Source: Agrobacterium tumefaciens
Lineage (GTDB): Bacteria > Pseudomonadota > Alphaproteobacteria > Rhizobiales > Rhizobiaceae
Direction of reading: 5' to 3'
Assembly (NCBI GenBank): GCA_025559845.1
Contig: CP048470.1
Location: 162,001-226,000 of the forward strand
Length of the DNA stretch: 64,000 nt
The notes under the pieces: model-generated
Told to the model about the DNA's origin: nothing
Databases searched by the model: none
Seen by the model: the letters and a program-made list of their open reading frames with translations, nothing else
Made by a program: the position numbers and the translations under genes
In this document: positions 1 to 64,000 of the stretch, piece after piece
How the letters are laid out: every line of letters starts with the position of its first letter
Numbering within the stretch: the first letter of the stretch is position 1

Positions 1-209
1 CCGTCGAGGGTCGGATTTTCAGGGATGAAGCCGGCTCCGGAGAAGATCTCCGAATTCGTCTTGAAGCTTGCTCCCACCAGCCAGATGAGCGGGTAGAGCA
101 TCAAAAGTCCGACCGCAAACAACAGCACATAGCGAATGCTGGTGGAAATCAGGTTCAGCTTGGCGCGACGGGCGGCCTGGACTTCGTTGAGGGTTAAAAC
201 ATCCGTCAT
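1..209 (-). CDS. Carbohydrate ABC transporter permease (MalG type), N-terminal part
   Basis: Only the first 69 codons are inside the window; the gene continues past the left edge. The ATG at 209 is followed by a charged cytoplasmic stretch and one hydrophobic helix (about residues 25-47), then a segment that looks like the first periplasmic loop of a binding-protein-dependent sugar permease ('SFKTNSEIF'). It starts 4 bases after the stop of the upstream permease gene, so the two are translated as a pair, as is normal for the two membrane subunits of CUT1 importers. The substrate cannot be told from what is visible. Confidence 0.8.
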   Translation of the reverse strand, partial: MTDVLTLNEVQAARRAKLNLISTSIRYVLLFAVGLLMLYPLIWLVGASFKTNSEIFSGAGFIPENPTLD

Positions 210-213
210 GAGA

Positions 214-1095
214 TCAGTTCCGCTTGTCGCCGGCGTAATAGACCCATTTCTTCGAAGACCAGAAGGCTACGAGGGTCAGCACGGTGATGATGGTGAAGAG
301 GACCCATGCGATGGCAGAGGCATAGCCCATGTTGAACTTCTTGAACGCCTCGTCATAGATGTAGAGGGGCAGAAGATAGGTGGACTTCAAGGGCCCGCCT
401 TGGGTGATGATGTAGGGCCCGTTGAACTCCTGGAACGCCTGAACCATCTGCATGATGAGGTTGAAGAAGATCACCGGCGTCAGAAGAGGCAAGGTTATGA
501 AGATGAATGTCCTGACCTTCCCGGCACCGTCGATCGCCGCCGCCTCATAGAGCGACTTGTCGATGGATTGCAGCGCCGCCAAAAAGATCACCATTGCCGA
601 GCCGAACTGCCAGCAACGCAGAAGCGTGATGGTAAAGAGCGCATTTGTCGGGTCACCGAACCAGTCAACCGGACCCAGTCCGACATAACCCAGCGCCATG
701 TTAACGAGCCCTTCTGAGGCAAACATGTAGCGCCACAATACGGCAATCGCGATCGAGCCGCCGAGGATCGACGGAACATAGAAGGCCGTGCGAAAGAAAT
801 TGATGAACTGCAATCTGTAATTGAGGATCGCGGCAATGAAGAGCGCGAAGGCAAGCTTCAGCGGCACGGTCAGAAAGACGTAGAACAATGTCACGTTCAA
901 CGACTTCATGAAGGTGCGGTCACGGGTAAACAGGCGCTCGTAATTGGCAAGCCCCGCCCAGGTCGGGTCGCTCATCAGATCGTAGCGCGTGAAGCTGAGA
1001 TAGAGAGAGCCGAGAAACGGAATTGCGGTAAAGACCAGCAGTCCGATGATATAGGGCGCGAGATACCCCAGCCCCAGAAGGCGTTGAGATTTCAT
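214..1095 (-). CDS. Carbohydrate ABC transporter permease (MalF/UgpA type)
   Basis: A 293-residue inner-membrane permease subunit with about six hydrophobic helices and the conserved EAA loop near 'YEAAAIDGAGKVRTFIFITL', which docks on the ATPase. An upstream extension is open to 1290, but the ATG at 1095 is preferred: it has a purine-rich ribosome site just ahead and gives the usual family N-terminus ('GYLAPYIIGLLVF'). The partner permease follows after 4 bases. A divergent AraC-family regulator starts at 1305, so the 209 bases between probably hold both promoters. The family imports sugars or sugar derivatives; the exact substrate is unknown. Confidence 0.88.
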   Translation of the reverse strand: MKSQRLLGLGYLAPYIIGLLVFTAIPFLGSLYLSFTRYDLMSDPTWAGLANYERLFTRDRTFMKSLNVTLFYVFLTVPLKLAFALFIAAILNYRLQFINFFRTAFYVPSILGGSIAIAVLWRYMFASEGLVNMALGYVGLGPVDWFGDPTNALFTITLLRCWQFGSAMVIFLAALQSIDKSLYEAAAIDGAGKVRTFIFITLPLLTPVIFFNLIMQMVQAFQEFNGPYIITQGGPLKSTYLLPLYIYDEAFKKFNMGYASAIAWVLFTIITVLTLVAFWSSKKWVYYAGDKRN

Positions 1096-1304
1096 AACGC
1101 TCCCCCCCGCGCCTCGAAGAGGCACGTATTCCTGAATACAATTTCGTACAAGTGATTCTCCCGAAGCGGCCAGCGAAGCACGTGCAAATGCGCGGTTCGC
1201 CGCACTCCATCTCCTCCCGGATCGATGCAGCGCTGGTAGGCGGTTTATGTTGTATAAAAACCAAAATTCGCTAGGAAGGTGAATTAACAAAGAGGAGGAA
1301 AAAG

Positions 1305-2234
1305 ATGGACGAAATCGAAGGTGGAATTCTATCCACCATTCCGCCTGCCGCTCTCACGCTCAACCTGACGCGTGCCACGATCAAGATGGAACATTCACGT
1401 ACCTGGCAAATCGACAAGTCCAATCAGGTCGATGACCTCATCATCTGCCTTGAAGGACAGGGGCACTATCTGGTGGACGGTGAGCCGCGTGTGCTCGAGC
1501 CAGGTGACGCCATGTTGATTTCCAGAGGACAACGTTTTGTCGGCTGGAATGAAAAGACGACGACCTATCGGGGTATCGCCCAGCATTTCACGCTCGACAT
1601 TTACGGACGGCACAACCTGATCGCGCAGATGGATCTGAAGCCAAAGCTTCATCTCAGTCGCTGGCCGTTGCTCGAACCACTTGCCCGCCATTATCGCCAA
1701 AGCGCACCGCCGTCCTCCGTCACCCTTCTCCAGCACCATCTGTTCATGGTGCTGTTGATCGCATTCATCGATGATGCGTTCCTCGGCTGGATCGACCGCC
1801 CGAGCTTTCAGCCGGAAGGGGCGGAAGCACTTGATCTCGCCGTCATGAAAGCTGTCACGATGATCTCGGCCAACCCTCTCGATCCGGACATCGCTTTAAC
1901 TGCGACCGAGGCTGCGCCCTACAATCGGGATTATTTCCTGCGGGAATTCCAGAAGCGAGTCGGGAGGACGCCGAGAAAATATCAGGAGTTCAAACGTATG
2001 GAACGTGCCATGCATTTCCTCGAAGCGGGGCTTTCAGTTGCTTCGGCGGGAGTAGAGGTCGGCTATACCGATCCCTATTATTTTTCACGTATGTTCAAGA
2101 GAACACTTGGGCTCAGTCCACGCGATCACATGAACAAGATCAGACGAAGCAGGCACGGTAACCTTTTGCAACTCGACGAGCGCGAACAACAGGAAGCGCT
2201 GGCCCAACAGACTGAAAAAGCCCCGCTGGTTTAG
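1305..2234 (+). CDS. AraC-family transcriptional regulator with N-terminal cupin-like domain
   Basis: A 309-residue protein. The N-terminal half looks like the beta-barrel effector-binding domain of AraC proteins ('GQGHYLVDGEPRVLEPGDAMLI', residues about 50-75). The C-terminal 100 residues carry the two helix-turn-helix motifs of the family, ending in 'VGYTDPYYFSRMFKRTLGLS'. A strong ribosome site (GAGGAGG) precedes the ATG. It is divergent from the sugar ABC permease operon, so it most likely controls that importer in response to its substrate. The stop codon lies inside a hairpin that probably ends transcription coming from the opposite side. Confidence 0.9.
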   Translation: MDEIEGGILSTIPPAALTLNLTRATIKMEHSRTWQIDKSNQVDDLIICLEGQGHYLVDGEPRVLEPGDAMLISRGQRFVGWNEKTTTYRGIAQHFTLDIYGRHNLIAQMDLKPKLHLSRWPLLEPLARHYRQSAPPSSVTLLQHHLFMVLLIAFIDDAFLGWIDRPSFQPEGAEALDLAVMKAVTMISANPLDPDIALTATEAAPYNRDYFLREFQKRVGRTPRKYQEFKRMERAMHFLEAGLSVASAGVEVGYTDPYYFSRMFKRTLGLSPRDHMNKIRRSRHGNLLQLDEREQQEALAQQTEKAPLV

Positions 2235-2241
2235 CGAGGCT
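2215..2241 (-). terminator. Rho-independent terminator of the TRAP operon
   Basis: A 9-bp stem (one U-G wobble on the minus strand) with a 5-nt loop, at 2219-2227 and 2233-2241. It is followed on the minus strand by five T (2215-2219). It overlaps the stop codon of the convergent AraC gene and lies just after the DctM gene. Confidence 0.7.
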
Positions 2242-2264
2242 TCTGATTTGGAGACGATAATCGC

Positions 2265-3545
2265 TTACCGGAAAAGTGAGGGAAGCCAGAGCGAAAGCGC
2301 GGGGATATAGGTGACGGCAAGAAGAACCGCGACGCTTGCCCCGAAGAACGGCCAGATGGTGCGCATCGCCTCGCGGATTGAAATCCCTCCCACAGCACAT
2401 CCGACGAACAGAACCGTCCCAACGGGCGGTGTGTTGAGACCGATACCGGCATTTAGGATCATGACGACGCCGAAATGAACCGGGTCAATGCCAAAGGCTT
2501 TGACGACCGGCAATAGAACCGGCGTCGAAATAATCACCATCGGCGCCATGTCCATGAACGTTCCGAGCACGAGCAAGATGACGTTGATGACCAGGAGAAC
2601 AATGATTGGATTGTCGGAGATCGCACTGATTGCCGCAATCATCAGCGTCTGCACCTGGAGGAACGCCATCAGCCAGCCGAAGGACGCAGCCGTGCCAATA
2701 ACAAGCAACACCATCGCGGTGGTGCGGACCGCCCCCATGACGGCTTCGACAAAACCGTGCCAGTCCAGCTCCCGATACACCAGCATCGCGACGAGAAAAG
2801 CATAAAGCACGGCAATGCATGAACTTTCCGTCGCCGTGAAGACGCCGGAACGTACACCACCAAAGATGATGCCGATCAGAAGAATTCCTGGGAAAGACGC
2901 CAGGAGATAATACATCAGCTTCGAAAAGCCCGGGAACGGCTCAGACGGATATCCCTTGCGACGCGCAACGATATAAGCCGTGACCATGAGCGCCAACGCC
3001 AGGAGAAGTCCTGGAATGATGCCTGCCGTGAAAAGATCGGCAACGGAGACGTTACCGCCCGCGGCAATCGAATAGAGGATCATGTTGTGGGATGGCGGGA
3101 TCATCAAGGCAATGATGGCGGCGTTAACAGTGACGTTGACGGCATAGTCGCGATCATAACCACGCTTGGCCATTTGCGGGATCATCAATCCCCCCACAGC
3201 CGATGCATCGGCGACGGCTGATCCCGAGATCCCGCCAAAAAGCGTCGAGGCGACAATGTTGACCTGACCAAGTCCACCTCGAAGATGACCGACAAGGCCG
3301 GCTGCAAAGCGGATCAACCGGTTGGCGATCCCACCACGAACCATCAGGTCGCCTGCGAAGATGAAAAACGGGATCGCCATCATGGCAAAGACATTCATCC
3401 CGGAATTCATCTGCTGGAACACCACGATAGGTGGCAGCCCGAGATAAAGGACCGTGGCAAAGGACGCGATGCCCAGGCAGAATGCGATCGGCGTGCCGAT
3501 CATCATCAGCAAGGTAAAGACACCAAAAAGGATAGCGTAGGCCAT
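2265..3545 (-). CDS. TRAP transporter large permease (DctM type)
   Basis: A 426-residue, very hydrophobic protein with about 12 helices, the normal size for the DctM ion-coupled permease of tripartite ATP-independent periplasmic transporters. Family segments seen include the N-terminal 'MIGTPIAFCLGIASF' and 'GGISGSAVADASAVGG'. Its ATG overlaps the stop of the DctQ gene. In its setting, downstream of gli/gci/kdgD, the carried substrate is very likely a hexuronate (galacturonate or glucuronate) or an aldarate. It acts in the inner membrane and is sodium- or proton-driven. Confidence 0.95.
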   Translation of the reverse strand: MAYAILFGVFTLLMMIGTPIAFCLGIASFATVLYLGLPPIVVFQQMNSGMNVFAMMAIPFFIFAGDLMVRGGIANRLIRFAAGLVGHLRGGLGQVNIVASTLFGGISGSAVADASAVGGLMIPQMAKRGYDRDYAVNVTVNAAIIALMIPPSHNMILYSIAAGGNVSVADLFTAGIIPGLLLALALMVTAYIVARRKGYPSEPFPGFSKLMYYLLASFPGILLIGIIFGGVRSGVFTATESSCIAVLYAFLVAMLVYRELDWHGFVEAVMGAVRTTAMVLLVIGTAASFGWLMAFLQVQTLMIAAISAISDNPIIVLLVINVILLVLGTFMDMAPMVIISTPVLLPVVKAFGIDPVHFGVVMILNAGIGLNTPPVGTVLFVGCAVGGISIREAMRTIWPFFGASVAVLLAVTYIPALSLWLPSLFR

Positions 3546-4066
3546 TATGCCGCCTCCTGCACGAGAACGTCAGCTGCAATATCTTCACCGATGGCGAGAT
3601 CGACGAAACGTTCTGCCGCAAACAGCGCAATCAGGAAGCCACCGGCAATCAGGGGGAAGAAATCAACTCCGCCCGGCCAGCCCAGAACCGGGATCGTCGC
3701 CGTCCAGGTCCCCATGGAAAGAGACGTGCCGTACCACGCCATGCCGACGCCAAAAAAGAAGATCAGCGCAAGGCTTGTCATGTCCATACCGACCTGCACG
3801 CGTGGCGGCATCAGATACCGGACGATATCCAGTCCCAAGTGGACGCTCTCACGAACGCCAACAGCGGCACCCAGCATGATGAACCATGACATCAGATGCA
3901 GGGAGAGTGGTTCGGACCAGCTTGGAGAGTCATTCAGGATGTAACGGGCAAAGACCTGCCATCCGACGATCAGCGTCATGGCGATCATGCCGATCCCCGC
4001 AATATAAAGGGATGCTCGGCTAAGGACACCAAGCACCGGGCGTATCGCCCTCATAAAATGTCGCAT
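3545..4066 (-). CDS. TRAP transporter small permease (DctQ type)
   Basis: A 173-residue protein with four predicted membrane helices and the DctQ features 'GWQVFARYILNDSPSWSEPLSLHLM' (split here only for naming) in helices 1-2. It is the small membrane subunit that holds the large permease and the periplasmic receptor together. The start at 4066 has GAGGAGG ahead of it. It overlaps the DctM gene and follows the receptor gene after 72 bases that contain a strong terminator hairpin, so it is probably made in smaller amount than the receptor. Confidence 0.93.
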   Translation of the reverse strand: MRHFMRAIRPVLGVLSRASLYIAGIGMIAMTLIVGWQVFARYILNDSPSWSEPLSLHLMSWFIMLGAAVGVRESVHLGLDIVRYLMPPRVQVGMDMTSLALIFFFGVGMAWYGTSLSMGTWTATIPVLGWPGGVDFFPLIAGGFLIALFAAERFVDLAIGEDIAADVLVQEAA

Positions 4067-4099
4067 TGTGTTTTTCCTCCTCTATTGAGGCACGCCAAG

Positions 4100-4127
4100 A
4101 AAAAACCGGCCCTGTCCCCAGAGCCGG
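4100..4127 (-). terminator. Intra-operon terminator/attenuator between TRAP receptor and permease genes
   Basis: On the minus strand a 9-bp stem (4119-4127 with 4106-4114, one G-U pair) with a 4-nt loop is followed by six T. It sits between the receptor gene and the DctQ gene, so it should stop most transcripts after the receptor and let a fraction through to the permeases. Confidence 0.75.
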
Positions 4128-4138
4128 CTTTCCTGTGA

Positions 4139-5116
4139 TCACTTGACCGCTTTGACGCGTTCCAGAAGATCTTTCATCTTCGGATCGGTGACGAACTTGT
4201 CGTAGACCGGCGCCATCGCGGCGGCGAATTCCTCCTTGTTCACCTTGATGACATTGGCGCCACCGGCACGAACCTTCTCCTCGGACGCCTTCTCGCGGGC
4301 GCTCCACAATTCGCGCATTTTGCCGACAGAATCCTTGGCAGCCTGACGAACAAGCGCCTGGTCTTCCGGCGTCAGCTTGTCCCAGGTGACCTTGGAGATT
4401 ACGAGAATTTCCGGATTAAGCGAATGTTCCGTCAGAGTGTAATTCTTGGCGACTTCGTAGTGACGTGCGGACTCGTAGGACGGCCAGTTGTTTTCAGCAC
4501 CGTCGACAACACCTGTCTCAAGTGAAGAATAAACCTCACCCATCGGCATCGGCGTCGGGTTGGCACCAAAAGCCTGCATCATCGAAATCCAGAGGTCTGA
4601 CTGCTGAACCCGGATTTTCAGGCCCTTGAGGTCTGCCAGTTTCTCGATAGGCTTTTTCGTGGTGTAGAACGAGCGCGCGCCGGAATCATAAAACGCAAGA
4701 CCGACAAGGCCATGCGGTTCGAACGCTGCAAGCACCTCGTCACCGATCGGGCCATCTACGGTGTTGTGCATGTGCTCGGTCGAGCGGAACAAAAACGGCA
4801 GACCAAGAACGGTTGTTTCCTTGACCAGGTTGTTGAAGGGCGCTGCGTTGACGCGGTTCATATCGATGACGCCGAAACGGGTCTGTTCGATCGTGTCCTT
4901 TTCACCACCAAGGACGGCGTTGTTCATAACTTGAACCTTGATGCGTCCCTTGGATCGCTCTGCGAGGAGCTCACCCATGTATTTCACCGCTTCGACGGTC
5001 GGATAACCGTCAGGGTGAATGTCGGCAGAGCGCAAGGTAATTTCCTGCGCCTGTGCCGAAATGCCGGAAAGCGCCATACCCATGGCGACACAAAGCATGC
5101 CTGCTATCTTTTTCAT
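4139..5116 (-). CDS. TRAP transporter periplasmic substrate receptor (DctP type)
   Basis: A 325-residue secreted protein. It has a signal peptide (about residues 1-23, cut after 'ISAQA') and the DctP fold. The substrate-carboxylate-binding segment is visible around 'GLKIRVQQSDLWISMMQAFG', where the arginine of 'IRV' is the family's carboxylate clamp. Reading is open upstream to 5197, but the ATG at 5116 starts the signal peptide and has GGAGGAAG before it. With the hexuronate enzymes in the same operon, the ligand is probably D-galacturonate/D-glucuronate or the matching aldaric acid. Confidence 0.93.
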   Translation of the reverse strand: MKKIAGMLCVAMGMALSGISAQAQEITLRSADIHPDGYPTVEAVKYMGELLAERSKGRIKVQVMNNAVLGGEKDTIEQTRFGVIDMNRVNAAPFNNLVKETTVLGLPFLFRSTEHMHNTVDGPIGDEVLAAFEPHGLVGLAFYDSGARSFYTTKKPIEKLADLKGLKIRVQQSDLWISMMQAFGANPTPMPMGEVYSSLETGVVDGAENNWPSYESARHYEVAKNYTLTEHSLNPEILVISKVTWDKLTPEDQALVRQAAKDSVGKMRELWSAREKASEEKVRAGGANVIKVNKEEFAAAMAPVYDKFVTDPKMKDLLERVKAVK

Positions 5117-5256
5117 TGTCTTCCTCCTCCGTTGTACGGCCAGACCCTCCCCAGGATCATTGACCGAATTTTCCCGCCCGTCCGGGCCGGTATGCAAGAC
5201 CTTTCATAGAAATTCGCCCGTAGAAGCCATTCCCCTTCCACCGGTATCAAAATTCA

Positions 5257-6135
5257 TTAAACAGCCGAAAACGGCGGCAACTTGAACAACGCTTCTGGGT
5301 TCTCCACCAGTGCCAGATGGCGCGCCTTTTCATCCGGCAGCCATCCGAGGACGAGGTCTGCCAAACGCGCGTCATCAGGATAGAGCGCCGTCTCCCTGAT
5401 CGAATTATGTGGCCAGTTGGTCCCCCAGACGATCCGCTCTGGTGCGTGGCGGGCGAGCCGGCGCGAAAACGCCCCGACATCGTCATAAGGCCAGGCCTGG
5501 CGTGCGCTCTCGTAAACGCCGGCGAACTTGAACCAGACATTTCCGCGGTCGATCAGCTTCAAAAGTGCTGCAACCTCCGGGCCTTCCGGGTCGATCCCCT
5601 TGAAGAACTTGCCATGGTGATCGAACACCCAACGTGCACGCACTTTCTCCAGCCGCGGCAGATGTTCGAGAAGATTGTTGCCGTCGAACTGGATCGCAAT
5701 CATCCAGTCTGCAGAAACCGCCCGTGCATCGACGGATTCCAGATAGGAAAGATCTACCGCTCCTCCCGGCAGATCCATGATCCGGGCACCAACTGCGCCG
5801 GCAGCCGAAAGACGCTCGATATCGGTATCCGTCGTCGTGTCATCGATGATCACCACGCCGCGCGCAACATCGCCCATAGCCGCAACGCAAGCCAGAGTGT
5901 TGTCGTTGTTGCGCTGATGCGCGTTGCCCTGCGTGATAATCACCCGGTCAACACCGAGCCATGTCATCAGCTTGCGATAATCGTCCGGCTGCGGTAACGC
6001 GCCCGGCGGGAGGCCTGGACCACCGGCAAGCGCCGGATATCCGGGAAGATACATATGCATCTGTGCGTCGACCGCCCCCCTTGGAAAGGCAGGGGACGGT
6101 GCAACACCTGAGAGTTTGCGTTCGAGCGCGCTCAT
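5257..6135 (-). CDS. gli: Galactaro-delta-lactone isomerase-like amidohydrolase
   Basis: A 292-residue member of the amidohydrolase superfamily (COG3618 class), with 'DAQMHMYLPGYP' at the N-terminus and 'WGTNWPHNS' near the C-terminus as the family's metal or active-site strands. In Agrobacterium an enzyme of this type next to gci converts galactaro-1,5-lactone (the product of uronate dehydrogenase) to the 1,4-lactone. The gene overlaps the stop of gci (ATGA), and kdgD lies further upstream, which makes this assignment strong. The function is inferred from family and gene order, not from the active-site residues alone. Confidence 0.85.
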   Translation of the reverse strand: MSALERKLSGVAPSPAFPRGAVDAQMHMYLPGYPALAGGPGLPPGALPQPDDYRKLMTWLGVDRVIITQGNAHQRNNDNTLACVAAMGDVARGVVIIDDTTTDTDIERLSAAGAVGARIMDLPGGAVDLSYLESVDARAVSADWMIAIQFDGNNLLEHLPRLEKVRARWVFDHHGKFFKGIDPEGPEVAALLKLIDRGNVWFKFAGVYESARQAWPYDDVGAFSRRLARHAPERIVWGTNWPHNSIRETALYPDDARLADLVLGWLPDEKARHLALVENPEALFKLPPFSAV

Positions 6136-7268
6136 GCGTCAGGCATCCTGAACTGTTGAAGTGCCTCACGATTGATCTCAATGCCGAGGCCAGGCGCATT
6201 CGGGATGGCGACAACACCGTCCACCGCCTCAATCGGGGTCTTCAGGATCGCCTGCCGGAAAGGATTATGGGTGCGGTCAAATTCCATGATTGGTTCGATC
6301 GGGTTAACGCGAACCGGGTCCGGCGTCATGGCTGCCATGAATTGCAATGCGGCGGCAATCTGCACGCCCGTCCCCCAGACGTGCGGCACGATACGAACGC
6401 CGTGCAGTGTCGCAAGTGTCGCAATTTTCTGCGTCTCGGAAAAACCGCCACATCCGCAGAGATCAGGCTGCAGAATATCGACGGCCCCGCTCGAAAGGGC
6501 CTGCCACATGCCGTAGCGGGAATGCCACGTCTCGCCGCCTGCAACCGGAATTGGCTGTCCGGCGCGAACGCGAGCATAGGCATCGAGCTGCTCGGGAACG
6601 ACCGGCTCTTCAAACCAGTCAATGCCATATTCCGCTGCCCGGTTGCCAACCGTGATGGCTTCCTGAACCGTATAACCGTGATTGCCGTCGATCATCAGAC
6701 GCATATCAGGCCCGATTGCTTCGCGCACAGCCTTGATCACCGCCAGATCTTCTTCAAGACCGAAACCGATCTTGATCTTGCAGGCATGAAACCCCTGTTT
6801 GCGGCGTTCGGACATTTCGGCCGCGTTGTCAGAAACGCGGTCGACACCATCGCGCTTGAAGCTTCCGGTCGCGTAGGCCTTGACACTTTCACGCCAGCGA
6901 CCGCCAAGCAGCATCGAAACGGATGCACCGTAATGTTTGCCTTTGATATCCCAAAGCGCGATGTCGATACCGGACAGCGCAGTCAAAGTCAGACCGCGCT
7001 GCCCCTGATCACGTAGGGCATTGTAGAGGATTGCCCAGATCTTTTCTGTCTCACGCGGATCCTTGCCGATCAGCCAGCCGGAATAGGCTGCGACGGTGGC
7101 CGCATTCGGACGCGCCGGACCGAGGCATTCGCCCCAGCCGACGGTTCCGTCATCGCATTCGATTTCCACCAGGACATGGGCCCGCCGATCGAACCGCATG
7201 GATGCGCTCTCGAAAGGCGTATCCAGGCGGTGTTCGAGCAAATGCGTACGGACAGCGGTGATCTTCAT
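6132..7268 (-). CDS. gci: D-galactarolactone cycloisomerase, enolase superfamily
   Basis: A 378-residue mandelate-racemase-subgroup protein. Seen in the sequence: the K-x-K base motif (K164, K166), metal ligands D194, E220 and E246 in the family spacing ('MIDGNHG', 'WFEEP', 'AGGETW'), and H296 as the partner base ('VPHVWG'). In Agrobacterium this enzyme converts galactaro- or glucaro-1,4-lactone into 3-deoxy-2-keto-hexarate by a beta-elimination and ring opening. It lies 25 bases after kdgD and overlaps gli, so the three enzymes form one translational unit. The alternative, another acid-sugar dehydratase, is unlikely given this neighbourhood. Confidence 0.9.
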   Translation of the reverse strand: MKITAVRTHLLEHRLDTPFESASMRFDRRAHVLVEIECDDGTVGWGECLGPARPNAATVAAYSGWLIGKDPRETEKIWAILYNALRDQGQRGLTLTALSGIDIALWDIKGKHYGASVSMLLGGRWRESVKAYATGSFKRDGVDRVSDNAAEMSERRKQGFHACKIKIGFGLEEDLAVIKAVREAIGPDMRLMIDGNHGYTVQEAITVGNRAAEYGIDWFEEPVVPEQLDAYARVRAGQPIPVAGGETWHSRYGMWQALSSGAVDILQPDLCGCGGFSETQKIATLATLHGVRIVPHVWGTGVQIAAALQFMAAMTPDPVRVNPIEPIMEFDRTHNPFRQAILKTPIEAVDGVVAIPNAPGLGIEINREALQQFRMPDA

Positions 7269-7293
7269 GGGCTCTCCTCCCCTTTCACCCCTA

Positions 7294-8265
<972 letters not shown>

Positions 8266-8269
8266 CAAC

Positions 8270-8292
8270 TCATCATACAACTTGTATGATGA
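8270..8292. promoter_or_regulatory. Perfect 23-bp palindrome, probable operator for the uronate GntR regulator
   Basis: TCATCATACAA, one central C, and TTGTATGATGA form an 11+1+11 perfect inverted repeat. With a single central base it makes a poor RNA hairpin, and it precedes the kdgD operon, so a protein-binding site is more likely than a terminator. It is adjacent to the -35 box of the kdgD promoter. A FadR-type regulator gene is at 10945. Related half-sites (TTGTACGA, TGTATGA) occur upstream of kduI/udh. Confidence 0.7.
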
Positions 8293-8310
8293 ATTTTTTT
8301 GGTTGGCGCA

Positions 8311-9054
8311 TCAGCGCGCCAACCAGCCTCCGTCGACATTGAGAATTGCGCCGTGAATGTAGTTCGCAGCCGGCGACGACAGGAACACAGCCGCACCAGC
8401 GATATCTTCGGAACGCCCCCACCGGTTGGCAGGGATACGCTCGAGAATCGCCTTGCTACGCGCAGCATCGGCACGCAGGGCTTCGGTATTGTTCGTTTCG
8501 ATGTAACCGGGCGCTATGGCATTGACATTGATGCCCTTGCCCGCCCATTCGTTTGCAAGGAGCTTGGTCAAACCGGCGACACCATGTTTGGCAGCCGTAT
8601 AGGCTGGAACACGGATGCCACCCTGGAACGACAGGAGCGAGGCAATATTGACCACCTTGCCGGTTTTCTCCGATGCCAGAAGTTCCTTTGCGAAGGCCTG
8701 GGTCGTGAAGAACAACGCCTTGAGATTGACGTCCATCACGTCGTCCCAATCCGCCTCCGAATATTCGACCGAATCGGCACGCCGGATGATGCCAGCATTG
8801 TTGATCAGGATATCGAAACCAGCGCCTTCAAAGACGTCCTTGGCCGCAAGCGGGTCAGCGAAGTCGATGAGGAGCGCGCTCGCCTTACCGCCCTCTTTGG
8901 CGACGATCTCGAGCGTCTCGTCGGGCGCACGGCGCGCAGCGCAGACCACCTCCGCACCGGCAGCCGCCAATCCGATTGCTATCGCTTGCCCAAGACCGGT
9001 GTTTGCACCTGTTACAAGCGCCTTACGCCCTTGAAGCGAAAAGGGATTTGTCAT
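8311..9054 (-). CDS. kduD: 2-dehydro-3-deoxy-D-gluconate 5-dehydrogenase (short-chain dehydrogenase)
   Basis: A 247-residue classical SDR with the cofactor loop TGANTGLG (15-22), NNAG (85-88), and catalytic S139, Y152 and K156. KduD reduces 3-deoxy-D-glycero-2,5-hexodiulosonate to 2-keto-3-deoxygluconate in the degradation of unsaturated galacturonate from pectin. The start overlaps the kduI stop (ATGA), and the pair kduI-kduD is the usual pathway order. A 2-deoxy-D-gluconate 3-dehydrogenase label is the same family under an older name. Confidence 0.9.
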   Translation of the reverse strand: MTNPFSLQGRKALVTGANTGLGQAIAIGLAAAGAEVVCAARRAPDETLEIVAKEGGKASALLIDFADPLAAKDVFEGAGFDILINNAGIIRRADSVEYSEADWDDVMDVNLKALFFTTQAFAKELLASEKTGKVVNIASLLSFQGGIRVPAYTAAKHGVAGLTKLLANEWAGKGINVNAIAPGYIETNNTEALRADAARSKAILERIPANRWGRSEDIAGAAVFLSSPAANYIHGAILNVDGGWLAR

Positions 9055-9875
9055 TTCAGGTCCCCCGGCTGAATGAAGTCCATGTCGGTATAGTCGACGT
9101 TATCGCCGGCCATGGCCCAGATGAACGTGTAGGAGCCGATGCCCGCGCCGGAATGAATGGACCAGGGCGGAGAAATCGCACCTTCTTCGTTGGAGATGAA
9201 GAGGTGCCTCGTCTCCTGCGGCTCGCCCATCAGATGCAGCACGCGAGACTTCTCATCCATTCCGAAATAGAGGTAAGCCTCCATGCGGCGATCATGCACG
9301 TGCGAAGGGATCGTATTCCAGACCGAGCCCTCTTCCAGCATCGTGTATCCCAGCACGAGCTGGCAGCTTTCCATGACAAGCGGGTGGATGAACTGGTTGA
9401 TTGTACGCTTGTTCGATGTTTCGACCGCACCCAGTTTGACTTCCTTGCTGTCAGCAATGGTGACGAGCTTGGCCGGAAGACTGCGGTGGGCCGGGCATGA
9501 CGTGATGTAGAAGCGACCTTGGCCAGCAAATGTTACGGCACCGGAGCCTGCACCAAGATAAAGGACATCACCGCGGTTCAAGGTATAGGTTTCACCGCCA
9601 GCACTCACGGTTCCGGTCTCGCCAACGTTGACGATACCCATTTCGCGCCGATCCAGGAATGACGGAGTCTTCGTTTCTTCGACCTTATCCAATGTCAGCG
9701 ACGCACCATCTGGCACCGCGCCACCCATAACGAAGCGGTCGTAATGGGTATAAATAAGCCGGATTTCGCCCGAGCGGAACATGTCATTTGCGAGGAAATG
9801 CTTGCGAAGCCCCTCCGTATCGAGCGTTTTGGCAAACTCTGGATTGACGGCCTGCCGCGTTTCGACGGTTAGCAT
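9051..9875 (-). CDS. kduI: 4-deoxy-L-threo-5-hexosulose-uronate ketol-isomerase
   Basis: A 274-residue cupin-fold isomerase of the KduI family. Zinc-binding histidines are visible in 'SHVHDRRMEAYLYF', and 'HSGAGIGSYTFIWAMAGDN' lies near the end. It converts 4-deoxy-5-keto-uronate (DKI) into 3-deoxy-2,5-diulosonate, the substrate of KduD. The ATG at 9875 has AAGGAGGAG in front and gives the family N-terminus; a longer reading to 9926 is not supported. It is divergent from udh, with a 131-base shared control region that carries half-sites like those of the palindrome at 8270. Confidence 0.92.
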   Translation of the reverse strand: MLTVETRQAVNPEFAKTLDTEGLRKHFLANDMFRSGEIRLIYTHYDRFVMGGAVPDGASLTLDKVEETKTPSFLDRREMGIVNVGETGTVSAGGETYTLNRGDVLYLGAGSGAVTFAGQGRFYITSCPAHRSLPAKLVTIADSKEVKLGAVETSNKRTINQFIHPLVMESCQLVLGYTMLEEGSVWNTIPSHVHDRRMEAYLYFGMDEKSRVLHLMGEPQETRHLFISNEEGAISPPWSIHSGAGIGSYTFIWAMAGDNVDYTDMDFIQPGDLK

Positions 9876-9929
9876 GAAACTCCTCCTTGGGGTTGTTGCA
9901 AGAAACACATAATATATGTTATCCACTTA

Positions 9930-9949
9930 TTGTACGATATGTATGACAA
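9930..9949. promoter_or_regulatory. Candidate regulator half-sites between kduI and udh
   Basis: TTGTACGATA and TGTATGACAA stand side by side in the divergent kduI/udh control region. Both resemble the TTGTATGATGA arm of the perfect palindrome before kdgD. The similarity is partial, so this is a candidate second operator only. Confidence 0.35.
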
Positions 9950-10006
9950 GGTCAATAGGCCCACGGGACCGAATGACCGCATCCTGTTTGCTGGAGGAAA
10001 TTTGCA

Positions 10007-10804
10007 ATGAAACGGCTTCTTGTTACCGGAGCGGCAGGTCAGCTTGGCCAGGTTATGCGACAGCGCCTCGCACATCTTGCCGACGTCATCCGGGTTGCCG
10101 ACATTGCACCTCTGGGAAAGCCGGGCCTGAATGAGGAATGTGTTCAATGTGACCTTTCCGATGCGGCCGCAGTCAAGGACATGGTGGCTGGTTGCGACGG
10201 CATCATCCATTTCGGCGGCGTTTCGGTGGAGCGCCCCTTCGAGCAGATCCTTCAGGGCAACATCATCGGCCTTTACAATCTTTATGAAGCCGCACGGGCG
10301 CACGGACAGCCCCGTATCGTGTTTGCAAGTTCCAATCATACGATTGGCTACTACGCGCAGACCGAGCGACTGACACACGACGTTCCGTTTCGCCCTGACG
10401 GGCTCTATGGTGTTTCCAAATGCTTCGGCGAGGCGCTGGCACGCATGTACTTCGAAAAATTCGGCCAGGAGACCGCACTGGTGCGGATCGGTTCATGCAC
10501 ACCCGAACCCGCAAATCACCGGATGTTATCGAGCTGGTTTTCACACGATGATTTTACGTCGCTGATCGAAGCCGTGTATCGCGCACCCATTCTCGGCTGC
10601 CCTGTCATCTGGGGCGCATCCGCCAATGACGCCAGCTGGTGGGACAATTCGCATATCGGTTATCTCGGATGGAAACCGAAAGACAATGCGGAAAGCTTTA
10701 GACAGCACATCGATGCAACTGTGCCAAGACCGGCTGCAACGGACGCTGTGGCACGGTTTCAGGGCGGCGTATTTATCGACAATCCGATTTTTACCGAGAA
10801 TTGA
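10007..10804 (+). CDS. udh: Uronate dehydrogenase
   Basis: A 265-residue extended-type SDR with the NAD-binding GAAGQLG (8-14), 'ASSNHTIGYY' (107-116), and the Y134-x3-K138 catalytic pair in 'YGVSKCFGE'. Length and sequence fit the Agrobacterium uronate dehydrogenase, which oxidises D-galacturonate or D-glucuronate to the aldaro-1,5-lactone with NAD+. The product is the substrate of Gli in the same cluster. Ribosome site GGAGGAAA. The regulator gene follows on the same strand after 140 bases. Confidence 0.93.
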   Translation: MKRLLVTGAAGQLGQVMRQRLAHLADVIRVADIAPLGKPGLNEECVQCDLSDAAAVKDMVAGCDGIIHFGGVSVERPFEQILQGNIIGLYNLYEAARAHGQPRIVFASSNHTIGYYAQTERLTHDVPFRPDGLYGVSKCFGEALARMYFEKFGQETALVRIGSCTPEPANHRMLSSWFSHDDFTSLIEAVYRAPILGCPVIWGASANDASWWDNSHIGYLGWKPKDNAESFRQHIDATVPRPAATDAVARFQGGVFIDNPIFTEN

Positions 10805-10944
10805 AACCATGAACCACACGTGTCTGCGGCATCGGAACGAAGACTTCAGTAAAATTTGCAGCGACTGAAGATTGCGCGTCGTGGCGCGATTGGCGTATCC
10901 GAAGGCTTCAACGAACCCTGTTCCTCCATGAAACGGCCCTGACC

Positions 10945-11688
10945 ATGACAAAAGCGATCGTATCCGAACCAGTAGCACCGCAAGGCAGGACCCTTGTGGT
11001 GAAGGTGTCGGACGAACTGCGCAGCCAGATTGTCAAAGGCCGTTACAAAACCGGTGACCGTCTGCCGTCCGAGGCACAATTAACGCAGGAGTTTGGCGTC
11101 AGCCGGACCGTCGTCCGTGAAGCCATCGCCGCCTTGCGGTCTGATGGTCTTGTTGAGCCCCGTCAGGGTGCCGGAGTTTTTGTCCTGGAGCCGCCAGCTG
11201 CCGAACGCCGCCCGTTCGACAATGTGGACCTCGCTCGTGTCTCATCATTGATTGAAATGCTGGAACTGCGGACAGCCGTGGAAGGTGATGCAGCAGGTCT
11301 TGCCGCAGTTCGCCGTTCTCCCGCGCAGGAAGAGAAAATCATCGAGGCTTTTGACGCCTTTCGCAGCAGCGCCGCAAAAGGGTCACCGACAGCAGAGGCA
11401 GACTTTGCCTTTCATCTTGCCATCGCGAATGCAGCCAATAACCCCCGCTTCAGCGAGTTCCTCGAAGTCCTTGGAGCGACACTAATTCCGCGCCGCGCCG
11501 TCTCCAAAGACGGCGCAGAAAAGGTGCTGTCACCTGAAGACCTCGAACGCCTCGTTGGCGAACATGAAGCTATCCTCATCGCCATTCAGGATGGCGATGA
11601 GGAGGCGGCCCGCGCAGCAATGCGCCTTCATCTGAAAAACAGCCAGATGCGGTATCGCGCCATGCTGCGAACACCGCGCTCAATTTGA
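10945..11688 (+). CDS. GntR-family regulator, FadR/FCD subgroup, of hexuronate genes
   Basis: A 247-residue protein with an N-terminal winged helix (residues about 15-82, 'RLPSEAQLTQEFGVSRTVVR') and a C-terminal FCD ligand domain (about 95-235, 'DFAFHLAIANAANNPRFSEF'), whose histidines bind a metal and an organic acid in this family. It lies between udh and the KdgF-like cupin, so it probably represses the uronate genes until an aldarate or uronate intermediate appears. The palindrome at 8270-8292 has the size and symmetry expected of its site. The ribosome site is weak. Confidence 0.88.
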   Translation: MTKAIVSEPVAPQGRTLVVKVSDELRSQIVKGRYKTGDRLPSEAQLTQEFGVSRTVVREAIAALRSDGLVEPRQGAGVFVLEPPAAERRPFDNVDLARVSSLIEMLELRTAVEGDAAGLAAVRRSPAQEEKIIEAFDAFRSSAAKGSPTAEADFAFHLAIANAANNPRFSEFLEVLGATLIPRRAVSKDGAEKVLSPEDLERLVGEHEAILIAIQDGDEEAARAAMRLHLKNSQMRYRAMLRTPRSI

Positions 11689-11715
11689 TCAGCATTTCTA
11701 TAGAGGAGAATGAAT

Positions 11716-12030
11716 ATGCAGCGTCCCGCCTTCCCGACGGTTTCCCCGGATCAGGGTGTCCAGCGAACCGTACTCTCGGAAGCCGCCGAATTGATGGTCG
11801 TTTCGTTCCGATTTGACAAGGACGCCGAAGGCAAGTTGCACAGCCATCCCCATGTTCAGTCCACCTATGTTGCCAGCGGTCGCTTCCGGTTTTTCCGCAA
11901 CGGCGAAGCCTACGAGCTGAAGCAGGGTGATAGCCTGGTTATCCCTGGCAATGTCGAGCATGGTTGCGTCTGCCTGGAACAGGGCGAACTGATTGACTGC
12001 TTCACCCCGCGTCGGGATGACTTCCTGTAA
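11716..12030 (+). CDS. kdgF: Small cupin protein, KdgF-like uronate linearising enzyme
   Basis: A 104-residue single-domain cupin with metal-binding residues H-x-H-x3-Q ('HSHPHVQSTY') and a later H ('GNVEHGC'), as in KdgF. KdgF proteins convert 4,5-unsaturated monouronates from pectin or alginate lyases to the linear ketone used by KduI. An ATG at 11710 is in frame, but the ribosome site GAGGAG is only about 2 bases before it; the ATG at 11716 has normal spacing. It follows the GntR gene by 27 bases. The name rests on context and family; other small cupins look similar. Confidence 0.72.
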   Translation: MQRPAFPTVSPDQGVQRTVLSEAAELMVVSFRFDKDAEGKLHSHPHVQSTYVASGRFRFFRNGEAYELKQGDSLVIPGNVEHGCVCLEQGELIDCFTPRRDDFL

Positions 12031-12050
12031 GACGTCATCGAAACTTAGCC

Positions 12051-13283
12051 TCAGCGCAGAGAAAGATCTCTCAGGCTACGTGGCAGGCTCGTCATGCATT
12101 CGGCCCCGGTGGCCGTTATGAGGAATTGATCCTCAATCATCAGGGCACCCAGCCCTTCGCCGTAAAAAGGCGCTTCAACAGCAACGACCATGCCGGGTTC
12201 GATGATCTCGGCATTGTCGCTCGAGAAAAACGGCCACTCCTCGATACCAACGCCGCCGCCGACCGAATGGCCGAAATGTCCCCGGAAATACTCACCAAAC
12301 CCATGGTTCCGCATGGCCGCCAGCATTGTGGCATGGACGGCGCCAAAGCTGTTGCCTGGGCGGAGCGCATCAACGCCGTTTGCGAATGCATCTTCCAGTG
12401 CTGCGAAGACATCCGCGGCAAGAGAGCTGACCGGACCGAAGGAGAAGGTTCTCGCGCCATCCGACGAATATCCGTCGACCAGCGTTCCGACATCCGCCTT
12501 GATCAGCGCACCCGGCGTGACAACTGCCTTCATGTCCGACAAGGCAGGACCAACCGAAATATAATCCCAATGGCCACTCAGCGAAAACCCGTTCTTGCTG
12601 GCATAGGCTTGCGCGCCGGATTTCCACGCGGCTGAAAGGCTGGAGAGCGCCACACCTGGGCTGACTTCCTCAGCCATGCTGACAAGACCCGCTTCTGCCG
12701 CACGCGCCGCGCGGCGCAGACGTTCTATCTCCACCGACGATTTTATGACACGCAAACGGCGCAGTGTTTCTGATCCATCGACCCAGATCACATCGGGGAG
12801 AGCACGTCTCAGCGCATCGAAATCAGCCGCTGGCATGAATTCGAGATCAGCCCCGATACGCCCCTTTGCAAGACCACGCTCGTTGAGCACCTCGAGTAAC
12901 AGCGTAAAACAAGCCGAACGGTCGAACGTCTCAGGCCGAAAGCCACCAATGTGGGACCGCCGGTAAGCGTCATCGATCTGCGCCAACGTTTCAACACCGG
13001 AGAGGTCGACGATATCAATCCAGATGCGATGGCTGCGAATGTCGACGTTTGGCGCAACCTTTCGGACTGATGGAGCAGCATGGTCGCTGACAATGGCTGC
13101 AAGAGGGGCCGTCGCATCGGAAGGAACGATTGCAATGGCTGAGCCTGCCCTGCCCCACATGGTTGCGACACCAGCCTGGGCACCGATTGCATAACGGAAA
13201 GCCTCTGGCTGGAAGAGCACCAGCGCATCAAGCCCGGCTTCGCGCATCAAGGTTTCGGCACGGTCCCTGTTGATATCGCTCAT
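12051..13283 (-). CDS. M24-family metallopeptidase (Xaa-Pro aminopeptidase/creatinase fold)
   Basis: A 410-residue cytoplasmic protein. It has an N-terminal creatinase-type domain (to about residue 175) and a C-terminal pita-bread domain with all five metal ligands in place: D264, D275, H339, E370 and E384. That supports a real dinuclear metallohydrolase rather than a creatinase, which lacks the metal. Its substrate is not evident: X-Pro dipeptides are the default, but family members in catabolic clusters also split other amide bonds. It is convergent with the cupin gene and separated by a terminator from the oxidoreductase operon upstream. Ribosome site GGAGG. Confidence 0.83.
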   Translation of the reverse strand: MSDINRDRAETLMREAGLDALVLFQPEAFRYAIGAQAGVATMWGRAGSAIAIVPSDATAPLAAIVSDHAAPSVRKVAPNVDIRSHRIWIDIVDLSGVETLAQIDDAYRRSHIGGFRPETFDRSACFTLLLEVLNERGLAKGRIGADLEFMPAADFDALRRALPDVIWVDGSETLRRLRVIKSSVEIERLRRAARAAEAGLVSMAEEVSPGVALSSLSAAWKSGAQAYASKNGFSLSGHWDYISVGPALSDMKAVVTPGALIKADVGTLVDGYSSDGARTFSFGPVSSLAADVFAALEDAFANGVDALRPGNSFGAVHATMLAAMRNHGFGEYFRGHFGHSVGGGVGIEEWPFFSSDNAEIIEPGMVVAVEAPFYGEGLGALMIEDQFLITATGAECMTSLPRSLRDLSLR

Positions 13284-13362
13284 GAAGCCTCCGCAAGCCT
13301 GTTCTACTCGCAGCGCGAGCAGAGTTCATCCGGCTTTCGCTTTAGCAGCCATCAGAAATATT

Positions 13363-13390
13363 AAAAAGGCGGGAGATCGCTCTCCCGCCT
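13363..13390 (-). terminator. Rho-independent terminator after the fused oxidoreductase gene
   Basis: A perfect 10-bp stem (13367-13376 with 13381-13390) with a 4-nt loop is followed on the minus strand by TTTTT. It lies just after the stop codon at 13397 and ends the ABC/oxidoreductase operon. Confidence 0.85.
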
Positions 13391-13396
13391 ATTGTT

Positions 13397-15400
13397 TTAG
13401 GCCGCCAAGCGTTTGAGCTGATCTTCGGTTAGGCTGATGTCGAGTGCGGAAAGGCTATCCTCCAGCTCGGCAATAGTGCGTGGGCCAATCAGCGGGATAA
13501 CCGGGAACGGCTGAGCGATCACATAAGCCAAGGCAATGTGGATCGGCAGGCGACCAAGTTCTTGCCCAAGCTCGATTGCCCTGTCACGACGCTCGAAATT
13601 GCGATCCGAATACCAGACACGGACGATTTCCTCGTCGTCCCGCTTGTCTCGACCGGCCCGATCCGTAAAGAAACCGCGTCCTTGGCTGGACCATGCAAAA
13701 TTGGGAACGTTGCGGGCGTTCAGCCACGTTTTCCAGTCGTCGTTGGATGCGGCGACACATCCGGCCCAGATCGGGTCCAGCATCTCGGCAAGCGAAAAGT
13801 TGTTGGAAAGTGCGGCCGGCTGCTGCTTGCCATTCTTCTGGGCATAGGCAGCCGCTTCGTCCATCCGCTCCCGAGTCCAGTTCGAGCCACCGAAGATGCC
13901 GCGAATGCGTCCACGCCTTACCTCGGCGTCCATCGCATCGACGAATTCACCAACCGGCACCTCAAGATTATCGCGATGCATGAAATAGACATCGACGTAA
14001 TCCGTCTTCAACCTTTCCAGTGACTGATCAAGCTGCTTGGAGATCATATCAGGATAGCAAAGCGGCGAATGGGCGCCTTTGCCGATCAGGACAATCTCCT
14101 CGCGCGGCACGTTCCGGCTCGTATGCCAATCGCCAAAGATCGCCTCGGTCTTGCCACCACCGTAGACGTAGGCGGTATCGAAAAGATTGCCGCCTGCCTC
14201 GTAAAAGGCATCGAGTGTCAGCGAAGCGGATGCAAAATTCGGGAAAAATTCAAACCCGAGCGCGACGACGGAAGCCGGTTTCGAAATCCCCGGGATCTGG
14301 CGCTTCGGCACGGCGTTGCCTGCTTCGACCTTGCCTCCGGCGATATTGGTGGTCCTCACGGATGCCTTCTCGACGCCGTACTCAAGTCCAACAGCTGCAC
14401 GCCACTGATCCATGACCCTGAGATTGCCGAGGGTGTCCGCCCACGTCATGCCGGGGGCTTCAAACTCCTGCCGGCCCTCACGGATCGCCTTGCCTGCAGC
14501 ATCGACCTCAAATGAGTAAAGCCAACGATCCTCCGGTACCTCTATCGTTTCCGTCTCCGTGCCCTTGATGATCTCGATCCGACCAACGCCCCCCTTGTGA
14601 CCCGAGGCAAACCAGAAATCCTTGACCTCGATGCGCCCCTCAGACCCGATGATCCGGAGGACGTTATCCTGTGAAGCCATGATCGAGCATGAGACTTCCG
14701 CGACAATTCCATTTGGAAATTTCAAAACCGCCGAGGCCCATTCATCAACGCCGGATTGGCCGAGATAAGCCACGCCAGAAACTTTATCCGGTTCTGCGAA
14801 AGCTTTTCCATCGGCAGCTCCAGCCACAAGTCTTGCCATCGACACGGGGTAGCCACCGACATCCAGAATACCTCCTCCGGCCATCTCGTTGGCAAAAAGC
14901 CTGTGGTCAGGCCGGAAGGTGCCCATGTTGAAGCCGAAGCTCGACCGGATGATGCGGATGTCGCCGACAGCACGCTTCCTGATCAACTCGACCAATTTGG
15001 CGGTCTGTGGATGCAGGCGGTACATATAGGCTTCACCGGCAAAGACGCCGGCCTTTTTCGCCTCGTAGAAAATCGCGTCCGCATCATAGGCGGAAAGCGC
15101 GATCGGCTTTTCGACGAGGACATGTTTGCCCGCCCTGATTGCCTTGATTGCCCACTCAGCGTGGCCCGTATGGGGCGTGGCGATATAAACGGCGTCGATC
15201 AGCGGATCGACGAGCAGAGCCTCATAGCCCTTGATGATGCGGGCACCGGCGAAAGCCTCTGCGAGCCCCGGCTTATCGGGGTTGCGTGTCGCTATAGCCT
15301 CAAGCTTACCGGTAGTGGAGTGCGATATACCGTCTGCAAAAGTCCGCGCGATGGTACCTGGACCAATAATGCCCCAGCGGATCGGTTGGTCGGTCGTCAT
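13397..15400 (-). CDS. Fused Gfo/Idh/MocA oxidoreductase and aldo/keto reductase
   Basis: A 667-residue two-enzyme protein in one uninterrupted frame. Residues 1-340 are a Gfo/Idh/MocA dehydrogenase (Rossmann 'WGIIGPGTIA', the EKP motif at 97-99, the C-terminal sheet domain). After a linker of about 25 residues, residues 370-667 are an aldo/keto reductase with the full tetrad D408, Y413, K441 and H475. Both halves therefore look catalytic. It follows the ATPase gene of a sugar ABC importer by 39 bases, so the fusion probably performs two redox steps on the imported sugar or cyclitol. The substrate is unknown. Confidence 0.9.
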   Translation of the reverse strand: MTTDQPIRWGIIGPGTIARTFADGISHSTTGKLEAIATRNPDKPGLAEAFAGARIIKGYEALLVDPLIDAVYIATPHTGHAEWAIKAIRAGKHVLVEKPIALSAYDADAIFYEAKKAGVFAGEAYMYRLHPQTAKLVELIRKRAVGDIRIIRSSFGFNMGTFRPDHRLFANEMAGGGILDVGGYPVSMARLVAGAADGKAFAEPDKVSGVAYLGQSGVDEWASAVLKFPNGIVAEVSCSIMASQDNVLRIIGSEGRIEVKDFWFASGHKGGVGRIEIIKGTETETIEVPEDRWLYSFEVDAAGKAIREGRQEFEAPGMTWADTLGNLRVMDQWRAAVGLEYGVEKASVRTTNIAGGKVEAGNAVPKRQIPGISKPASVVALGFEFFPNFASASLTLDAFYEAGGNLFDTAYVYGGGKTEAIFGDWHTSRNVPREEIVLIGKGAHSPLCYPDMISKQLDQSLERLKTDYVDVYFMHRDNLEVPVGEFVDAMDAEVRRGRIRGIFGGSNWTRERMDEAAAYAQKNGKQQPAALSNNFSLAEMLDPIWAGCVAASNDDWKTWLNARNVPNFAWSSQGRGFFTDRAGRDKRDDEEIVRVWYSDRNFERRDRAIELGQELGRLPIHIALAYVIAQPFPVIPLIGPRTIAELEDSLSALDISLTEDQLKRLAA

Positions 15401-15439
15401 GAAAAACCTCGTATGTTCCTGGATGGTTCTTGGGGAAGA

Positions 15440-16525
15440 TCAGCGCAAACGCGCGCCATGGCTGTCGAAAAGAAATGTTTTGCGAGCCATCAGGCCCACG
15501 GTCAGTTGATCGCGCTTGCCAACGTCGCGCGATTCAGGCCGTTCAACGATGAGTGGCTCACCGCCTGCCGTACCGGCATAGACATAGCTGGTATTGCCGA
15601 GATGCTCGGCCACATCGACATGAAGCTGGAGGTCGGCATCGCCAGAACCGGCCTCGGTGAAATGTTCGGGCCTAATTCCCAATGCAACCTTTGTCCCCTC
15701 GGGGATTGGGCTTTCAACAGCAAGCGAAAGCCGCACAGTGGGGTCGCTCGTCAACGCGACGGTCGCATCATTCATGCCGCTGGCAATGACTGTCGCATCG
15801 AGGAAGTTCATCTTTGGCGAACCGACAAAACCTGCGACAAACCGGTTGGTGGGATCATCGTAAAGATCGAGTGGAGCACCCACCTGCTCGATATTTCCGG
15901 ATCGCAACACGACGATCTTGTCGGCCAGTGTCATGGCTTCCGTCTGATCGTGAGTGACATAGATCATCGTCGTGCCGAGTTGCTTGTGCAGGCGCGAAAT
16001 TTCCACGCGCATCTGGACGCGCAGTTCTGCATCGAGGTTTGATAACGGTTCATCAAAGAGAAAGACCTGCGGCTCGCGGACGATCGCTCTGCCAATCGCC
16101 ACACGTTGCCGCTGACCGCCGGAAAGCTGTTTGGGCCGGCGTTCCATCAACTCGTTGATTTGCAAGATCTCGGCGGCGCGTGCGACACGCTTTTCGGTAT
16201 CGGCTTTCGGGTTGCCGTTCATCCTGAGGCCGAAAGAGAGGTTTTCCCTGACAGTCATGTGCGGATAAAGCGCGTAGGACTGAAACACCATGGCAATGCC
16301 GCGATCAGCCGGATCAGCATCGTTGACGGTCCGTCCAGCGATGCTGATATCGCCGTCCGAGATATCCTCCAAACCGGCAATCATGCGCAGCAGCGTCGAC
16401 TTCCCACAGCCGGACGGGCCGACAAAAACCACAAATTCACCATCCGCGATTTCCAGATCGGCACCATGAATGACCTCAAGCGCACCGTAGCGTTTGATGA
16501 CCTTTTTGAGCGAAAGTTCCGCCAT
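15440..16525 (-). CDS. Sugar ABC transporter ATPase (UgpC/MsmK class)
   Basis: A 361-residue ATPase with Walker A GPSGCGKST (about 37-45), the signature LSGGQRQR, Walker B 'VFLFDEPLSNLD', and the C-terminal TOBE-type regulatory domain ('LGIRPEHF') typical of CUT1 importers. It is preceded by the two permease genes and followed by the fused oxidoreductase. It energises import of the sugar bound by the receptor encoded at 18323-19594. Ribosome site GGAGG. Confidence 0.95.
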   Translation of the reverse strand: MAELSLKKVIKRYGALEVIHGADLEIADGEFVVFVGPSGCGKSTLLRMIAGLEDISDGDISIAGRTVNDADPADRGIAMVFQSYALYPHMTVRENLSFGLRMNGNPKADTEKRVARAAEILQINELMERRPKQLSGGQRQRVAIGRAIVREPQVFLFDEPLSNLDAELRVQMRVEISRLHKQLGTTMIYVTHDQTEAMTLADKIVVLRSGNIEQVGAPLDLYDDPTNRFVAGFVGSPKMNFLDATVIASGMNDATVALTSDPTVRLSLAVESPIPEGTKVALGIRPEHFTEAGSGDADLQLHVDVAEHLGNTSYVYAGTAGGEPLIVERPESRDVGKRDQLTVGLMARKTFLFDSHGARLR

Positions 16526-16537
16526 GCGGCCTCCTTC

Positions 16538-17374
16538 TTACTTGACCGCACCGGCGGAGATGCCGGCGATGAAATGACGTTGCAGAAAGACGAACACCAC
16601 GAGGATGGGCGCGGTGAGCAGGACAGCCCCCGCCATGATGCCGCCCCATGAAACCTTGGTGAGCCCGATGAGGGTGCCAAGAGCCACGGGTGCGGTCATC
16701 ATTCCTGGGCGGGAATTGATGAGGAGCGGCCAGAGGTAGTTGTTCCATGACGCCAGGAAGAGAATGATCGATAAGGCAGCCATGGTGGGCCGTGCGAGTG
16801 GCAGCGCAACGCGCAGGAATATCTGCCATTCTTTTACGCCTTCGACACGCGCCGCATCGAAAAGCTCAGTCGGCATCATGGAGAAGGATTGGCGCATGAA
16901 GAGCACGCCAAGCGAGTTGAACAGAGGCGGTACGATCAATGCCACCCATGTGTTGGCGAGCTTGAACTCGCGCGCCACCATAATGAACTGCGGGATGACG
17001 ACAACGGCGAAGGGCAGTGTAATTGTCCCGAGAATAATTGCGACGACAACCGTCTTGCCTGCAAAGCGGTAGCGCGCCAGCGCCCAGCCCGCCATTGATG
17101 TCAGGAAAACTGAAAGGATCGTATAGATCACCGCGACGGTGATCGAGATGAACATGGCCCTCAGAAAATTCGTATCTGCCTGAAGGTTTCTGAAATTCTC
17201 GAGGAAGTTCGTGGAGGGCACCAGCACGATATCGGGGCTGAAAATGCCGTAGTCCGGCATCGTTGAAAACACGAACATCATCCAGAGCGGAAACAGCCAG
17301 ATAATCGCAAGAGGCGTCAGAACCGCATGCAGACTGAGTTTCTGCCAGAACAGGGATTTCGACTTCGATCTCAT
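16538..17374 (-). CDS. Carbohydrate ABC transporter permease (MalG type)
   Basis: A 278-residue inner-membrane subunit with about six helices and the EAA loop near 'FDAARVEGVKEWQIFLRVALP'. The ATG at 17374 is preferred over the in-frame start at 17395: it has GGGAGG at proper distance and overlaps the stop of the upstream permease gene (ATGA). It is the second membrane half of the CUT1 importer in this operon. Confidence 0.92.
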   Translation of the reverse strand: MRSKSKSLFWQKLSLHAVLTPLAIIWLFPLWMMFVFSTMPDYGIFSPDIVLVPSTNFLENFRNLQADTNFLRAMFISITVAVIYTILSVFLTSMAGWALARYRFAGKTVVVAIILGTITLPFAVVVIPQFIMVAREFKLANTWVALIVPPLFNSLGVLFMRQSFSMMPTELFDAARVEGVKEWQIFLRVALPLARPTMAALSIILFLASWNNYLWPLLINSRPGMMTAPVALGTLIGLTKVSWGGIMAGAVLLTAPILVVFVFLQRHFIAGISAGAVK

Positions 17375-18231
17375 TTCGGCTCCCTCCCGATCCATAGGTT
17401 GAGAAGCGAAATGGCGATGGCGAGCGCTGCCATTGTGTAGGCGATTGCAGACGCGTAGCCGAAATTCAAAGAGGTAAAGCCCTGTCGGTAGAGGAAGAGC
17501 CCCAGCGTTTCGGTACCGCCGCCTGGTCCGCCACGATTGGTGATCAGGAATGGTTCGGCAAAGAGCTGCATTGTGCCGATGACGGAAAGAACCGCGCAGA
17601 ACAGGATGATCGGCTTCAGGAGTGGCAGCGTAATGTGAAAGAACTGCTGTCTCTTGCTGACCTTGTCGAGTGTGGCTGCCTCGTAGACGTCGCCCGGGAT
17701 GGATTGGAGCCCAGCCAGAATGATTATGGCGTTATAACCTGCCCAGCGCCACGTAACGGCAATAATAACGAGTGCCATGGCAGCGTTGGCATTGTCGAAC
17801 CAGGAGATGGGTGACAGGCCAACGGAGGTGATCAGCTTGTTGACGATGCCAAAATCGGCGCTGAACATCAGTCGGAACACCGCAGCGTAGGCAACCTCAC
17901 CGACGACGACAGGTGCAAAGAACGCGAAGCGATAGAGCGGACGCACTTTCAGGAGTGGCGAATTCAGAAGCACCGCCATGACCGTAGCCAGCGCGATCAT
18001 CACAGGCACCTGAATGACGAGTATGATCAGTGTGTTGTAGAGGGCGTTGTAAAAGGCCGGATCGGCAACGAGCCTCCCCCAGTTGAGCGAGGGCGCGAAC
18101 CGCCATGGGTTTATGCGCGTGTTCTGAAACGACAGCAAAAACGAACTGATGATCGGCCAGAGCCAGAAAGTTGCGAAGATCAGAAGATAGGGCGCAAGGA
18201 ACGCGTAAGCGATCCTGTTCCTTGACGGCAT
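17371..18231 (-). CDS. Carbohydrate ABC transporter permease (MalF/UgpA type)
   Basis: A 286-residue permease with about six helices, the N-terminal 'YAFLAPYLLIFATFWLWP' common to the family, and the EAA loop at 'YEAATLDKVSKRQQFFHITL'. Its stop overlaps the start of the MalG-type partner. It follows the receptor gene by 91 bases. The ribosome site is GGGAGG. Confidence 0.93.
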   Translation of the reverse strand: MPSRNRIAYAFLAPYLLIFATFWLWPIISSFLLSFQNTRINPWRFAPSLNWGRLVADPAFYNALYNTLIILVIQVPVMIALATVMAVLLNSPLLKVRPLYRFAFFAPVVVGEVAYAAVFRLMFSADFGIVNKLITSVGLSPISWFDNANAAMALVIIAVTWRWAGYNAIIILAGLQSIPGDVYEAATLDKVSKRQQFFHITLPLLKPIILFCAVLSVIGTMQLFAEPFLITNRGGPGGGTETLGLFLYRQGFTSLNFGYASAIAYTMAALAIAISLLNLWIGREPK

Positions 18232-18322
18232 GACGACCTCCCGTTGCCGGTTCAGTAGATTGGGCCGGATGAATGACTTCGAACGTGGCGCCTGCCCGCA
18301 TGGGAGCAGGCGCCGTCCAATG

Positions 18323-19594
18323 TCATTGCGTCTGCGGGAGGCCTGTTGCCGTTTCTATCTGCTTGGCGGCATCGTCGAGTGCAGTCTTTGCATCGGGATA
18401 ACCACCAGCGAAGTACTTCGTCTGCGTGGCCTTGTAGATTGCGTCGGCGTCAGACTGGAATGCCGTGCCTCGGCTTGGGACAATTTTCGGCAAGGTCGCG
18501 AGGATATCGGTCCAGACAGCCTGGCCGCCCCAATAGGGCTGCGCCTGTTTGACGAACGGATCATCAATGGCCGAGAGGAGCGATGGTACAAGACCGAACG
18601 ACTTCAGCATCGTCACCTGGCCTTCGTTCGTGGTAAGTGCGTAGTCCACGAACTTCCAGGCTGCTTCCTTGTTTTCAGACACGGAACTGATGGCGAGTGA
18701 AGAGCCACCGAGATTGGCCGCATGCGGACCATCGGCCGTCAGGCTGGGCATGAGATAGGTGCCCCATTTTCCGGAGAGATCGGGCGAGCCGGAACGCACC
18801 GTGCCCTCATACCATGCACCGTACATCTGGCTTGCTGCCTTGCCGGCAGTGTTTGCCTGGATTTTTTCGTCCCAGATTGCCGCCGTGATAATCCCGGCGT
18901 CTTTCATCTCCTTCACTTTTTCCAGCGTCGCCACGCAGGCAGGCTGGTTGATGGTGATGTTTTGTCCGTCAGTCGAAAAGTAACCGCAACCCTGCTCGTT
19001 GGCGATCATGCGAAACCATTCGCTGTCGCCATTGAAATCCGCCTGTGCCATGACCGTACCAGGATTGGCAGACATGACCTTCTTTCCAGCCGCGATGAAA
19101 TCGTCCCATGTCTTGATGGTGGCAGGATCAACGCCCGCCTTCTCATAGAAATCGCGACGATAAAAAACAGCGACCGGGCCAGAATCCCACGGAACCGCAT
19201 AGGCCACACCGTCGACCTCAAGTTCCGTTCGCTTAAAATCCGGGAAAAGGGCTTGTTTCTCAGGCGTGTATCCGAGTGCCGTTACATCGGTGAAACAATC
19301 CGGAAAGCGGCTCCAGAAGAGTTCGGCCTCAAAATTCTCAACCGTCACGATATCGGGCAGGCCATCGCCGCCAGCCGCACACGCTGCAAGCGTTTTATCG
19401 AAAACCTGATTGTTTCCAAGATCTTCAACAACGATATTAATGTCAGGGTTTTGCTTATTGAACCCTTCGACGGTGGACTTCAACGCAGACGCGGCGACGT
19501 TCCAGCTCCAGATCGTAACAGTGGTCGATTGCGCAAATGCCGGTGCGGCCAGCAGCATTAGAGCTGTCGACGCGCCAAGAAATTTAGAGCACAT
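18323..19594 (-). CDS. Sugar ABC transporter periplasmic binding protein (family 1)
   Basis: A 423-residue secreted protein. It has a signal peptide ending near 'APAFAQ' (residues 17-22) and a MalE-class body ('VTIWSWNVAASALKSTVEGF'). A GGGAGG ribosome site precedes the ATG. It is the first gene of the operon receptor-permease-permease-ATPase-oxidoreductase and is divergent from an AraC-family regulator 92 bases away. The ligand is unknown; the redox partner suggests a sugar or cyclitol that is oxidised after entry. Confidence 0.93.
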   Translation of the reverse strand: MCSKFLGASTALMLLAAPAFAQSTTVTIWSWNVAASALKSTVEGFNKQNPDINIVVEDLGNNQVFDKTLAACAAGGDGLPDIVTVENFEAELFWSRFPDCFTDVTALGYTPEKQALFPDFKRTELEVDGVAYAVPWDSGPVAVFYRRDFYEKAGVDPATIKTWDDFIAAGKKVMSANPGTVMAQADFNGDSEWFRMIANEQGCGYFSTDGQNITINQPACVATLEKVKEMKDAGIITAAIWDEKIQANTAGKAASQMYGAWYEGTVRSGSPDLSGKWGTYLMPSLTADGPHAANLGGSSLAISSVSENKEAAWKFVDYALTTNEGQVTMLKSFGLVPSLLSAIDDPFVKQAQPYWGGQAVWTDILATLPKIVPSRGTAFQSDADAIYKATQTKYFAGGYPDAKTALDDAAKQIETATGLPQTQ

Positions 19595-19686
19595 TGAAAA
19601 CCTCCCTTTTTCAATTGCCGTTCTTTAGCGAACGTGGGCAGATTAGCGACGGCAGGAAATCTGTCTCGTAAAAAGGGAACATCGAT

Positions 19687-20577
19687 TTGGCGGAAAGTAA
19701 GATTGCCGAAAGAGCCGTTTATCAACCTGGCGCGAGCAGCATCGAAGGCATGCCGACAACCCTGCAGTTCTTCCACAATCACCCGCCGATCATGCTGAGA
19801 CCCCACTGGCATGCACAGGTTGAGGTGAATTACGTGATGGAAGGATCGGTCCATTACCGCATCGGTGACCACGATCTGAAACTGAACGCGGGCGAGATCT
19901 GTCTTTTCTGGGGCGGGCAGCCACATCAGATGGACGACTCATCGGACGATTCGCTTTATGCCGGCGCGCACCTGCCGCTCGTACACTTCTTTCGAATGCG
20001 GTTGCCGGCTGTCGTATCTGGCATGTTGATGGGAGGTGCGACGATGGTTACGTCAGCGACCGACGGAGCAGACCGGGAGAATTTTCCCCGATGGTTCCGT
20101 TACGCAACGTCTGGCGATCCGGCCAAGGCGCAGCATGCGGTCGAAGAACTGCGGTTACGGGTAGAGCGCATGTTCCTGGAGCCCTACTCCATTGTCTCAT
20201 CAGCGGCGGACGGAAAGCGCGCAAAAGACGATGAAGGCATGGCACCGTCTGCCGGTGTTGTGCGCATGTGCGACTATATCGCGGCAAATTTTCTCGACGA
20301 TATCGATGCAGGAGATATCGCGCGCGCAGCATCACTGCATCCGAAATACGCGATGAACCTCTTTCGCAAATCGACGGGCATGACACTGATCAAATACCTG
20401 ACCCTGCTCAGGCTCTCGCGTGCACAGGCAATGTTGATGAATGGCTCTGACAATATCCTGCAGATCGCCATGGAAAGCGGTTTCGGTTCTGTCAGCGCCT
20501 TTAACAAGGCCTTCCGCCAGATTGCTGGCATGTCACCGTCCGACTTTCGTAAGGACATGCGTGCGACGGCCGCCTGA
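19687..20577 (+). CDS. AraC-family regulator, probably of the adjacent sugar ABC operon
   Basis: About 296 residues, with an N-terminal cupin domain ('HWHAQVEVNYVMEGSVHYRI') and a C-terminal double HTH ('IAMESGFGSVSAFNKAFRQIAGMSPSDFR'). Translation most likely starts at a TTG at 19687, which has AAGGGA about 8 bases ahead; the first in-frame ATG, at 19750, would cut into the cupin domain. It is divergent from the binding-protein gene and so is its likely regulator. Confidence 0.87.
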   Translation: MAESKIAERAVYQPGASSIEGMPTTLQFFHNHPPIMLRPHWHAQVEVNYVMEGSVHYRIGDHDLKLNAGEICLFWGGQPHQMDDSSDDSLYAGAHLPLVHFFRMRLPAVVSGMLMGGATMVTSATDGADRENFPRWFRYATSGDPAKAQHAVEELRLRVERMFLEPYSIVSSAADGKRAKDDEGMAPSAGVVRMCDYIAANFLDDIDAGDIARAASLHPKYAMNLFRKSTGMTLIKYLTLLRLSRAQAMLMNGSDNILQIAMESGFGSVSAFNKAFRQIAGMSPSDFRKDMRATAA

Positions 20578-20595
20578 TGTTCAATTCAACCCTGG

Positions 20596-20622
20596 ATATC
20601 CGCCGGCGGCACCGGCGGATAT
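20596..20622. terminator. Convergent-gene hairpin
   Basis: A perfect 11-bp stem (20596-20606 with 20612-20622) with a 5-nt loop, between the convergent AraC and symporter genes. There is no T run on either side, so the terminator role is probable from position only. Confidence 0.5.
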
Positions 20623-20633
20623 AAAGCGAAACT

Positions 20634-22082
20634 TCAGGCTGATGCGGGCGACTGGCGAGCACGTGCTTCCTCAGCCGGGGATCGCAGATGCCAGATCTCA
20701 GCATCAATCTTGCCGGCGAGTTCAGGATAATCAGCGGGATTAAATACCGGGGTCGATGTTTTTCGCTGTTCGAAGTAATCGCGCGTCATCTTCACCACCA
20801 GCGGCGAAAGTATGCAGATCGCAACGAGATTAATTGTCGCCATCAGCCCCATGGAGGCGTCTGCGGCATCGAAAACGGTCGTCGCACTCTCGTAGGAGCC
20901 CCACAGGACCATGCCAACCAATCCCAACCGCGCGACCAGGAGGCCGATCTTGTTATCCAGCCCGAGATAGACCAGCGCATTTTCGGCATAGGAGTAATTG
21001 CCAATCACCGACGTCCAGGCAAAGAAGAAAATGGCGATTGCGATGAAATAGTGACCTGCGCCACCAATATGTGCCGCAAGTGCGGCCTGGGTCAGCGGCG
21101 TCCCTGTAAGCTCACCACCGGGAACGAGGGCACCGGAGAGTAGGATCATGACGCCGGTTGCTGTGCAAATCAGCAATGTATCGATGAATACGCCGAGCGC
21201 CTGGACCATGCCCTGCGACGATGGATGATGCGGGTTGGGCGTGGCTGCGGCCGCGATGTTCGGGGCAGACCCCATGCCTGCCTCATTTGAAAACAGACCA
21301 CGCTTTACGCCGTTCAGCATGGCGCCTGCGATACCGCCCACGGCCTGCTCGAGCCCAAATGCGCTTTTGACGATAAGCGCTAGAGCCGCAGGTACCTCGG
21401 AAATATTGACGATGAGCACGTAAAGTGCGACCGCAAGGTAGGCGACCGCCATGAACGGCACGACATATTCAGCACATTTGGCAATGGACTTGATGCCTCC
21501 GAAAATCACGACCGCCGAGATAAGTGCAACGACAACCCCGACCCCGATCTTGGGGACCCCGAAAGCACCATTCATTGCTTCGGCGATCGAATTTGCCTGA
21601 ACAGCGTTGAAGACAAAACCAAACACCACCAGTAGGCAGACTGCAAAGACCACAGCCGCCCAAGGTGCGTTCAGACCTTTGGCAATGTAAAAGGCCGGAC
21701 CTCCACGAAACTCGCCGTTATGATCGCGTACCTTGAAAAGCTGTGCAAGCGCGCTTTCCGCGTAGGCAGTCGCCATGCCGAGCGCCGCTACGACCCACAT
21801 CCAGAACAATGCGCCAGGACCACCCAAGGTCATGGCCACAGCCACACCTGCCAGATTGCCGGTTCCCACACGCGAGGCAAGGCTGGTGCAAAGGGCTTGA
21901 AACGGCGTAATTCCAGAGATGTCGTTTTCAGGGGCGCGAGTGACAACGCGGATGAATTCGGGAAAATAGCGCAGTTGGATAAAGCCGAGGCGGACGGTGA
22001 AAAAAACTCCTACGGCTAGTAATCCGTAGATAAGCACATATCCCCAGAAGAACGTATTGAGGAACCCGATTACTGCAGTCAT
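20634..22082 (-). CDS. Sodium:alanine/glycine symporter (AGCS family)
   Basis: A 482-residue membrane protein with about 10-11 helices. AGCS hallmarks are visible: 'SRVGTGNLAGVAVAMTLGGPGALFWMW' near the N-terminus and 'RGLFSNEAGMGSAPNIAAAA' in the middle. The family imports alanine or glycine with sodium across the inner membrane. The ATG at 22082 is used (AGAGG ahead); an in-frame extension to 22163 adds a cysteine-containing tail not seen in the family. It stands alone, followed on the same strand from further upstream by an AraC regulator gene. Confidence 0.92.
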   Translation of the reverse strand: MTAVIGFLNTFFWGYVLIYGLLAVGVFFTVRLGFIQLRYFPEFIRVVTRAPENDISGITPFQALCTSLASRVGTGNLAGVAVAMTLGGPGALFWMWVVAALGMATAYAESALAQLFKVRDHNGEFRGGPAFYIAKGLNAPWAAVVFAVCLLVVFGFVFNAVQANSIAEAMNGAFGVPKIGVGVVVALISAVVIFGGIKSIAKCAEYVVPFMAVAYLAVALYVLIVNISEVPAALALIVKSAFGLEQAVGGIAGAMLNGVKRGLFSNEAGMGSAPNIAAAATPNPHHPSSQGMVQALGVFIDTLLICTATGVMILLSGALVPGGELTGTPLTQAALAAHIGGAGHYFIAIAIFFFAWTSVIGNYSYAENALVYLGLDNKIGLLVARLGLVGMVLWGSYESATTVFDAADASMGLMATINLVAICILSPLVVKMTRDYFEQRKTSTPVFNPADYPELAGKIDAEIWHLRSPAEEARARQSPASA

Positions 22083-22224
22083 GACAAACCTCTGCTTTTG
22101 TCTTTCCTGGCACATGGCGGCTATATGCAAGCATGCCCTGAAACCCCGCCAGTTTTCAAACATTTCCGCTGTTAGAACGTTCCAGCCAAGTTTGGCGAAA
22201 AATGCGAAGCGGATCTCAGTCGGC

Positions 22225-23064
22225 TCATCCTCCCGTCAGTGACACTTCTTCCAGGGTGGTGCGCTTGCCATAGGCGCGCGGCGAGCTACCCAGCATGCGC
22301 CTGAACATCGTGGTGAAGGCGGAGATGTTTTCGTAACCGGCGTCAAGCGCCACAGTTGTCACTGATTCCCCTTCTGCGAGCCGCGGAAGCGATGCGAAAA
22401 TGCACGCCTGCTGGCGCCAGGTCACGAAACTTACGCCCAACTCGCTACGGAAAAGCCGTGTAAACGACCGGCGACTGATCCCCATTGCTGCCGCCCAGTC
22501 GTCAATCTCGATCTTCACGACGGGTCTTTTCAGGAAATCCCGGCAGAGCGCCGCCAAACGTGCATTTCGCGGGAAAGGCAAGCCGAGCGGACGCTCCGGC
22601 AAACCATTGATTTCATCCAGCAGTAACGCCCTGACAAGACCTTGCCGGTGGAACGCTGACGGTTTTTGTTCTTCGCTCAGCAATTCGAGGATCAGGCTGG
22701 AAGCCAATCCGGTAATTTCCACGACCTTGGGCGTTTCCGGAAAGAAAAGGTCCGGATGCACGTAGATTGAATACATCTCCACAGTGCTTATTGCATCCGC
22801 CTCATGTTTCATGCCTGCGGGAATGATCAGTCCATGATCTGGTGGTATCATCCAGCGCCCGCCGGCAGTACTAACCAACACGACACCCTTGCGCGCACAC
22901 CAAATCTGCGCCCGCGCGTGATGATGCAGCGGCGTATGGTGACCGCTCGGGTAGATCCGGTGCAACGCCAGCACAGGTTCATTCGTGCCCTCGATCAATC
23001 GCAGGCTGGTTTCGTGGTCAACAAGGGTCAGGTCTATCATATCGCGCGGCTTGATTTTCGTCAT
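22225..23064 (-). CDS. AraC-family regulator with histidine-rich cupin domain
   Basis: A 279-residue protein. Its cupin segment ('SGHHTPLHHHARAQIW') is the type found in AraC regulators that sit beside MFS exporters. A C-terminal HTH pair ends near 'AGYENISAFTTMFRRMLGSSPRAYG'. The ATG at 23064 is chosen over a longer in-frame reading because it begins at the family N-terminus. It is divergent from the MFS gene at 23189 and is its likely regulator. Confidence 0.88.
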   Translation of the reverse strand: MTKIKPRDMIDLTLVDHETSLRLIEGTNEPVLALHRIYPSGHHTPLHHHARAQIWCARKGVVLVSTAGGRWMIPPDHGLIIPAGMKHEADAISTVEMYSIYVHPDLFFPETPKVVEITGLASSLILELLSEEQKPSAFHRQGLVRALLLDEINGLPERPLGLPFPRNARLAALCRDFLKRPVVKIEIDDWAAAMGISRRSFTRLFRSELGVSFVTWRQQACIFASLPRLAEGESVTTVALDAGYENISAFTTMFRRMLGSSPRAYGKRTTLEEVSLTGG

Positions 23065-23188
23065 TTGGCCCACTCTCGAAGATAACAGTCCAAAACACAA
23101 AGGCAGGCCAGAAACAATAGCGATAAAAGCAGATCGAAATAAAGATGTATTCCCGCCAACCAGGCTGGGAGCCGAAAGAGGAAATACC

Positions 23189-24385
23189 ATGGCTACCGTG
23201 ACCGGCACTGGGTTCAGCCCCCAACGCACGACGTTTTCCATCATAGCAGCGGCGAGCTTCTGCCACATGCTCAACGACATCATGCAATCGCTGCTGACGT
23301 CGCTTTATCCGCTATTGAAACAGAACTATGCGCTGGATTTCGTTCAAATTGGCCTTCTAACCTTCGCCTTCCAGGTTACCGCGTCACTTCTCCAGCCAGC
23401 TGTCGGTCTCGTCACCGACAAGTACCCCATGCCATTCTCCCTGCCGGTGGCAATGCTTTCCACCTGCGCCGGTCTGATCACACTGGCCTTCGCGCATAGC
23501 TTTGCTGTTCTGGTCGCAGGCGCCTGCCTGATTGGCATCGGTTCGGCAATCTTCCACCCTGAAGCCTCCCGTGTTGCCCGCGTTGCTTCAGGCGGCAGAC
23601 ACGGATTGGCTCAGTCGTTTTTCCAGGTCGGTGGGAACACCGGCACGGCAATTGGCCCGCTGCTTGCAGCCTTTATCGTCATTCCGCTCGGCCAGCAGAG
23701 CCTGAGCTGGTTTTCGTTGATTGCGCTGGCTGGTTTTGCCGTACTTTCTTGGGTGGGCGTCTGGTACAGCCGTCATCGCCGGACCACAGCCGGCAAGGCA
23801 ACGATCAGCCGCGCATTGCCATTGTCGCGCGGAACCGTGATGATGACACTCGGCGTTCTCGTGGTCCTCACTGCGACGAAGAATGCCTATCTTGCAAGTC
23901 TTTCCAGCTACTTCACCTTCTACACGATCGAGAAGTTCGGTATCGGCGTGCAGGACGCACAATTGCTTCTGTTCCTGTTCCTTGGAGCCTCTGCAGCGGG
24001 TGTATTCTTCGGTGGTCCCATCGGTGATCGGTTTGGATCGCGCGTAGTCATCTGGTTCTCGATCCTCGGTGTCATTCCCTTTGCGCTGCTTCTGCCCTAC
24101 GCAAATCTGTTCTGGACCGCGGTTCTCGTCGTTGTGATCGGTTTCGTATTTTCTTCGGCGTTCTCCGCAATCGTTGTTTTTGCCCAGGAACTGGTTCCAG
24201 GCCGCGTCGGTCTGATTGCCGGCATGTTCTTCGGCTTCGCCTTTGGCTTCGGCGGTATTGGCGCAGCCGTACTCGGTATCTTCGCGGATCGCGAAGGCAT
24301 CGAATTCGTCTATCGCATCAGCTCATACATGCCTCTGCTTGGCTTGCTGACGGTGCTCCTGCCGAAGTTGCCGAGCCACCGCTAA
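23189..24385 (+). CDS. MFS transporter, fosmidomycin-resistance (Fsr) type
   Basis: A 398-residue, 12-helix transporter. The opening 'SFCHMLNDIMQSLLTSLYPLLK' is typical of Fsr-like exporters. An AGAGGAAA ribosome site precedes the ATG at 23189, which excludes the upstream in-frame extension. It probably exports a small toxic or signalling molecule. It is divergent from its presumed AraC regulator and ends at a strong convergent hairpin. Confidence 0.88.
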   Translation: MATVTGTGFSPQRTTFSIIAAASFCHMLNDIMQSLLTSLYPLLKQNYALDFVQIGLLTFAFQVTASLLQPAVGLVTDKYPMPFSLPVAMLSTCAGLITLAFAHSFAVLVAGACLIGIGSAIFHPEASRVARVASGGRHGLAQSFFQVGGNTGTAIGPLLAAFIVIPLGQQSLSWFSLIALAGFAVLSWVGVWYSRHRRTTAGKATISRALPLSRGTVMMTLGVLVVLTATKNAYLASLSSYFTFYTIEKFGIGVQDAQLLLFLFLGASAAGVFFGGPIGDRFGSRVVIWFSILGVIPFALLLPYANLFWTAVLVVVIGFVFSSAFSAIVVFAQELVPGRVGLIAGMFFGFAFGFGGIGAAVLGIFADREGIEFVYRISSYMPLLGLLTVLLPKLPSHR

Positions 24386-24420
24386 AAAACGCGGGTAGGA
24401 GATCAAGTGTCTCCTACCCG
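24384..24420 (-). terminator. Rho-independent terminator of the ABC/PLP-enzyme operon
   Basis: A perfect 11-bp stem (24392-24402 with 24410-24420) with a 7-nt loop is followed on the minus strand by six T (24384-24389). The hairpin includes the last codons of the ATPase gene and lies between two convergent genes. Confidence 0.8.
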
Positions 24421-25479
24421 ATCTCCGTTCCTGTCAAAGACATGGAGACGTTCCTGCGGGAAGCCCACCCGCAAAGACTTTCCTGGCTGAAGAAGTGCAC
24501 GATCAGAAGAGAAGAGCTTAAAGGGCAGGCCGTGCACTGTCAGGTGCAGGATGACGCCCAGGCCTGTCGGCTCGACGAGATCGACGGCCGCCTCGACGCC
24601 GTCATCAGAGGACGTGACTGAAACATGCTCAGGCCTGATGCCGAGCGTAACCTGCTCCTCGTTGCCGACCGGCACAACGCGTCCAAGCGCCAGACGCGTG
24701 CCATTCGGTAGAACGACGAAACTTGTGCCTGCTTCCTGAATGCAGCGGCCTTCAAGGAAATTCATCCCGGGCGATCCGATAAAACCCGCAACGAAGAGAT
24801 TGGCGGGACGATCATAAAGATCGAGCGGCGCGCCGATTTGCTGGACGTAACCTGCGTTCATGGCAACGATACGCGATGCGAGCGTCATTGCCTCGATCTG
24901 GTCGTGTGTCACATAAACGGATGTTGCACCGAGGTCGGCATGCATGCGCTTGATTTCAGCGCGCATCTGTTCGCGAAGGCGGGCGTCGAGGTTTGACAGC
25001 GGCTCGTCGAAGAGAAATGCCTTCGGTTGGCGCACAATGGCCCGGCCCATCGCGACGCGCTGCCGCTGGCCTCCCGAAAGTGCCTTTGGACGCCGTGCGA
25101 GGTAAGGATCAAGCCCAAGCTTTGCAGAAGCGCCGGAGACGGCAGCGGCGATCTTTTCTTTTGGACTCCGTCGCAGCCGCAACGAGTAGCTCATATTGTC
25201 CGCGACGCTCATGTGCGGATAAAGCGCATAGGACTGGAATACCATGGCGATATCCCGGTCCTTTGGTTTGCGGTCGTTGACCCGTTGACCATCGATAGAA
25301 AGTTCCCCGGACGAGATTTCCTCAAGGCCGGCGATCATACGAAGCAAGGTTGATTTTCCGCAGCCGGATGGACCGACAAGAACAATGAACTCGCCGTCAT
25401 CAATCTTGAGGTCAACTCCGTGAAGGACCGGATGGTCGCCATAGGTTTTGACGATCTTCTTCAGCTCGATTGAAGCCAT
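24403..25479 (-). CDS. Sugar ABC transporter ATPase (UgpC/MsmK class)
   Basis: A 358-residue ATPase: Walker A GPSGCGKST, signature LSGGQRQR, Walker B 'AFLFDEPLSNLD', and a C-terminal regulatory domain with 'LGIRPEHV'. It is the last gene of the operon GntR - PLP enzyme - receptor - two permeases - ATPase. It is close in type to the ATPase at 15440-16525 but clearly distinct in sequence. Confidence 0.95.
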   Translation of the reverse strand: MASIELKKIVKTYGDHPVLHGVDLKIDDGEFIVLVGPSGCGKSTLLRMIAGLEEISSGELSIDGQRVNDRKPKDRDIAMVFQSYALYPHMSVADNMSYSLRLRRSPKEKIAAAVSGASAKLGLDPYLARRPKALSGGQRQRVAMGRAIVRQPKAFLFDEPLSNLDARLREQMRAEIKRMHADLGATSVYVTHDQIEAMTLASRIVAMNAGYVQQIGAPLDLYDRPANLFVAGFIGSPGMNFLEGRCIQEAGTSFVVLPNGTRLALGRVVPVGNEEQVTLGIRPEHVSVTSSDDGVEAAVDLVEPTGLGVILHLTVHGLPFKLFSSDRALLQPGKSLRVGFPQERLHVFDRNGDRVGDT

Positions 25480-25485
25480 GGGTAA

Positions 25486-26316
25486 TTATCCTTTCACCGC
25501 GCCGGCCGTCAGGCCCTGCACGAGGTAACGTTGAATGAGCAAGAAGAAGAGGCAGGCCGGAATGAGTGCCAGCACGCCCGCAGCCATCATCTGCCCGAAA
25601 TCGACGGAGAATTTGGAAACGAAGGTCAAAAGTCCGACCGGGAACGTCGCGCTTTGGTTGCCTGAAATCAGCATGAGGGCAAAAAGCAACTCGCTCCATG
25701 CGGCGGTAAAGACAAAACCAAGCGTCGCCGCAATCCCGGGAAGCGTGAGTGGAAGGATGATTTGCCGAAACGCCACGAAGCGGCTTGCACCGTCGATCAT
25801 GGCCGCCTCTTCCAGATCCTTCGGAATGCCATCGAAGAACGATTGCATCAGGAAGGTGGCGAACGGCACGTTGAAGGCGGTATAAACGATGACGAGGCCG
25901 GTCAGACTGTTGGTCAATCCGAGCGGCGACAGCATTTTGAAGATTGGTGCTACGAGCATGACCAGCGGGAACATCTGCGTAATCAGCATCAGGGCGACGA
26001 TCCAATACTTTCCCTTGAAGTGAAAACGCGACAGTGCATAGCCCGATAGCGACGAGAGTAACGTAACGGCAAGTGCCGTTGAGCCTGCAACAATGACACT
26101 GTTCTTAAAAAACGTTGGGAAGGCACTGTTTTCTATGACGAAACGGTAATGGTCCAGCGTCGCTTGCGACGGCCAAAGTCTTACTCCTTCGCTGTAGAGG
26201 AGGTCATTTGGCGTCACAGACACCTTTAGCAGCCAAAAGAGCGGGAAAAGCGCAAAGACGATGTAGGCAAGAATAGCCAGGCGGTGCGCCAGTGTGAGGA
26301 AAATCCTGCTAGCCAT
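25486..26316 (-). CDS. Carbohydrate ABC transporter permease (MalG type)
   Basis: A 276-residue permease with about six helices and the EAA loop at 'LEEAAMIDGASRFVAFRQIILP'. The N-terminus ('IVFALFPLFWLLKVSVTP') is typical of MalG-class subunits. It is 3 bases after the preceding permease gene and 6 before the ATPase gene, so the importer is tightly co-translated. Confidence 0.94.
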   Translation of the reverse strand: MASRIFLTLAHRLAILAYIVFALFPLFWLLKVSVTPNDLLYSEGVRLWPSQATLDHYRFVIENSAFPTFFKNSVIVAGSTALAVTLLSSLSGYALSRFHFKGKYWIVALMLITQMFPLVMLVAPIFKMLSPLGLTNSLTGLVIVYTAFNVPFATFLMQSFFDGIPKDLEEAAMIDGASRFVAFRQIILPLTLPGIAATLGFVFTAAWSELLFALMLISGNQSATFPVGLLTFVSKFSVDFGQMMAAGVLALIPACLFFLLIQRYLVQGLTAGAVKG

Positions 26317-26319
26317 CGT

Positions 26320-27252
26320 CTAGTCCTTTTCAATCAGGCGCTGACGCATGATCACGATCACCATCGAGTATGCCAGCAAGAGCACCAGCAAAACGAGCGC
26401 GATTGCCGATGCGTAACCGAAGTCCAGGCGCTTGAAAGCCTGCGTGAAAATGTAACTTGCAACGATCTGCGTCCGGTCCGCTGGTCCGCCATTTGTCATA
26501 ACGATGATGAGATCGGCAAAATTGGCAATCCATACGGTTCGAAGCAGGACGGTGATCGCAATCGTCGGCGCGAGAAACGGCAAGGTAATCGAGGTAAAAC
26601 GCTGCAACGGATTGGCGCCATCGATTGAGGCTGCCTCATAGAGATCGCGCGGGATTGCCTGTAGCGCTGCCAGAAGGGTGATTGCGAAGAATGGAATGCC
26701 CCACCAGACATTGGCGATGATCGGGCCCCACATGGCAAGCTGCGGGTCTGCAAGAATATTGTTGGGCGCTGACAGCAGACCAAGCGACACCATCCAGTGC
26801 GGCAAAGGTCCGATAACGGGGTTAAAAAGCCACGCCCAGTTCAGCCCGGCGAGAAATGTCGGGACGGCCCAGGGAAGGAAAACGAGAGCCTGTGCAATTC
26901 CCCTGCCCGCAAATGGCTTGTCCAGCAGCAATGCCAAGATGAGGCCGAAAAAGAACTGCAGGAAGACCGAAGCGCCCGTCCACCAGAGGGTGTTTTTCAA
27001 GGCGCGATAGAAAGCGGCATCCTGGGAGAGCGTCTTCAGGTGTTCGAGCCCGACAAATCCCCCGGAAAACGGGTTGAGGAGCTGCACGTCCCGGAAGGCA
27101 TAAGACAGGCCCAGCACCAACGGTACCAGCATGACGGCAACGATCAACACAAGAACGGGCGCGCTGTAGAGCCAGGGCTCTGCCCAATCGGCAAAACGCT
27201 TGAGCGCCGGTTTGCGCGCGACCACTGGCCCAGCGCCAAGGGCATAAGACAT
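26320..27252 (-). CDS. Carbohydrate ABC transporter permease (MalF/UgpA type)
   Basis: A 310-residue permease with a longer cytoplasmic N-terminus, about six helices and the EAA loop at 'LYEAASIDGANPLQRFTSITL'. It comes 152 bases after the receptor gene, a gap that holds a very stable hairpin; the other genes of this operon are nearly contiguous. Confidence 0.93.
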   Translation of the reverse strand: MSYALGAGPVVARKPALKRFADWAEPWLYSAPVLVLIVAVMLVPLVLGLSYAFRDVQLLNPFSGGFVGLEHLKTLSQDAAFYRALKNTLWWTGASVFLQFFFGLILALLLDKPFAGRGIAQALVFLPWAVPTFLAGLNWAWLFNPVIGPLPHWMVSLGLLSAPNNILADPQLAMWGPIIANVWWGIPFFAITLLAALQAIPRDLYEAASIDGANPLQRFTSITLPFLAPTIAITVLLRTVWIANFADLIIVMTNGGPADRTQIVASYIFTQAFKRLDFGYASAIALVLLVLLLAYSMVIVIMRQRLIEKD

Positions 27253-27363
27253 AGTTTCGCTCCCCGATCGGCCATCGGTCGAGAACGACTGATCCAGCGA
27301 TCAACCGTGCCGATCTACAAAATCTGGAAAATGAGGCCGATGGCCCGAGGGCCCCGGCGAGAG

Positions 27364-27393
27364 GGCCACACGGGTTGGAAAACCCGTGCGGCC
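27364..27393 (-). other. Strong hairpin between receptor and permease genes
   Basis: A 13-bp stem (27364-27376 with 27381-27393, one G-U pair on the minus strand) with a 4-nt loop. No T run follows, so it is more likely to protect the 3' end of the receptor message or to slow polymerase than to act as a classical terminator. Confidence 0.6.
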
Positions 27394-27404
27394 GTTATTG
27401 TCAG

Positions 27405-28664
27405 TTATTTGGATGCCAAAAACTTCTGTTGCGCCTTGGTCATGTAGTCTGCCCACTGTTTGGCGAGGTCTTCAGGCGTGATATCGCCAAGCAGTGCTTC
27501 CTGTGACGTCTTGATCACGAGCGAATCCTTGAAGAAGGCAAACTCCTCCAGATAGGTCGGCATCGTGGTCGGCACGGCATTCTTGTCAGCAAGCTCATCG
27601 AACCAGCCCTTGAACTGTTCGCTCGCATAGAAAGGATCCTTTTCAGCCGACTTGTGCACTGGCAGAGCACCCGTCTTCTTGTTCCACTCGATATTGCCTT
27701 CCGGCCCTTCGAGGGTTTCGATCAGCTTCCAGGACAAGTCCTTGTTCTCGGATTTGGCCATCATTGACCAGCCCGCAAAACCAATCGTCGGGAACGTCTT
27801 TCCGTCTGGGCCCTTCGGCATGGTCATCACACCGAAGTCCTCCGCCTTCATGCGCTGAGCAATTGCGATCAGTGCGTCAGGATCCTGATCGAGGAATGCG
27901 CAGGTGCCAGAGTAAAAACCGGCGACAATCTCGTTGAAGCCCCAGTTTACGCTGTCCTTTGGAGCATAACCGTTCTTGTAAAGATCAACCACATAGGTGA
28001 GACCCTTTACCCAGCCTGGGCTGTCGAAGGTCGACGTTCCATCCTTGGTAAAGAACTCATTGGAGCCAGCCATCGACGCGCCGAACATCACCCAACCGTT
28101 CAGTCCACCCGGTCCACCGCGCATGCAGTATCCGTATTTGCCTGGCAGGGCGGCAACCTTCTTCGACGCGTCGGCAAATTCGTCCAGCGTCTTCGGCGGC
28201 TCTTTCACACCGGCCTGCTCCAGGAGTTTCTTGTTGTAGAACATGGCCCTCAGATAAAATCCGTAGGGCAACATGTAGGCCGTGTCCTTTACGTCGCGGC
28301 CAAGCTCAAGTGTCCGGTCACTGAGGCCCGGCGTATGCTTCCATTTGGCGAGGTAAGGCTCCAGGCTTTCGAGCATGCCATTGTTGGCGTAGAGCGACAG
28401 CCAGGTATCGGGCATTTCCATGACATCCGGGACATCTCCGGCTGACACCATGGTTGCGAATTTCTGGAAGGCTTCGCTCCAGGGCAAGGAGATGATTTCG
28501 ACCTTTGTCCCCGGATTGGCGGTTTCAAATTTCGAAACGATGCCTTTGAGCGTTTCCGTGCGCTCCGGGCTTGTAATGACCTCAACTAGTTTCAAGGTCG
28601 TGTCCGCCATAGCCGTTCCGGCCATCATGGCGGTGAAGAGTGCTGCGGTTACCAGTTTTTTCAT
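27405..28664 (-). CDS. Sugar ABC transporter periplasmic binding protein (family 1)
   Basis: A 419-residue secreted receptor with a signal peptide ending at 'MAGTAMA' (about residue 20) and a MalE-class body ('LKGIVSKFETANPGTKVEI'). The ATG at 28664 has GGGGAG ahead and begins the signal peptide; the upstream in-frame stretch is not supported. It lies 37 bases after a PLP-dependent lyase gene. The ligand is unknown: the class usually binds sugars, but its neighbours suggest a compound carrying a sulfur or amino group. Confidence 0.92.
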   Translation of the reverse strand: MKKLVTAALFTAMMAGTAMADTTLKLVEVITSPERTETLKGIVSKFETANPGTKVEIISLPWSEAFQKFATMVSAGDVPDVMEMPDTWLSLYANNGMLESLEPYLAKWKHTPGLSDRTLELGRDVKDTAYMLPYGFYLRAMFYNKKLLEQAGVKEPPKTLDEFADASKKVAALPGKYGYCMRGGPGGLNGWVMFGASMAGSNEFFTKDGTSTFDSPGWVKGLTYVVDLYKNGYAPKDSVNWGFNEIVAGFYSGTCAFLDQDPDALIAIAQRMKAEDFGVMTMPKGPDGKTFPTIGFAGWSMMAKSENKDLSWKLIETLEGPEGNIEWNKKTGALPVHKSAEKDPFYASEQFKGWFDELADKNAVPTTMPTYLEEFAFFKDSLVIKTSQEALLGDITPEDLAKQWADYMTKAQQKFLASK

Positions 28665-28701
28665 GTTGTTCTCCCCTTTTGTCGTCAGTTTCAAGAAGCG
28701 G

Positions 28702-29874
28702 TCAGGCGGCTGAAGCCTCCTTGATCGCCGGTTCAAGGTCCTTCCAGAGCGCCTCGGTGCCTTCGAGCCCGACATGCAGGCGCACCGAACGTTCGCTGAT
28801 GCCGAACGTGTGGGCAGAGTTTGGCTGCGCCTTCTGTTCGAGCACCACTTCACCGGGGACGATCAGGCTTTCGTGTCCTCCCCAGGAAACACCGAGTTTG
28901 AAAAGCTTGAGCTGGTTCGCAAAAGCGCGCACATCAACTCCAGGCTTGAAGATGAAAGAAAACAGACCCGACGTTCCGTTGAGGCCGGGCGGCAGACGGT
29001 TGGCGAGGCCTGGATGGCAAACCGTTTCAACCACATCGAGCGCCTGCAAGCGGTTGGCAATTTCGAGTGCCGATTCTTGATGCGCCTTCATGCGGATAGG
29101 CAGTGTGCGCAGCCCTCGGATGAGGAGCCAAGCATCGAATGGTGACATCTTGCCACCGAGATAGGGGTAGGTTTCGGCACGAATGCGATCAATCATTGCC
29201 TTGGAGCCTGCAACCACACCGGAGACGACATCGCTATGGCCGCCAAGATATTTCGACGCCGAATGCAGAACGAGGTCGACGCCGAGCGAGATCGGTTTTT
29301 GGAAGATAGGGCTCGCCCATGAGTTGTCGATGACGGTTATAGCGCCGTGACGGCGTGCGATGGCCGCAAGTGCGCCGACATCATGCGCTTCCATAACCCA
29401 GCTTGTCGGACTTTCCATGTAAAAGAGTTTTACGCCGGGCATCGCTTTTTCAACGGCAGCCTCATCGCGACCATCAACATAGACGACCTCGATATTCATG
29501 CGCTTCATGTAGGTGCCGAAAAGACGGAACGCATCGGGGTAAACATGGCGAACCGCCACGATGCGATCACCCGGGGACACAAACGACAGAACGGTCGACG
29601 AAATGGCCGACATGCCACTTGCAAAACCGAGCGCATCCTCCGCACCTTCAAGCTTGGCGAGCATTTCCTCAAACAAACGGACGGTCGGATTAAGACCACG
29701 CGTGTAGACGGGACGCGTCTTTTCACCGCGATAGGTCGAGACCATCTCATCATAGCTGGAGAAGGTGAATAGCGACGTCTGCACGAGCGGTGGCACCACG
29801 GCTTCGAAAGCATGGGTCTCATCGTGTGCAACGATCAGGGAGGCGGGATCAAAGAGATCGTTGCCTTGGCTCAT
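28702..29874 (-). CDS. PLP-dependent enzyme of the Cys/Met metabolism family (cystathionine lyase/synthase type)
   Basis: A 390-residue fold-type I enzyme. Visible features are the N-terminal 'RPVYTRGLNPTVRLFEEMLAKLEGAE', the 'ASGMSA' loop (86-91), and the PLP lysine K208 in 'SASKYLGGHSD'. The family makes or splits C-S or C-C bonds of cysteine, homocysteine and methionine derivatives by beta- or gamma-elimination. Its start overlaps the GntR gene stop (ATGA), and a sugar-type ABC importer follows in the same operon. That suggests an imported conjugate as substrate; the exact reaction cannot be assigned. Confidence 0.85.
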   Translation of the reverse strand: MSQGNDLFDPASLIVAHDETHAFEAVVPPLVQTSLFTFSSYDEMVSTYRGEKTRPVYTRGLNPTVRLFEEMLAKLEGAEDALGFASGMSAISSTVLSFVSPGDRIVAVRHVYPDAFRLFGTYMKRMNIEVVYVDGRDEAAVEKAMPGVKLFYMESPTSWVMEAHDVGALAAIARRHGAITVIDNSWASPIFQKPISLGVDLVLHSASKYLGGHSDVVSGVVAGSKAMIDRIRAETYPYLGGKMSPFDAWLLIRGLRTLPIRMKAHQESALEIANRLQALDVVETVCHPGLANRLPPGLNGTSGLFSFIFKPGVDVRAFANQLKLFKLGVSWGGHESLIVPGEVVLEQKAQPNSAHTFGISERSVRLHVGLEGTEALWKDLEPAIKEASAA

Positions 29875-30590
29875 TTCGACATGTCCTTGATATCTTCCTC
29901 GACCACGGCGAGGATTTTAAGTGTTTCTTCGCGGGCAGCATCAGCATTGCCAGACGCGATTGCGTTAAAAAGCGTCCGGTGGAACGGAAAGGATCGCCCT
30001 GCGAAATCCGGACGATCAAAAGGCTTTGACCAGAAGCGTTCGAACCCTTCACGCATCTGCTCAAGTAGCTGTTTGAAAAGTGGGTTATGCGTGGCGTCAT
30101 AAATCGAAAGGTGGAAGGCAAGGTCTGCTTTGCCGGACGTTCCTTCCGCAAGATGGACCCGTTCCATCTCGTCGAGCCGCGCTTCCATCGTTGTGATATC
30201 ATCAGCCGTGCGCCGGCGCGCCGCTGCCATTGAGGCTTCGACCTCGATGCCGCGCCGAACCTCGAGGGTCATCAGCAGGGCATCACGGAGGCTTTCGGCC
30301 TCAATCGAAATTGGCATATGCACGGTGGCCGCAGAGATCGGCTTGAGCAGGTAATTGCCGCTACCCTTACGGCTATCGATGACACCCAGTGCCTGGAATT
30401 TACGAATTACTTCACGGATTGTGGAACGACCTACACCAAGTGCTGCCATCAATTCTCGTTCGGCTGGAAGCCGATCGCCGGCTTTAAGATCAGCCCGCTC
30501 GACATAATCGGAAAGGGCAGCTTCGACCTGGCGCACACGGTCGCTCGGCGGTATCGGCTGCATCAATTCCCGGCTGCTGGTCCTGTCCAA
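29871..30590 (-). CDS. GntR-family regulator, FadR/FCD subgroup
   Basis: A 239-residue protein with a winged helix ('RLPAERELMAALGVGRSTIR', about 42-61) and a C-terminal FCD domain ('LAFHLSIYDATHNPLFKQLL'). The start is most likely a TTG at 30590 with AAGGAG directly ahead of it; the nearest ATG, at 30563, has no comparable site. It is the first gene of its operon, so it probably represses itself along with the PLP enzyme and importer. It is a paralog, not a copy, of the regulator at 10945. Confidence 0.87.
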   Translation of the reverse strand: MDRTSSRELMQPIPPSDRVRQVEAALSDYVERADLKAGDRLPAERELMAALGVGRSTIREVIRKFQALGVIDSRKGSGNYLLKPISAATVHMPISIEAESLRDALLMTLEVRRGIEVEASMAAARRRTADDITTMEARLDEMERVHLAEGTSGKADLAFHLSIYDATHNPLFKQLLEQMREGFERFWSKPFDRPDFAGRSFPFHRTLFNAIASGNADAAREETLKILAVVEEDIKDMSK

Positions 30591-30865
30591 GACGACTCCT
30601 TAAATTGGTCTGACATCTTACCATTTCAAACAGAAAATCGGTTGTCAACTGGCAAGACTGATGCATTAAGCAACTCTGGCTCGGCCCAAAACTCGGGTTT
30701 CGTGTCCCGAAAGGAAGTCTCACGTGCCACAAAGCGATTTCGGTGTTGGTTTGCACGCAGAACTGATCCGGTTAAGCGCATAATTTCCATTGAGAATTGA
30801 GCCATGTGAACCTTCCCCCCAACGCGGAGAGCGACGGGGGCAACGGGGCAACGGAGTGATCCACA
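30591..30865. other. Control region of the GntR/PLP/ABC operon; no gene seen
   Basis: 275 bases ahead of the TTG start at 30590. A TTGACA lies on the minus strand at 30644-30649 without a clear -10 at the right distance. The segment TTGGTCTGACATC (about 30605-30617) has weak symmetry that could be part of a GntR site. Nothing else was recognised before the istA remnant begins. Confidence 0.3.
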
Positions 30866-31143
30866 TGGGACTTTCAAATGTCATCCGTCGGATGGCGCTG
30901 CGTGAGAAGCAGTCGATTTTCCGACAAACTGGCGGCCTGGCTGAATACAGAGGCCGGAATGTCGCGCAAGCAGCGACGAAGACCGAAGCAGGTTCTTGCC
31001 GGTCCGGTGGCTCTCGGCTTTACCGGCTTTTATGGTCGGGTTGCCGCCTTTGCCCGTGATTGGCGAGCGAACGACAGCGTTAGCAGCAGACGACGGGCCG
31101 CGGCATATTCGTTCCGCTGTCCTTCCGCGCCCATTCGCTCGAA
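30866..31143 (+). pseudogene. Decayed IS21-family transposase (istA) fragment
   Basis: Three reading frames carry pieces of one IstA protein in order. First comes 'VIRRMALREKQSI' (about 30881-30919). In another frame follow 'KLAAWLNTEAGMSRKQRR', '-KQV-' and 'VALGFTGFYGRVAAFARDW' (about 30926-31066). In a third frame comes 'QTTGRGIFVPLSFR' (about 31090-31131). These match the N-terminal third of IS21 transposases. The join after the first piece lacks about 25 residues, and the rest of istA and all of istB are gone. It is an old insertion scar with no coding capacity. Confidence 0.7.
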
Positions 31144-31392
31144 ATTTAACGACTTTCAAAATCTCAACGTAATCACCGCCACCTATAATTGTGACCTGAT
31201 TGATTTTTCACTTTTGGTCATCGCGTCTCCGGCGGCCGCCTTCCTTGCGGGAGGCGCATATTCTCTGGTTCCACGTGAATTGTATGATCCCGAATGCAAT
31301 ATCAAAGGCAACAATCATTCGTACTGAATTGGCGAGCGGTGGTTCTGTTCCGAAGCAGAGCGCGCGAGCGCTGGTTGGAGGAAAGCGTCGAG

Positions 31393-31854
31393 ATGATAGT
31401 CACAAGGGGCACGATATTGCGAAGGGTCATTGGGTTCTTTTGTTTTATGGCAATAGCGTTTGGCGCTTTAACCCAAGTGAGGGCTGACCAGTCTCATTTT
31501 ACAGGGAGCTGGCAACAGATCGTTTCAAATGCAGGGCAATGCGACCGTTGCCAGATTGCCATCGAGCAGCAAGGCTCTGTGTTGCGAATAACGTCAAGTA
31601 ATGGCTGGTTTGCTGTTGTTGATGTCGATCAGAGCGGAGCCTCTGAGACAGTGAGTGGTATAGGGCGATGGAAACCCGGGCATGGAGGCGTTTACAGCAG
31701 CGCGCCATTTACTGTTGATTTCACAATGACGGATGGACAGCTTTATATGAACATGAGCGTCCCGGACGCAGACAAGCGTACCCGTGTCATCAAGGCGATT
31801 TTTGATAAATTGCCACCAACCAACAGTGACCGTAGCCCGTCGATCAAGGCCTAA
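31393..31854 (+). CDS. Secreted hypothetical protein
   Basis: A 153-residue protein of unknown function. The start at 31393 (GGAGG about 11 bases ahead) gives a signal peptide with a hydrophobic core ('VIGFFCFMAIAFGALT') and likely cleavage near 'VRA'. The mature part has one CxxC pair ('CDRC') and beta-rich character ('FTGSWQQIVS', 'GSVLRITSSNGW'). It lies just after the istA remnant and has no obvious partners. A periplasmic or lipocalin-like role is possible but not supported. Confidence 0.6.
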   Translation: MIVTRGTILRRVIGFFCFMAIAFGALTQVRADQSHFTGSWQQIVSNAGQCDRCQIAIEQQGSVLRITSSNGWFAVVDVDQSGASETVSGIGRWKPGHGGVYSSAPFTVDFTMTDGQLYMNMSVPDADKRTRVIKAIFDKLPPTNSDRSPSIKA

Positions 31855-32181
31855 TGATCGGCCGTTAAATTGGCATTGTTTCACGGTTTCCTCCAACAGA
31901 CCAAGCCTCAACCGGCGGTGAGTAAGAACCACGTTGGTGAGGATTTTCACCTACGCAGCGAGTTCAAACCGCGCTGGCAGACCAGCCCAACCCATTGGAA
32001 AAGAGGGATATCCAGCCACTCGGTCAAACCACGGCTTCGTTGGGCGAGCCCGGTTCCTATTAAACATCGCCTGCGGAAGAAATGGATCAGAAGAAAAACT
32101 ATCTGGTGGGGATCGTGGTGCCTCGGAACCGAACGACCCACTATCCGTTTTGCCTTGAAAGGATTTCTCGGGAGAAAGGTC
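31855..32181. other. 327-base stretch without a recognised gene
   Basis: Both strands have open frames, but none has a ribosome site and a family-like sequence together. A segment around 31960-31980 read on the minus strand resembles a T-arm (GGTTTGAACTC) but has no acceptor or anticodon arm. No terminator hairpin was found after the preceding gene. Confidence 0.4.
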
Positions 32182-32496
32182 ATGAAACTCAAGCTGGTTC
32201 TGAGCACAATAATCGGCCTCACCTGCGCGGCAAATATAGCCGAAGCACGGAACGACTGGCACCTTTACGGCGCGGTCCACGTTGCCGGTGATCCCGTACT
32301 TGAGACGGCTTATCGAAACGCGCTTTATCAGTGCGGTTACGACGGGCATCCTTCACCCACTCGCTTCGGCGCTTATAACAACCCGAATGCCTCTCCAGAA
32401 ATGCGCATCTGCCTGTCCCGCATGGGGTTCATCCTGGAATATGGTGAGCCCTTCGCCTACCCTGTTCGTAAAGTGGTTTACCACTCCACATATTGA
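32182..32496 (+). CDS. Small secreted hypothetical protein
   Basis: A 104-residue protein with a clear signal peptide (residues 1-22, 'LVLSTIIGLTCAANIAEA') and two cysteines in the mature part ('YQCGYDGH', 'MRICLSRMGF') that could form a disulfide. GGGAGAAAGG precedes the ATG at 32182. An upstream open extension to 31870 is not supported. No family is recognised. Confidence 0.6.
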   Translation: MKLKLVLSTIIGLTCAANIAEARNDWHLYGAVHVAGDPVLETAYRNALYQCGYDGHPSPTRFGAYNNPNASPEMRICLSRMGFILEYGEPFAYPVRKVVYHSTY

Positions 32497-32675
32497 TCCC
32501 CGGATCACATAGGGTGGCTGCGTTTGAAGTGAAATGGTCCTGGCGACAGGCTGGCGTCGACGCATACGACAGCAACGGAGTCCTCATCCCTGAAGCCAGT
32601 CTGATGTGCTGAGCGCTGCTGCATATTGAAAATTGTGCCGGGAGTGCCGACCTACAGGATAGCCTGGAGGTCAAG

Positions 32676-33065
32676 ATGTTTTATGTTTCCCTAGCACTAT
32701 GCGCTGTCGTCACGGCATTTTTTGTTTGCCGATACTATGCCGCAAAGACACTCCTTGTCGAAAAAGATATCGAGAAAGCTATCGCGCGCAAACTTGCGTC
32801 GAGCGGGATAAAGCTTGAGCTGGCAAATGTCCAAGAGGAAAACGCCGTAATGCGGAACCTCTTGCTTGACCTTCTCGAGAACGAAGCAGCGTTACCGATC
32901 AAGCAATCCACTGTGTCTAGGGATGAGTTCGTTCGCATGAAAACAGCCAAGATCCAGCGGTACCGCGAGATTTTGGCAGAAAGTGCACATGTTTTGCGAC
33001 AGAGCCAGGCCAGCCATGTTGCCCAGCCCTCCAGTTCGATCAATTCCGACGATCGCAGCCCATGA
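32676..33065 (+). CDS. Hypothetical protein with one membrane helix and a coiled-coil-like region
   Basis: A 129-residue protein. The N-terminal helix (residues 2-20) is hydrophobic and followed by a charged, heptad-like segment (about 28-70, rich in E, K and L), so it is probably anchored in the inner membrane with a cytoplasmic helical part. The ribosome site is GGAGG. It is an orphan with no recognised domain. Confidence 0.6.
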   Translation: MFYVSLALCAVVTAFFVCRYYAAKTLLVEKDIEKAIARKLASSGIKLELANVQEENAVMRNLLLDLLENEAALPIKQSTVSRDEFVRMKTAKIQRYREILAESAHVLRQSQASHVAQPSSSINSDDRSP

Positions 33066-33276
33066 ATTTTAGCGGATATTGCGGTGTCGTAGACTGGTCA
33101 AGATGCAGGTCCCAAAGGCACCTAGGTTGCAATGGAGACATCATTCGGCGCCGATAGGTGGAGCCCAATATGAGCGAATAGGATCAATAACGCAGAAGAA
33201 CGCAACCTCAGCTGCCTTCGAAACGAAGGCAACTGAAATCGTTCCTCTTTGCCCATCGCATTTGCAGATACATCGT

Positions 33277-35217
33277 TCAGAAAGTTCTGATGATCTTGCC
33301 CACTTTTGCTGTAAAATCGTCTAGAATTTTTCGCTGTTCAACCCGCTGCCCCTCGATTGAAGTGAGCTTGTCTTCCAGAAGGTTCAGCTGCTTGTCGAAG
33401 CGATTTTTCGTATCGCCGTCTCCAACAGCCTGCAGATTTTCGCGAACCCTCGCCTGCTCCTGCGATGCCCGGTCGTAGTCCTGATCGAGAACCTGCAGTC
33501 TCAGTTGAGCGTCATTCTCGCTCCGGCGCGCATCTGCCAGTTCTATGAGCTTTGCCTTCGTCTCGTCATCGACAGCAGCCTCTTGCCAGGCGACCAAAGT
33601 GAACGCGTCCGCGTCGACGAGCGAAATGGTTTCATCGTTGATCAATTCAAACCGTGTTGAGACAGTCTTCGTCTCGGCGGCTTTCAGTTTTGTCTTTATT
33701 CGATAATCACTGACGGTTGGATCATCCTGTCCCTCGGCCTTAAACGTCCAGCCGCTCCGTTTTGGAACCTCAATCACGACGGTACGCTCGCCATCCTGAG
33801 CGCCCGTGATAGTGTAGGTCGCCTCTTCAACGGTTGATGACTTTGCGTGCATCATGCCATCGATGACCTTGAGATTGACGATGTTCTGGCTGGTCTTAAC
33901 CGCTGGGTCTACATTCACCTTCTGATCGACCGCAAAGCTCACCGATTGTTTTTCGTCCCTTGGCAGTCCATTTATTTGCGCGTCACCGACATATCCGACA
34001 CTTTCATCATAAACAGTCATGATGCCGGGCGGCAGACTGATCCCGGCATTATTTTCAATCAGTGCAGCCGCTACCGGGTGGTCACTCACCATCCCGGCTC
34101 GAAAAAGTGAGACCATTTCAGCCTTCACTCCCTGATCAATGATCGGAACCGAAATAGTGTCACCATTCTTGACGTCGTAGGTGCCATTCAAAGCGAATGT
34201 GGACGTAACATCCTGTTCGGCAACGCTCGCTTCTTGACCCGCAGCCATTGCGAAAGGAGCTGGCGCGGCCTCACCAGCCATTGCATCTGCCGCGGGCGAG
34301 GAAAGGAGATTTGAAATCTCAAAGTTTTGTCTAGCCATCATTGGTTTCGCCATTACTCCGCGCGGAAGTCTGGCTGCCGCCGTATCAACTGGCACTTCGG
34401 TGCGGTCACGCATGAAGTGTCGATGAAGCGCTTGCTTGAGGGTGACCGGCTTTCCGGAAGAAAGTGTCACGCCGACACCGTTCCAATCTTCTCCTGACGC
34501 ATTTTCGAATACTGCCCAGGCCTGGAGGCGGACTTCGCCATCCTTGCTCGTTACAAGGCGGTATGAAGTCTTCCAGATCGGAGCTGGTACGACATATGAG
34601 ATATCAACGTCCCGGGAAGCAGCGCCATCGAGCTTCAGCGTTACAGTGCGCGCTCCATCTGTATTACCTTTTGCAATCACATCCATCGCGGTCTTGAGTT
34701 TGGCTCTGACAGAAGTGTCCAGAATTTCAACCTTTGTGCCCGGCAGCGGAACCATCGCAACTTCGCCGTTGTCCATCATCAGGGATAACTGCCAGCTTTT
34801 GGATGTTTTTTCATCTTCGCTGGCCGTAACACCAAGAATGACGCCATCTTTATCCCCTGCCCTGACCCGTGCTCCCTTGATCGCATCCAGTAGCTTGGGC
34901 ATTGAGGTAAGGTCAGACGCTTTGAACGGCAGTGTGCGGAAAGTCTCTTCAAGCGGGTTGGGTCCAGCAAGTGACAGGTTCTTGACCCTACCTTCCTTAT
35001 CCCGGACAACGAGGCTCTTAAGAACATCATCGATCTGATCGAGCGGCACCTCGATGGTGACCTCGGAATCCTGACCAACTTCAGCAGACCTGACAATTTC
35101 GGCTAGCCCGCCGGAAGACAGCGTTACGGATTTTACGGGGCCGTTGACGGCAGCAGACGCTGTTGTTGCGATGAGTGTGAAGAAGAGAGCTGGTAGAACG
35201 CGCTTGGTTTTGGTCAT
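33277..35217 (-). CDS. Exported DUF4139-family protein
   Basis: A 646-residue protein with a signal peptide (about 1-22, 'ALFFTLIATTASA'), a beta-rich body, and a C-terminal charged coiled-coil segment (about 560-640, 'LRLQVLDQDYDRASQEQARVR' region). The section 'DISYVVPAPIWKTSYRLV' is the hallmark of DUF4139 proteins, which also include the MuiA-type mucoidy inhibitors. The biochemical role of the family is unknown. It stands alone, with GGGAG before the ATG and more than 200 bases free on each side. Confidence 0.75.
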   Translation of the reverse strand: MTKTKRVLPALFFTLIATTASAAVNGPVKSVTLSSGGLAEIVRSAEVGQDSEVTIEVPLDQIDDVLKSLVVRDKEGRVKNLSLAGPNPLEETFRTLPFKASDLTSMPKLLDAIKGARVRAGDKDGVILGVTASEDEKTSKSWQLSLMMDNGEVAMVPLPGTKVEILDTSVRAKLKTAMDVIAKGNTDGARTVTLKLDGAASRDVDISYVVPAPIWKTSYRLVTSKDGEVRLQAWAVFENASGEDWNGVGVTLSSGKPVTLKQALHRHFMRDRTEVPVDTAAARLPRGVMAKPMMARQNFEISNLLSSPAADAMAGEAAPAPFAMAAGQEASVAEQDVTSTFALNGTYDVKNGDTISVPIIDQGVKAEMVSLFRAGMVSDHPVAAALIENNAGISLPPGIMTVYDESVGYVGDAQINGLPRDEKQSVSFAVDQKVNVDPAVKTSQNIVNLKVIDGMMHAKSSTVEEATYTITGAQDGERTVVIEVPKRSGWTFKAEGQDDPTVSDYRIKTKLKAAETKTVSTRFELINDETISLVDADAFTLVAWQEAAVDDETKAKLIELADARRSENDAQLRLQVLDQDYDRASQEQARVRENLQAVGDGDTKNRFDKQLNLLEDKLTSIEGQRVEQRKILDDFTAKVGKIIRTF

Positions 35218-35579
35218 AAAAACTCCCTGGCCGGTTCATGGCGGAGCGCCAAACAACCTCCGACTGCAATTTTTCGACTATCATCACCGTTTTAGCGTAA
35301 TTTGAGGCGGAGGTGGCGTAGACGAGATTGGCCCACTTATGCCGAGTTCGTATCCGTCACGCTTTCGCCCTTACCCCACCGATTGCCTTTCAAAGGCCTA
35401 GCTTTCGCCAGATGGACCGCATTTGCGGAGACATGCCTTTACTTGCGGCATTACGGAGCAAAGACTACCAAAAGCAGCTTAGGCATCGAAATTACTACTG
35501 AAATTACCGACGTTATGGAGCAAATGCCACATGCGACAGGCCGCGCGCTAGTAGTGGCAATGGCCCCAGGTTGCCGCCT
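35218..35579. other. 362-base stretch without a recognised gene
   Basis: It lies upstream of the DUF4139 gene and downstream of the AAA ATPase gene. There is a short direct repeat (GAAATTAC twice, 12 bases apart, near 35490). No reading frame on either strand has both a ribosome site and recognisable protein features. Confidence 0.4.
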
Positions 35580-36983
35580 CTACCGACGCGGTTTCACCAG
35601 TGTTTCTGGGGTTATCAGATGCAAGTGCTCGTCTTCTTTCGCCAAACTCTCGACATCGCTTGAAAAACCACGTCTACTGAAAAACAGGTAGTGCTTGCCC
35701 GTCGATCCTTCCCCGTAAGTCGTTTTCTCGGATCGCTCACGCAACAATCGGACGTGGCCAAGGTCGATCACACGCGATCGCCATTTGCATTCGCCATAGA
35801 AGAATGCACCATCCAACAATCGCCCCGCGACATCGATGTCGAAATCGACGTGTCCCCAAATCTGGCCAACCTCCTGGGTCGGTACCGCAAGGACCTCTTG
35901 CATATGAAGCCTTGCAAATTGAATGGCGATCGGTTCGAACGCCATCCCCATGTATTCGGAGAACCGAGGCTCCACAACGCGGTCGTAAACCTCCTCGCCA
36001 AACCCGCTGCTGATCGCGCTCAGGTTTGTTCGCACGAAACGATGCCAGAACGACATCAGGCTGTCTGCGACGCGATAGCGACGGTTTCGGCCCTTTTCGT
36101 TGGCATCTAGCGATTTCGAATTATCGATCAAATCAAGCGCGAGCAGTTTTGCCAGGTAGGGTCCAATACTGTCGCCTTTGACACCCAGTCGGTTTGCAAT
36201 CTCCGATTTAGTGCTGCAACCGTCAGATATAGCCGCAACCACGCTTGAGTAAAAAGACGGCTCTCTGAGTTCGGTCTGCAACAGCGTGTTCGGTTCGTCG
36301 ATCAGCGAGCCTGTCTCTGTAAGCAAGAGTTTGATGACGTTATTGCGGAGCGGCTCCTGCGCATCGCAAAGCTGAAGATAGTAGGGAATGCCCCCGAAAA
36401 CCGAATAGGTTCTGATTATGTCATCGGCAGTGTACTCTGGGAAACACTTGGCTACATCGACAAGGGGCAAGGCCTTCATGTCGAGCGACAGGGTTTTTCG
36501 CCCGTAAAGCGGGTTCCGTTCCGCCAACAGGTCTTCCATTTGAGAAATGGCTGAGCCGCAAAGGATCAATTTCATCGACCCATCTGCAAGCGCGCCGGAA
36601 TCCCAGAATTTCTGCACGATCGATGGCAGTGCTGGCTCGTTATCAAGCAGATACGGAAATTCGTCGATCGTGACGATCAGTCCCGGATGCTCGCCGGCAC
36701 GCTCGGCAACATAGTGCAGTACCCCCTCCCAGCTTGATAACGCTTCTAGCTGTGGCTTTGATCCGATTGCCTTTCCGACATCGGATTTGAACTGCTCCAG
36801 GTTTAAAAGTGATGAGACGCGGGTTGCCTGAAAGTAGATTTCCGGGCGATCCTTGGCGGACTCCCGAAGGAACCGCGATTTGCCGATCCGCCGTCGGCCA
36901 AATACGATGATGAGGGAAGGTCGTTGCGAATCCAATTCGGTCCGCACCAGCCTGAGTTCACGTTCGCGACCTACAAACTGCAT
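35580..36983 (-). CDS. AAA ATPase of the archaeal-ATPase/DUF234 type with nuclease-like C-terminus
   Basis: A 467-residue protein with three parts. Residues 1-220 are a P-loop ATPase: Walker A GRRRIGKS (29-36), Walker B with D107-E108 ('VTIDEFPYLL'), and a sensor-like 'LILCGSAIS'. Residues 250-290 are a winged helix ('TKSEIANRLGVKGDSIGPYL'). The C-terminal DUF234 domain has D382/D384 and E398-x-K400 ('GECKW'), the spacing of a PD-(D/E)xK nuclease core. The family is common in archaea and sporadic in bacteria; its role is unsettled (DNA handling, defence or selfish element). A perfect palindrome lies 14 bases before the start. Confidence 0.82.
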   Translation of the reverse strand: MQFVGRERELRLVRTELDSQRPSLIIVFGRRRIGKSRFLRESAKDRPEIYFQATRVSSLLNLEQFKSDVGKAIGSKPQLEALSSWEGVLHYVAERAGEHPGLIVTIDEFPYLLDNEPALPSIVQKFWDSGALADGSMKLILCGSAISQMEDLLAERNPLYGRKTLSLDMKALPLVDVAKCFPEYTADDIIRTYSVFGGIPYYLQLCDAQEPLRNNVIKLLLTETGSLIDEPNTLLQTELREPSFYSSVVAAISDGCSTKSEIANRLGVKGDSIGPYLAKLLALDLIDNSKSLDANEKGRNRRYRVADSLMSFWHRFVRTNLSAISSGFGEEVYDRVVEPRFSEYMGMAFEPIAIQFARLHMQEVLAVPTQEVGQIWGHVDFDIDVAGRLLDGAFFYGECKWRSRVIDLGHVRLLRERSEKTTYGEGSTGKHYLFFSRRGFSSDVESLAKEDEHLHLITPETLVKPRR

Positions 36984-36997
36984 ATACCCGCCTCAAA

Positions 36998-37011
36998 GTA
37001 ATTATAATTAC
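36998..37011. promoter_or_regulatory. Perfect 14-bp AT-rich palindrome before the AAA ATPase gene
   Basis: GTAATTATAATTAC is fully symmetric, contains TATAAT, and ends 14 bases before the start codon at 36983. Beside it are two direct copies of TACCTTAAT (37009-37017 and 37024-37032). It may combine a -10 box with an operator used for autoregulation. Confidence 0.5.
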
Positions 37012-37137
37012 CTTAATCGTACATACCTTAATGACGATTCCTTTGTCAAGTTCTGTGCGAGTCATGGCGACCCCGAAGAGACACGCCCAAGGGCCAGCAC
37101 TTCCTGATATCGCCAGAGTGCCGAACGCTGACCATGC

Positions 37138-37380
37138 TCAATCTCCAAGATGCGGGATACGACTGCCTACGACTGGTTTTTGCACCTGCGCTGGCACGAG
37201 ACGGATGGCGAATTTTTTTGCCCGAAGTGCGGAACGTTGCGCTGCCCACGATGAGCCGAAATCGCTTCAAATGCACCCAGAAGACCTGCCAGACCGTGTG
37301 CGAAGCTCATTTAGGGCAGCGCTATAAACGTCGCGCTGCGCCAGGACAAATCGCTCGACATCAAATGACGGCATGGGCTA
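37138..37380 (+). pseudogene. Decayed IS1595-type transposase fragment
   Basis: In one frame the translation gives 'TAYDWFLHLRWHETDGEFFCPKCG' (read in two parts, 37161-37227), the N-terminal zinc-ribbon start of IS1595-class transposases. A stop follows at about 37249. In the next frame 'NRFKCTQKTCQTVCEAH' (from about 37258) continues the second half of the ribbon. The catalytic DDE/N-K part is missing. It is an inactive scar between the AAA ATPase and the small gene at 37465. Confidence 0.55.
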
Positions 37381-37464
37381 CTCCCACGTTTTGTCAGTCA
37401 AGCGACCAACACTAAGCCTCCTGCAAGCAGAAGACATTCAGGCCAATTTCGATAGAATAGCGAC

Positions 37465-37695
37465 ATGAGCACATTTAACGAGACTGAAACCGCGCTTTTC
37501 GAGCGACTTCGCGCCTTGAAAGCGAAGCCGGAAATGGCAATCAATCTTTACGACATTGGCGTACCGATGACCGCCGCAGGCTTCACGGAAGAAGAAATCA
37601 TGAGCGTCCTCACAGCTCTTGAACAGGACAAGATCGTCGCATTCTCACCGGGCAACCGTCTGCTGATCCTGAAAGATCTTCCCGATACAGTATGA
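37465..37695 (+). CDS. Small hypothetical protein
   Basis: A 76-residue protein, acidic and predicted helical, with a pattern ('AGFTEEEIMSVLTALEQDKIVAF', taken in parts) that resembles a small winged-helix or MarR-like fold. There is no strong ribosome site, and it is flanked by a transposase remnant on one side and a convergent gene on the other. It is coding-like in composition, but its function is unknown. Confidence 0.5.
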   Translation: MSTFNETETALFERLRALKAKPEMAINLYDIGVPMTAAGFTEEEIMSVLTALEQDKIVAFSPGNRLLILKDLPDTV

Positions 37696-37744
37696 GAATA
37701 CGTAAGTCGCAGCACAGGACTGAAAGTCGGGCGACGCCGATCAC

Positions 37745-38347
37745 TCAGAACTTGTAACGAACGCCAAAAACATTGGCATTCGTTGCCCCCTTCATGTTTC
37801 CAAGTGTCTTCCCCCCACCGGACCGATGATGGAGGCGCCAGAAGAACTCGGTCGAAGAATCCTCGCTAAAGGAGACGTTGATTTCTGGGCCGAGGTAGAA
37901 AAGGACATTAGCGTTGCCGTCGTCCTTGATCTCCTGCTCGCGTTCCCGACCTGGTTGCGCATCGGTGACAAGACTGAGGCCTGCTGTAAAACTCGGTGTT
38001 ATGAAGAGCCGTTCGCCAAGTTTGATCTGCTCATAGCGCGCAACGGGACCTGCCCAAATTTCGCCGGTAAAACCCTTGCCAAACCTCGCGGCTACTCCGA
38101 TTTCCCCTCCCAGTCTCACATTGCCGATCTGATAGGGATAGAACTGATAACCGCCGCCGAGAATGGCATTGCGCTCGTAGTCGACCGGGAAAAGGGCCGC
38201 ACTCTTCAGCATGTCTTCCGTGGTCAGCGCGCCGGCAAAACCGAAAATTGCCTCTTGGGTCGGTTCTGCCATGTCCTCGGACGCAAAGGCTTGCGTTGTC
38301 GCCATCGTTAACATGGTTGCCAGCATCAAACCGTGCACAATCTTCAT
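37745..38347 (-). CDS. Outer-membrane lipid A 3-O-deacylase-like (PagL/acyloxyacyl hydrolase) protein
   Basis: A 200-residue exported protein with a signal peptide (about 1-22, ending 'TTQAFA') and alternating beta strands ending in an aromatic residue ('FGVRYKF'), as in an outer-membrane barrel. Near the C-terminus 'FFWRLHHRSGGG' matches the H-x-S active-site region of PagL deacylases. These remove a 3-linked acyl chain from lipid A and change endotoxin and membrane properties. The ATG at 38347 (AGGAG ahead) starts the signal peptide. The assignment rests on that motif and the overall form. Confidence 0.6.
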   Translation of the reverse strand: MKIVHGLMLATMLTMATTQAFASEDMAEPTQEAIFGFAGALTTEDMLKSAALFPVDYERNAILGGGYQFYPYQIGNVRLGGEIGVAARFGKGFTGEIWAGPVARYEQIKLGERLFITPSFTAGLSLVTDAQPGREREQEIKDDGNANVLFYLGPEINVSFSEDSSTEFFWRLHHRSGGGKTLGNMKGATNANVFGVRYKF

Positions 38348-38482
38348 GTCTGTACTCCTGAACGTACCCGCATAGGCATGATCCAATAGGGACATTTCCA
38401 TGATCCTAACATCCCGCAACCGAACACAAAAAGTTCAATGCCGAACGAAGGAATGGTTTCTCGAACCAAACTCAGTCGTGCA

Positions 38483-39601
38483 TCAGCGCAGGAATGTCCT
38501 GAAACGTCGCAGGGCAAGGTAGAACATGACACCACCGATCGCCGCAAGCGCCATGAGTTGCGGCCAGACGACGTCAATCCCCGCCCCCCTGAACAGAATG
38601 GACTGCGCAAGGATGACGAAATGGGTATTGGGTGCGAGCAGCATAATGTACTGAATGATGTCGGGCATGCTCTCTCGCGGCGTTGTCGCGCCTGAAAGCA
38701 CCTGAAGCGGCAGGAGAACCAGGATCAGCAACATACCGAATTGCGGCATGGAACCGGCCACAGTCGCCATAAAAATACCCATGGACGTCATGGCGAACAA
38801 TTGCAGGGCGGTACCCAAAAGAAAGAGCCAGAGCGAGCCCTCAATGGGGATGCCGAGCAGCCCTTGGACCACGACGAAGAGAGAAAACGCCGATGCCACG
38901 AGGACGACAAGTCCCATCGACCAGACTTTGCTCAGCATAATCTCCAATGGCGTGACTGGCATGACGAGGAGATGCTCGACCGTGCCGTGCTCCCGCTCCC
39001 GGATCAGCGCGGCTCCCGTCAGCACGATAGAGAGCATCGTGATGGCAGTGATGATGTTGTTGATCGACCCGAACCAGGATTTATCCAGTTCCGGGTTGAA
39101 ACGCGCCCTTAATGTCAAATCCACCGGGACAGACGTTGCGCCTCTATAACGGTTCACATATTCCTGAACTTCGCTCGAGATGATGGTCTGAACATATCCA
39201 CCCCCGCTGAACGCCTGGCTCATACGCGTCGCGTCGATATTGAGCTGGATCGCCGGCTGCTGGCCTGCCATCAATCGGCGCTGAAAATCGGGGGGGATGT
39301 TCAGAGCAAACGTATCGAGGCCCGCATCCATACGCTTGTCCATTTCGGCAATCGAAATCTGTTTTGGAGGCGCAAAGTATGGCGGGTAGAACGCGGTGCT
39401 GATACGTCCGGAAAGCGGCGACTGATCCTCGTCGACAATGGCAATCGCAGCATTGTTCAGCGTTTCCGGCAAAGCACTCGAGCCGGTGTAAATCTGCAGC
39501 GTGAAGGCATAGACGATGAGGACAAGCAACATTCCGTCGCGGGCAAGACCACGCAACTCCTTGATGCCGAGCTGAAAGATGTTTGAGGAAAAAAACGTCA
39601 T
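38483..39601 (-). CDS. ABC-2 type exporter permease
   Basis: A 372-residue membrane protein of the ABC-2 class: one N-terminal helix, a large periplasmic domain (about 45-175), then five C-terminal helices containing '[26 protein letters not shown]'. It overlaps the upstream ATPase-permease gene (ATGA). With that gene and the HlyD protein it forms a YhhJ/RbbA/YhiI-type export system for an unknown substrate, possibly drugs or membrane-active compounds. Confidence 0.9.
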
Positions 39602-42372
39602 GACGCCTGTTTCCTCAAAAGTGCGGCTCCGGCAACAAGCAGGACCGGCACGGCAATCAGGAGGGGCACGAAGGACCCGTATAGTCCGGCAAAATCAAGT
39701 GCCTTCGAGAAAGTGCCGCGTGAAATCGTCATGAAGTAGGTCGCGGGATAGATCTCGCCGATAACAGCGCCAGCTCCGCGCAATGACGAGACGGGATCTA
39801 TCATGCCGGAATACTGGGTCGCAGGGATCAGTGTCAGAAGTGCAGTCCCGAAGATCGCGGCAATCTGGCTCTTCATGAACGACGACATGACGAGACCGAT
39901 CGATGTGGCGATGATGACGAAGAGCAGCGCCCCTGTCGCATAGGCGAGATAGCTTCCAGTAAACGGTACCCGGAAAATAAAGATCGCAAAGGCCGTCAAA
40001 AGCAGGAAGTTCAGCATGCCGAGAGCGACATATGGAAGCTGCTTGCCGATCAGAAACTCCAGTCGCGTCGTTGGCGTGACGTACAAGTTGACGATCGACC
40101 CCAGTTCCTTCTCGCGTACAACGCTCAATGCCGACAACATGGCCGGAATGAGCATGAGGAGGAGCGGAATGACTGCCGGCACCATGGCCACCAGGCTCTT
40201 CACATCAGGATTATATCGGTAGCGAGTTTCGATGCTGAAGGAATTCTGTGTTGCAGCACTACCATAAAGTTCAGTCGCTTTGCGCGTCAGCCACCCCTGG
40301 TGCATTCCCTGAACGTAACCGCGCACGGTCTCCGCGCGTTGCGGCATGGCGCCATCGATCCACGCCCCGACTTCAACCGTTTTGCCACGCAAAACGTCAC
40401 GCCCGAAACCAGGCGGAATTTCAATGGCGAGGCTCAGCTCGCCATCACGCATTCGCCGGTCCATATCGGCATAGTCACGGATTGGCTCTTTCTCGATGAA
40501 GTACCGGGAACCGGCGATATCCAGGACATAATCTCGACTGATCGTGGAATCATCGCGGTCCAGAACGGCAAAGGTCAGATCCTCGACATCGAGGTTGATG
40601 CCGTAGCCGATAACAAACATCAGTATCACGCTGCCAAGGACGGCGAGCGTGCCGCGGATCGGGTCACGTTGCAGTTCCAGAGCCTCGCGACGGGTATAGC
40701 TGAACATCCGCCTGAAATCGAAAAAGCGCTTTTTTGAAGGGGGTGCGTGGGTTGTCTGGACAACGGCGACTGGAGGCGCGGCAGCGGCGTCCGTTTTCGT
40801 GATGCCCGAGGCATCTTCAAGATAGGCGATAAATGCGTCTTCGAGCGTCGCTGCGTTGCGGCTTTTCGTGATCCCTTCCGGGGTATCACTAATCAGCACC
40901 TTGCCGGCATGCATCAACGAAATTCGGTCACACCGTTCCGCCTCGTTCATGAAATGGGTCGAGATGAAGATGGTCACATTGTCGTTGCGGGACAGCTCGG
41001 CAAGGATTTGCCAGAAACCGTCGCGCGCCACCGGATCGACGCCCGACGTGGGCTCGTCAAGGATCAGGATGTCGGGAGAGTGGATCATGGCAACAGCAAG
41101 AGACAATCTCTGGCGGATCCCGAGTGGCAGGTCATCCGGAAGATTTTCCATGACGTCACCGAGATCAAAGCGCTTCGCCATCTCCTCTATGCGGGGCCCA
41201 ATGGTTTTTTCCGGCAACTTGAAAAGTCGCGCATGCAGATCGAGGTTTTGACGTACCGTCAGCTCTGAGTAGAGTGAAAATGCCTGGCTCATGTAGCCGA
41301 CGCGGTGGCGGATCGCCATGTCGCTCGCATCTACAGTGTGGCCGAACAGCTTCGCTTCGCCCTCGCTGGCGGCAAGCAATCCCGTTAGCATCTTCATGGT
41401 GGTGGATTTGCCACAGCCATTCGAGCCAAGAAAGCCGAATATCTCGCCGCGCGGGATTTTGAAGCTGACATTGTCGACCGCTGTAAAATCCCCGAAACGC
41501 ATGCTCAGATGCGAGGCTTCAATCGCATAATCGCCGTCATCTGATGCCTGGCGCGGTGCAATATGCACCTCCTGATACCCCTGTCGCTTCGTCTCTGGCA
41601 GAAGGGCAATAAATGCTGCGTCGAGATTGGCGGCCGACGTGCGCTTGAGGAGTTCGTCTGGCGAACCCGTAGCCAGGATTTTGCCCGCATCCATCGCGAC
41701 GAGCCAATCGAAGCCGGCGGCTTCCTCCATGTAGGCGGTGGCGACAATCACGCTCATGCCCGGGCGACCAGCGCGAATTGTGTCGATCAATTCCCAGAAT
41801 TGCCGGCGCGAGAGCGGGTCGACACCTGTCGTCGGTTCGTCGAGGATCAGAAGGTCCGGATCGTGGATCAGGGCACAACAAAGACCGAGCTTCTGTTTCA
41901 TGCCGCCAGAAAGTTTCATGGCTGGCCTGTCGGCGAACGGTTCAAGTCCGGTACTTTTCAGGAGATCGGCAATACGGGCCTGGCGCTCCTTGCCGTCCTG
42001 GCCAAAAAGCCGGCCAAAGAAGTCAATATTTTCGAACACCGACAATGTCGGATAGAGGTTCTTTCCAAGGCCTTGCGGCATGTAGGCAATGCGTGGGCAG
42101 GTATCTTCGCGGTGGCGGGCGCTCGACATATCACCGCCCAGCACCTCAACCTTACCTGTCTGGATAGCCCTCGCACCCGACACCAGCGACAGAAGAGACG
42201 ATTTTCCAACGCCATCGGGACCGATGAGGCCAATCATGCGCCCGGCTGGAATTTCGACGGAAATGCTGTCGAGTGCCACTGTATTCTTGAAGGCCAGCCG
42301 CACACCACTCAGTCGCGCGACCGGTTCAATTTCCATTTTCGCTTCCAAACGCTCAGCCATGGCGGAAACCAT
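39598..42372 (-). CDS. ABC exporter: two ATPase domains fused to an ABC-2 permease (RbbA type)
   Basis: A 924-residue fusion. NBD1 (about 15-245) has Walker A 'GPDGVGKSS', signature LSGGMKQK and Walker B '[12 protein letters not shown]'. NBD2 (about 285-515) has Walker A 'GSNGCGKST' and Walker B '[12 protein letters not shown]', but its signature reads LPLGIRQR instead of LSGG. The last 370 residues are an ABC-2 membrane domain with a large external loop. The ATG at 42372 overlaps the HlyD stop (TGATG); a GTG one codon earlier is possible. RbbA was named for ribosome binding in E. coli, but gene order here points to export. Confidence 0.92.
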
Positions 42373-43436
42373 CACTTGACGAGGTTGCGTTCAAGGTTCT
42401 CCGGCCAGGCGGCATTCGGATCAAGCCGGACGTAAGCCATGCCAGGCAGACCTGTTTTCACGTACTGGATATATTTCTGCAGCAGTTCCAGGGGAATCTG
42501 GGCACGGACGCGGAACGTCAGTTTCTGGCGCTCCTCCTCGGTTTCGACCGTTTTTGGTGTGAATTGCGCGACATCCGCCACGAAAGACACCTTGGCCGGG
42601 ATCGTGTATTGCGGCGCGGCATCCAGAATGAGGCGAACATCGGAACCGATCGATGTCCGACCAGCCTCCGCTGTCGGGAGGAAGAACGTCATGTAGACAT
42701 CGCCGAGGTCGACAAGATTGAGGACCCGCCCGCCGGCCGAAAGAACCTCGCCGGGCTGCGCGATCCGGTACTGGACGCGGCCATCACGCGGCGAGACCAG
42801 CGTAGCATCCTTGATATCTGTCTCAATGCTTTCGATATCAGCCTGTGCGGCGTCAACGGCCGCCTCAGCATCGACAATCTGAGCCTTGGCTGCATTGATT
42901 GCGGCATCGGAGGCTGCAAGCGAGGCCTCTGCCGAGGCGAGCGTAGCACGTGCCGAGAGCTCGGCCGCCTCGTTATCATCGACAATCTGTTGCGAAACCG
43001 CATTACCGGTCAGCAACTGTCTGGAGCGCGTGTAAGTCTTTGAAGCAGAATCGAGCTGCGCCTTACGTTGCTCCACCACAGCCAAAGCTGATGTCTTCTC
43101 GGCTTCCCGCTGCGCAACAAGGCTATGGGCTGTATCGATCGCGATTTTCGCCCGGCGAAGCTGGGCTTCCGCCTGTCGTTTCTTGGCTTCGAGCTGGGCA
43201 GTATCCATTTGCGCCAAAACCTGACCGGCCTTGACGAAATCACCCTCGCGCACAACGATATCCTGAAGGCGTCCTGCAGTTTTCGTGGAGATGTCGATTT
43301 CGACTGCTTCGATACGGCCATTGCTGGCAATGAAGCCGGAAGGTAATCCCTCACCTGTCAATTTTGACCAGGAAACATATGCGACGGCAGCAAGAACAAG
43401 AACTGCCAGACCAATGAGCAAGCCTTTTTTCGACAT
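42372..43436 (-). CDS. HlyD-family periplasmic adaptor of the ABC exporter
   Basis: A 354-residue protein anchored by an N-terminal helix (about 6-23). A lipoyl half ('[37 protein letters not shown]' region), a long alpha-helical hairpin rich in A, Q and E (about 80-200), the second lipoyl half and a beta-barrel follow, as in membrane-fusion proteins. It links the inner-membrane ABC exporter encoded by the next two genes to the outer membrane. It is the first gene of the three-gene operon. Confidence 0.93.
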
Positions 43437-43655
43437 TCGTCTTCCCCAAAAACCCCTCGGAATTCAACCATAGTACGTTAAAATCCGAGAAGCCAGCCAC
43501 CATAGCTTTTAAAATCCGCCTCCAATTCCTCATCCTTTTCATGGTGAGGAAGGTCCTTCGAATTTTGTCTAAGCCGTGTTCTGACGCATCACATTGACAC
43601 AAGTCAAAATGGGCTGCGGTTTTTGAAAAGTATCAGACCGTGCTCGTGGAGGCCC

Positions 43656-44681
43656 TTAAGACGGGCGCATCAGGTAATGACCGACACCCCAGACATTGCC
43701 GTTCTCATGACCGAACAATCCGGCCGTCGCAAGGAAGAACAGTCGCCACCGGCGGTTCCAGAGTACAGCGTCTTCGCCGTAGGTTTTATTCAGTATTGGC
43801 TCGATCTGCGCTGCTTTTCGATCGAAATTCTCAAGCCAGTGCAGCGCTGTGCGTTGATAGTGGACACCAGACCAGCGCCACTCTTCCTCGACGCGAAAGA
43901 GATCGCCAAACCGGCGCGGCAGATCGAAAGCGGGCATGATACCGCCTGTGAAAAAGTGGCGAGCGATCCAGTCTGCGGGATTGTTATGGTCGAACCGGTA
44001 GGACCGATTTCTATGGTTGAAGACGTGAAGGAAGAACTTGCCCTCCGGCTTCAGCCAGCCATGGACCCGTTCGAACAACGCCCGCCAGTTCGACATATGT
44101 TCGAACATCTCGACCGAGACGACCCGATCGAATTTTCCCTCTGTTGCAAAGTCATTCATATCGGCCGTCACCACGGAAAGATTTGACAGCCCGCGTGCCG
44201 CGGCGAGGTCGAGGATGTATCGACGCTGAGATTTGGAATTCGAGACAGATGTGATGCGCGCATTTGGATAGCGGGCAGCTATGTAAAGCGACAGCGAGCC
44301 CCATCCACATCCAAGCTCCAGGATATCCATGCCGTCAGCGAGACCGGCGTGATCCACGGTCTCTGCCAGCGCCGCAATTTCAGCTCCGCCAAGGCTGGTT
44401 GTCTCATCGGCATAGAAGCAGCAGGAATATTTGCGATGCGTGCCGAGGACTAGCGAAAAGAACTCCGGCGGGACCTCATAATGCTGCCGGTTCGCGTCAT
44501 TGGTATGGGTCGCGACAGGAAAGCCTGCCATGCCGGCAACAAAAGCAGCTTCGGCTTCGGGAGAAATACGGGCAAGCCTTCGCTTCGTTCTTGCACAGAG
44601 ATAATCTATTCCGGCAAGCGTCACGCTATCACTTAAGGGGGCGCGTTCAGCAGCGTTGATGGCAAAGGCAAGCATGTTCAT
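43656..44681 (-). CDS. Cyclopropane-fatty-acid-synthase-like SAM methyltransferase (short form)
   Basis: A 341-residue methyltransferase with SAM motif I 'LELGCGWGSLSLYIAARYP' (121-139). Residues equivalent to the bicarbonate/active-site set of E. coli Cfa are kept: a cysteine in 'YSCC' (87/88), E194 in 'MFEHM', and H219 in 'FLHVF'. It is shorter at the N-terminus than Cfa (about 380 residues). It overlaps the DUF1295 gene (ATGA) and belongs to the divergent half of the ECF-sigma cluster. The substrate is probably an unsaturated acyl chain of a phospholipid; the product may be a methylated or cyclopropane chain. Confidence 0.82.
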   Translation of the reverse strand: MNMLAFAINAAERAPLSDSVTLAGIDYLCARTKRRLARISPEAEAAFVAGMAGFPVATHTNDANRQHYEVPPEFFSLVLGTHRKYSCCFYADETTSLGGAEIAALAETVDHAGLADGMDILELGCGWGSLSLYIAARYPNARITSVSNSKSQRRYILDLAAARGLSNLSVVTADMNDFATEGKFDRVVSVEMFEHMSNWRALFERVHGWLKPEGKFFLHVFNHRNRSYRFDHNNPADWIARHFFTGGIMPAFDLPRRFGDLFRVEEEWRWSGVHYQRTALHWLENFDRKAAQIEPILNKTYGEDAVLWNRRWRLFFLATAGLFGHENGNVWGVGHYLMRPS

Positions 44682-45469
44682 GGACGACCTCCGGTCTTGC
44701 GTGGTCCAGGGAAAAAGGCATTCACACGACTTTGCAGGTCACGGAACCTGGTGCCGCGGGATTTCAGCATATGCTCCTCCAGAGGCGGGATGCCGGAAAC
44801 ATGGACCAGCAGCCAGTACATCATCAAAGGAGCGACGAGCGAAAGCCATGACAACGGCAAAGCACCGACTGCCAGAAGCGGGAAACTGCACCAGAACAAC
44901 CATTCAAAAAAGTAGTTTGGATGTCGGGAATACCGCCAGAAGCCAGTCTCGCATATCTCGGTTTTTGCCTGCGGTGTTTTCTTGAAAGCCGATAGCTGGG
45001 CATCGGATGAAGCTTCGCCGGCCACTGCGAATGCTCCGATCAGCAGCGCGGTGATATCGATGAGCCGCGGAAATGCAGCTGTGTTTGAAGCAGCGAGGTA
45101 GACCGCAAGAACCAGGACGAAGGCAGCCAGCGCCTGCACCTGCAGGAAAAAGAAGAGCCGCATGCTGGCTTTCTCGCCCCACTCCTCCAGCAAACGTGCA
45201 TAACGTGGATCTTCGCCACCGCCGCTGGTGCGCGTGCCGATGTGACTTGCGAGCCTTAAGGACCAGACAATCACGAGCGCAAGAACAGCGAAATTTCGCC
45301 AGTCCGCACCTTCTGCAAGAACAGCAGCCACAGCACCCGCGAGACCAACGCCGGCAGACCAGATTGTGTCAATCCAGCCGCTTGAGCCTGTGACCCGTTG
45401 AACCGAGAATGCCGCCGCCATGAGAAGCGACAGGAATATCGCGAGAGATGCCAGTACCTGCCAATCCAT
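44678..45469 (-). CDS. DUF1295 membrane protein (steroid 5-alpha-reductase-like fold)
   Basis: A 263-residue inner-membrane protein with about six or seven helices and the conserved C-terminal segment 'FWRYSRHPNYFFEWLFWCSF', typical of DUF1295 and related reductases or methyltransferases that act on lipid-like substrates. It is the first gene leftward from the divergent control region at 45470-45659 and overlaps the methyltransferase gene. In this setting it probably reduces or alters an acyl chain together with it. Confidence 0.88.
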   Translation of the reverse strand: MDWQVLASLAIFLSLLMAAAFSVQRVTGSSGWIDTIWSAGVGLAGAVAAVLAEGADWRNFAVLALVIVWSLRLASHIGTRTSGGGEDPRYARLLEEWGEKASMRLFFFLQVQALAAFVLVLAVYLAASNTAAFPRLIDITALLIGAFAVAGEASSDAQLSAFKKTPQAKTEICETGFWRYSRHPNYFFEWLFWCSFPLLAVGALPLSWLSLVAPLMMYWLLVHVSGIPPLEEHMLKSRGTRFRDLQSRVNAFFPGPRKTGGRP

Positions 45470-45659
45470 TCCTTCACCACTCTACTTGAGAGCACTCGAT
45501 ACCGCGATGAGTGCAACAAATACGGGAATGGGCGCTAACAGGTTTCAGGCAGCGCGAAAAAAAACAAAAAACGTTCCGGCCCATGAAACTCATCAGACCG
45601 GTTCCTCGTAGTTGTTCTTGCATATGCGCAAACACTTTATGCGTGACCAAGAGGACCCC

Positions 45660-47033
45660 ATGACCGAAACTGGAACGTCCGATCAGAAACGAGGCCTTAA
45701 AATAGCGGTCATCGGTACGGGTATCTCCGGCCTCTCTGCCGCGTGGCTGCTCTCCAAACGTCACCAGGTGACGGTGTTTGAGGCCGCGAGCCGGATCGGC
45801 GGCCACAGCAACACTGTTGATTTCGAAAGTGTGAGTGGCCCGGTTTCGGTCGACACAGGCTTTATTGTCTACAATGAGGTGACCTATCCCAATCTGACGG
45901 CTCTTTTCAAAGAACTCGACGTCCCAACGACGGCATCCAACATGTCCTTTGCCGTATCACTGAACGAAGGTGCGTTCGAATATGCAGGCGGAACCCGTTT
46001 TGGGCTCTTCGCACAAAAGAGCAATTTGCTGCGGCCACGGTTCTGGAACATGCTGGCAGATCTCTTGCGGTTTTACCGCGATGCCCCAGGCGACCTGCCA
46101 GAGATGGGCAATATGTCAATCGACGAGTATCTCACACGCCATCGATATGGCTCTGCATTTCGTGATGATCATCTCTATCCGATGGCAGCTGCCATATGGT
46201 CTACACCTGCGATGGACGTCGGGCGCTACCCGGCAGCGCAGTTCGTGAAGTTCTGCCACAACCACGGCCTGCTTTTGCTGCGCAACCGCCCCCAGTGGCG
46301 CACTGTTACCGGTGGAAGTCGCGAGTATGTCAGACGCATCACCACGGGTTTTAGTGACAGGATCCGGCTGTCGACCCGTGTGACGGAGATCCGCCGGACA
46401 CCGGATGGTATTGCGATAACAGACGGTTTCGGACGAAAACATCAATTCGACGACGTGGTGATCGCAACCCATGCGGACCAGGCACTTGAGATGCTGTCGG
46501 ATGCCACACACGCGGAAAAGAACATTCTTGGGGCCTTCAGCTACACAAAAAACCGCGCGGTTCTTCACACGGACGCGGACCTGATGCCCAAGCGGCGGGC
46601 CGCGTGGTCGAGTTGGAATTACGTCACCCATACGAACAACACCAACCGCCAGCCGACCATCACCTACTGGATGAACAGGCTCCAACCTCTGGGCCACGCG
46701 CCCGAGACGTTCGTCACACTCAACCCCGTTCGCGAACCCTCTGCGCAGAGCATCGTTTGCGAAGAGATTTACGATCATCCCGTTTTCGATGAACACACCG
46801 AGCGCGCACAACGTCATTTGTGGGCTCTTCAGGGCTACCGGAACACGTGGTTCTGCGGCGCGTATTTCGGTTCCGGTTTTCATGAAGATGGCATTCAGGC
46901 AGGTCTTGCCGTCGCTGAAGACCTTGGCGGTATCAGACGCCCCTGGCAGGTTAAAAACGAAAGTAGCCGCATTGTCCGGCGTCCCCTTGCTGGAAGGCCA
47001 AACCGCGAGGAATGGATGGAGGCACCGGCATGA
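45660..47033 (+). CDS. FAD-dependent amine-oxidase-like oxidoreductase
   Basis: A 457-residue flavoprotein with the FAD-binding loop GTGISG (19-24) and 'VTVFEAASRIGGHSNTV' after it. It belongs to the NAD/FAD protein type that is regularly found next to DUF1365 and cyclopropane-synthase genes, so it probably desaturates or oxidises a membrane acyl chain. The ATG at 45660 is chosen (AGAGG about 6 bases ahead); earlier in-frame starts at 45612 (TTG), 45624 and 45639 (ATG) have poor sites. It overlaps DUF1365 by 4 bases. Confidence 0.85.
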   Translation: MTETGTSDQKRGLKIAVIGTGISGLSAAWLLSKRHQVTVFEAASRIGGHSNTVDFESVSGPVSVDTGFIVYNEVTYPNLTALFKELDVPTTASNMSFAVSLNEGAFEYAGGTRFGLFAQKSNLLRPRFWNMLADLLRFYRDAPGDLPEMGNMSIDEYLTRHRYGSAFRDDHLYPMAAAIWSTPAMDVGRYPAAQFVKFCHNHGLLLLRNRPQWRTVTGGSREYVRRITTGFSDRIRLSTRVTEIRRTPDGIAITDGFGRKHQFDDVVIATHADQALEMLSDATHAEKNILGAFSYTKNRAVLHTDADLMPKRRAAWSSWNYVTHTNNTNRQPTITYWMNRLQPLGHAPETFVTLNPVREPSAQSIVCEEIYDHPVFDEHTERAQRHLWALQGYRNTWFCGAYFGSGFHEDGIQAGLAVAEDLGGIRRPWQVKNESSRIVRRPLAGRPNREEWMEAPA

Positions 47034-47848
47034 ACGAGCCCCTCGCCTCAGCCATTTTTCCAGGACATGTCACGCATGTGCGGTTCAAACCCAGGGAACA
47101 CCGGCTTAGCTACCGGATTTACTCGCTCCTCATCGACCTCGATGAACTGGGCACACTCAACAGGCGTTTGAGGCTGTTCTCGGTTGACCGTTTCAATCTG
47201 TTTTCGTTCTTCCCTAAAGATCGAGGCGACAGAAGTGGCGATGACCTGCGCGGGCAGATCGAAAATGCAATGAAAGCGGCGGGTATTGAGCCAGACGGCG
47301 GACCCATCAGATTGCTGACCATGCCACGCCTCCTCGGCTGGTCTTTTAATCCACTTTCTGAGTTTTTCTGCTACAGGCGCGACGGTTCACTGGCCGCAAT
47401 TTTATGGGAGGTCGAGAACACCTTCGGTGAGCGTCATTCCTACCTCATCCCGGTTGAGACAGATAATGGCAACGACATCGTCCAACGCTGCGACAAACGG
47501 TTTTATGTCTCTCCCTTCATGGAGATGGATCTTCACTACACGTTTCATGTAAGCCCACCCGGTGAGACGCTTAAAATCCGTATCGACACCTTCGACGCTG
47601 AGGGAATTGTCCTGAGAGCGCGCCACCTAGCCCGCCGTGCGGCGCTGACAGATGGTGCTCTTTTGAGAGCGTTTTTCATGATCCCGTTTCTGACGCTAAA
47701 AGTCATCGGCGGCATTCACTGGGAAGCTTTGAAAATCTGGCTCAAAGGCGTGACGTTGAAGAAACGTCCTCCGCCTCCTCGAACCCCCATTTCCTTTATC
47801 CGCCCTTCACCAAACCAAACCGAGGCCAAAATCCATGACCCCGTTTGA
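47030..47848 (+). CDS. DUF1365-family protein
   Basis: A 272-residue protein with the family opening 'FPGHVTHVRFKPREHRLSY' and 'RLLGWSFNPLSEFFCY' in the middle. The biochemical role is unknown; genes of this family nearly always lie between an FAD oxidoreductase and a cyclopropane-synthase-like gene, as here, which suggests a step in acyl-chain modification. Start ATGA overlap with the preceding gene; its last 14 bases overlap the next gene. Confidence 0.88.
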   Translation: MNEPLASAIFPGHVTHVRFKPREHRLSYRIYSLLIDLDELGTLNRRLRLFSVDRFNLFSFFPKDRGDRSGDDLRGQIENAMKAAGIEPDGGPIRLLTMPRLLGWSFNPLSEFFCYRRDGSLAAILWEVENTFGERHSYLIPVETDNGNDIVQRCDKRFYVSPFMEMDLHYTFHVSPPGETLKIRIDTFDAEGIVLRARHLARRAALTDGALLRAFFMIPFLTLKVIGGIHWEALKIWLKGVTLKKRPPPPRTPISFIRPSPNQTEAKIHDPV

Positions 47849-49115
47849 AAACCTGACTGAAATTTCTGCTGCGAATCCAGCGAGCACACGGCCGATCGGC
47901 ATGGGTGGCTGGTTGATGAAGCGGCTCTTGAACAGGATTACCACTGGAAGATTGCGTGTCATCTTGCCGGATGGAGCATCAGTGGAAAAATGCGGTGAAA
48001 ACTCGGGTCAGGAGGCCACATTCATAATCCATCGCTGGCGCGCGCTGAGACGACTGGTGCTCAATGGTGATATCGGGTTCGCAGATGGTTACATAGCCGG
48101 CGACTGGTCTACCCCTGACCTCACGGCCCTCATCCGTTTTGCCGCCCAAAATCGCCAAGCACTACGCGGTTCAATGCGGGGCAGCCTGCCGATGCGCCTG
48201 GCAAACCGTCTCGCCCATAGTCTGAACGCCAATACCAAGAATGGCAGTAGACGGAATATCGAAGCGCACTATGACCTCGGCAACGAGTTTTATCGCCAGT
48301 GGCTCGACCCCTCGATGCTCTATTCTTCTGCCGTTTTTGACGAGACCACATCGACGCTGGAAGATGCCCAGGCCAACAAACTTCGGCGAATTACGGAAAA
48401 GCTTCACTTGTCCGGGGGCGAGACCATTCTTGAAATCGGTTGCGGATGGGGAGCGCTTGCGACGCACCTGGCACGCGAACATGACGCGAAGGTCACCGGT
48501 ATCACGCTTTCACCGTCACAACTGGCTTTTGCCAACGACGCCGTTACAAAAGCAGGTCAATCTGACCGCATTGATCTCAGGCTCCAGGATTATCGCGATA
48601 CACGTGGGCGTTTCGATCGCATCGTCTCAATCGAAATGTTCGAGGCTGTCGGCGAAGCCTACTGGCCGAGCTATTTCGAAACGCTGAAAAGGTGCCTGAA
48701 GCCTGGCGGTCGGGCGGTGCTGCAAGTGATCTCCATTGACGAAGATCGCTTTGAAACCTATCGGCGCAAGGCTGATTTCATCCAGCGCTATATTTTCCCT
48801 GGCGGCTTCCTTCCATCGCAGAACGCCATTGAGAAATCAGTCGAAAAATCAGGCCTAAAACTCTGTGAAAAGGAACTTTTTGGGCTTTCTTATGCACGAA
48901 CTTTGGCTGAATGGCGGCTCCGTTTTGATGCGAAATGGCAGACGATTGCGCTGCTCGGCTTCGATGATCGTTTCAGGCGTCTCTGGGACTATTATCTCTG
49001 CTACTGCGAAGCGGGTTTTGCAGAGGGAGCGATCGACGTCGGCTTTTACGTCATCGAGAACAGTGAGCGCTATCAGACTTCGTCAAGCGTTGAGCATGAG
49101 AGAGGCGTGTTATGA
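47835..49115 (+). CDS. Cyclopropane-fatty-acyl-phospholipid-synthase-like methyltransferase (long form)
   Basis: A 426-residue protein of Cfa length with an N-terminal lipid-binding part (to about 140) and a SAM domain ('LEIGCGWGALATHLA', 199-213). Two positions differ from E. coli Cfa: S165 replaces the active-site cysteine ('MLYSSAVF' against YSCA), and Q297 stands where a histidine is expected ('LQVIS'); E270 is kept. That points to a methyl transfer with another outcome, such as methylation of a dienyl or branched chain. It is coupled to DUF1365 before and DUF2147 after it. Confidence 0.85.
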   Translation: MTPFENLTEISAANPASTRPIGMGGWLMKRLLNRITTGRLRVILPDGASVEKCGENSGQEATFIIHRWRALRRLVLNGDIGFADGYIAGDWSTPDLTALIRFAAQNRQALRGSMRGSLPMRLANRLAHSLNANTKNGSRRNIEAHYDLGNEFYRQWLDPSMLYSSAVFDETTSTLEDAQANKLRRITEKLHLSGGETILEIGCGWGALATHLAREHDAKVTGITLSPSQLAFANDAVTKAGQSDRIDLRLQDYRDTRGRFDRIVSIEMFEAVGEAYWPSYFETLKRCLKPGGRAVLQVISIDEDRFETYRRKADFIQRYIFPGGFLPSQNAIEKSVEKSGLKLCEKELFGLSYARTLAEWRLRFDAKWQTIALLGFDDRFRRLWDYYLCYCEAGFAEGAIDVGFYVIENSERYQTSSSVEHERGVL

Positions 49116-49489
49116 AACGCGTTGTCGTGATGGGAACAGTTGCGATCCTGCTCGCGTCAGCCGCGACCAGCATCCATGCTGGTGAACTTGACGGAGATTG
49201 GGCGCGCGGCGATGGCAACGCCAAAGTCCGCATTGCTCCTTGCGGCGAAAATATCTGTGCCACCAACACCTGGATCAAGCCAGGAACACCTCGTGAAAAA
49301 GCAGGCGACCAGCTCATTATGGATATCAAGCCGGATGCCGCAGGCGGATATTCGGGAACTGCCTTCGATCCCCAGCGCGATAAATCCTACCGGCTATCCA
49401 TCACCATTTCAGGAAACAGCATGACGACAAAGGGCTGCATTGTCGCAGGACTTCTTTGCAAAGGGATCAATTGGACACGGATCGACTGA
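49112..49489 (+). CDS. DUF2147 secreted protein
   Basis: A 125-residue protein with a signal peptide (about 1-23, 'VAILLASAATSIHA') and the DUF2147 form: 'LDGDWARGDGNAKVRIAPCG', a paired cysteine pattern and 'SGTAFDPQRDKSY'. It is probably periplasmic and lipocalin-like. Its ATG overlaps the methyltransferase stop. Function unknown, but it is regularly associated with envelope-stress genes. Confidence 0.8.
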   Translation: MKRVVVMGTVAILLASAATSIHAGELDGDWARGDGNAKVRIAPCGENICATNTWIKPGTPREKAGDQLIMDIKPDAAGGYSGTAFDPQRDKSYRLSITISGNSMTTKGCIVAGLLCKGINWTRID

Positions 49490-49505
49490 ACGAAGGAGGA
49501 CAAGG

Positions 49506-49934
49506 ATGAAAACCGCTCTCGTAGCTTACGTGTCGACACTCATCGCCTTTCTGGTGATTGATTTCATCTGGCTTAGTGCCATGGCATCAAGGCTATACCG
49601 CCCGGCGATCGGCGACCTTTTGGCTGACACCTTCAGGGTCGGTCCGGCGATCGCATTTTATTTGATCTACGCCGCAGGCCTTGCTTTTCTCGCGGTAAAA
49701 CCGGCGCTGGTTTCAGGGCAGTGGAATACTGCCTTGCTTTACGGCGCCATTGTCGGGTTCATGGCCTATGCCACGTATGATTTGACCAATCAGGCAACGC
49801 TGAAAAGCTGGTCAACGACACTCACCCTCGCCGATCTGGCATGGGGAACGTTTGTCTCGGCAGCAGCTGCCACGATTTCCTATCTCATCACCATGCGCCT
49901 GGCCGCTCCAGATACAACTCCGGCAGGTCTATGA
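49506..49934 (+). CDS. DUF2177 membrane protein
   Basis: A 142-residue inner-membrane protein with four helices and the family signature 'FLVIDFIWLSAMASRLYRPAIG' at the start and 'YDLTNQATLKSWS' near the end. AGGAGG precedes the ATG. It is often found in clusters with ECF sigma factors and acyl-chain-modifying enzymes, as here. No reaction is known. Confidence 0.87.
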   Translation: MKTALVAYVSTLIAFLVIDFIWLSAMASRLYRPAIGDLLADTFRVGPAIAFYLIYAAGLAFLAVKPALVSGQWNTALLYGAIVGFMAYATYDLTNQATLKSWSTTLTLADLAWGTFVSAAAATISYLITMRLAAPDTTPAGL

Positions 49935-50059
49935 TGATAGAGGCGCTCCCGCTTTCATGGCCATTGTCCCCTTTCGCACGAAAGGGATGGGAGCTTACTT
50001 TACCCTCAACCTTGCTTTCGCGCCGGAATGAATTCTATAAAGGAAAAACAGCAGGGTAT

Positions 50060-50608
50060 ATGCGAATGCAGGGTAATGAGATCGCTACTCTTATCAACCG
50101 CGTCGGGATGGGCGATCGCGCAGCATTCGCGTCACTCTATCGAGCCACCAGTCCTCGGCTCTTTGCAATCTGCTTGAAAATCCTGCGCGACAAAACAGAT
50201 GCTGAAGAGGCTCTCCAGGAGATATATATCAAGGTGTGGCAGCGTGCCAAAACCTTCGCCGTCAGCGCCGGGACAGCTACAACCTGGCTGGCGACAATTG
50301 CGCGCAATCACGCGATAGACACGATAAGGGCGCGTAAACCTGAGGCCGACGACATCGATGAGGCCTACGATCTGGCAGACGATAGCATTCGCTCGCCCGA
50401 GCAACAGGTTGTTCTTGCGGATGAAGGGCGAAGGATTGACGATTGCATGCGGCAGCTGGACACCACACATGCGCAAGCCGTACGCCGCGCCTATGTCGAA
50501 GGATTGAGTTATCTCGAGCTTGCCGACGAATTACGGGTCCCGTTGAACACCGTCAGAACATGGCTGAGACGTAGCCTCCTTAAACTGAGGGAGTGCATGC
50601 AGCGATGA
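50060..50608 (+). CDS. ECF RNA polymerase sigma factor (SigK/RskA-partner type)
   Basis: A 182-residue sigma-70 protein with region 2 ('LYRATSPRLFAICLKILRD', about 28-46, and 'ATTWLATIARNHAIDTIR', about 75-92) and region 4 ('LSYLELADELRVPLNTVRTWL', about 149-169). The start is uncertain: ATG codons at 50060 and 50066 fit the family; an open frame reaches back to 49841. It overlaps the anti-sigma gene (ATGA). It likely drives the divergent lipid-modification genes and itself when the membrane is stressed. Confidence 0.9.
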   Translation: MRMQGNEIATLINRVGMGDRAAFASLYRATSPRLFAICLKILRDKTDAEEALQEIYIKVWQRAKTFAVSAGTATTWLATIARNHAIDTIRARKPEADDIDEAYDLADDSIRSPEQQVVLADEGRRIDDCMRQLDTTHAQAVRRAYVEGLSYLELADELRVPLNTVRTWLRRSLLKLRECMQR

Positions 50609-51315
50609 GCGAGGGATCACACAGCGGCGGTATGGGATCGCGCGACGAAATCCTCGCCGGAGAATACGTTCTTGGGGTCCTGCCGTTTGCGACGCGTCGC
50701 GCGCTCGAAGAGCGGATGAAGGAAGACAAGGCGTTTGCGCACCTCGTTGAGCGCTGGCAGCAGGAACTCGCTTCTTTCAACGATGAGTATCTGGAAGAGA
50801 TGCCAGACGCCGCGATTTTCGCGCGCATCGAGGCACGCCTCTTTGGCTCGAAAGAAGAGGCCGTCAAGCAAGGTCTATGGAACTCGATCCGGTTCTGGCG
50901 CTGGACTGCGCTCGGGACTGGCGCGCTTGCCGTGGTTGCGTTGGCTCTTGCTGTATTGCCTGTCATTCAACCCAAACCGACAGCGCTCGTGGCAGAACTC
51001 GCGACGACCGACAGTCAGGTTAATCTCCTTGCCTCTTACGATGCTGAGAGCGGGCGAATGCGCATCGTGCCTGTTGCGGTCGGCAAACCGGACGAGAAGT
51101 CGCTGGAACTCTGGCTTGTTCAGAAGAATGGCTCCACTCGCTCGCTTGGTGTGTTCCAGCCCGGCGCGAGTGGTGACCTGATCATCCCGGCTGACATGCG
51201 TTCCGACATCGCAGAAGGCACAACTTTTGCAGTGAGTGTGGAGCCGTTCGGCGGTTCGCCAACCGGTCAGGCCACCGGTCCGGTTATTGCTGTGGGTACG
51301 GCTCGTCATCTATAG
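50605..51315 (+). CDS. Anti-sigma factor, RskA type
   Basis: A 236-residue protein. It has a cytoplasmic sigma-binding part (1-95, 'LAGEYVLGVLPFATRRALEE'), one membrane helix (about 99-119) and a periplasmic RskA domain ('LELWLVQKNGSTRSLGVF'). No zinc-binding His/Cys set of the ChrR or ZAS type is seen. It holds the preceding sigma factor inactive at the membrane until a signal, probably through proteolysis, releases it. Start chosen at the ATGA overlap. Confidence 0.9.
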   Translation: MSEGSHSGGMGSRDEILAGEYVLGVLPFATRRALEERMKEDKAFAHLVERWQQELASFNDEYLEEMPDAAIFARIEARLFGSKEEAVKQGLWNSIRFWRWTALGTGALAVVALALAVLPVIQPKPTALVAELATTDSQVNLLASYDAESGRMRIVPVAVGKPDEKSLELWLVQKNGSTRSLGVFQPGASGDLIIPADMRSDIAEGTTFAVSVEPFGGSPTGQATGPVIAVGTARHL

Positions 51316-51359
51316 TGGAGATGATCCAATTATGGTGAGGCAACCTCCTGCGGCAGAAT

Positions 51360-52247
51360 TCACGCCGCGAACAGGTTGGCTGCCATGAAGTCTACGAACG
51401 CCCTGACCTTCGGTGACAGATAGCGGCTGGTCGGCCACAACACGCGAAACTGACCAGTCCCTGCCAGATAATCATCGAGCACCGGCACCAGGCTTCCCCC
51501 AGCAATTTCGGATGTTACCGCGAAGGGGGGAAGACAGGTAATGCCGAAAGAGCGCTGCGCGAGAAAGATCAGCGGCTCAAGTGTGCTGGCAACGGTGCTG
51601 ACGGGTAAATCGAGTTTGATGTCGCGACCGTCACGAACCAGCGGCCATGGTTCGAGCTTGCCGGAATTGGCGAAACGGTGGTGGAGGCATTGATGCTGAA
51701 GGAGATCTTCCGGCAGCTGCGGAGTGCCGTTTTTTGCGAGATAATCAGGCGAAGCGACGATAACATGCCTGAACGTCCCGAGCTTGCGGCTCATCAGGCG
51801 AGTGTCTTTGACGTCACCGGTGCGGATTACGGCATCGAAACCTTCTTCGATGACGTCAACAATACGATCCGTGAAGTCGAGATCCAGATTGACCTCAGGG
51901 TAGGTTTTCATGAAATCGGCGATTGTTGGCATCAGCAACATGCCCGCTAGGGGCAGGCTGACACGCAGTTGTCCGCGAGGCGTAGCGTGCGACCGCGACA
52001 GTCTCGCTTGTACCTCTTCATATTCTGCTTGAATGCGGCGGCACGTATCGAGAAAGAAGCTGCCTTCCTCCGTTAGCGCCATGCTGCGGGTAGAGCGATT
52101 GAACAGGCGGACACCAAGTTCTTCTTCGAGCCTTGCTATTGCCTTGCCCACGGCAGAGCCGGAAATCCCAAGACGATGCCCGGCCGAAACGAAGCTTCCG
52201 ACCTCTGCAACCTGCACGAAGATACTGAGCGTTCCGAGCTTGTCCAC
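51360..52247 (-). CDS. LysR-family regulator
   Basis: A 295-residue regulator with an N-terminal HTH ('FVSAGHRLGISGSAVGKAI', about 19-37) and the C-terminal effector domain ('VIRTGDVKDTRLMSRKLG'). The start is a GTG at 52247 with GGAGGGG just ahead. It is divergent from the monooxygenase-MFS gene pair, with about 124 bases between, and so is the probable switch of that pair. Confidence 0.92.
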   Translation of the reverse strand: MDKLGTLSIFVQVAEVGSFVSAGHRLGISGSAVGKAIARLEEELGVRLFNRSTRSMALTEEGSFFLDTCRRIQAEYEEVQARLSRSHATPRGQLRVSLPLAGMLLMPTIADFMKTYPEVNLDLDFTDRIVDVIEEGFDAVIRTGDVKDTRLMSRKLGTFRHVIVASPDYLAKNGTPQLPEDLLQHQCLHHRFANSGKLEPWPLVRDGRDIKLDLPVSTVASTLEPLIFLAQRSFGITCLPPFAVTSEIAGGSLVPVLDDYLAGTGQFRVLWPTSRYLSPKVRAFVDFMAANLFAA

Positions 52248-52371
52248 GGCCCCTCCATTGCGGAAATTTTTTCCGTTATATCAAGAATTCAAGCTCATTT
52301 ATCCGACATTTGCATCGAGATATCCAGATCATGCACGCCAATCAGGGCGGCAAATTTCAGTGGAGATTTCG

Positions 52372-52737
52372 ATGGTAACGACCACATCAGCCGGTTTTGC
52401 AATCCAACCCGTACCGACGACTTTCATCGTCAACGTCATCCACGTTCACCCTGAAAAACAGGATGAAGCGTTTGAAATCATTCAAGACGTTGTCCACTAC
52501 GTTGCTGAACGCAAGGAAGGGTTCTTATGGAGTAGCCTCGCAAAAAGCACCGACGGGCTGACGGTCGTCAATATCGAAGCGATCCAGGGTGCCGACAATG
52601 TTGGAGAGTTCTTTTCAGACCCGGTCTTCGTCGAGAAGTTTGCGCGACTGGATACGGTCTCAACCAGCGAATTTCACACTTATAAAGTGGATGACCTCGT
52701 CCTGCCCAAGCGGACGGCCGGCGAGGACGCAAGATGA
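52372..52737 (+). CDS. Small antibiotic-biosynthesis-monooxygenase (ABM) domain protein
   Basis: A 121-residue protein with the ferredoxin-like ABM fold ('FIVNVIHVHPEKQDEAFEII' at the start, then 'EGFLWSSLAKSTDG'). Such proteins act as quinol monooxygenases or as dimeric heme- or quinone-handling enzymes. The ATG at 52372 has GGAG about 8 bases ahead. Its stop overlaps the MFS start (ATGA). It probably detoxifies or modifies a quinone-like compound that the transporter exports. Confidence 0.8.
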   Translation: MVTTTSAGFAIQPVPTTFIVNVIHVHPEKQDEAFEIIQDVVHYVAERKEGFLWSSLAKSTDGLTVVNIEAIQGADNVGEFFSDPVFVEKFARLDTVSTSEFHTYKVDDLVLPKRTAGEDAR

Positions 52738-53930
52738 CTGATCTCGCTTCCCGGCACGACACACGTGAAGATTCGCATAGCACGAAAGATGCCTTTCCGT
52801 TGGCTGCGTTGATCGCCCTGGCACTATCGGGGTTCATTACCATCCTGACCGAGGCACTTCCCGCTGGACTTTTACCTCAGATATCCAGCAACCTTTCAGT
52901 CTCTCAGGCATCCGTTGGTCAGATGGTCACGGTCTACGCGATCGGTTCACTCGTCGCAGCGATCCCTCTGACCCGTGCGACGCAAAACATGCGTCGACGC
53001 CCATTGCTTGCTGTGACCATCGCAGGCTTTGCATTCGCGAACCTCATCACGGCTATCTCAACCTCCTACAGCCTGACGATGGTTGCCCGTTTCCTTGCAG
53101 GTATTTCAGCTGGACTGTTGTGGGCACTGCTTGCGGGCTACGCAGCCCGCATGGTTCCGGACGCGCAAAAAGGTCGCGCGATCGCTATCGCTATGGCCGG
53201 CACGCCCCTGGCGCTATCGATCGGAGTTCCCGCAGCGACACTTCTGGGAACTGTCATTGGGTGGCGAGCCTGCTTTCTTCTCATGAGCATAACGGCAGTT
53301 CTACTCACCCTTTGGATCGCTACCCAGCTCCCCGATTTTCAGGGACAGCATTCCAACGATAAGCAGTCACTCGGCCAAACAGCACGTATACCGGGTGTCC
53401 GCCCGATCCTGTTCGTTACGCTGACATTCGTGCTGGCGCACAACATCCTCTATACTTACATCGTTCCGCTGCTGCAGCCTGCCGGTCTTGAGCACCGGGT
53501 CGACGCCGTTTTATTCCTCTTCGGGTGTGTTTCACTCATAGGAATTTGGTTTGTCGGCGCATTTGTTGATCGCTGGCTATGGCAGCTTGCTGTCGCGAGT
53601 TGCCTCACCTTCCTCCTCGCCTCCGCTGTCATGGGAATATGGCCGACGGAACGGACTGGGGTCTACGCTTCAGTCGGTTTATGGGGGCTCGCCTTTGGAG
53701 GGGCAGCGACGATATTCCAAACGGCCATGGCGCGGACCGCAAAAAAGCAGACGGATGCGGCACAATCATTGCTGGTTACTGTCTGGAACATCGCCATAGC
53801 CGGCGGCGGACTTCTGGGCGGTGGAATTCTCAACCATCTTGGCGTGGAGGCCTATGTCCCTGTTACCCTTGCACTCCTGTTTCTATGCCTCGCCGTGATC
53901 GTGGTTTGCCACAACGCCTTCAGATCGTGA
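52734..53930 (+). CDS. MFS transporter (sugar-efflux/drug-exporter DHA1 type)
   Basis: A 398-residue, 12-helix transporter with the loop motif 'PLTRATQNMRRRPLLAVT' and the helix-5 section 'GTPLALSIGVPAATLLG' of DHA1-type exporters. It is translationally coupled to the ABM protein and controlled by the divergent LysR gene. Likely role: export of an aromatic or quinone-like compound. Confidence 0.9.
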   Translation: MTDLASRHDTREDSHSTKDAFPLAALIALALSGFITILTEALPAGLLPQISSNLSVSQASVGQMVTVYAIGSLVAAIPLTRATQNMRRRPLLAVTIAGFAFANLITAISTSYSLTMVARFLAGISAGLLWALLAGYAARMVPDAQKGRAIAIAMAGTPLALSIGVPAATLLGTVIGWRACFLLMSITAVLLTLWIATQLPDFQGQHSNDKQSLGQTARIPGVRPILFVTLTFVLAHNILYTYIVPLLQPAGLEHRVDAVLFLFGCVSLIGIWFVGAFVDRWLWQLAVASCLTFLLASAVMGIWPTERTGVYASVGLWGLAFGGAATIFQTAMARTAKKQTDAAQSLLVTVWNIAIAGGGLLGGGILNHLGVEAYVPVTLALLFLCLAVIVVCHNAFRS

Positions 53931-53935
53931 CTTTG

Positions 53936-53973
53936 CAGGCCGCGCACCGTTTGGTAACGCGGCCTGAAATTTT
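53936..53973 (+). terminator. Terminator between convergent MFS and phosphatase genes
   Basis: A perfect 9-bp GC-rich stem (53936-53944 with 53958-53966), with a 13-nt loop, is followed by AAATTTT on the plus strand. It serves the MFS gene and may act on the converging operon as well. Confidence 0.65.
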
Positions 53974-53990
53974 CGATCAAACAACGAAAG

Positions 53991-54803
53991 TTAAGAGGCG
54001 GGGTTTTTCGGCGGCGCGCTGCGTAAATTGTCCAGAAGATAGGCATGGGTGGCAGGATTGGCGACAATCAGGGTGCCGGTCTTTTCGTAAACATCGGCCC
54101 CACGTCCCCACCAGTCAGTGACAATACCTCCTGCCTCCTCGACAAGCAGGATGCCTGCCGCCGTATCAATGAAACCAGTTTCCTCATAATACCCCGTCAG
54201 CCGGCCGCAGGCTACGTAGGCGCAGGAGTTCGCCGCACTCCCTACTATGCGCACCGCACCGATGGGTGCTCGGATTGCGTCAAGACGCTGATAGGCTCCC
54301 GCATGCAGCGAGAGATTTGGGGTCGGCAACCCGGTACCAACGCACATCAGGGCGACGTCCTCGCTGGCACTGACCTTGAGCCGCATCCCGTTCAGATAGG
54401 CGCCCTCCCCCTTCATTGCCGTGAACATTTCGTCCGCCACCGGATTATAGACCAGACCGCAGATCGTTTCGTTGCCGCGGCGAAGCGAAATCGTAATCGT
54501 ATAGTGCTGCCCATAGATAAAATTCGTTGTGCCATCGATAGGATCGACCAGCCAGCGATGATCGTTATTCGAGCCGTCGACAGGTGCAAACTCCTCACCC
54601 GTCAGTCCCCAGGGATATTGGCTCAGCAAACGATCGCGGATCAGTGTCTCAGACTGCATATCCGCATCCGAGACAAAATCGCCAGGGCCCTTGATGCCGA
54701 TTTCAATATCCCGGAAGCGCTTGAAGTGCTCAAGGGTCAATGCACCGGCTTCGCGCGCCGTGGCAACCATGTGGTCGAGGATCGTACTGTAGTTGATTGT
54801 CAT
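53991..54803 (-). CDS. Inositol-monophosphatase-family phosphatase
   Basis: A 270-residue Mg2+-dependent phosphatase with E70/E71 ('TGEE'), the D87-x2-D90-G-T-T motif ('VDPIDGTTNF') and D213 ('FIDTAAG'), so the metal ligands are complete. The usual tryptophan of the WDxAAG motif is isoleucine here. The family dephosphorylates inositol phosphates, sugar phosphates or 3'-phosphoadenosine phosphate. It overlaps the GDPD gene (ATGA) and is the last of an importer operon, so its substrate is probably the phosphoester set free by that enzyme. Confidence 0.9.
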   Translation of the reverse strand: MTINYSTILDHMVATAREAGALTLEHFKRFRDIEIGIKGPGDFVSDADMQSETLIRDRLLSQYPWGLTGEEFAPVDGSNNDHRWLVDPIDGTTNFIYGQHYTITISLRRGNETICGLVYNPVADEMFTAMKGEGAYLNGMRLKVSASEDVALMCVGTGLPTPNLSLHAGAYQRLDAIRAPIGAVRIVGSAANSCAYVACGRLTGYYEETGFIDTAAGILLVEEAGGIVTDWWGRGADVYEKTGTLIVANPATHAYLLDNLRSAPPKNPAS

Positions 54804-55636
54804 GGATTGAAGACCTTGGCTAACCCTTCCGGGTCGTCTGTTGTTATCTGGTCGACCTTCAGCCGCAATAGCCTCTCGATCTGGGGGATTGTCTGAGAGG
54901 ATACTTGGTTGATCGTCCAGGCATCGACGCGACGTCCCGATGCGTGAACGGGCGCGATGAGGTCTACCCCGGCGTCCTCGGCCCGAAGGACGATGCGGTA
55001 ATCGAGATAGATCATTCGAGCATCTGGTGCAGTGTTCAGCGCTTCCTCTATGAAGCGCATGTAATCACCGTCAGCCTGCAATCGTTGGAGGCTCTCCCCA
55101 TAACAGGGATCATAACCCGTCGCGATCCCTGGGGCGGCTTCCGCAAGGACTGAGATCGCATCAAAGTCGCCACCAGATAGGATCAAAGACTTCGCTACTG
55201 GGAAAGAACACTTTGCGAAATTTGCAATAACCTCTGGATTGAGCGCCTGAAGGTCCTGCTTGAAGTCGAGTTGCAGCAAAGCATCGGGGTGAGCCCCTTG
55301 CCTGGAAAGCAAGGTGCACAGGTCTTCAAGGAGCATGACGTTTTCATCGATCGGATGACCATCGTTGTCACGCAGGAAGAGGCCACGCAAATCGTCGGCA
55401 GATTTAGCTTGCACCTTTCCTCGGCCCGTCGTTTCCCGCTCTAACGTCAAGTCATGCAGGACCGCAAAGCCCGCACCGCCGTGCACAACAAGATCCACCT
55501 CGACACTCGCACCGAGTTGCATTGCCTCGATGATGCGCTTTCCGGTGAACACGGGGTCACTGGCTTTCCGGCGTCCACGATGCCATTTTATCCAGGTTCT
55601 ATGACCATTACGATCGATATGGAGAGGCGCGCTCAC
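54800..55636 (-). CDS. Glycerophosphodiester phosphodiesterase family protein
   Basis: A 278-residue GDPD with H19-R-G, E46-x-D48 and H61 ('VLHDLTLERETTG'), the catalytic and metal residues of the family. No signal peptide is visible, so it works in the cytoplasm on an imported phosphodiester such as a glycerophospho-alcohol. It overlaps the ATPase gene before it and the phosphatase gene after it. Confidence 0.9.
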   Translation of the reverse strand: MSAPLHIDRNGHRTWIKWHRGRRKASDPVFTGKRIIEAMQLGASVEVDLVVHGGAGFAVLHDLTLERETTGRGKVQAKSADDLRGLFLRDNDGHPIDENVMLLEDLCTLLSRQGAHPDALLQLDFKQDLQALNPEVIANFAKCSFPVAKSLILSGGDFDAISVLAEAAPGIATGYDPCYGESLQRLQADGDYMRFIEEALNTAPDARMIYLDYRIVLRAEDAGVDLIAPVHASGRRVDAWTINQVSSQTIPQIERLLRLKVDQITTDDPEGLAKVFNP

Positions 55637-56673
55637 ACTTCGCTCCGATGGATTTGCTGGTTGTTTCGATAGGCCGCGACTGCGCGCGGCAGAAGCTCCA
55701 CACCTTGGCCGGCCCGGAAAAGATCGGGATGGTCCACCATGGATTTCAGCCTCGTCCCGTCGGCAAGATCGATATCGACGAGACCATGCGAACCGTAGTC
55801 GGTGACGCGATGGACCTTGGCCTTCGCATGTTGCGAAACCTCGATATCAAGCGCTTCAGGGCGGATCGCAAGTGTGGCCGGGCCGTCTCCCACGGGTACC
55901 CTGACTGCAAGGTCTGCACGCAGGAAGTGGCCGTCCGCCACATGACCCTCGATCAGGTTCATCGTACCGATGAAACCGGCCACAAACGGCGTCTGTGGAT
56001 CGCGGTAGACGGTATCTGGCCGGCCAATCTGCTCGGTCTTGCCATTGGCCATAACGACGATCCGGTCCGCCATGGACAGCGCCTCATCCTGACCGTGCGT
56101 CACAAAAAGGGTCGTAATTCCGAGACGTTGCTGGATGTCACGAACCTCTTCTCTCAATCGCTCACGCAAGTGCTGGTCAAGACTGGCAAAAGGTTCGTCC
56201 AGCAACAGGATCTTTGGCTCGAGGACAAGAGAGCGTGCGAGTGCGACGCGCTGCTGTTGACCGCCAGAAAGCTGGGTGGTCATGCGTTCGCCGTAACCGG
56301 CAAGCCCCACCAGCTCCAGGACGGCCTCAACCTTTTCCTTGATTTCGGCATGAGGCATCCGCCTCAGTTTGAGACCAAAGGCGAGGTTCTTGAAGACGTT
56401 CATATGGCTCCACAGCGCATGGCTCTGGAAAACCATGCCGGTTGGCCGGCGCTCCGGCGGAAGGTGGGTAACGTCCTCACCATCGATGGTGATGCGCCCC
56501 CCTGTCGGCTGTTCAAAGCCGCCAACCATGCGCAACAGCGTGGATTTTCCCGACCCGGATGGGCCAAGCAGGCAAACCAGTTCACCATCGGCGACATCGA
56601 GCGAAAAGCTGTCCACTGCCTTGCTGCCGCCAGAGAAGCTTTTCGTAACCTTGGAGATTTGAAGTAGAGACAT
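55633..56673 (-). CDS. ABC transporter ATPase (iron/putrescine/phosphonate class)
   Basis: A 346-residue ATPase: Walker A GPSGSGKST (about 36-44), signature LSGGQQQR, Walker B 'ILLLDEPFASLD' and a C-terminal TOBE domain ('LAIRPEALDI'). It is nearer to the FbpC/PotA branch than to the sugar UgpC branch. It is coupled by overlap to the phosphodiesterase gene. Confidence 0.93.
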   Translation of the reverse strand: MSLLQISKVTKSFSGGSKAVDSFSLDVADGELVCLLGPSGSGKSTLLRMVGGFEQPTGGRITIDGEDVTHLPPERRPTGMVFQSHALWSHMNVFKNLAFGLKLRRMPHAEIKEKVEAVLELVGLAGYGERMTTQLSGGQQQRVALARSLVLEPKILLLDEPFASLDQHLRERLREEVRDIQQRLGITTLFVTHGQDEALSMADRIVVMANGKTEQIGRPDTVYRDPQTPFVAGFIGTMNLIEGHVADGHFLRADLAVRVPVGDGPATLAIRPEALDIEVSQHAKAKVHRVTDYGSHGLVDIDLADGTRLKSMVDHPDLFRAGQGVELLPRAVAAYRNNQQIHRSEV

Positions 56674-56681
56674 GATAATTC

Positions 56682-57506
56682 CTAACCGCCGAACCCGCGG
56701 GCAAATGCACCACCACCGATGATGCGGCGCGCGAAGATGAGGGCGACGAATGATGGGACCCAGAGCAGGACCGAAAGAACGGCGCCATACTGGATGACCA
56801 TCTGATTGTTGATGTAGCTGATCATCAGCACCGGCATGGTGCGGATAGCTGGAGCACCAATCAGCCAGGCGCCTTCGGTTTCATAAAACGTCCCGACAAA
56901 GCTGAGGAGAATAGCGGCAGCAATGGTAGGACCTGCCTGCGGAAGGGTAATCGACCAGAAGACCCGCAACGGGCTGGCGCCAACATCACGCGCAGCCTCC
57001 TCCATACGCCGATCGACCGCCTGAAACGCCGCAACCGGTATCCAGATCATGAACATCAGCGTACCGACGAGCTGGATGAGGACCACGCCCCAGAACGTTC
57101 CAATCAAATTGAGCTGCAGAAAAGTGGCTGCAATCGCGACGAGTAGACCGAATTTCGGGAATGCGTGGCCGGCGAGAAACGAGAAGAACAGGATGTCGCG
57201 ACCTGGAAACTGCATGCGTGCAAAGGCGTAGGCAGCAGGAAGGCAGATCAACGCAGACAGAAGCGTTACGACTGTGGACAATTGCAGGCTGAGGGTCAGC
57301 GCATTCCAGACATCGGGGCGCCCGAGAGTTTGTCCCCAGAAGCGGAAACCGAATTGCTGCGGAACGATGTTGGGATACCGCCAGACCTCGGTGAAGGCCC
57401 AGGTACCGACAACAAGAAGAGGCCCAACGATGACCAGGGTCAAAACGGTCGCAAATAGAAACCCAGACCAGTCAACATGGCGGCGCGTGGGAGCTAAAGT
57501 CGACAT
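56682..57506 (-). CDS. ABC transporter permease (PotC/FbpB class)
   Basis: A 274-residue, six-helix permease with the EAA loop at 'MEEAARDVGASPLRVFWSITLP'. The ATG at 57506 begins one base after the stop of the partner permease; an in-frame start at 57581 would lie inside that gene and is not used. It forms the membrane channel with the protein encoded at 57508-58392. Confidence 0.9.
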   Translation of the reverse strand: MSTLAPTRRHVDWSGFLFATVLTLVIVGPLLVVGTWAFTEVWRYPNIVPQQFGFRFWGQTLGRPDVWNALTLSLQLSTVVTLLSALICLPAAYAFARMQFPGRDILFFSFLAGHAFPKFGLLVAIAATFLQLNLIGTFWGVVLIQLVGTLMFMIWIPVAAFQAVDRRMEEAARDVGASPLRVFWSITLPQAGPTIAAAILLSFVGTFYETEGAWLIGAPAIRTMPVLMISYINNQMVIQYGAVLSVLLWVPSFVALIFARRIIGGGAFARGFGG

Positions 57507-57507
57507 C

Positions 57508-58392
57508 TCATTCCCCCCGATTACGCGCCACGGAGCGTACATAAAAAAGGCCGAACAGGATGCAGAACCCAAAGGCAACAACAGCCTGGGTCATAGCACC
57601 TATGGGATCCTGAACATCGCGGAGCGTGCGTTGCATGAAAGGTCCAATCATCTCGGGCGACGCGGGGCCAAGTAGATAGGGCAGCGTGAATGAGGAAAAG
57701 ATCCCCAGCACCGAAAAGGAAAGAGCGACGAGAATGGAGTTGGAAATTTTCGGCAAGATGATGTGCCAAAAGACGCGCAATGCGTTTGCACCAACATCGC
57801 GTGCGGCTTCGATCGACTGATTTGCGACGCTACCCAGACCGGAAAGCAGGATTAGGACAGTCAGTGGAATATTGTCCCAGACAAGACCGATCACCGGCCC
57901 CCATGGTGTGAGATAGGGCGTTCGGATCTTGGGTAGTCCTACGGCATTCAAGACAATGTCGAGCATTCCGTTCGGCCCGAGGACACGGATGAATGCAAAC
58001 GCCAGAATGATCGATGGAACGAACATCGGCAAAATGGCGAGCGCCTGAACGTAGGCGGGCAAGCGACCGTGCGAAAAGCGCAGATAAAGCGCAATCGGAA
58101 GGCAGATCACCAGCAACAGCAGCGCACAGACGAGCGTGGTCCAGAGTGTTACGACGAGATTGTCGAGGCTGTAGCGGTCCGAAAAGAAGAATGCATAGCT
58201 TGAAAGGTCAAAGCCTACTCGCCCATCCGCGTTTGTGCGCCAGACTGTGCGACTGATGGCATTGATCGCTGGCCAGATAACAAGCCAGATCACCAGAAAG
58301 ACTGGTATGGCGACGAGCAGGAGACCAATCGGCCTCCTGCTTGCTGCCGTGTGTTCAAGCGGTGTGTCCGCTTCGTCGAGCGCCTGTGTCAC
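57508..58392 (-). CDS. ABC transporter permease (PotB/FbpB class)
   Basis: A 294-residue, six-helix permease with the EAA loop at 'SIEAARDVGANALRVFWHIILP'. It overlaps the stop of the receptor gene (ATGA). The order receptor-permease-permease-ATPase is complete in this operon. Confidence 0.93.
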   Translation of the reverse strand: MTQALDEADTPLEHTAASRRPIGLLLVAIPVFLVIWLVIWPAINAISRTVWRTNADGRVGFDLSSYAFFFSDRYSLDNLVVTLWTTLVCALLLLVICLPIALYLRFSHGRLPAYVQALAILPMFVPSIILAFAFIRVLGPNGMLDIVLNAVGLPKIRTPYLTPWGPVIGLVWDNIPLTVLILLSGLGSVANQSIEAARDVGANALRVFWHIILPKISNSILVALSFSVLGIFSSFTLPYLLGPASPEMIGPFMQRTLRDVQDPIGAMTQAVVAFGFCILFGLFYVRSVARNRGE

Positions 58393-59540
58393 GACTTGCG
58401 ATCAATGCTCGGAGCAACGTTGCGATACCAGCCGTCATTGATGGCAGCTTCCCACTTGCCGCCCGGGAATGTCGGGATGCTTTGCGGAATGATGTCGGCG
58501 AATTTTTCGCGCAAGTCAGCCGAGACGTGATCCCAGGAAACGCCAGGGAAACCGCCAAGTTCGGTGAGGATGGCGCTCTGCATCTCTTCCGACAACATGA
58601 AGTCGGCAAGCTTGAGCGATGCTTCGTGGTTTTTGCCGTTTGCGATCACGACAGAGCGGGTAAAGCCGCCGCACAGCGCCAGATCCTGCAACTGAACGAG
58701 GCCAGTTTCCTTTGGCAGTACACCCTGGTCAATCGCTTGCAGCACCTGGTCAGACCAGACCGGGATCATGGTCACAACGCCCTGAGAAAGCAGTTGAAGG
58801 GATTGCGTGTTGCCGGAAGAATAGGCTCCCTTGTCGTAGAGCGACGGGGCGATATCAGCAAGAAGCTTCCATGCCTTACCCAGAGCATCATCACCAAATT
58901 CCTGGGTGTAGTTGTCGACCTTGAAGTGCTTGGGGTCGAGACCATTGGCCTGGTGAATAGCACGGCGAACGAAGTTACCGCCCGAGCCGCCCTTGTCGGG
59001 ACGATTATAGATGAACTGACCCGGATTTGCCTTGATCCAGGTTACCAGTTGATCCCAGGTTTTGGGTGCGTCCGCGGGTTTCAGTTTCGTCGTGTCATAG
59101 GCAAGCAGAACCTGCGAACCGCGATACGGTAGGCTGTATTCGCTCTCGATTGCCAGCGGATTGACCTTCGCGTAATTTTTAAGGCCAGCTTGCTTGAGGT
59201 TGGTGTAGACGCCAGCCTTGATTGCGCCAGCCGGAAGAAGGGCATCGGCGGATTCGAAATAATCTGCCTGCGGATCTGCATTGGTCTGCTTCGCAGCAAT
59301 GGCGCGCTCACCAATTGCAATAACACCGGCACCATCACCGGCATCCACCAGATTGAGCTTGATGCCCGGGTTGGCGGCCTCGAAGGCAGGCTTCACCGTA
59401 TTGGTCCAGAAATCCAGAATATTGGTGTCAGAACTGGTGTACCAGTCGATCGTACCCTCAGCAGCAAAACCCATCCGTGGCGCAAAAGCGAGGCCCGCAG
59501 TTGCGGCAGCTGCGGACATCATAAAAGTACGGCGTTTCAT
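58389..59540 (-). CDS. ABC transporter periplasmic binding protein (family 1, iron/phosphodiester type)
   Basis: A 383-residue receptor with a twin-arginine-like signal ('KRRTFMMSAAAATAGLAFA', residues 2-20), so export by Tat is possible. The body ('IDWYTSSDTNILDFWTNTV') resembles the receptors of AfuA/PotD-like systems. Because a phosphodiesterase and a phosphatase follow in the operon, the ligand may be an organic phosphodiester or a phosphorylated polyol rather than iron. Confidence 0.88.
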   Translation of the reverse strand: MKRRTFMMSAAAATAGLAFAPRMGFAAEGTIDWYTSSDTNILDFWTNTVKPAFEAANPGIKLNLVDAGDGAGVIAIGERAIAAKQTNADPQADYFESADALLPAGAIKAGVYTNLKQAGLKNYAKVNPLAIESEYSLPYRGSQVLLAYDTTKLKPADAPKTWDQLVTWIKANPGQFIYNRPDKGGSGGNFVRRAIHQANGLDPKHFKVDNYTQEFGDDALGKAWKLLADIAPSLYDKGAYSSGNTQSLQLLSQGVVTMIPVWSDQVLQAIDQGVLPKETGLVQLQDLALCGGFTRSVVIANGKNHEASLKLADFMLSEEMQSAILTELGGFPGVSWDHVSADLREKFADIIPQSIPTFPGGKWEAAINDGWYRNVAPSIDRKS

Positions 59541-59628
59541 TGTTGTCTCCGATTCAGTCGGCGCGTTGACGTTTCAAGCGCGGACCCGATTAGCTGGAGA
59601 TCAAAGTCGGCGCTGGCCGCTGGCGCTA

Positions 59629-59666
59629 CACACGTGTGCATGCTTCCCTCGTGCCTGAAGCGCTTC
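59629..59666. promoter_or_regulatory. Palindromic sites upstream of the phosphodiester ABC operon
   Basis: CACACGTGTG (59629-59638) and GAAGCGCTTC (59657-59666) are perfect 10-bp palindromes in the 217 bases between the LacI and receptor genes. GAAGCGCTTC, with its central CG, has the form of a LacI-family operator. An ACGTGTG copy recurs at 59710. Confidence 0.5.
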
Positions 59667-59757
59667 TAAAGCTGCTACGTAACGCTTTAATGACAGCTAT
59701 CGGATTGATCACGTGTGCAACATCGGTGGACAGGATCCAGAAATAGGCAGGATCGAT

Positions 59758-60771
59758 CTATCGTGTGGATGGTCTTACCGAATTTCGCCATACCGGCATG
59801 GGTTCGAACACACGGCGTTCGTCGCTCGCAAGTGCCGATTGAGCAATCAGTGCAACGACGTGCTCGGCCATTTCTGTCAACGGTTGGGAAAAGGTCGTCA
59901 ACCGATAAGCCCGCCAATCGGATTGAGCGATGTCATCAAATCCGACGACGCAAAGATCGCTGGGAATATCGAGGCCGAATTCATCCCTTGCGCCATCCAT
60001 GAACCCCAACGCCAACAAATCGGTCACGCAGAACACACCGTCTGGCGCTTCAGACCGACCAAAGACGCGGCGCGCCGCCTCCAGACCGGAGGCGTAGCTC
60101 GTCGGTCCGGCTGCTATGACCGAAACCGGAATACCTGCTGCCTCCGCTGCCTCGGTAAAGACATGTTCGCGCTCCAGCAGGCTCGCAGTGCGGGCCGTTG
60201 ACGTCACGACACCGAGGCGTCTGCACCCTGCTCGTTTCAACAGGAAAAATGCTTCTCGCCCAGCAAAGCCATTGTCCACACCGAGATTGTGTCCGCCAGA
60301 CAATGGGTCGTCGCGATTGATCAGGACGACCTGTTGCCCGTTTGCCAGGCAGGTCTCGATCAATGACGCGGAGGGCGTACCGGAGAGAACCACGGTCGCG
60401 TCGGCGCGATAGTTCAGAGTCATTCCCAAGGCCGCCGACACGCTATCGGTATCCGTCTCGGTGTTGATGACCATCGTAATCTTTCCAGCGGGCTGGAGCT
60501 TACGGGTGAGTTCATCGATGAGCTTTGCGCGGATCGGCGTCGCGATATCCGCGACCACCAGGCAGACGATATTGCTGCGTTCGCGCAAACCTCGTGCGAG
60601 ATGATTGACGTGGTAACCGAGAGCCCGTGCTGCTTCGAGAACCTTACGGCGCGTTTCCTCCGATACGCTCGCTCCATCGGTAAATGTCCGGGAAACTGCG
60701 GAGCGAGAAACGCCAGCCCGTTCCGCGACCATGCGGGCGCTGATAAAAAGACGACGTTCCTGTTCACGCAT
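59758..60771 (-). CDS. LacI-family transcriptional regulator
   Basis: A 337-residue regulator with the N-terminal HTH ('VAERAGVSRSAVSRTFTDGASV', about residues 16-34), the hinge helix and a periplasmic-binding-protein-like effector domain ('GVFCVTDLLALGFMDGARDE'). The ATG at 60771 is used (AGGTG ahead); a GTG at 60783 is the alternative. It precedes the phosphodiester ABC operon on the same strand and probably represses it through the palindromes at 59629-59666. Confidence 0.9.
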   Translation of the reverse strand: MREQERRLFISARMVAERAGVSRSAVSRTFTDGASVSEETRRKVLEAARALGYHVNHLARGLRERSNIVCLVVADIATPIRAKLIDELTRKLQPAGKITMVINTETDTDSVSAALGMTLNYRADATVVLSGTPSASLIETCLANGQQVVLINRDDPLSGGHNLGVDNGFAGREAFFLLKRAGCRRLGVVTSTARTASLLEREHVFTEAAEAAGIPVSVIAAGPTSYASGLEAARRVFGRSEAPDGVFCVTDLLALGFMDGARDEFGLDIPSDLCVVGFDDIAQSDWRAYRLTTFSQPLTEMAEHVVALIAQSALASDERRVFEPMPVWRNSVRPSTR

Positions 60772-60890
60772 GGGAAGTATCACCTGGTTAGCAGTCGTTC
60801 ACGATAGTGGCGAAGACGAGGGCTTGGTCAAGGGAGGAAAAGCGGCGTTACAACGGGACCGTTGTTTAGCAAATACGGCCATCGTCCGCC

Positions 60891-61361
60891 TCAAGCGGAA
60901 GGCTGGCATTTTGCATCGTTGGCGTGGCGGACCTCTGTATCATCCCATGCAAGGGACCGACCGTCGGCAGAGCGCACCTCCAGACGCGCAATCTTTTCAC
61001 CCTCTTGCCTGTCCACCAGATGCGAGCGTTCTTCATTAGCCGCGAAAAGATGCCCCTCTCCCCACTGACGTAGAGCAACAATCACCGGGAACAACTCCTG
61101 CCCTTTGGCTGTAAGAACATACTCGCGGTATGCGGTGCCATCCGAGGCTGGTGCTGTCACGAAAATTCCGCGCTTCACCAGATCCCGCAATCGGCTCGCC
61201 AGCACACCCTTGCCGATACCCAATCCTGTCTGGAACTCGCCGAAGCGGCAGGCGCCATCAAACGCGTCGCGGATGATCAGCAGCGACCACCAGTCGCCAA
61301 TCACATCCAGCGCCCTCGCCACTGGGCAGCCGGCATTCCAAAGGCTGACGCGTTTCACCAT
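60891..61361 (-). CDS. HxlR-family winged-helix regulator
   Basis: A 156-residue regulator with the HxlR start 'CPVARALDVIGDWWSLLIIRD' (about 12-32) and the wing region 'LVKRGIFVTAPASDGTAYREYVLT'. The C-terminus is about 45 residues longer than in short members. The ATG at 61361 has GGAGA ahead; a TTG at 61385 is possible. It is divergent from the MFS gene, whose control region holds GTTC-N7-GAAC (61388-61402) as a candidate site. Confidence 0.87.
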   Translation of the reverse strand: MVKRVSLWNAGCPVARALDVIGDWWSLLIIRDAFDGACRFGEFQTGLGIGKGVLASRLRDLVKRGIFVTAPASDGTAYREYVLTAKGQELFPVIVALRQWGEGHLFAANEERSHLVDRQEGEKIARLEVRSADGRSLAWDDTEVRHANDAKCQPSA

Positions 61362-61467
61362 CTGCGCGGGTCTCCATTTATCCAAACCGGTTCTAACTTG
61401 GAACTAGATTTGCCACAACCCAGATGGTCTTGATGAAACGGCAAATGACGACATCAAGGATTGAGAC

Positions 61468-62700
61468 ATGGACATCGGTTCCAGCCGCGCTTCTCAGGAA
61501 ACTGAACTGACCGGCCTTTCGACGAAACAGACAATCATGCTTGCGACTGCAGCAGGCCTGAGTGTTGCCAATATCTATTACGCCCAGCCTTTGCTAGACC
61601 TCATGGCCAAGGATCTTGAGATATCCCAGGCCTCGGTCGGCCTTATCGTGACACTCACTCAGGTAGGCTATGCACTCGGCCTGATCTTCATCGTACCACT
61701 GGGAGACCTGATCGATCGCCACCGCCTGATCGTCACTCAGGGTCTTCTGGCTGCGATTCCACTCGCTACCGTCGCTACAGCAAAAGCACCTATCGTCCTT
61801 CTCGTCAGCATGATCGCGGTCGGCCTGCTTGCCGTTCTCGTACAGATCCTTGTGGCCTACGCCGCGTCCTTGGCTGCGACGGCTCAACGCGGCAAGGTCG
61901 TCGGCACAGTCACAGGCGGCATCGTCACAGGCATCCTTGCAGCGCGTTTCGTAGCCGGAGTGGTCGCCGATCTCGGCGGTTGGCGCGCCGTATATCTGAC
62001 ATCTGCCCTGCTGACGGTGTTGATGGTTATTGCCCTGACGTCGAGCCTGCCGCAGCAGCCAGCAAGGCGAAAACCCGGACCGTATGTCGATGCACTTATT
62101 TCGGTTCCGCGCATGTTCTGGAGCGAGCCCGGCCTTTTGTTACGTGGATTGCTGGCTTTCGCGATCTTCGCTTCCTTCAGCACATTCTGGACTGCACTTG
62201 TGCTTCCCTTGAGCGCACCGCCATTGTCCTACTCCCACAGCAAGATCGGGCTATTCGGCTTGGTCGGTGTCGCTGGCGCTTTTGCCGCAACCTATGCAGG
62301 AAGGCTCTCAGACCGTGGCTTTGGAACATGGGTCACTGGGATCTCGCTGGCCCTATTACTGGCATCGTGGGGACTGATTGCCTTTCTTCCCGTTTCTCTG
62401 GCCTTGTTGTTAGCTGGTGTCCTTGTTCTGGATCTCGCGATCCAAGCCATCCACGTCACGAACCTCAGCGTCATTGCCACTGAGTACCCTGATATGAGCA
62501 GCCGGCTGATCGGCGGTTATATGGTTTTCTACTCCATTGGCAGCGCGACAGGTGCCATCGGCGCAACATCTGCATATTCCTTGGCTGGATGGGTGGGCGT
62601 TTGCATTCTTGGAGCAACATTTAGTGCATCAGCGGTAGTCCTATGGCTGGCCCATTTGATGCGGTTCACAACAAACAACCTACGAAAATGCACCAAATGA
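61468..62700 (+). CDS. MFS transporter (DHA1-type efflux)
   Basis: A 410-residue, 12-helix exporter with the family opening 'GLSVANIYYAQPLLDLMA' and loop motif 'PLGDLIDRHRLIVTQG'. AAGGA precedes the ATG. It is divergent from, and likely repressed by, the HxlR regulator. Substrate unknown; such pairs usually respond to small aromatic or electrophilic compounds. Confidence 0.9.
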   Translation: MDIGSSRASQETELTGLSTKQTIMLATAAGLSVANIYYAQPLLDLMAKDLEISQASVGLIVTLTQVGYALGLIFIVPLGDLIDRHRLIVTQGLLAAIPLATVATAKAPIVLLVSMIAVGLLAVLVQILVAYAASLAATAQRGKVVGTVTGGIVTGILAARFVAGVVADLGGWRAVYLTSALLTVLMVIALTSSLPQQPARRKPGPYVDALISVPRMFWSEPGLLLRGLLAFAIFASFSTFWTALVLPLSAPPLSYSHSKIGLFGLVGVAGAFAATYAGRLSDRGFGTWVTGISLALLLASWGLIAFLPVSLALLLAGVLVLDLAIQAIHVTNLSVIATEYPDMSSRLIGGYMVFYSIGSATGAIGATSAYSLAGWVGVCILGATFSASAVVLWLAHLMRFTTNNLRKCTK

Positions 62701-62821
62701 AAGGAGGTTACTTCAAGACGCTGGGCGACGCTTGCAACAGAACTCGACATTTAGAAAAATGAAATGCAGCTGTGCTAAAGTGGAAGAATCAGACGGCTGA
62801 TCTCGAGGCCCAACCTGCCAC

Positions 62822-63784
62822 ATGTGCTTTGGCATGCATTGGGTTTCTTGGATCAGGGCCGGATCGTCAGGTAACGCAGGTAGTGATTCTTTGTTTACGC
62901 AGCAACAGTTGACGTCAATTCTGTCATCCTTGCCAGACCCTGCTTTCATCCTTACGCGCAGCGGCCGTTACGCTGCCGTCTTCGGCGGAAAAGACATACG
63001 GCATTATCACGACGGCAGCGGCCTCGTCGGGCTGAGCATGTTTGACGTGCTCAAAGAGGAAAAGGCGCGCTGGTTTGCGGCCGAGATCGAAAAAGCGCTG
63101 CAAACGCGCGCGCTCCATATCGTTGAATATGAGTTGAGTGGAAGCGACGTAAAGGGTGCCGGCGATGGTCCAAGTCACTCGATCTTTTTTGAGGGGCGTG
63201 TTCAGTCGCTCAGCTTCCAGGTTGATGGCGAAGATGCTGTCGTCTGGGTTGCAAGCAACATCACGGACAAAAATGAAGTCCAGAGGAAGCTGCGCCAACT
63301 CAGTGAAACGGATGCGCTGACAGGACTTTATAACCGCCGTAAACTGATCGAAACACTCGACGAACGACTGGATGTTTTTGTCCGAGAGCAAGCCCAGACG
63401 TCCGTGCTGATTTTCGATCTCGACAATTTCAAGCGACTGAATGATGAGATGGGCCATCATGCTGGTGATGCCGCATTGGTCGAAATAGCCCGTCTATGCC
63501 GGGAGAACCTGCGTCAAAGTGATGTGGTTGCTCGATTCGGTGGCGACGAATTTGTTGTCGTGATGCCCGAAACCCGCCGAGACGACGCGGTTGAGATTGC
63601 AGAGCATCTCAGAAAACACGTTCCAATCACCCTCAGACAAACCCTCCGTTATGAATCAACAATCAGCGGCGGCATCAGCGAGTTCGGTTCACCGGACCGT
63701 TTCTCAAGTGACATCCTGAGACGTGCAGATGAGGGGATGTATCTGGCAAAACGCGCCGGGCGAAACCGGGTGTCGGTTCTCTAA
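62822..63784 (+). CDS. PAS-GGDEF diguanylate cyclase
   Basis: A 320-residue soluble protein. Residues 30-150 look like a PAS sensor domain ('ILSSLPDPAFILTRSGRYAAVFGG', taken in parts), followed by a GGDEF domain with intact GGDEF (240-244) and an inhibitory RxxD site (RQSD, 231-234) five residues before it. It should make cyclic di-GMP and be feedback-inhibited by it. No membrane segment. The start is not certain, because the ribosome site before 62822 is weak. Confidence 0.9.
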   Translation: MCFGMHWVSWIRAGSSGNAGSDSLFTQQQLTSILSSLPDPAFILTRSGRYAAVFGGKDIRHYHDGSGLVGLSMFDVLKEEKARWFAAEIEKALQTRALHIVEYELSGSDVKGAGDGPSHSIFFEGRVQSLSFQVDGEDAVVWVASNITDKNEVQRKLRQLSETDALTGLYNRRKLIETLDERLDVFVREQAQTSVLIFDLDNFKRLNDEMGHHAGDAALVEIARLCRENLRQSDVVARFGGDEFVVVMPETRRDDAVEIAEHLRKHVPITLRQTLRYESTISGGISEFGSPDRFSSDILRRADEGMYLAKRAGRNRVSVL

Positions 63785-63872
63785 AGCCAATCCGTAGGAA
63801 GTCTTGATCGTCCACAGCAGATGACGACAGTTCCCGCCGGTACGGAGACGGTAGCTTCCAAGACCAAAATGG

Positions 63873-63898
63873 ACCAGCGCCGACAGATCGACGCTGGT
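63873..63898 (-). terminator. Hairpin between convergent genes
   Basis: An 11-bp stem (63873-63883 with 63888-63898) with a 4-nt loop, one mismatch on the plus strand and a G-U pair on the minus strand. It lies between the GGDEF gene and the gene entering from the right edge. Only a short T run follows. Confidence 0.5.
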
Positions 63899-63916
63899 TC
63901 TTGTTCTCAGGTGCCG

Positions 63917-64000
63917 TCAGACCGCGCGTGCGCGCTTCACTTCAAGCTGCGTCCAATCCGGCAGCCAGTCCCGATGTGCAAGCAGTAGATCGTCAACCAT
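63917..64000 (-). CDS. C-terminal end of an unidentified protein
   Basis: The last 27 codons of a gene that begins beyond the right edge: the frame is open from 64000 to a TGA at 63917-63919 and ends 'QLEVKRARAV'. It is too short to name, but the open frame and position after a convergent hairpin support a real gene end. Confidence 0.4.
   Translation of the reverse strand: MVDDLLLAHRDWLPDWTQLEVKRARAV

What the first reader, a model, noticed from the sequence alone, without database searches (positions are those of the whole stretch)
43656..51315. ECF sigma/RskA-linked cluster with two unlike cyclopropane-synthase paralogs
Two divergent arms encode a short Cfa-like enzyme plus DUF1295, and an FAD oxidoreductase, DUF1365, long Cfa-like enzyme, DUF2147, DUF2177, sigma factor and anti-sigma factor. 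Similar sets are controlled by RpoE-ChrR in photosynthetic alphaproteobacteria during singlet-oxygen stress, and Cfa-like enzymes of that kind take part in furan fatty acid synthesis. Here the sensor is an RskA-type membrane anti-sigma factor, not a zinc ChrR, so the input signal must differ.
Basis: partly seen in the sequence, partly recalled or inferred. Interest (0 to 1): 0.7.

Follow-up and report, generated by a model that had tools for sequence, protein, structure and literature searches.

The report
Furan-lipid genes under a swapped regulator
A set of genes that probably makes antioxidant furan lipids, in a bacterium probably of the Agrobacterium group, is wired to the type of stress switch known from tuberculosis bacteria instead of the light-stress switch its relatives use, which gives a concrete way to find out what that switch senses.

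Summary
In detail: nine genes in two divergent arms, 43656-51315, in the same order in 16 of 16 same-genus relatives examined. The long arm is ufaD-ufaO-ufaM (monomethyl furan fatty acid pathway) plus DUF2147, DUF2177, sigma and anti-sigma. The short Cfa-like enzyme is most likely FufM, the furan methylase, beside DUF1295. The sigma is SigK-like with both SigK cysteines; its partner is RskA. Both arms carry TGAAAC-N17-CGTA in 19 of 19 SigK-linked clusters of the genus and 0 of 16 ChrR-linked ones. The motif also precedes fasciclin in 12 of 15 SigK-RskA-fasciclin cassettes of sister species. Two Rhizobium plasmids carry the block with sigma-ChrR in the same slot: the regulator was exchanged in place. 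Against: two ChrR-flanked blocks keep SigK-type promoters. A Tsukamurella plasmid carries a like ufa-sigK-rskA run. Product and signal are inferred, not measured.

The parts
43656..44681 (-). cfaS, FufM-like SAM-dependent methyltransferase (CMAS family, 341 aa)
   Evidence: Pfam CMAS 146 bits; 57-58% identity over 340 aa to the divergent CMAS paralogue of two Rhodopseudomonas genomes, which also follows a DUF1295 gene
44678..45469 (-). DUF1295 membrane protein, overlapping the start of cfaS
   Evidence: Pfam DUF1295 244 bits
45521..45547 (-). predicted SigK promoter of the left arm, TGAAAC-N17-CGTA
   Evidence: footprint in the alignment of 17 loci; pattern pair in 19 of 19 genomes; 0 of 20000 shuffles hold sites on both strands
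45584..45610 (+). predicted SigK promoter of the right arm, TGAAAC-N17-CGTA
   Evidence: as above
45660..47033 (+). UfaD-like FAD-dependent fatty acyl desaturase (457 aa)
   Evidence: Pfam Amino_oxidase 88 bits; an FAD gene of this kind lies in 79 of 80 class-wide DUF1365 loci
47030..47848 (+). UfaO-like DUF1365 protein
   Evidence: Pfam DUF1365 262 bits
47835..49115 (+). cfaL, UfaM-like methyltransferase (426 aa)
   Evidence: Pfam CMAS 291 bits; 48% identity over 369 aa to the Rhodopseudomonas CMAS that follows DUF1365
49112..49489 (+). DUF2147 protein
   Evidence: Pfam 56 bits
49506..49934 (+). DUF2177 membrane protein
   Evidence: Pfam 150 bits
50012..50041 (+). possible housekeeping promoter of the sigma gene (TTGCTT-N18-TATAAA)
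   Evidence: both boxes lie in conserved columns of the alignment of 17 loci; reading as a housekeeping promoter is inference
50066..50608 (+). SigK-like ECF sigma factor (180 aa)
   Evidence: best solved structure M. tuberculosis SigK 106.6 bits, next R. sphaeroides RpoE 74.7; both SigK cysteines present
50605..51315 (+). RskA-type membrane anti-sigma factor (236 aa)
   Evidence: Pfam RskA_C 77.8 bits; no cysteine in the sequence

Best explanation
This is a SigK-RskA-controlled furan fatty acid cluster. In unstressed cells RskA holds the SigK-like sigma at the membrane. A stress that reaches the envelope or its lipids, most likely photo-oxidative (singlet oxygen type), leads to release of SigK, helped or tuned by its cysteine pair. 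SigK then starts transcription at the two divergent TGAAAC-N17-CGTA promoters. The right arm makes UfaM, UfaD and UfaO, which convert cis-vaccenoyl chains of phospholipids to a monomethyl furan fatty acid; the left arm makes FufM, which adds the second methyl group to give a dimethyl furan fatty acid that scavenges oxidants in the membrane. Read-through into sigK-rskA adds feedback, and a conserved housekeeping-type promoter supplies a basal level. The SigK-RskA pair took the place that sigma-ChrR holds in the same block of other Rhizobiaceae. Shown here: gene content, conservation, family assignments, the promoter motif and its co-distribution with SigK. Inferred: enzyme activities, the stress signal, the release step, the direction of the exchange.
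For: Gene order ufaD-ufaO-ufaM as in R. palustris RPA2571-2569; FufM assignment by identity, DUF1295 neighbour and elimination. SigK cysteine pair in 47 of 47 SigK-type rows and 0 of 12 ECF11-type rows. Divergent TGAAAC-N17-CGTA pair in 19 of 19 SigK blocks of the genus, [TC]GAAAC-N17-CGTA pair in 3 of 3 SigK blocks outside it, none in 16 ChrR clusters of the genus, and a site in 1 of 36 and 0 of 32 ChrR loci elsewhere. The same motif precedes fasciclin in 12 of 15 SigK-RskA-fasciclin cassettes, with CGTC for CGTA in the other 3, and a relocated membrane-protein gene in 6 of the 6 SigK-block genomes that hold it. Whole-genome search found ChrR in 0 of 11 SigK-block genomes and 12 of 12 ChrR-cluster genomes of the genus; 8 SigK-block genomes were not searched. 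Same block with ChrR in the slot in R. tropici and, reduced, in R. johnstonii. Shared physiology: R. capsulatus SigK/RskA-like pair induced by singlet oxygen, and a fasciclin in the R. sphaeroides RpoE regulon.
Against: No expression or lipid data. Of 7 same-type blocks with ChrR beside them, 2 (R. tropici L169 and L243) keep CGAAAC-N17-CGTA in both arms and a third (L255) in one arm; L243's genome holds an RskA and a sigK in two pieces elsewhere, but the R. tropici chromosome could not be searched, so promoter and neighbouring regulator do not always match. Five more distant RskA-linked clusters (L180, L187, L245, L248, L253) and one with both regulators (L230) show no such motif (0 of 6), while 3 of 85 loci with neither regulator do. 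Genome-wide the motif is barely commoner outside the cluster (47 hits) than its reversed control (37) in 19 genomes. In M. tuberculosis reducing conditions release SigK and oxidation stabilises the complex (PMC7509140 passage), which does not fit simple oxidant sensing.
Confidence: 0.7

Rival explanations
1. The SigK-RskA swap did rewire the input: the cluster now answers envelope damage, thiol redox state or another cue, not singlet oxygen, so the lipids serve another stress.
For: RskA has an RskA_C domain and no zinc or cupin site, so the sensing part is physically different from ChrR; SigK stimuli are called obscure in PMC9861118 (passage); the cysteine pair answers reducing conditions in M. 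tuberculosis.
Against: R. capsulatus SigK/RskA-like pair is singlet-oxygen-induced; homologues of SigK targets, mpk83 and mpk70, are light-induced in M. kansasii; fasciclin and ufa genes belong to RpoE regulons too.
Confidence: 0.35
2. The enzymes make cyclopropane or methyl-branched fatty acids (tuberculostearic type) and not furans; the FAD protein and DUF1365 act elsewhere.
For: Both Cfa-like proteins are CMAS family; the M. tuberculosis protein Rv0447c is described as a potential tuberculostearic-acid methyltransferase (title in a reference list, PMC10956863).
Against: UfaD and UfaO catalyse the two steps that follow methylation on the way to the furan (PMC7380195); the genome holds a separate, more typical Cfa at C1:471092; FufM acts on furan chains and not on 18:1.
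Confidence: 0.2
3. The sigma pair is only a neighbour; the block is run by another factor and SigK-RskA serves fasciclin or other genes.
For: In sister species SigK-RskA sits with a fasciclin gene and not with ufa genes (15 of 15 loci); R. tropici keeps the motif beside ChrR.
Against: The fasciclin and ufa promoters share one motif, absent from the 16 ChrR-run clusters of the genus; the pair closes the operon in 19 of 19.
Confidence: 0.1

Closest known systems
RpoE-ChrR (ECF11) singlet-oxygen regulon with ufaD-ufaO and ufaM, Rhodobacter sphaeroides and Rhizobiaceae
   Same: Same structural genes; in R. tropici and (reduced) R. johnstonii the same block with the sigma pair in the same place
   Different: Sigma is SigK-like with a cysteine pair, anti-sigma is RskA without zinc or cupin domain, promoters TGAAAC-N17-CGTA instead of TGATC type
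SigK-RskA (ECF18/19) of Mycobacterium, Yersinia and Tsukamurella
   Same: Sigma and anti-sigma families, cysteine pair; the Tsukamurella plasmid has FAD, DUF1365, CMAS, lipocalin, sigK, RskA in one run
   Different: Here the block has a second divergent arm with a FufM-like enzyme, plus DUF2147 and DUF2177; the mycobacterial promoter motif was not compared
UfaM-UfaD-UfaO-FufM pathway of Rhodopseudomonas palustris (PMC7380195)
   Same: All four enzyme families; ufaD-ufaO-ufaM order; a FufM-like gene behind DUF1295 in two Rhodopseudomonas genomes
   Different: In those two genomes no ufa gene was found near the fufM-like gene (L215, L216); here it shares a promoter region with ufaD
Chlamydomonas SAK1 singlet-oxygen genes (PMC4067076, passages)
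   Same: Two Cfa genes (one also named coclaurine N-methyltransferase, the nearest solved-structure family of cfaS), DUF1365, DUF1295, DUF2177 and a fasciclin-like gene need SAK1 for induction
   Different: A eukaryote with an unrelated regulator
R. capsulatus rpoE-chrR (PMC7074977, passages)
   Same: A SigK/RskA-like pair in place of RpoE-ChrR in an alphaproteobacterium, already noted in print
   Different: No homologues of ufaD and ufaO there (RSP_1091, RSP_1090); here the lipid genes stay and the promoters differ too

Membership tests
SigK-RskA (ECF18/19) pair | Sigma nearest to SigK | tested here: met
   106.6 bits to SigK 4nqw, 74.7 to RpoE 2q1z; the formal ECF classifier was not available
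SigK-RskA (ECF18/19) pair | Cysteines matching SigK C133 and C183 | tested here: met
   aligned; 47 of 47 SigK-type rows, 0 of 12 ECF11-type
SigK-RskA (ECF18/19) pair | Adjacent anti-sigma with RskA_C domain | tested here: met
   77.8 bits, cut-off 29.4
SigK-RskA (ECF18/19) pair | Fasciclin (MPT83 type) target | tested here: inconclusive
   no fasciclin hit in the window; present beside the related pair in 15 of 15 sister loci
RpoE-ChrR (ECF11) | Zinc and cupin anti-sigma ChrR | tested here: not met
   no cupin match in the window protein; no ChrR match in G000 at E 1e-8
RpoE-ChrR (ECF11) | TGATC-type promoter | tested here: not met
   both arms carry TGAAAC-N17-CGTA; the motif scan of the same region listed no TGATC site
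UfaM-UfaD-UfaO furan pathway | FAD, DUF1365 and CMAS genes in one operon | tested here: met
UfaM-UfaD-UfaO furan pathway | Furan fatty acid product | not testable with these tools
   needs GC-MS
FufM | Orthologue of RPA0924 | tested here: inconclusive
   57-58% identity to the divergent CMAS of two Rhodopseudomonas genomes, each with three strong CMAS genes; CGA009 itself was not examined
FufM | Methylates monomethyl furan chains | not testable with these tools
   enzyme assay needed

The most novel reading that the evidence does not exclude
SigK-RskA and RpoE-ChrR are interchangeable drivers of one old regulon, furan fatty acids plus fasciclin, that defends membranes against photo-oxidation; the unknown signal of SigK-RskA, in mycobacteria too, is then singlet oxygen or the lipid oxidation it causes, and the ufa-like operon next to mycobacterial sigK is a furan or related oxidant-scavenging lipid pathway.
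Probability: 0.35. Interest if true: 0.8.

Novelty: new variant of a known kind. Interest (0 to 1): 0.62.

Why it matters
The stimulus of SigK-RskA is called obscure (PMC9861118, passage). Here the pair runs a block whose chemistry and inducer are known in relatives, so the stimulus can be tested in a laboratory plant bacterium. It also shows a natural exchange of a sigma/anti-sigma pair that goes with a different promoter type, and it joins the mono- and dimethyl furan enzymes in one regulatory unit.

Tried and rejected
Rejected: that the pair is a ChrR variant (no zinc or cupin match, no cysteine). Rejected: a large regulon (47 motif hits outside the cluster against 37 for the reversed control in 19 genomes). 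Rejected: counting motif hits inside coding sequence; inside the sigma genes of L050-L061 a run CGAAACTTTT...CGTA recurs and by my reading just encodes a conserved stretch. Considered and not settled: which way the exchange went; in the tree ufa-linked SigKs lie among fasciclin-linked ones, but the deciding fork is not starred. Led nowhere: passages of the S. meliloti ECF survey searched for this cluster, RskA against solved structures (only chance-level matches), and paper searches for a SigK-run furan cluster in Agrobacterium or Rhizobium: none of the papers listed is about one, judging by titles and abstracts, nor are the 20 shown of 4,530. The 2008 paper on SigK regulon evolution, seen only in a reference list, was not read.
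Full report
WHAT IS THERE. The right arm overlaps gene to gene (ufaD-like FAD protein, DUF1365, long Cfa, DUF2147), then come DUF2177, sigma and anti-sigma; the left arm is DUF1295 followed by the short Cfa. An RskA search of 61 genomes found 16 same-genus relatives at 67-70% identity; 16 of 16 have all nine genes in the same order. The genus is probably Agrobacterium in the GTDB sense: one relative (G006) has contigs of 2,841,580 and 2,075,577 bases, which I recall as the A. fabrum C58 chromosomes; no call names it.

ENZYMES. In the R. sphaeroides/R. palustris work (PMC7380195; passages) UfaM is a Cfa-like methylase, UfaD an FAD-type desaturase, UfaO a DUF1365 protein, and FufM (RPA0924) a further methylase, 26% identical to UfaM, that makes the dimethyl furan. 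The window's right arm has the R. palustris order ufaD-ufaO-ufaM. cfaL is 48% identical over 369 residues to the Rhodopseudomonas CMAS that follows DUF1365. cfaS is 57-58% identical over 340 residues to another Rhodopseudomonas CMAS that directly follows a DUF1295 gene. The two Rhodopseudomonas genomes each hold three strong CMAS genes (136 bits or more) and weaker hits of 46 bits or less: the DUF1365-linked one, a more typical Cfa, and this divergent one, so by elimination it should be FufM. The window genome also has three strong ones (146 bits or more): cfaL, cfaS and a separate Cfa at C1:471092. CGA009 itself was not examined. The nearest solved structures of cfaS are plant N-methyltransferases, coclaurine N-methyltransferase first, and one of the two Chlamydomonas singlet-oxygen-induced Cfa genes also bears that name (PMC4067076 passages).

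SIGMA AND ANTI-SIGMA. Sequence comparison with solved structures ranks M. tuberculosis SigK first (106.6 bits) and R. sphaeroides RpoE second (74.7). Both SigK cysteines align. In a set of 59 sigma rows (58 different) the pair is present in 47 of 47 SigK-type rows and 0 of 12 ECF11-type rows. The anti-sigma has an RskA_C domain and no cysteine. PMC7509140 (passages and section 11) reports that SigK-RskA also works in Yersinia, that RskA both inhibits and activates, and that the cysteines are needed for activity.

PROMOTERS. Alignment of the divergent intergenic region of 17 loci shows TGAAAC-N17-CGTA on both strands. In 16 of 16 relatives the two motifs start 61-63 bases apart; shuffling the window region 20,000 times gave no case with sites on both strands and 44 with any site, spacers 16-18 allowed. 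A pattern search found the pair in 19 of 19 SigK-block genomes. Outside the genus, R. lusitanum 629, Neorhizobium sp. EC2-8 and N. alkalisoli have the same block with SigK-RskA and [TC]GAAAC-N17-CGTA in both arms. Each window motif ends about 50 bases before its start codon. I recall that Bacillus SigW promoters look alike; that was not tested.

THE EXCHANGE. Of 39 genomes of the genus, 35 have one DUF1365 gene: 19 in the SigK block and 16 in a different ufa cluster run by ECF11 sigma and ChrR. A whole-genome ChrR search at E 1e-8 covered 25 genomes of the genus: 0 of 11 SigK-block genomes, 12 of 12 ChrR-cluster genomes and 0 of the 2 others had it; 8 SigK-block genomes were not searched. The 16 ChrR clusters have no [TC]GAAAC-N16-18-CGTA site upstream of the FAD gene (0 of 16), and 13 of 16 have a TGATC-N-CGTA site on the sigma-chrR side, none on the FAD side. 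Annotated plasmids of R. tropici CIAT 899 and R. johnstonii 3841 carry the block with sigma and ChrR where the window has SigK and RskA; in R. johnstonii it is reduced. In a class-wide sample, 93 of 190 genomes had DUF1365 (the window's own among them); loci of 80 were fetched, the weakest-scoring 12 and the own genome not. RskA: 0 of 80; ChrR: 32 of 80, cut-off 60 bits. Upstream of FAD, DUF1295 or cfaS, [TC]GAAAC-N17-CGTA occurs in 1 of 36 and 0 of 32 ChrR loci, 1 of 6 RskA loci (L212), 0 of 1 with both, and 3 of 85 loci with neither (L120, L177, L216); TGATC-type sites occur in 24 of 36 and 17 of 32 ChrR loci, 0 of 7 with RskA, and 7 of 85 with neither.

RESULTS THAT DO NOT FIT NEATLY. Seven blocks of the window's type have ChrR beside them (L169, L172, L242, L243, L255, L256, L258). 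Two (R. tropici L169, L243) have CGAAAC-N17-CGTA in both arms and L255 in one; L172 and L258 read CAAAAC and AAAAAC; L242 has GGAAAC in one arm; L256 has a TGATC site in one arm. In L172, L256 and L258 a TGATCC-N-CGTA site lies just before the ECF11 sigma gene. L243's genome keeps an RskA with a sigK in two pieces, and the Brucella rhizosphaerae genome behind L242 keeps SigK-RskA with a fasciclin elsewhere, so SigK may act in trans there; for R. tropici this could not be checked. The RskA-linked clusters of Novosphingobium rosa (two), Caulobacter, Brevundimonas and a Caulobacterales bin lack the motif, so their promoters are unknown.

INDEPENDENT SIGNS THAT THE MOTIF BELONGS TO SIGK. In 15 of 15 loci of the genus where SigK-RskA relatives stand without ufa genes (L047-L061; one of these genomes, G019, also has the ufa block), a fasciclin gene follows; 12 of 15 have TGAAAC-N17-CGTA before it and 3 have TGAAAC-N17-CGTC. 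A membrane protein whose homologues lie in 32 of 80 cfaS loci stands away from the block in 6 of the 19 SigK-block genomes (in G004 and G035 about 9 kb away; the other 13 had no match); 6 of 6 keep the motif upstream (five stretches read, G035 by coordinates only). In G034, which has no DUF1365 gene, the box reads TGAAGC and that gene is in two pieces. In the 15 ChrR-cluster genomes that hold the gene it follows, read by eye, a cfaS-like frame, and 0 of 15 stretches show the motif. In G005, G006 and G026 the motif stands before a second fasciclin gene with its own sigma-RskA pair; G036 has it at a like distance from its RskA hit, not fetched. The motif is not enriched much genome-wide (47 outside hits, 37 in the reversed control), which points to a small regulon.

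SIGNAL. The inference that the input must differ is not forced. PMC7074977 (passages) reports that R. capsulatus RpoE and ChrR are closer to SigK (34%) and RskA (25%) than to the R. sphaeroides proteins, that both genes are induced by singlet oxygen, and raises horizontal transfer; its table of the R. sphaeroides RpoE regulon includes a fasciclin (RSP_1409). PMC9861118 (passages) shows light induction of mpk83 and mpk70, homologues of SigK targets with putative SigK sites, and calls the SigK stimuli obscure. PMC10949492 (passages) cites fasciclin under RpoE-ChrR in Azospirillum. PMC4067076 (passages) lists CFA1, CFA2, DUF1365, DUF1295, DUF2177 and a fasciclin-like gene as needing SAK1 for singlet-oxygen induction in an alga. 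A Tsukamurella plasmid carries FAD, DUF1365, CMAS, lipocalin, sigK and RskA in one run; of three actinobacterial loci viewed, 1 had the sigma pair adjacent. That the M. tuberculosis sigK operon has the same genes (Rv0449c to Rv0446c) is recalled; PMC7509140 says sigK is autoregulated from the Rv0449c promoter, and PMC9909702 lists rv0449c in the sigK regulon (passages).

VERDICT. A real, conserved cluster: most likely mono- and dimethyl furan fatty acid synthesis under SigK-RskA, a regulatory variant of the known RpoE-ChrR arrangement. Regulation is well supported by comparison; product and stimulus are inferred.

Noticed in passing
L300:2453-2830 (G000:C1 about 57,450-57,830): A short RskA-like protein of 125 aa that matches only the N-terminal half of the window RskA, has no Pfam match, and no ECF sigma hit within the 5 kb fetched; hits of this kind (query residues about 14-120) are in 37 of 37 genomes of the genus.
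   Followed up: partly
L289, L290, L291, L293: A second, divergent sigma-RskA pair with a fasciclin gene (MPT83-type cassette); in L289-L291 a TGAAAC-N17-CGTA motif precedes the fasciclin, in the window genome (L293) none was found.
   Followed up: partly
L230 (Bosea bin): One ufa cluster with both an ECF11 sigma-ChrR pair and a second sigma-RskA pair in the stretch.
   Followed up: no
L172, L258: R. johnstonii and R. leguminosarum plasmids keep the block but with no DUF1365 hit, and with the long Cfa reduced to a weak hit (L172) or not found (L258).
   Followed up: no
L170, L171: In Neorhizobium sp. EC2-8 (long Cfa, DUF2147, sigma) and R. lusitanum 629 (DUF1365) some genes of the block fall into two reading frames; sequencing error or decay, not resolved.
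   Followed up: no
L292 (G000:C2:1214571-1214597, minus strand): TGAAAC-N17-CGTA upstream of a frame that reads like an alpha/beta hydrolase (by eye) in the window genome; G251 (same species) has a near-identical motif.
   Followed up: partly
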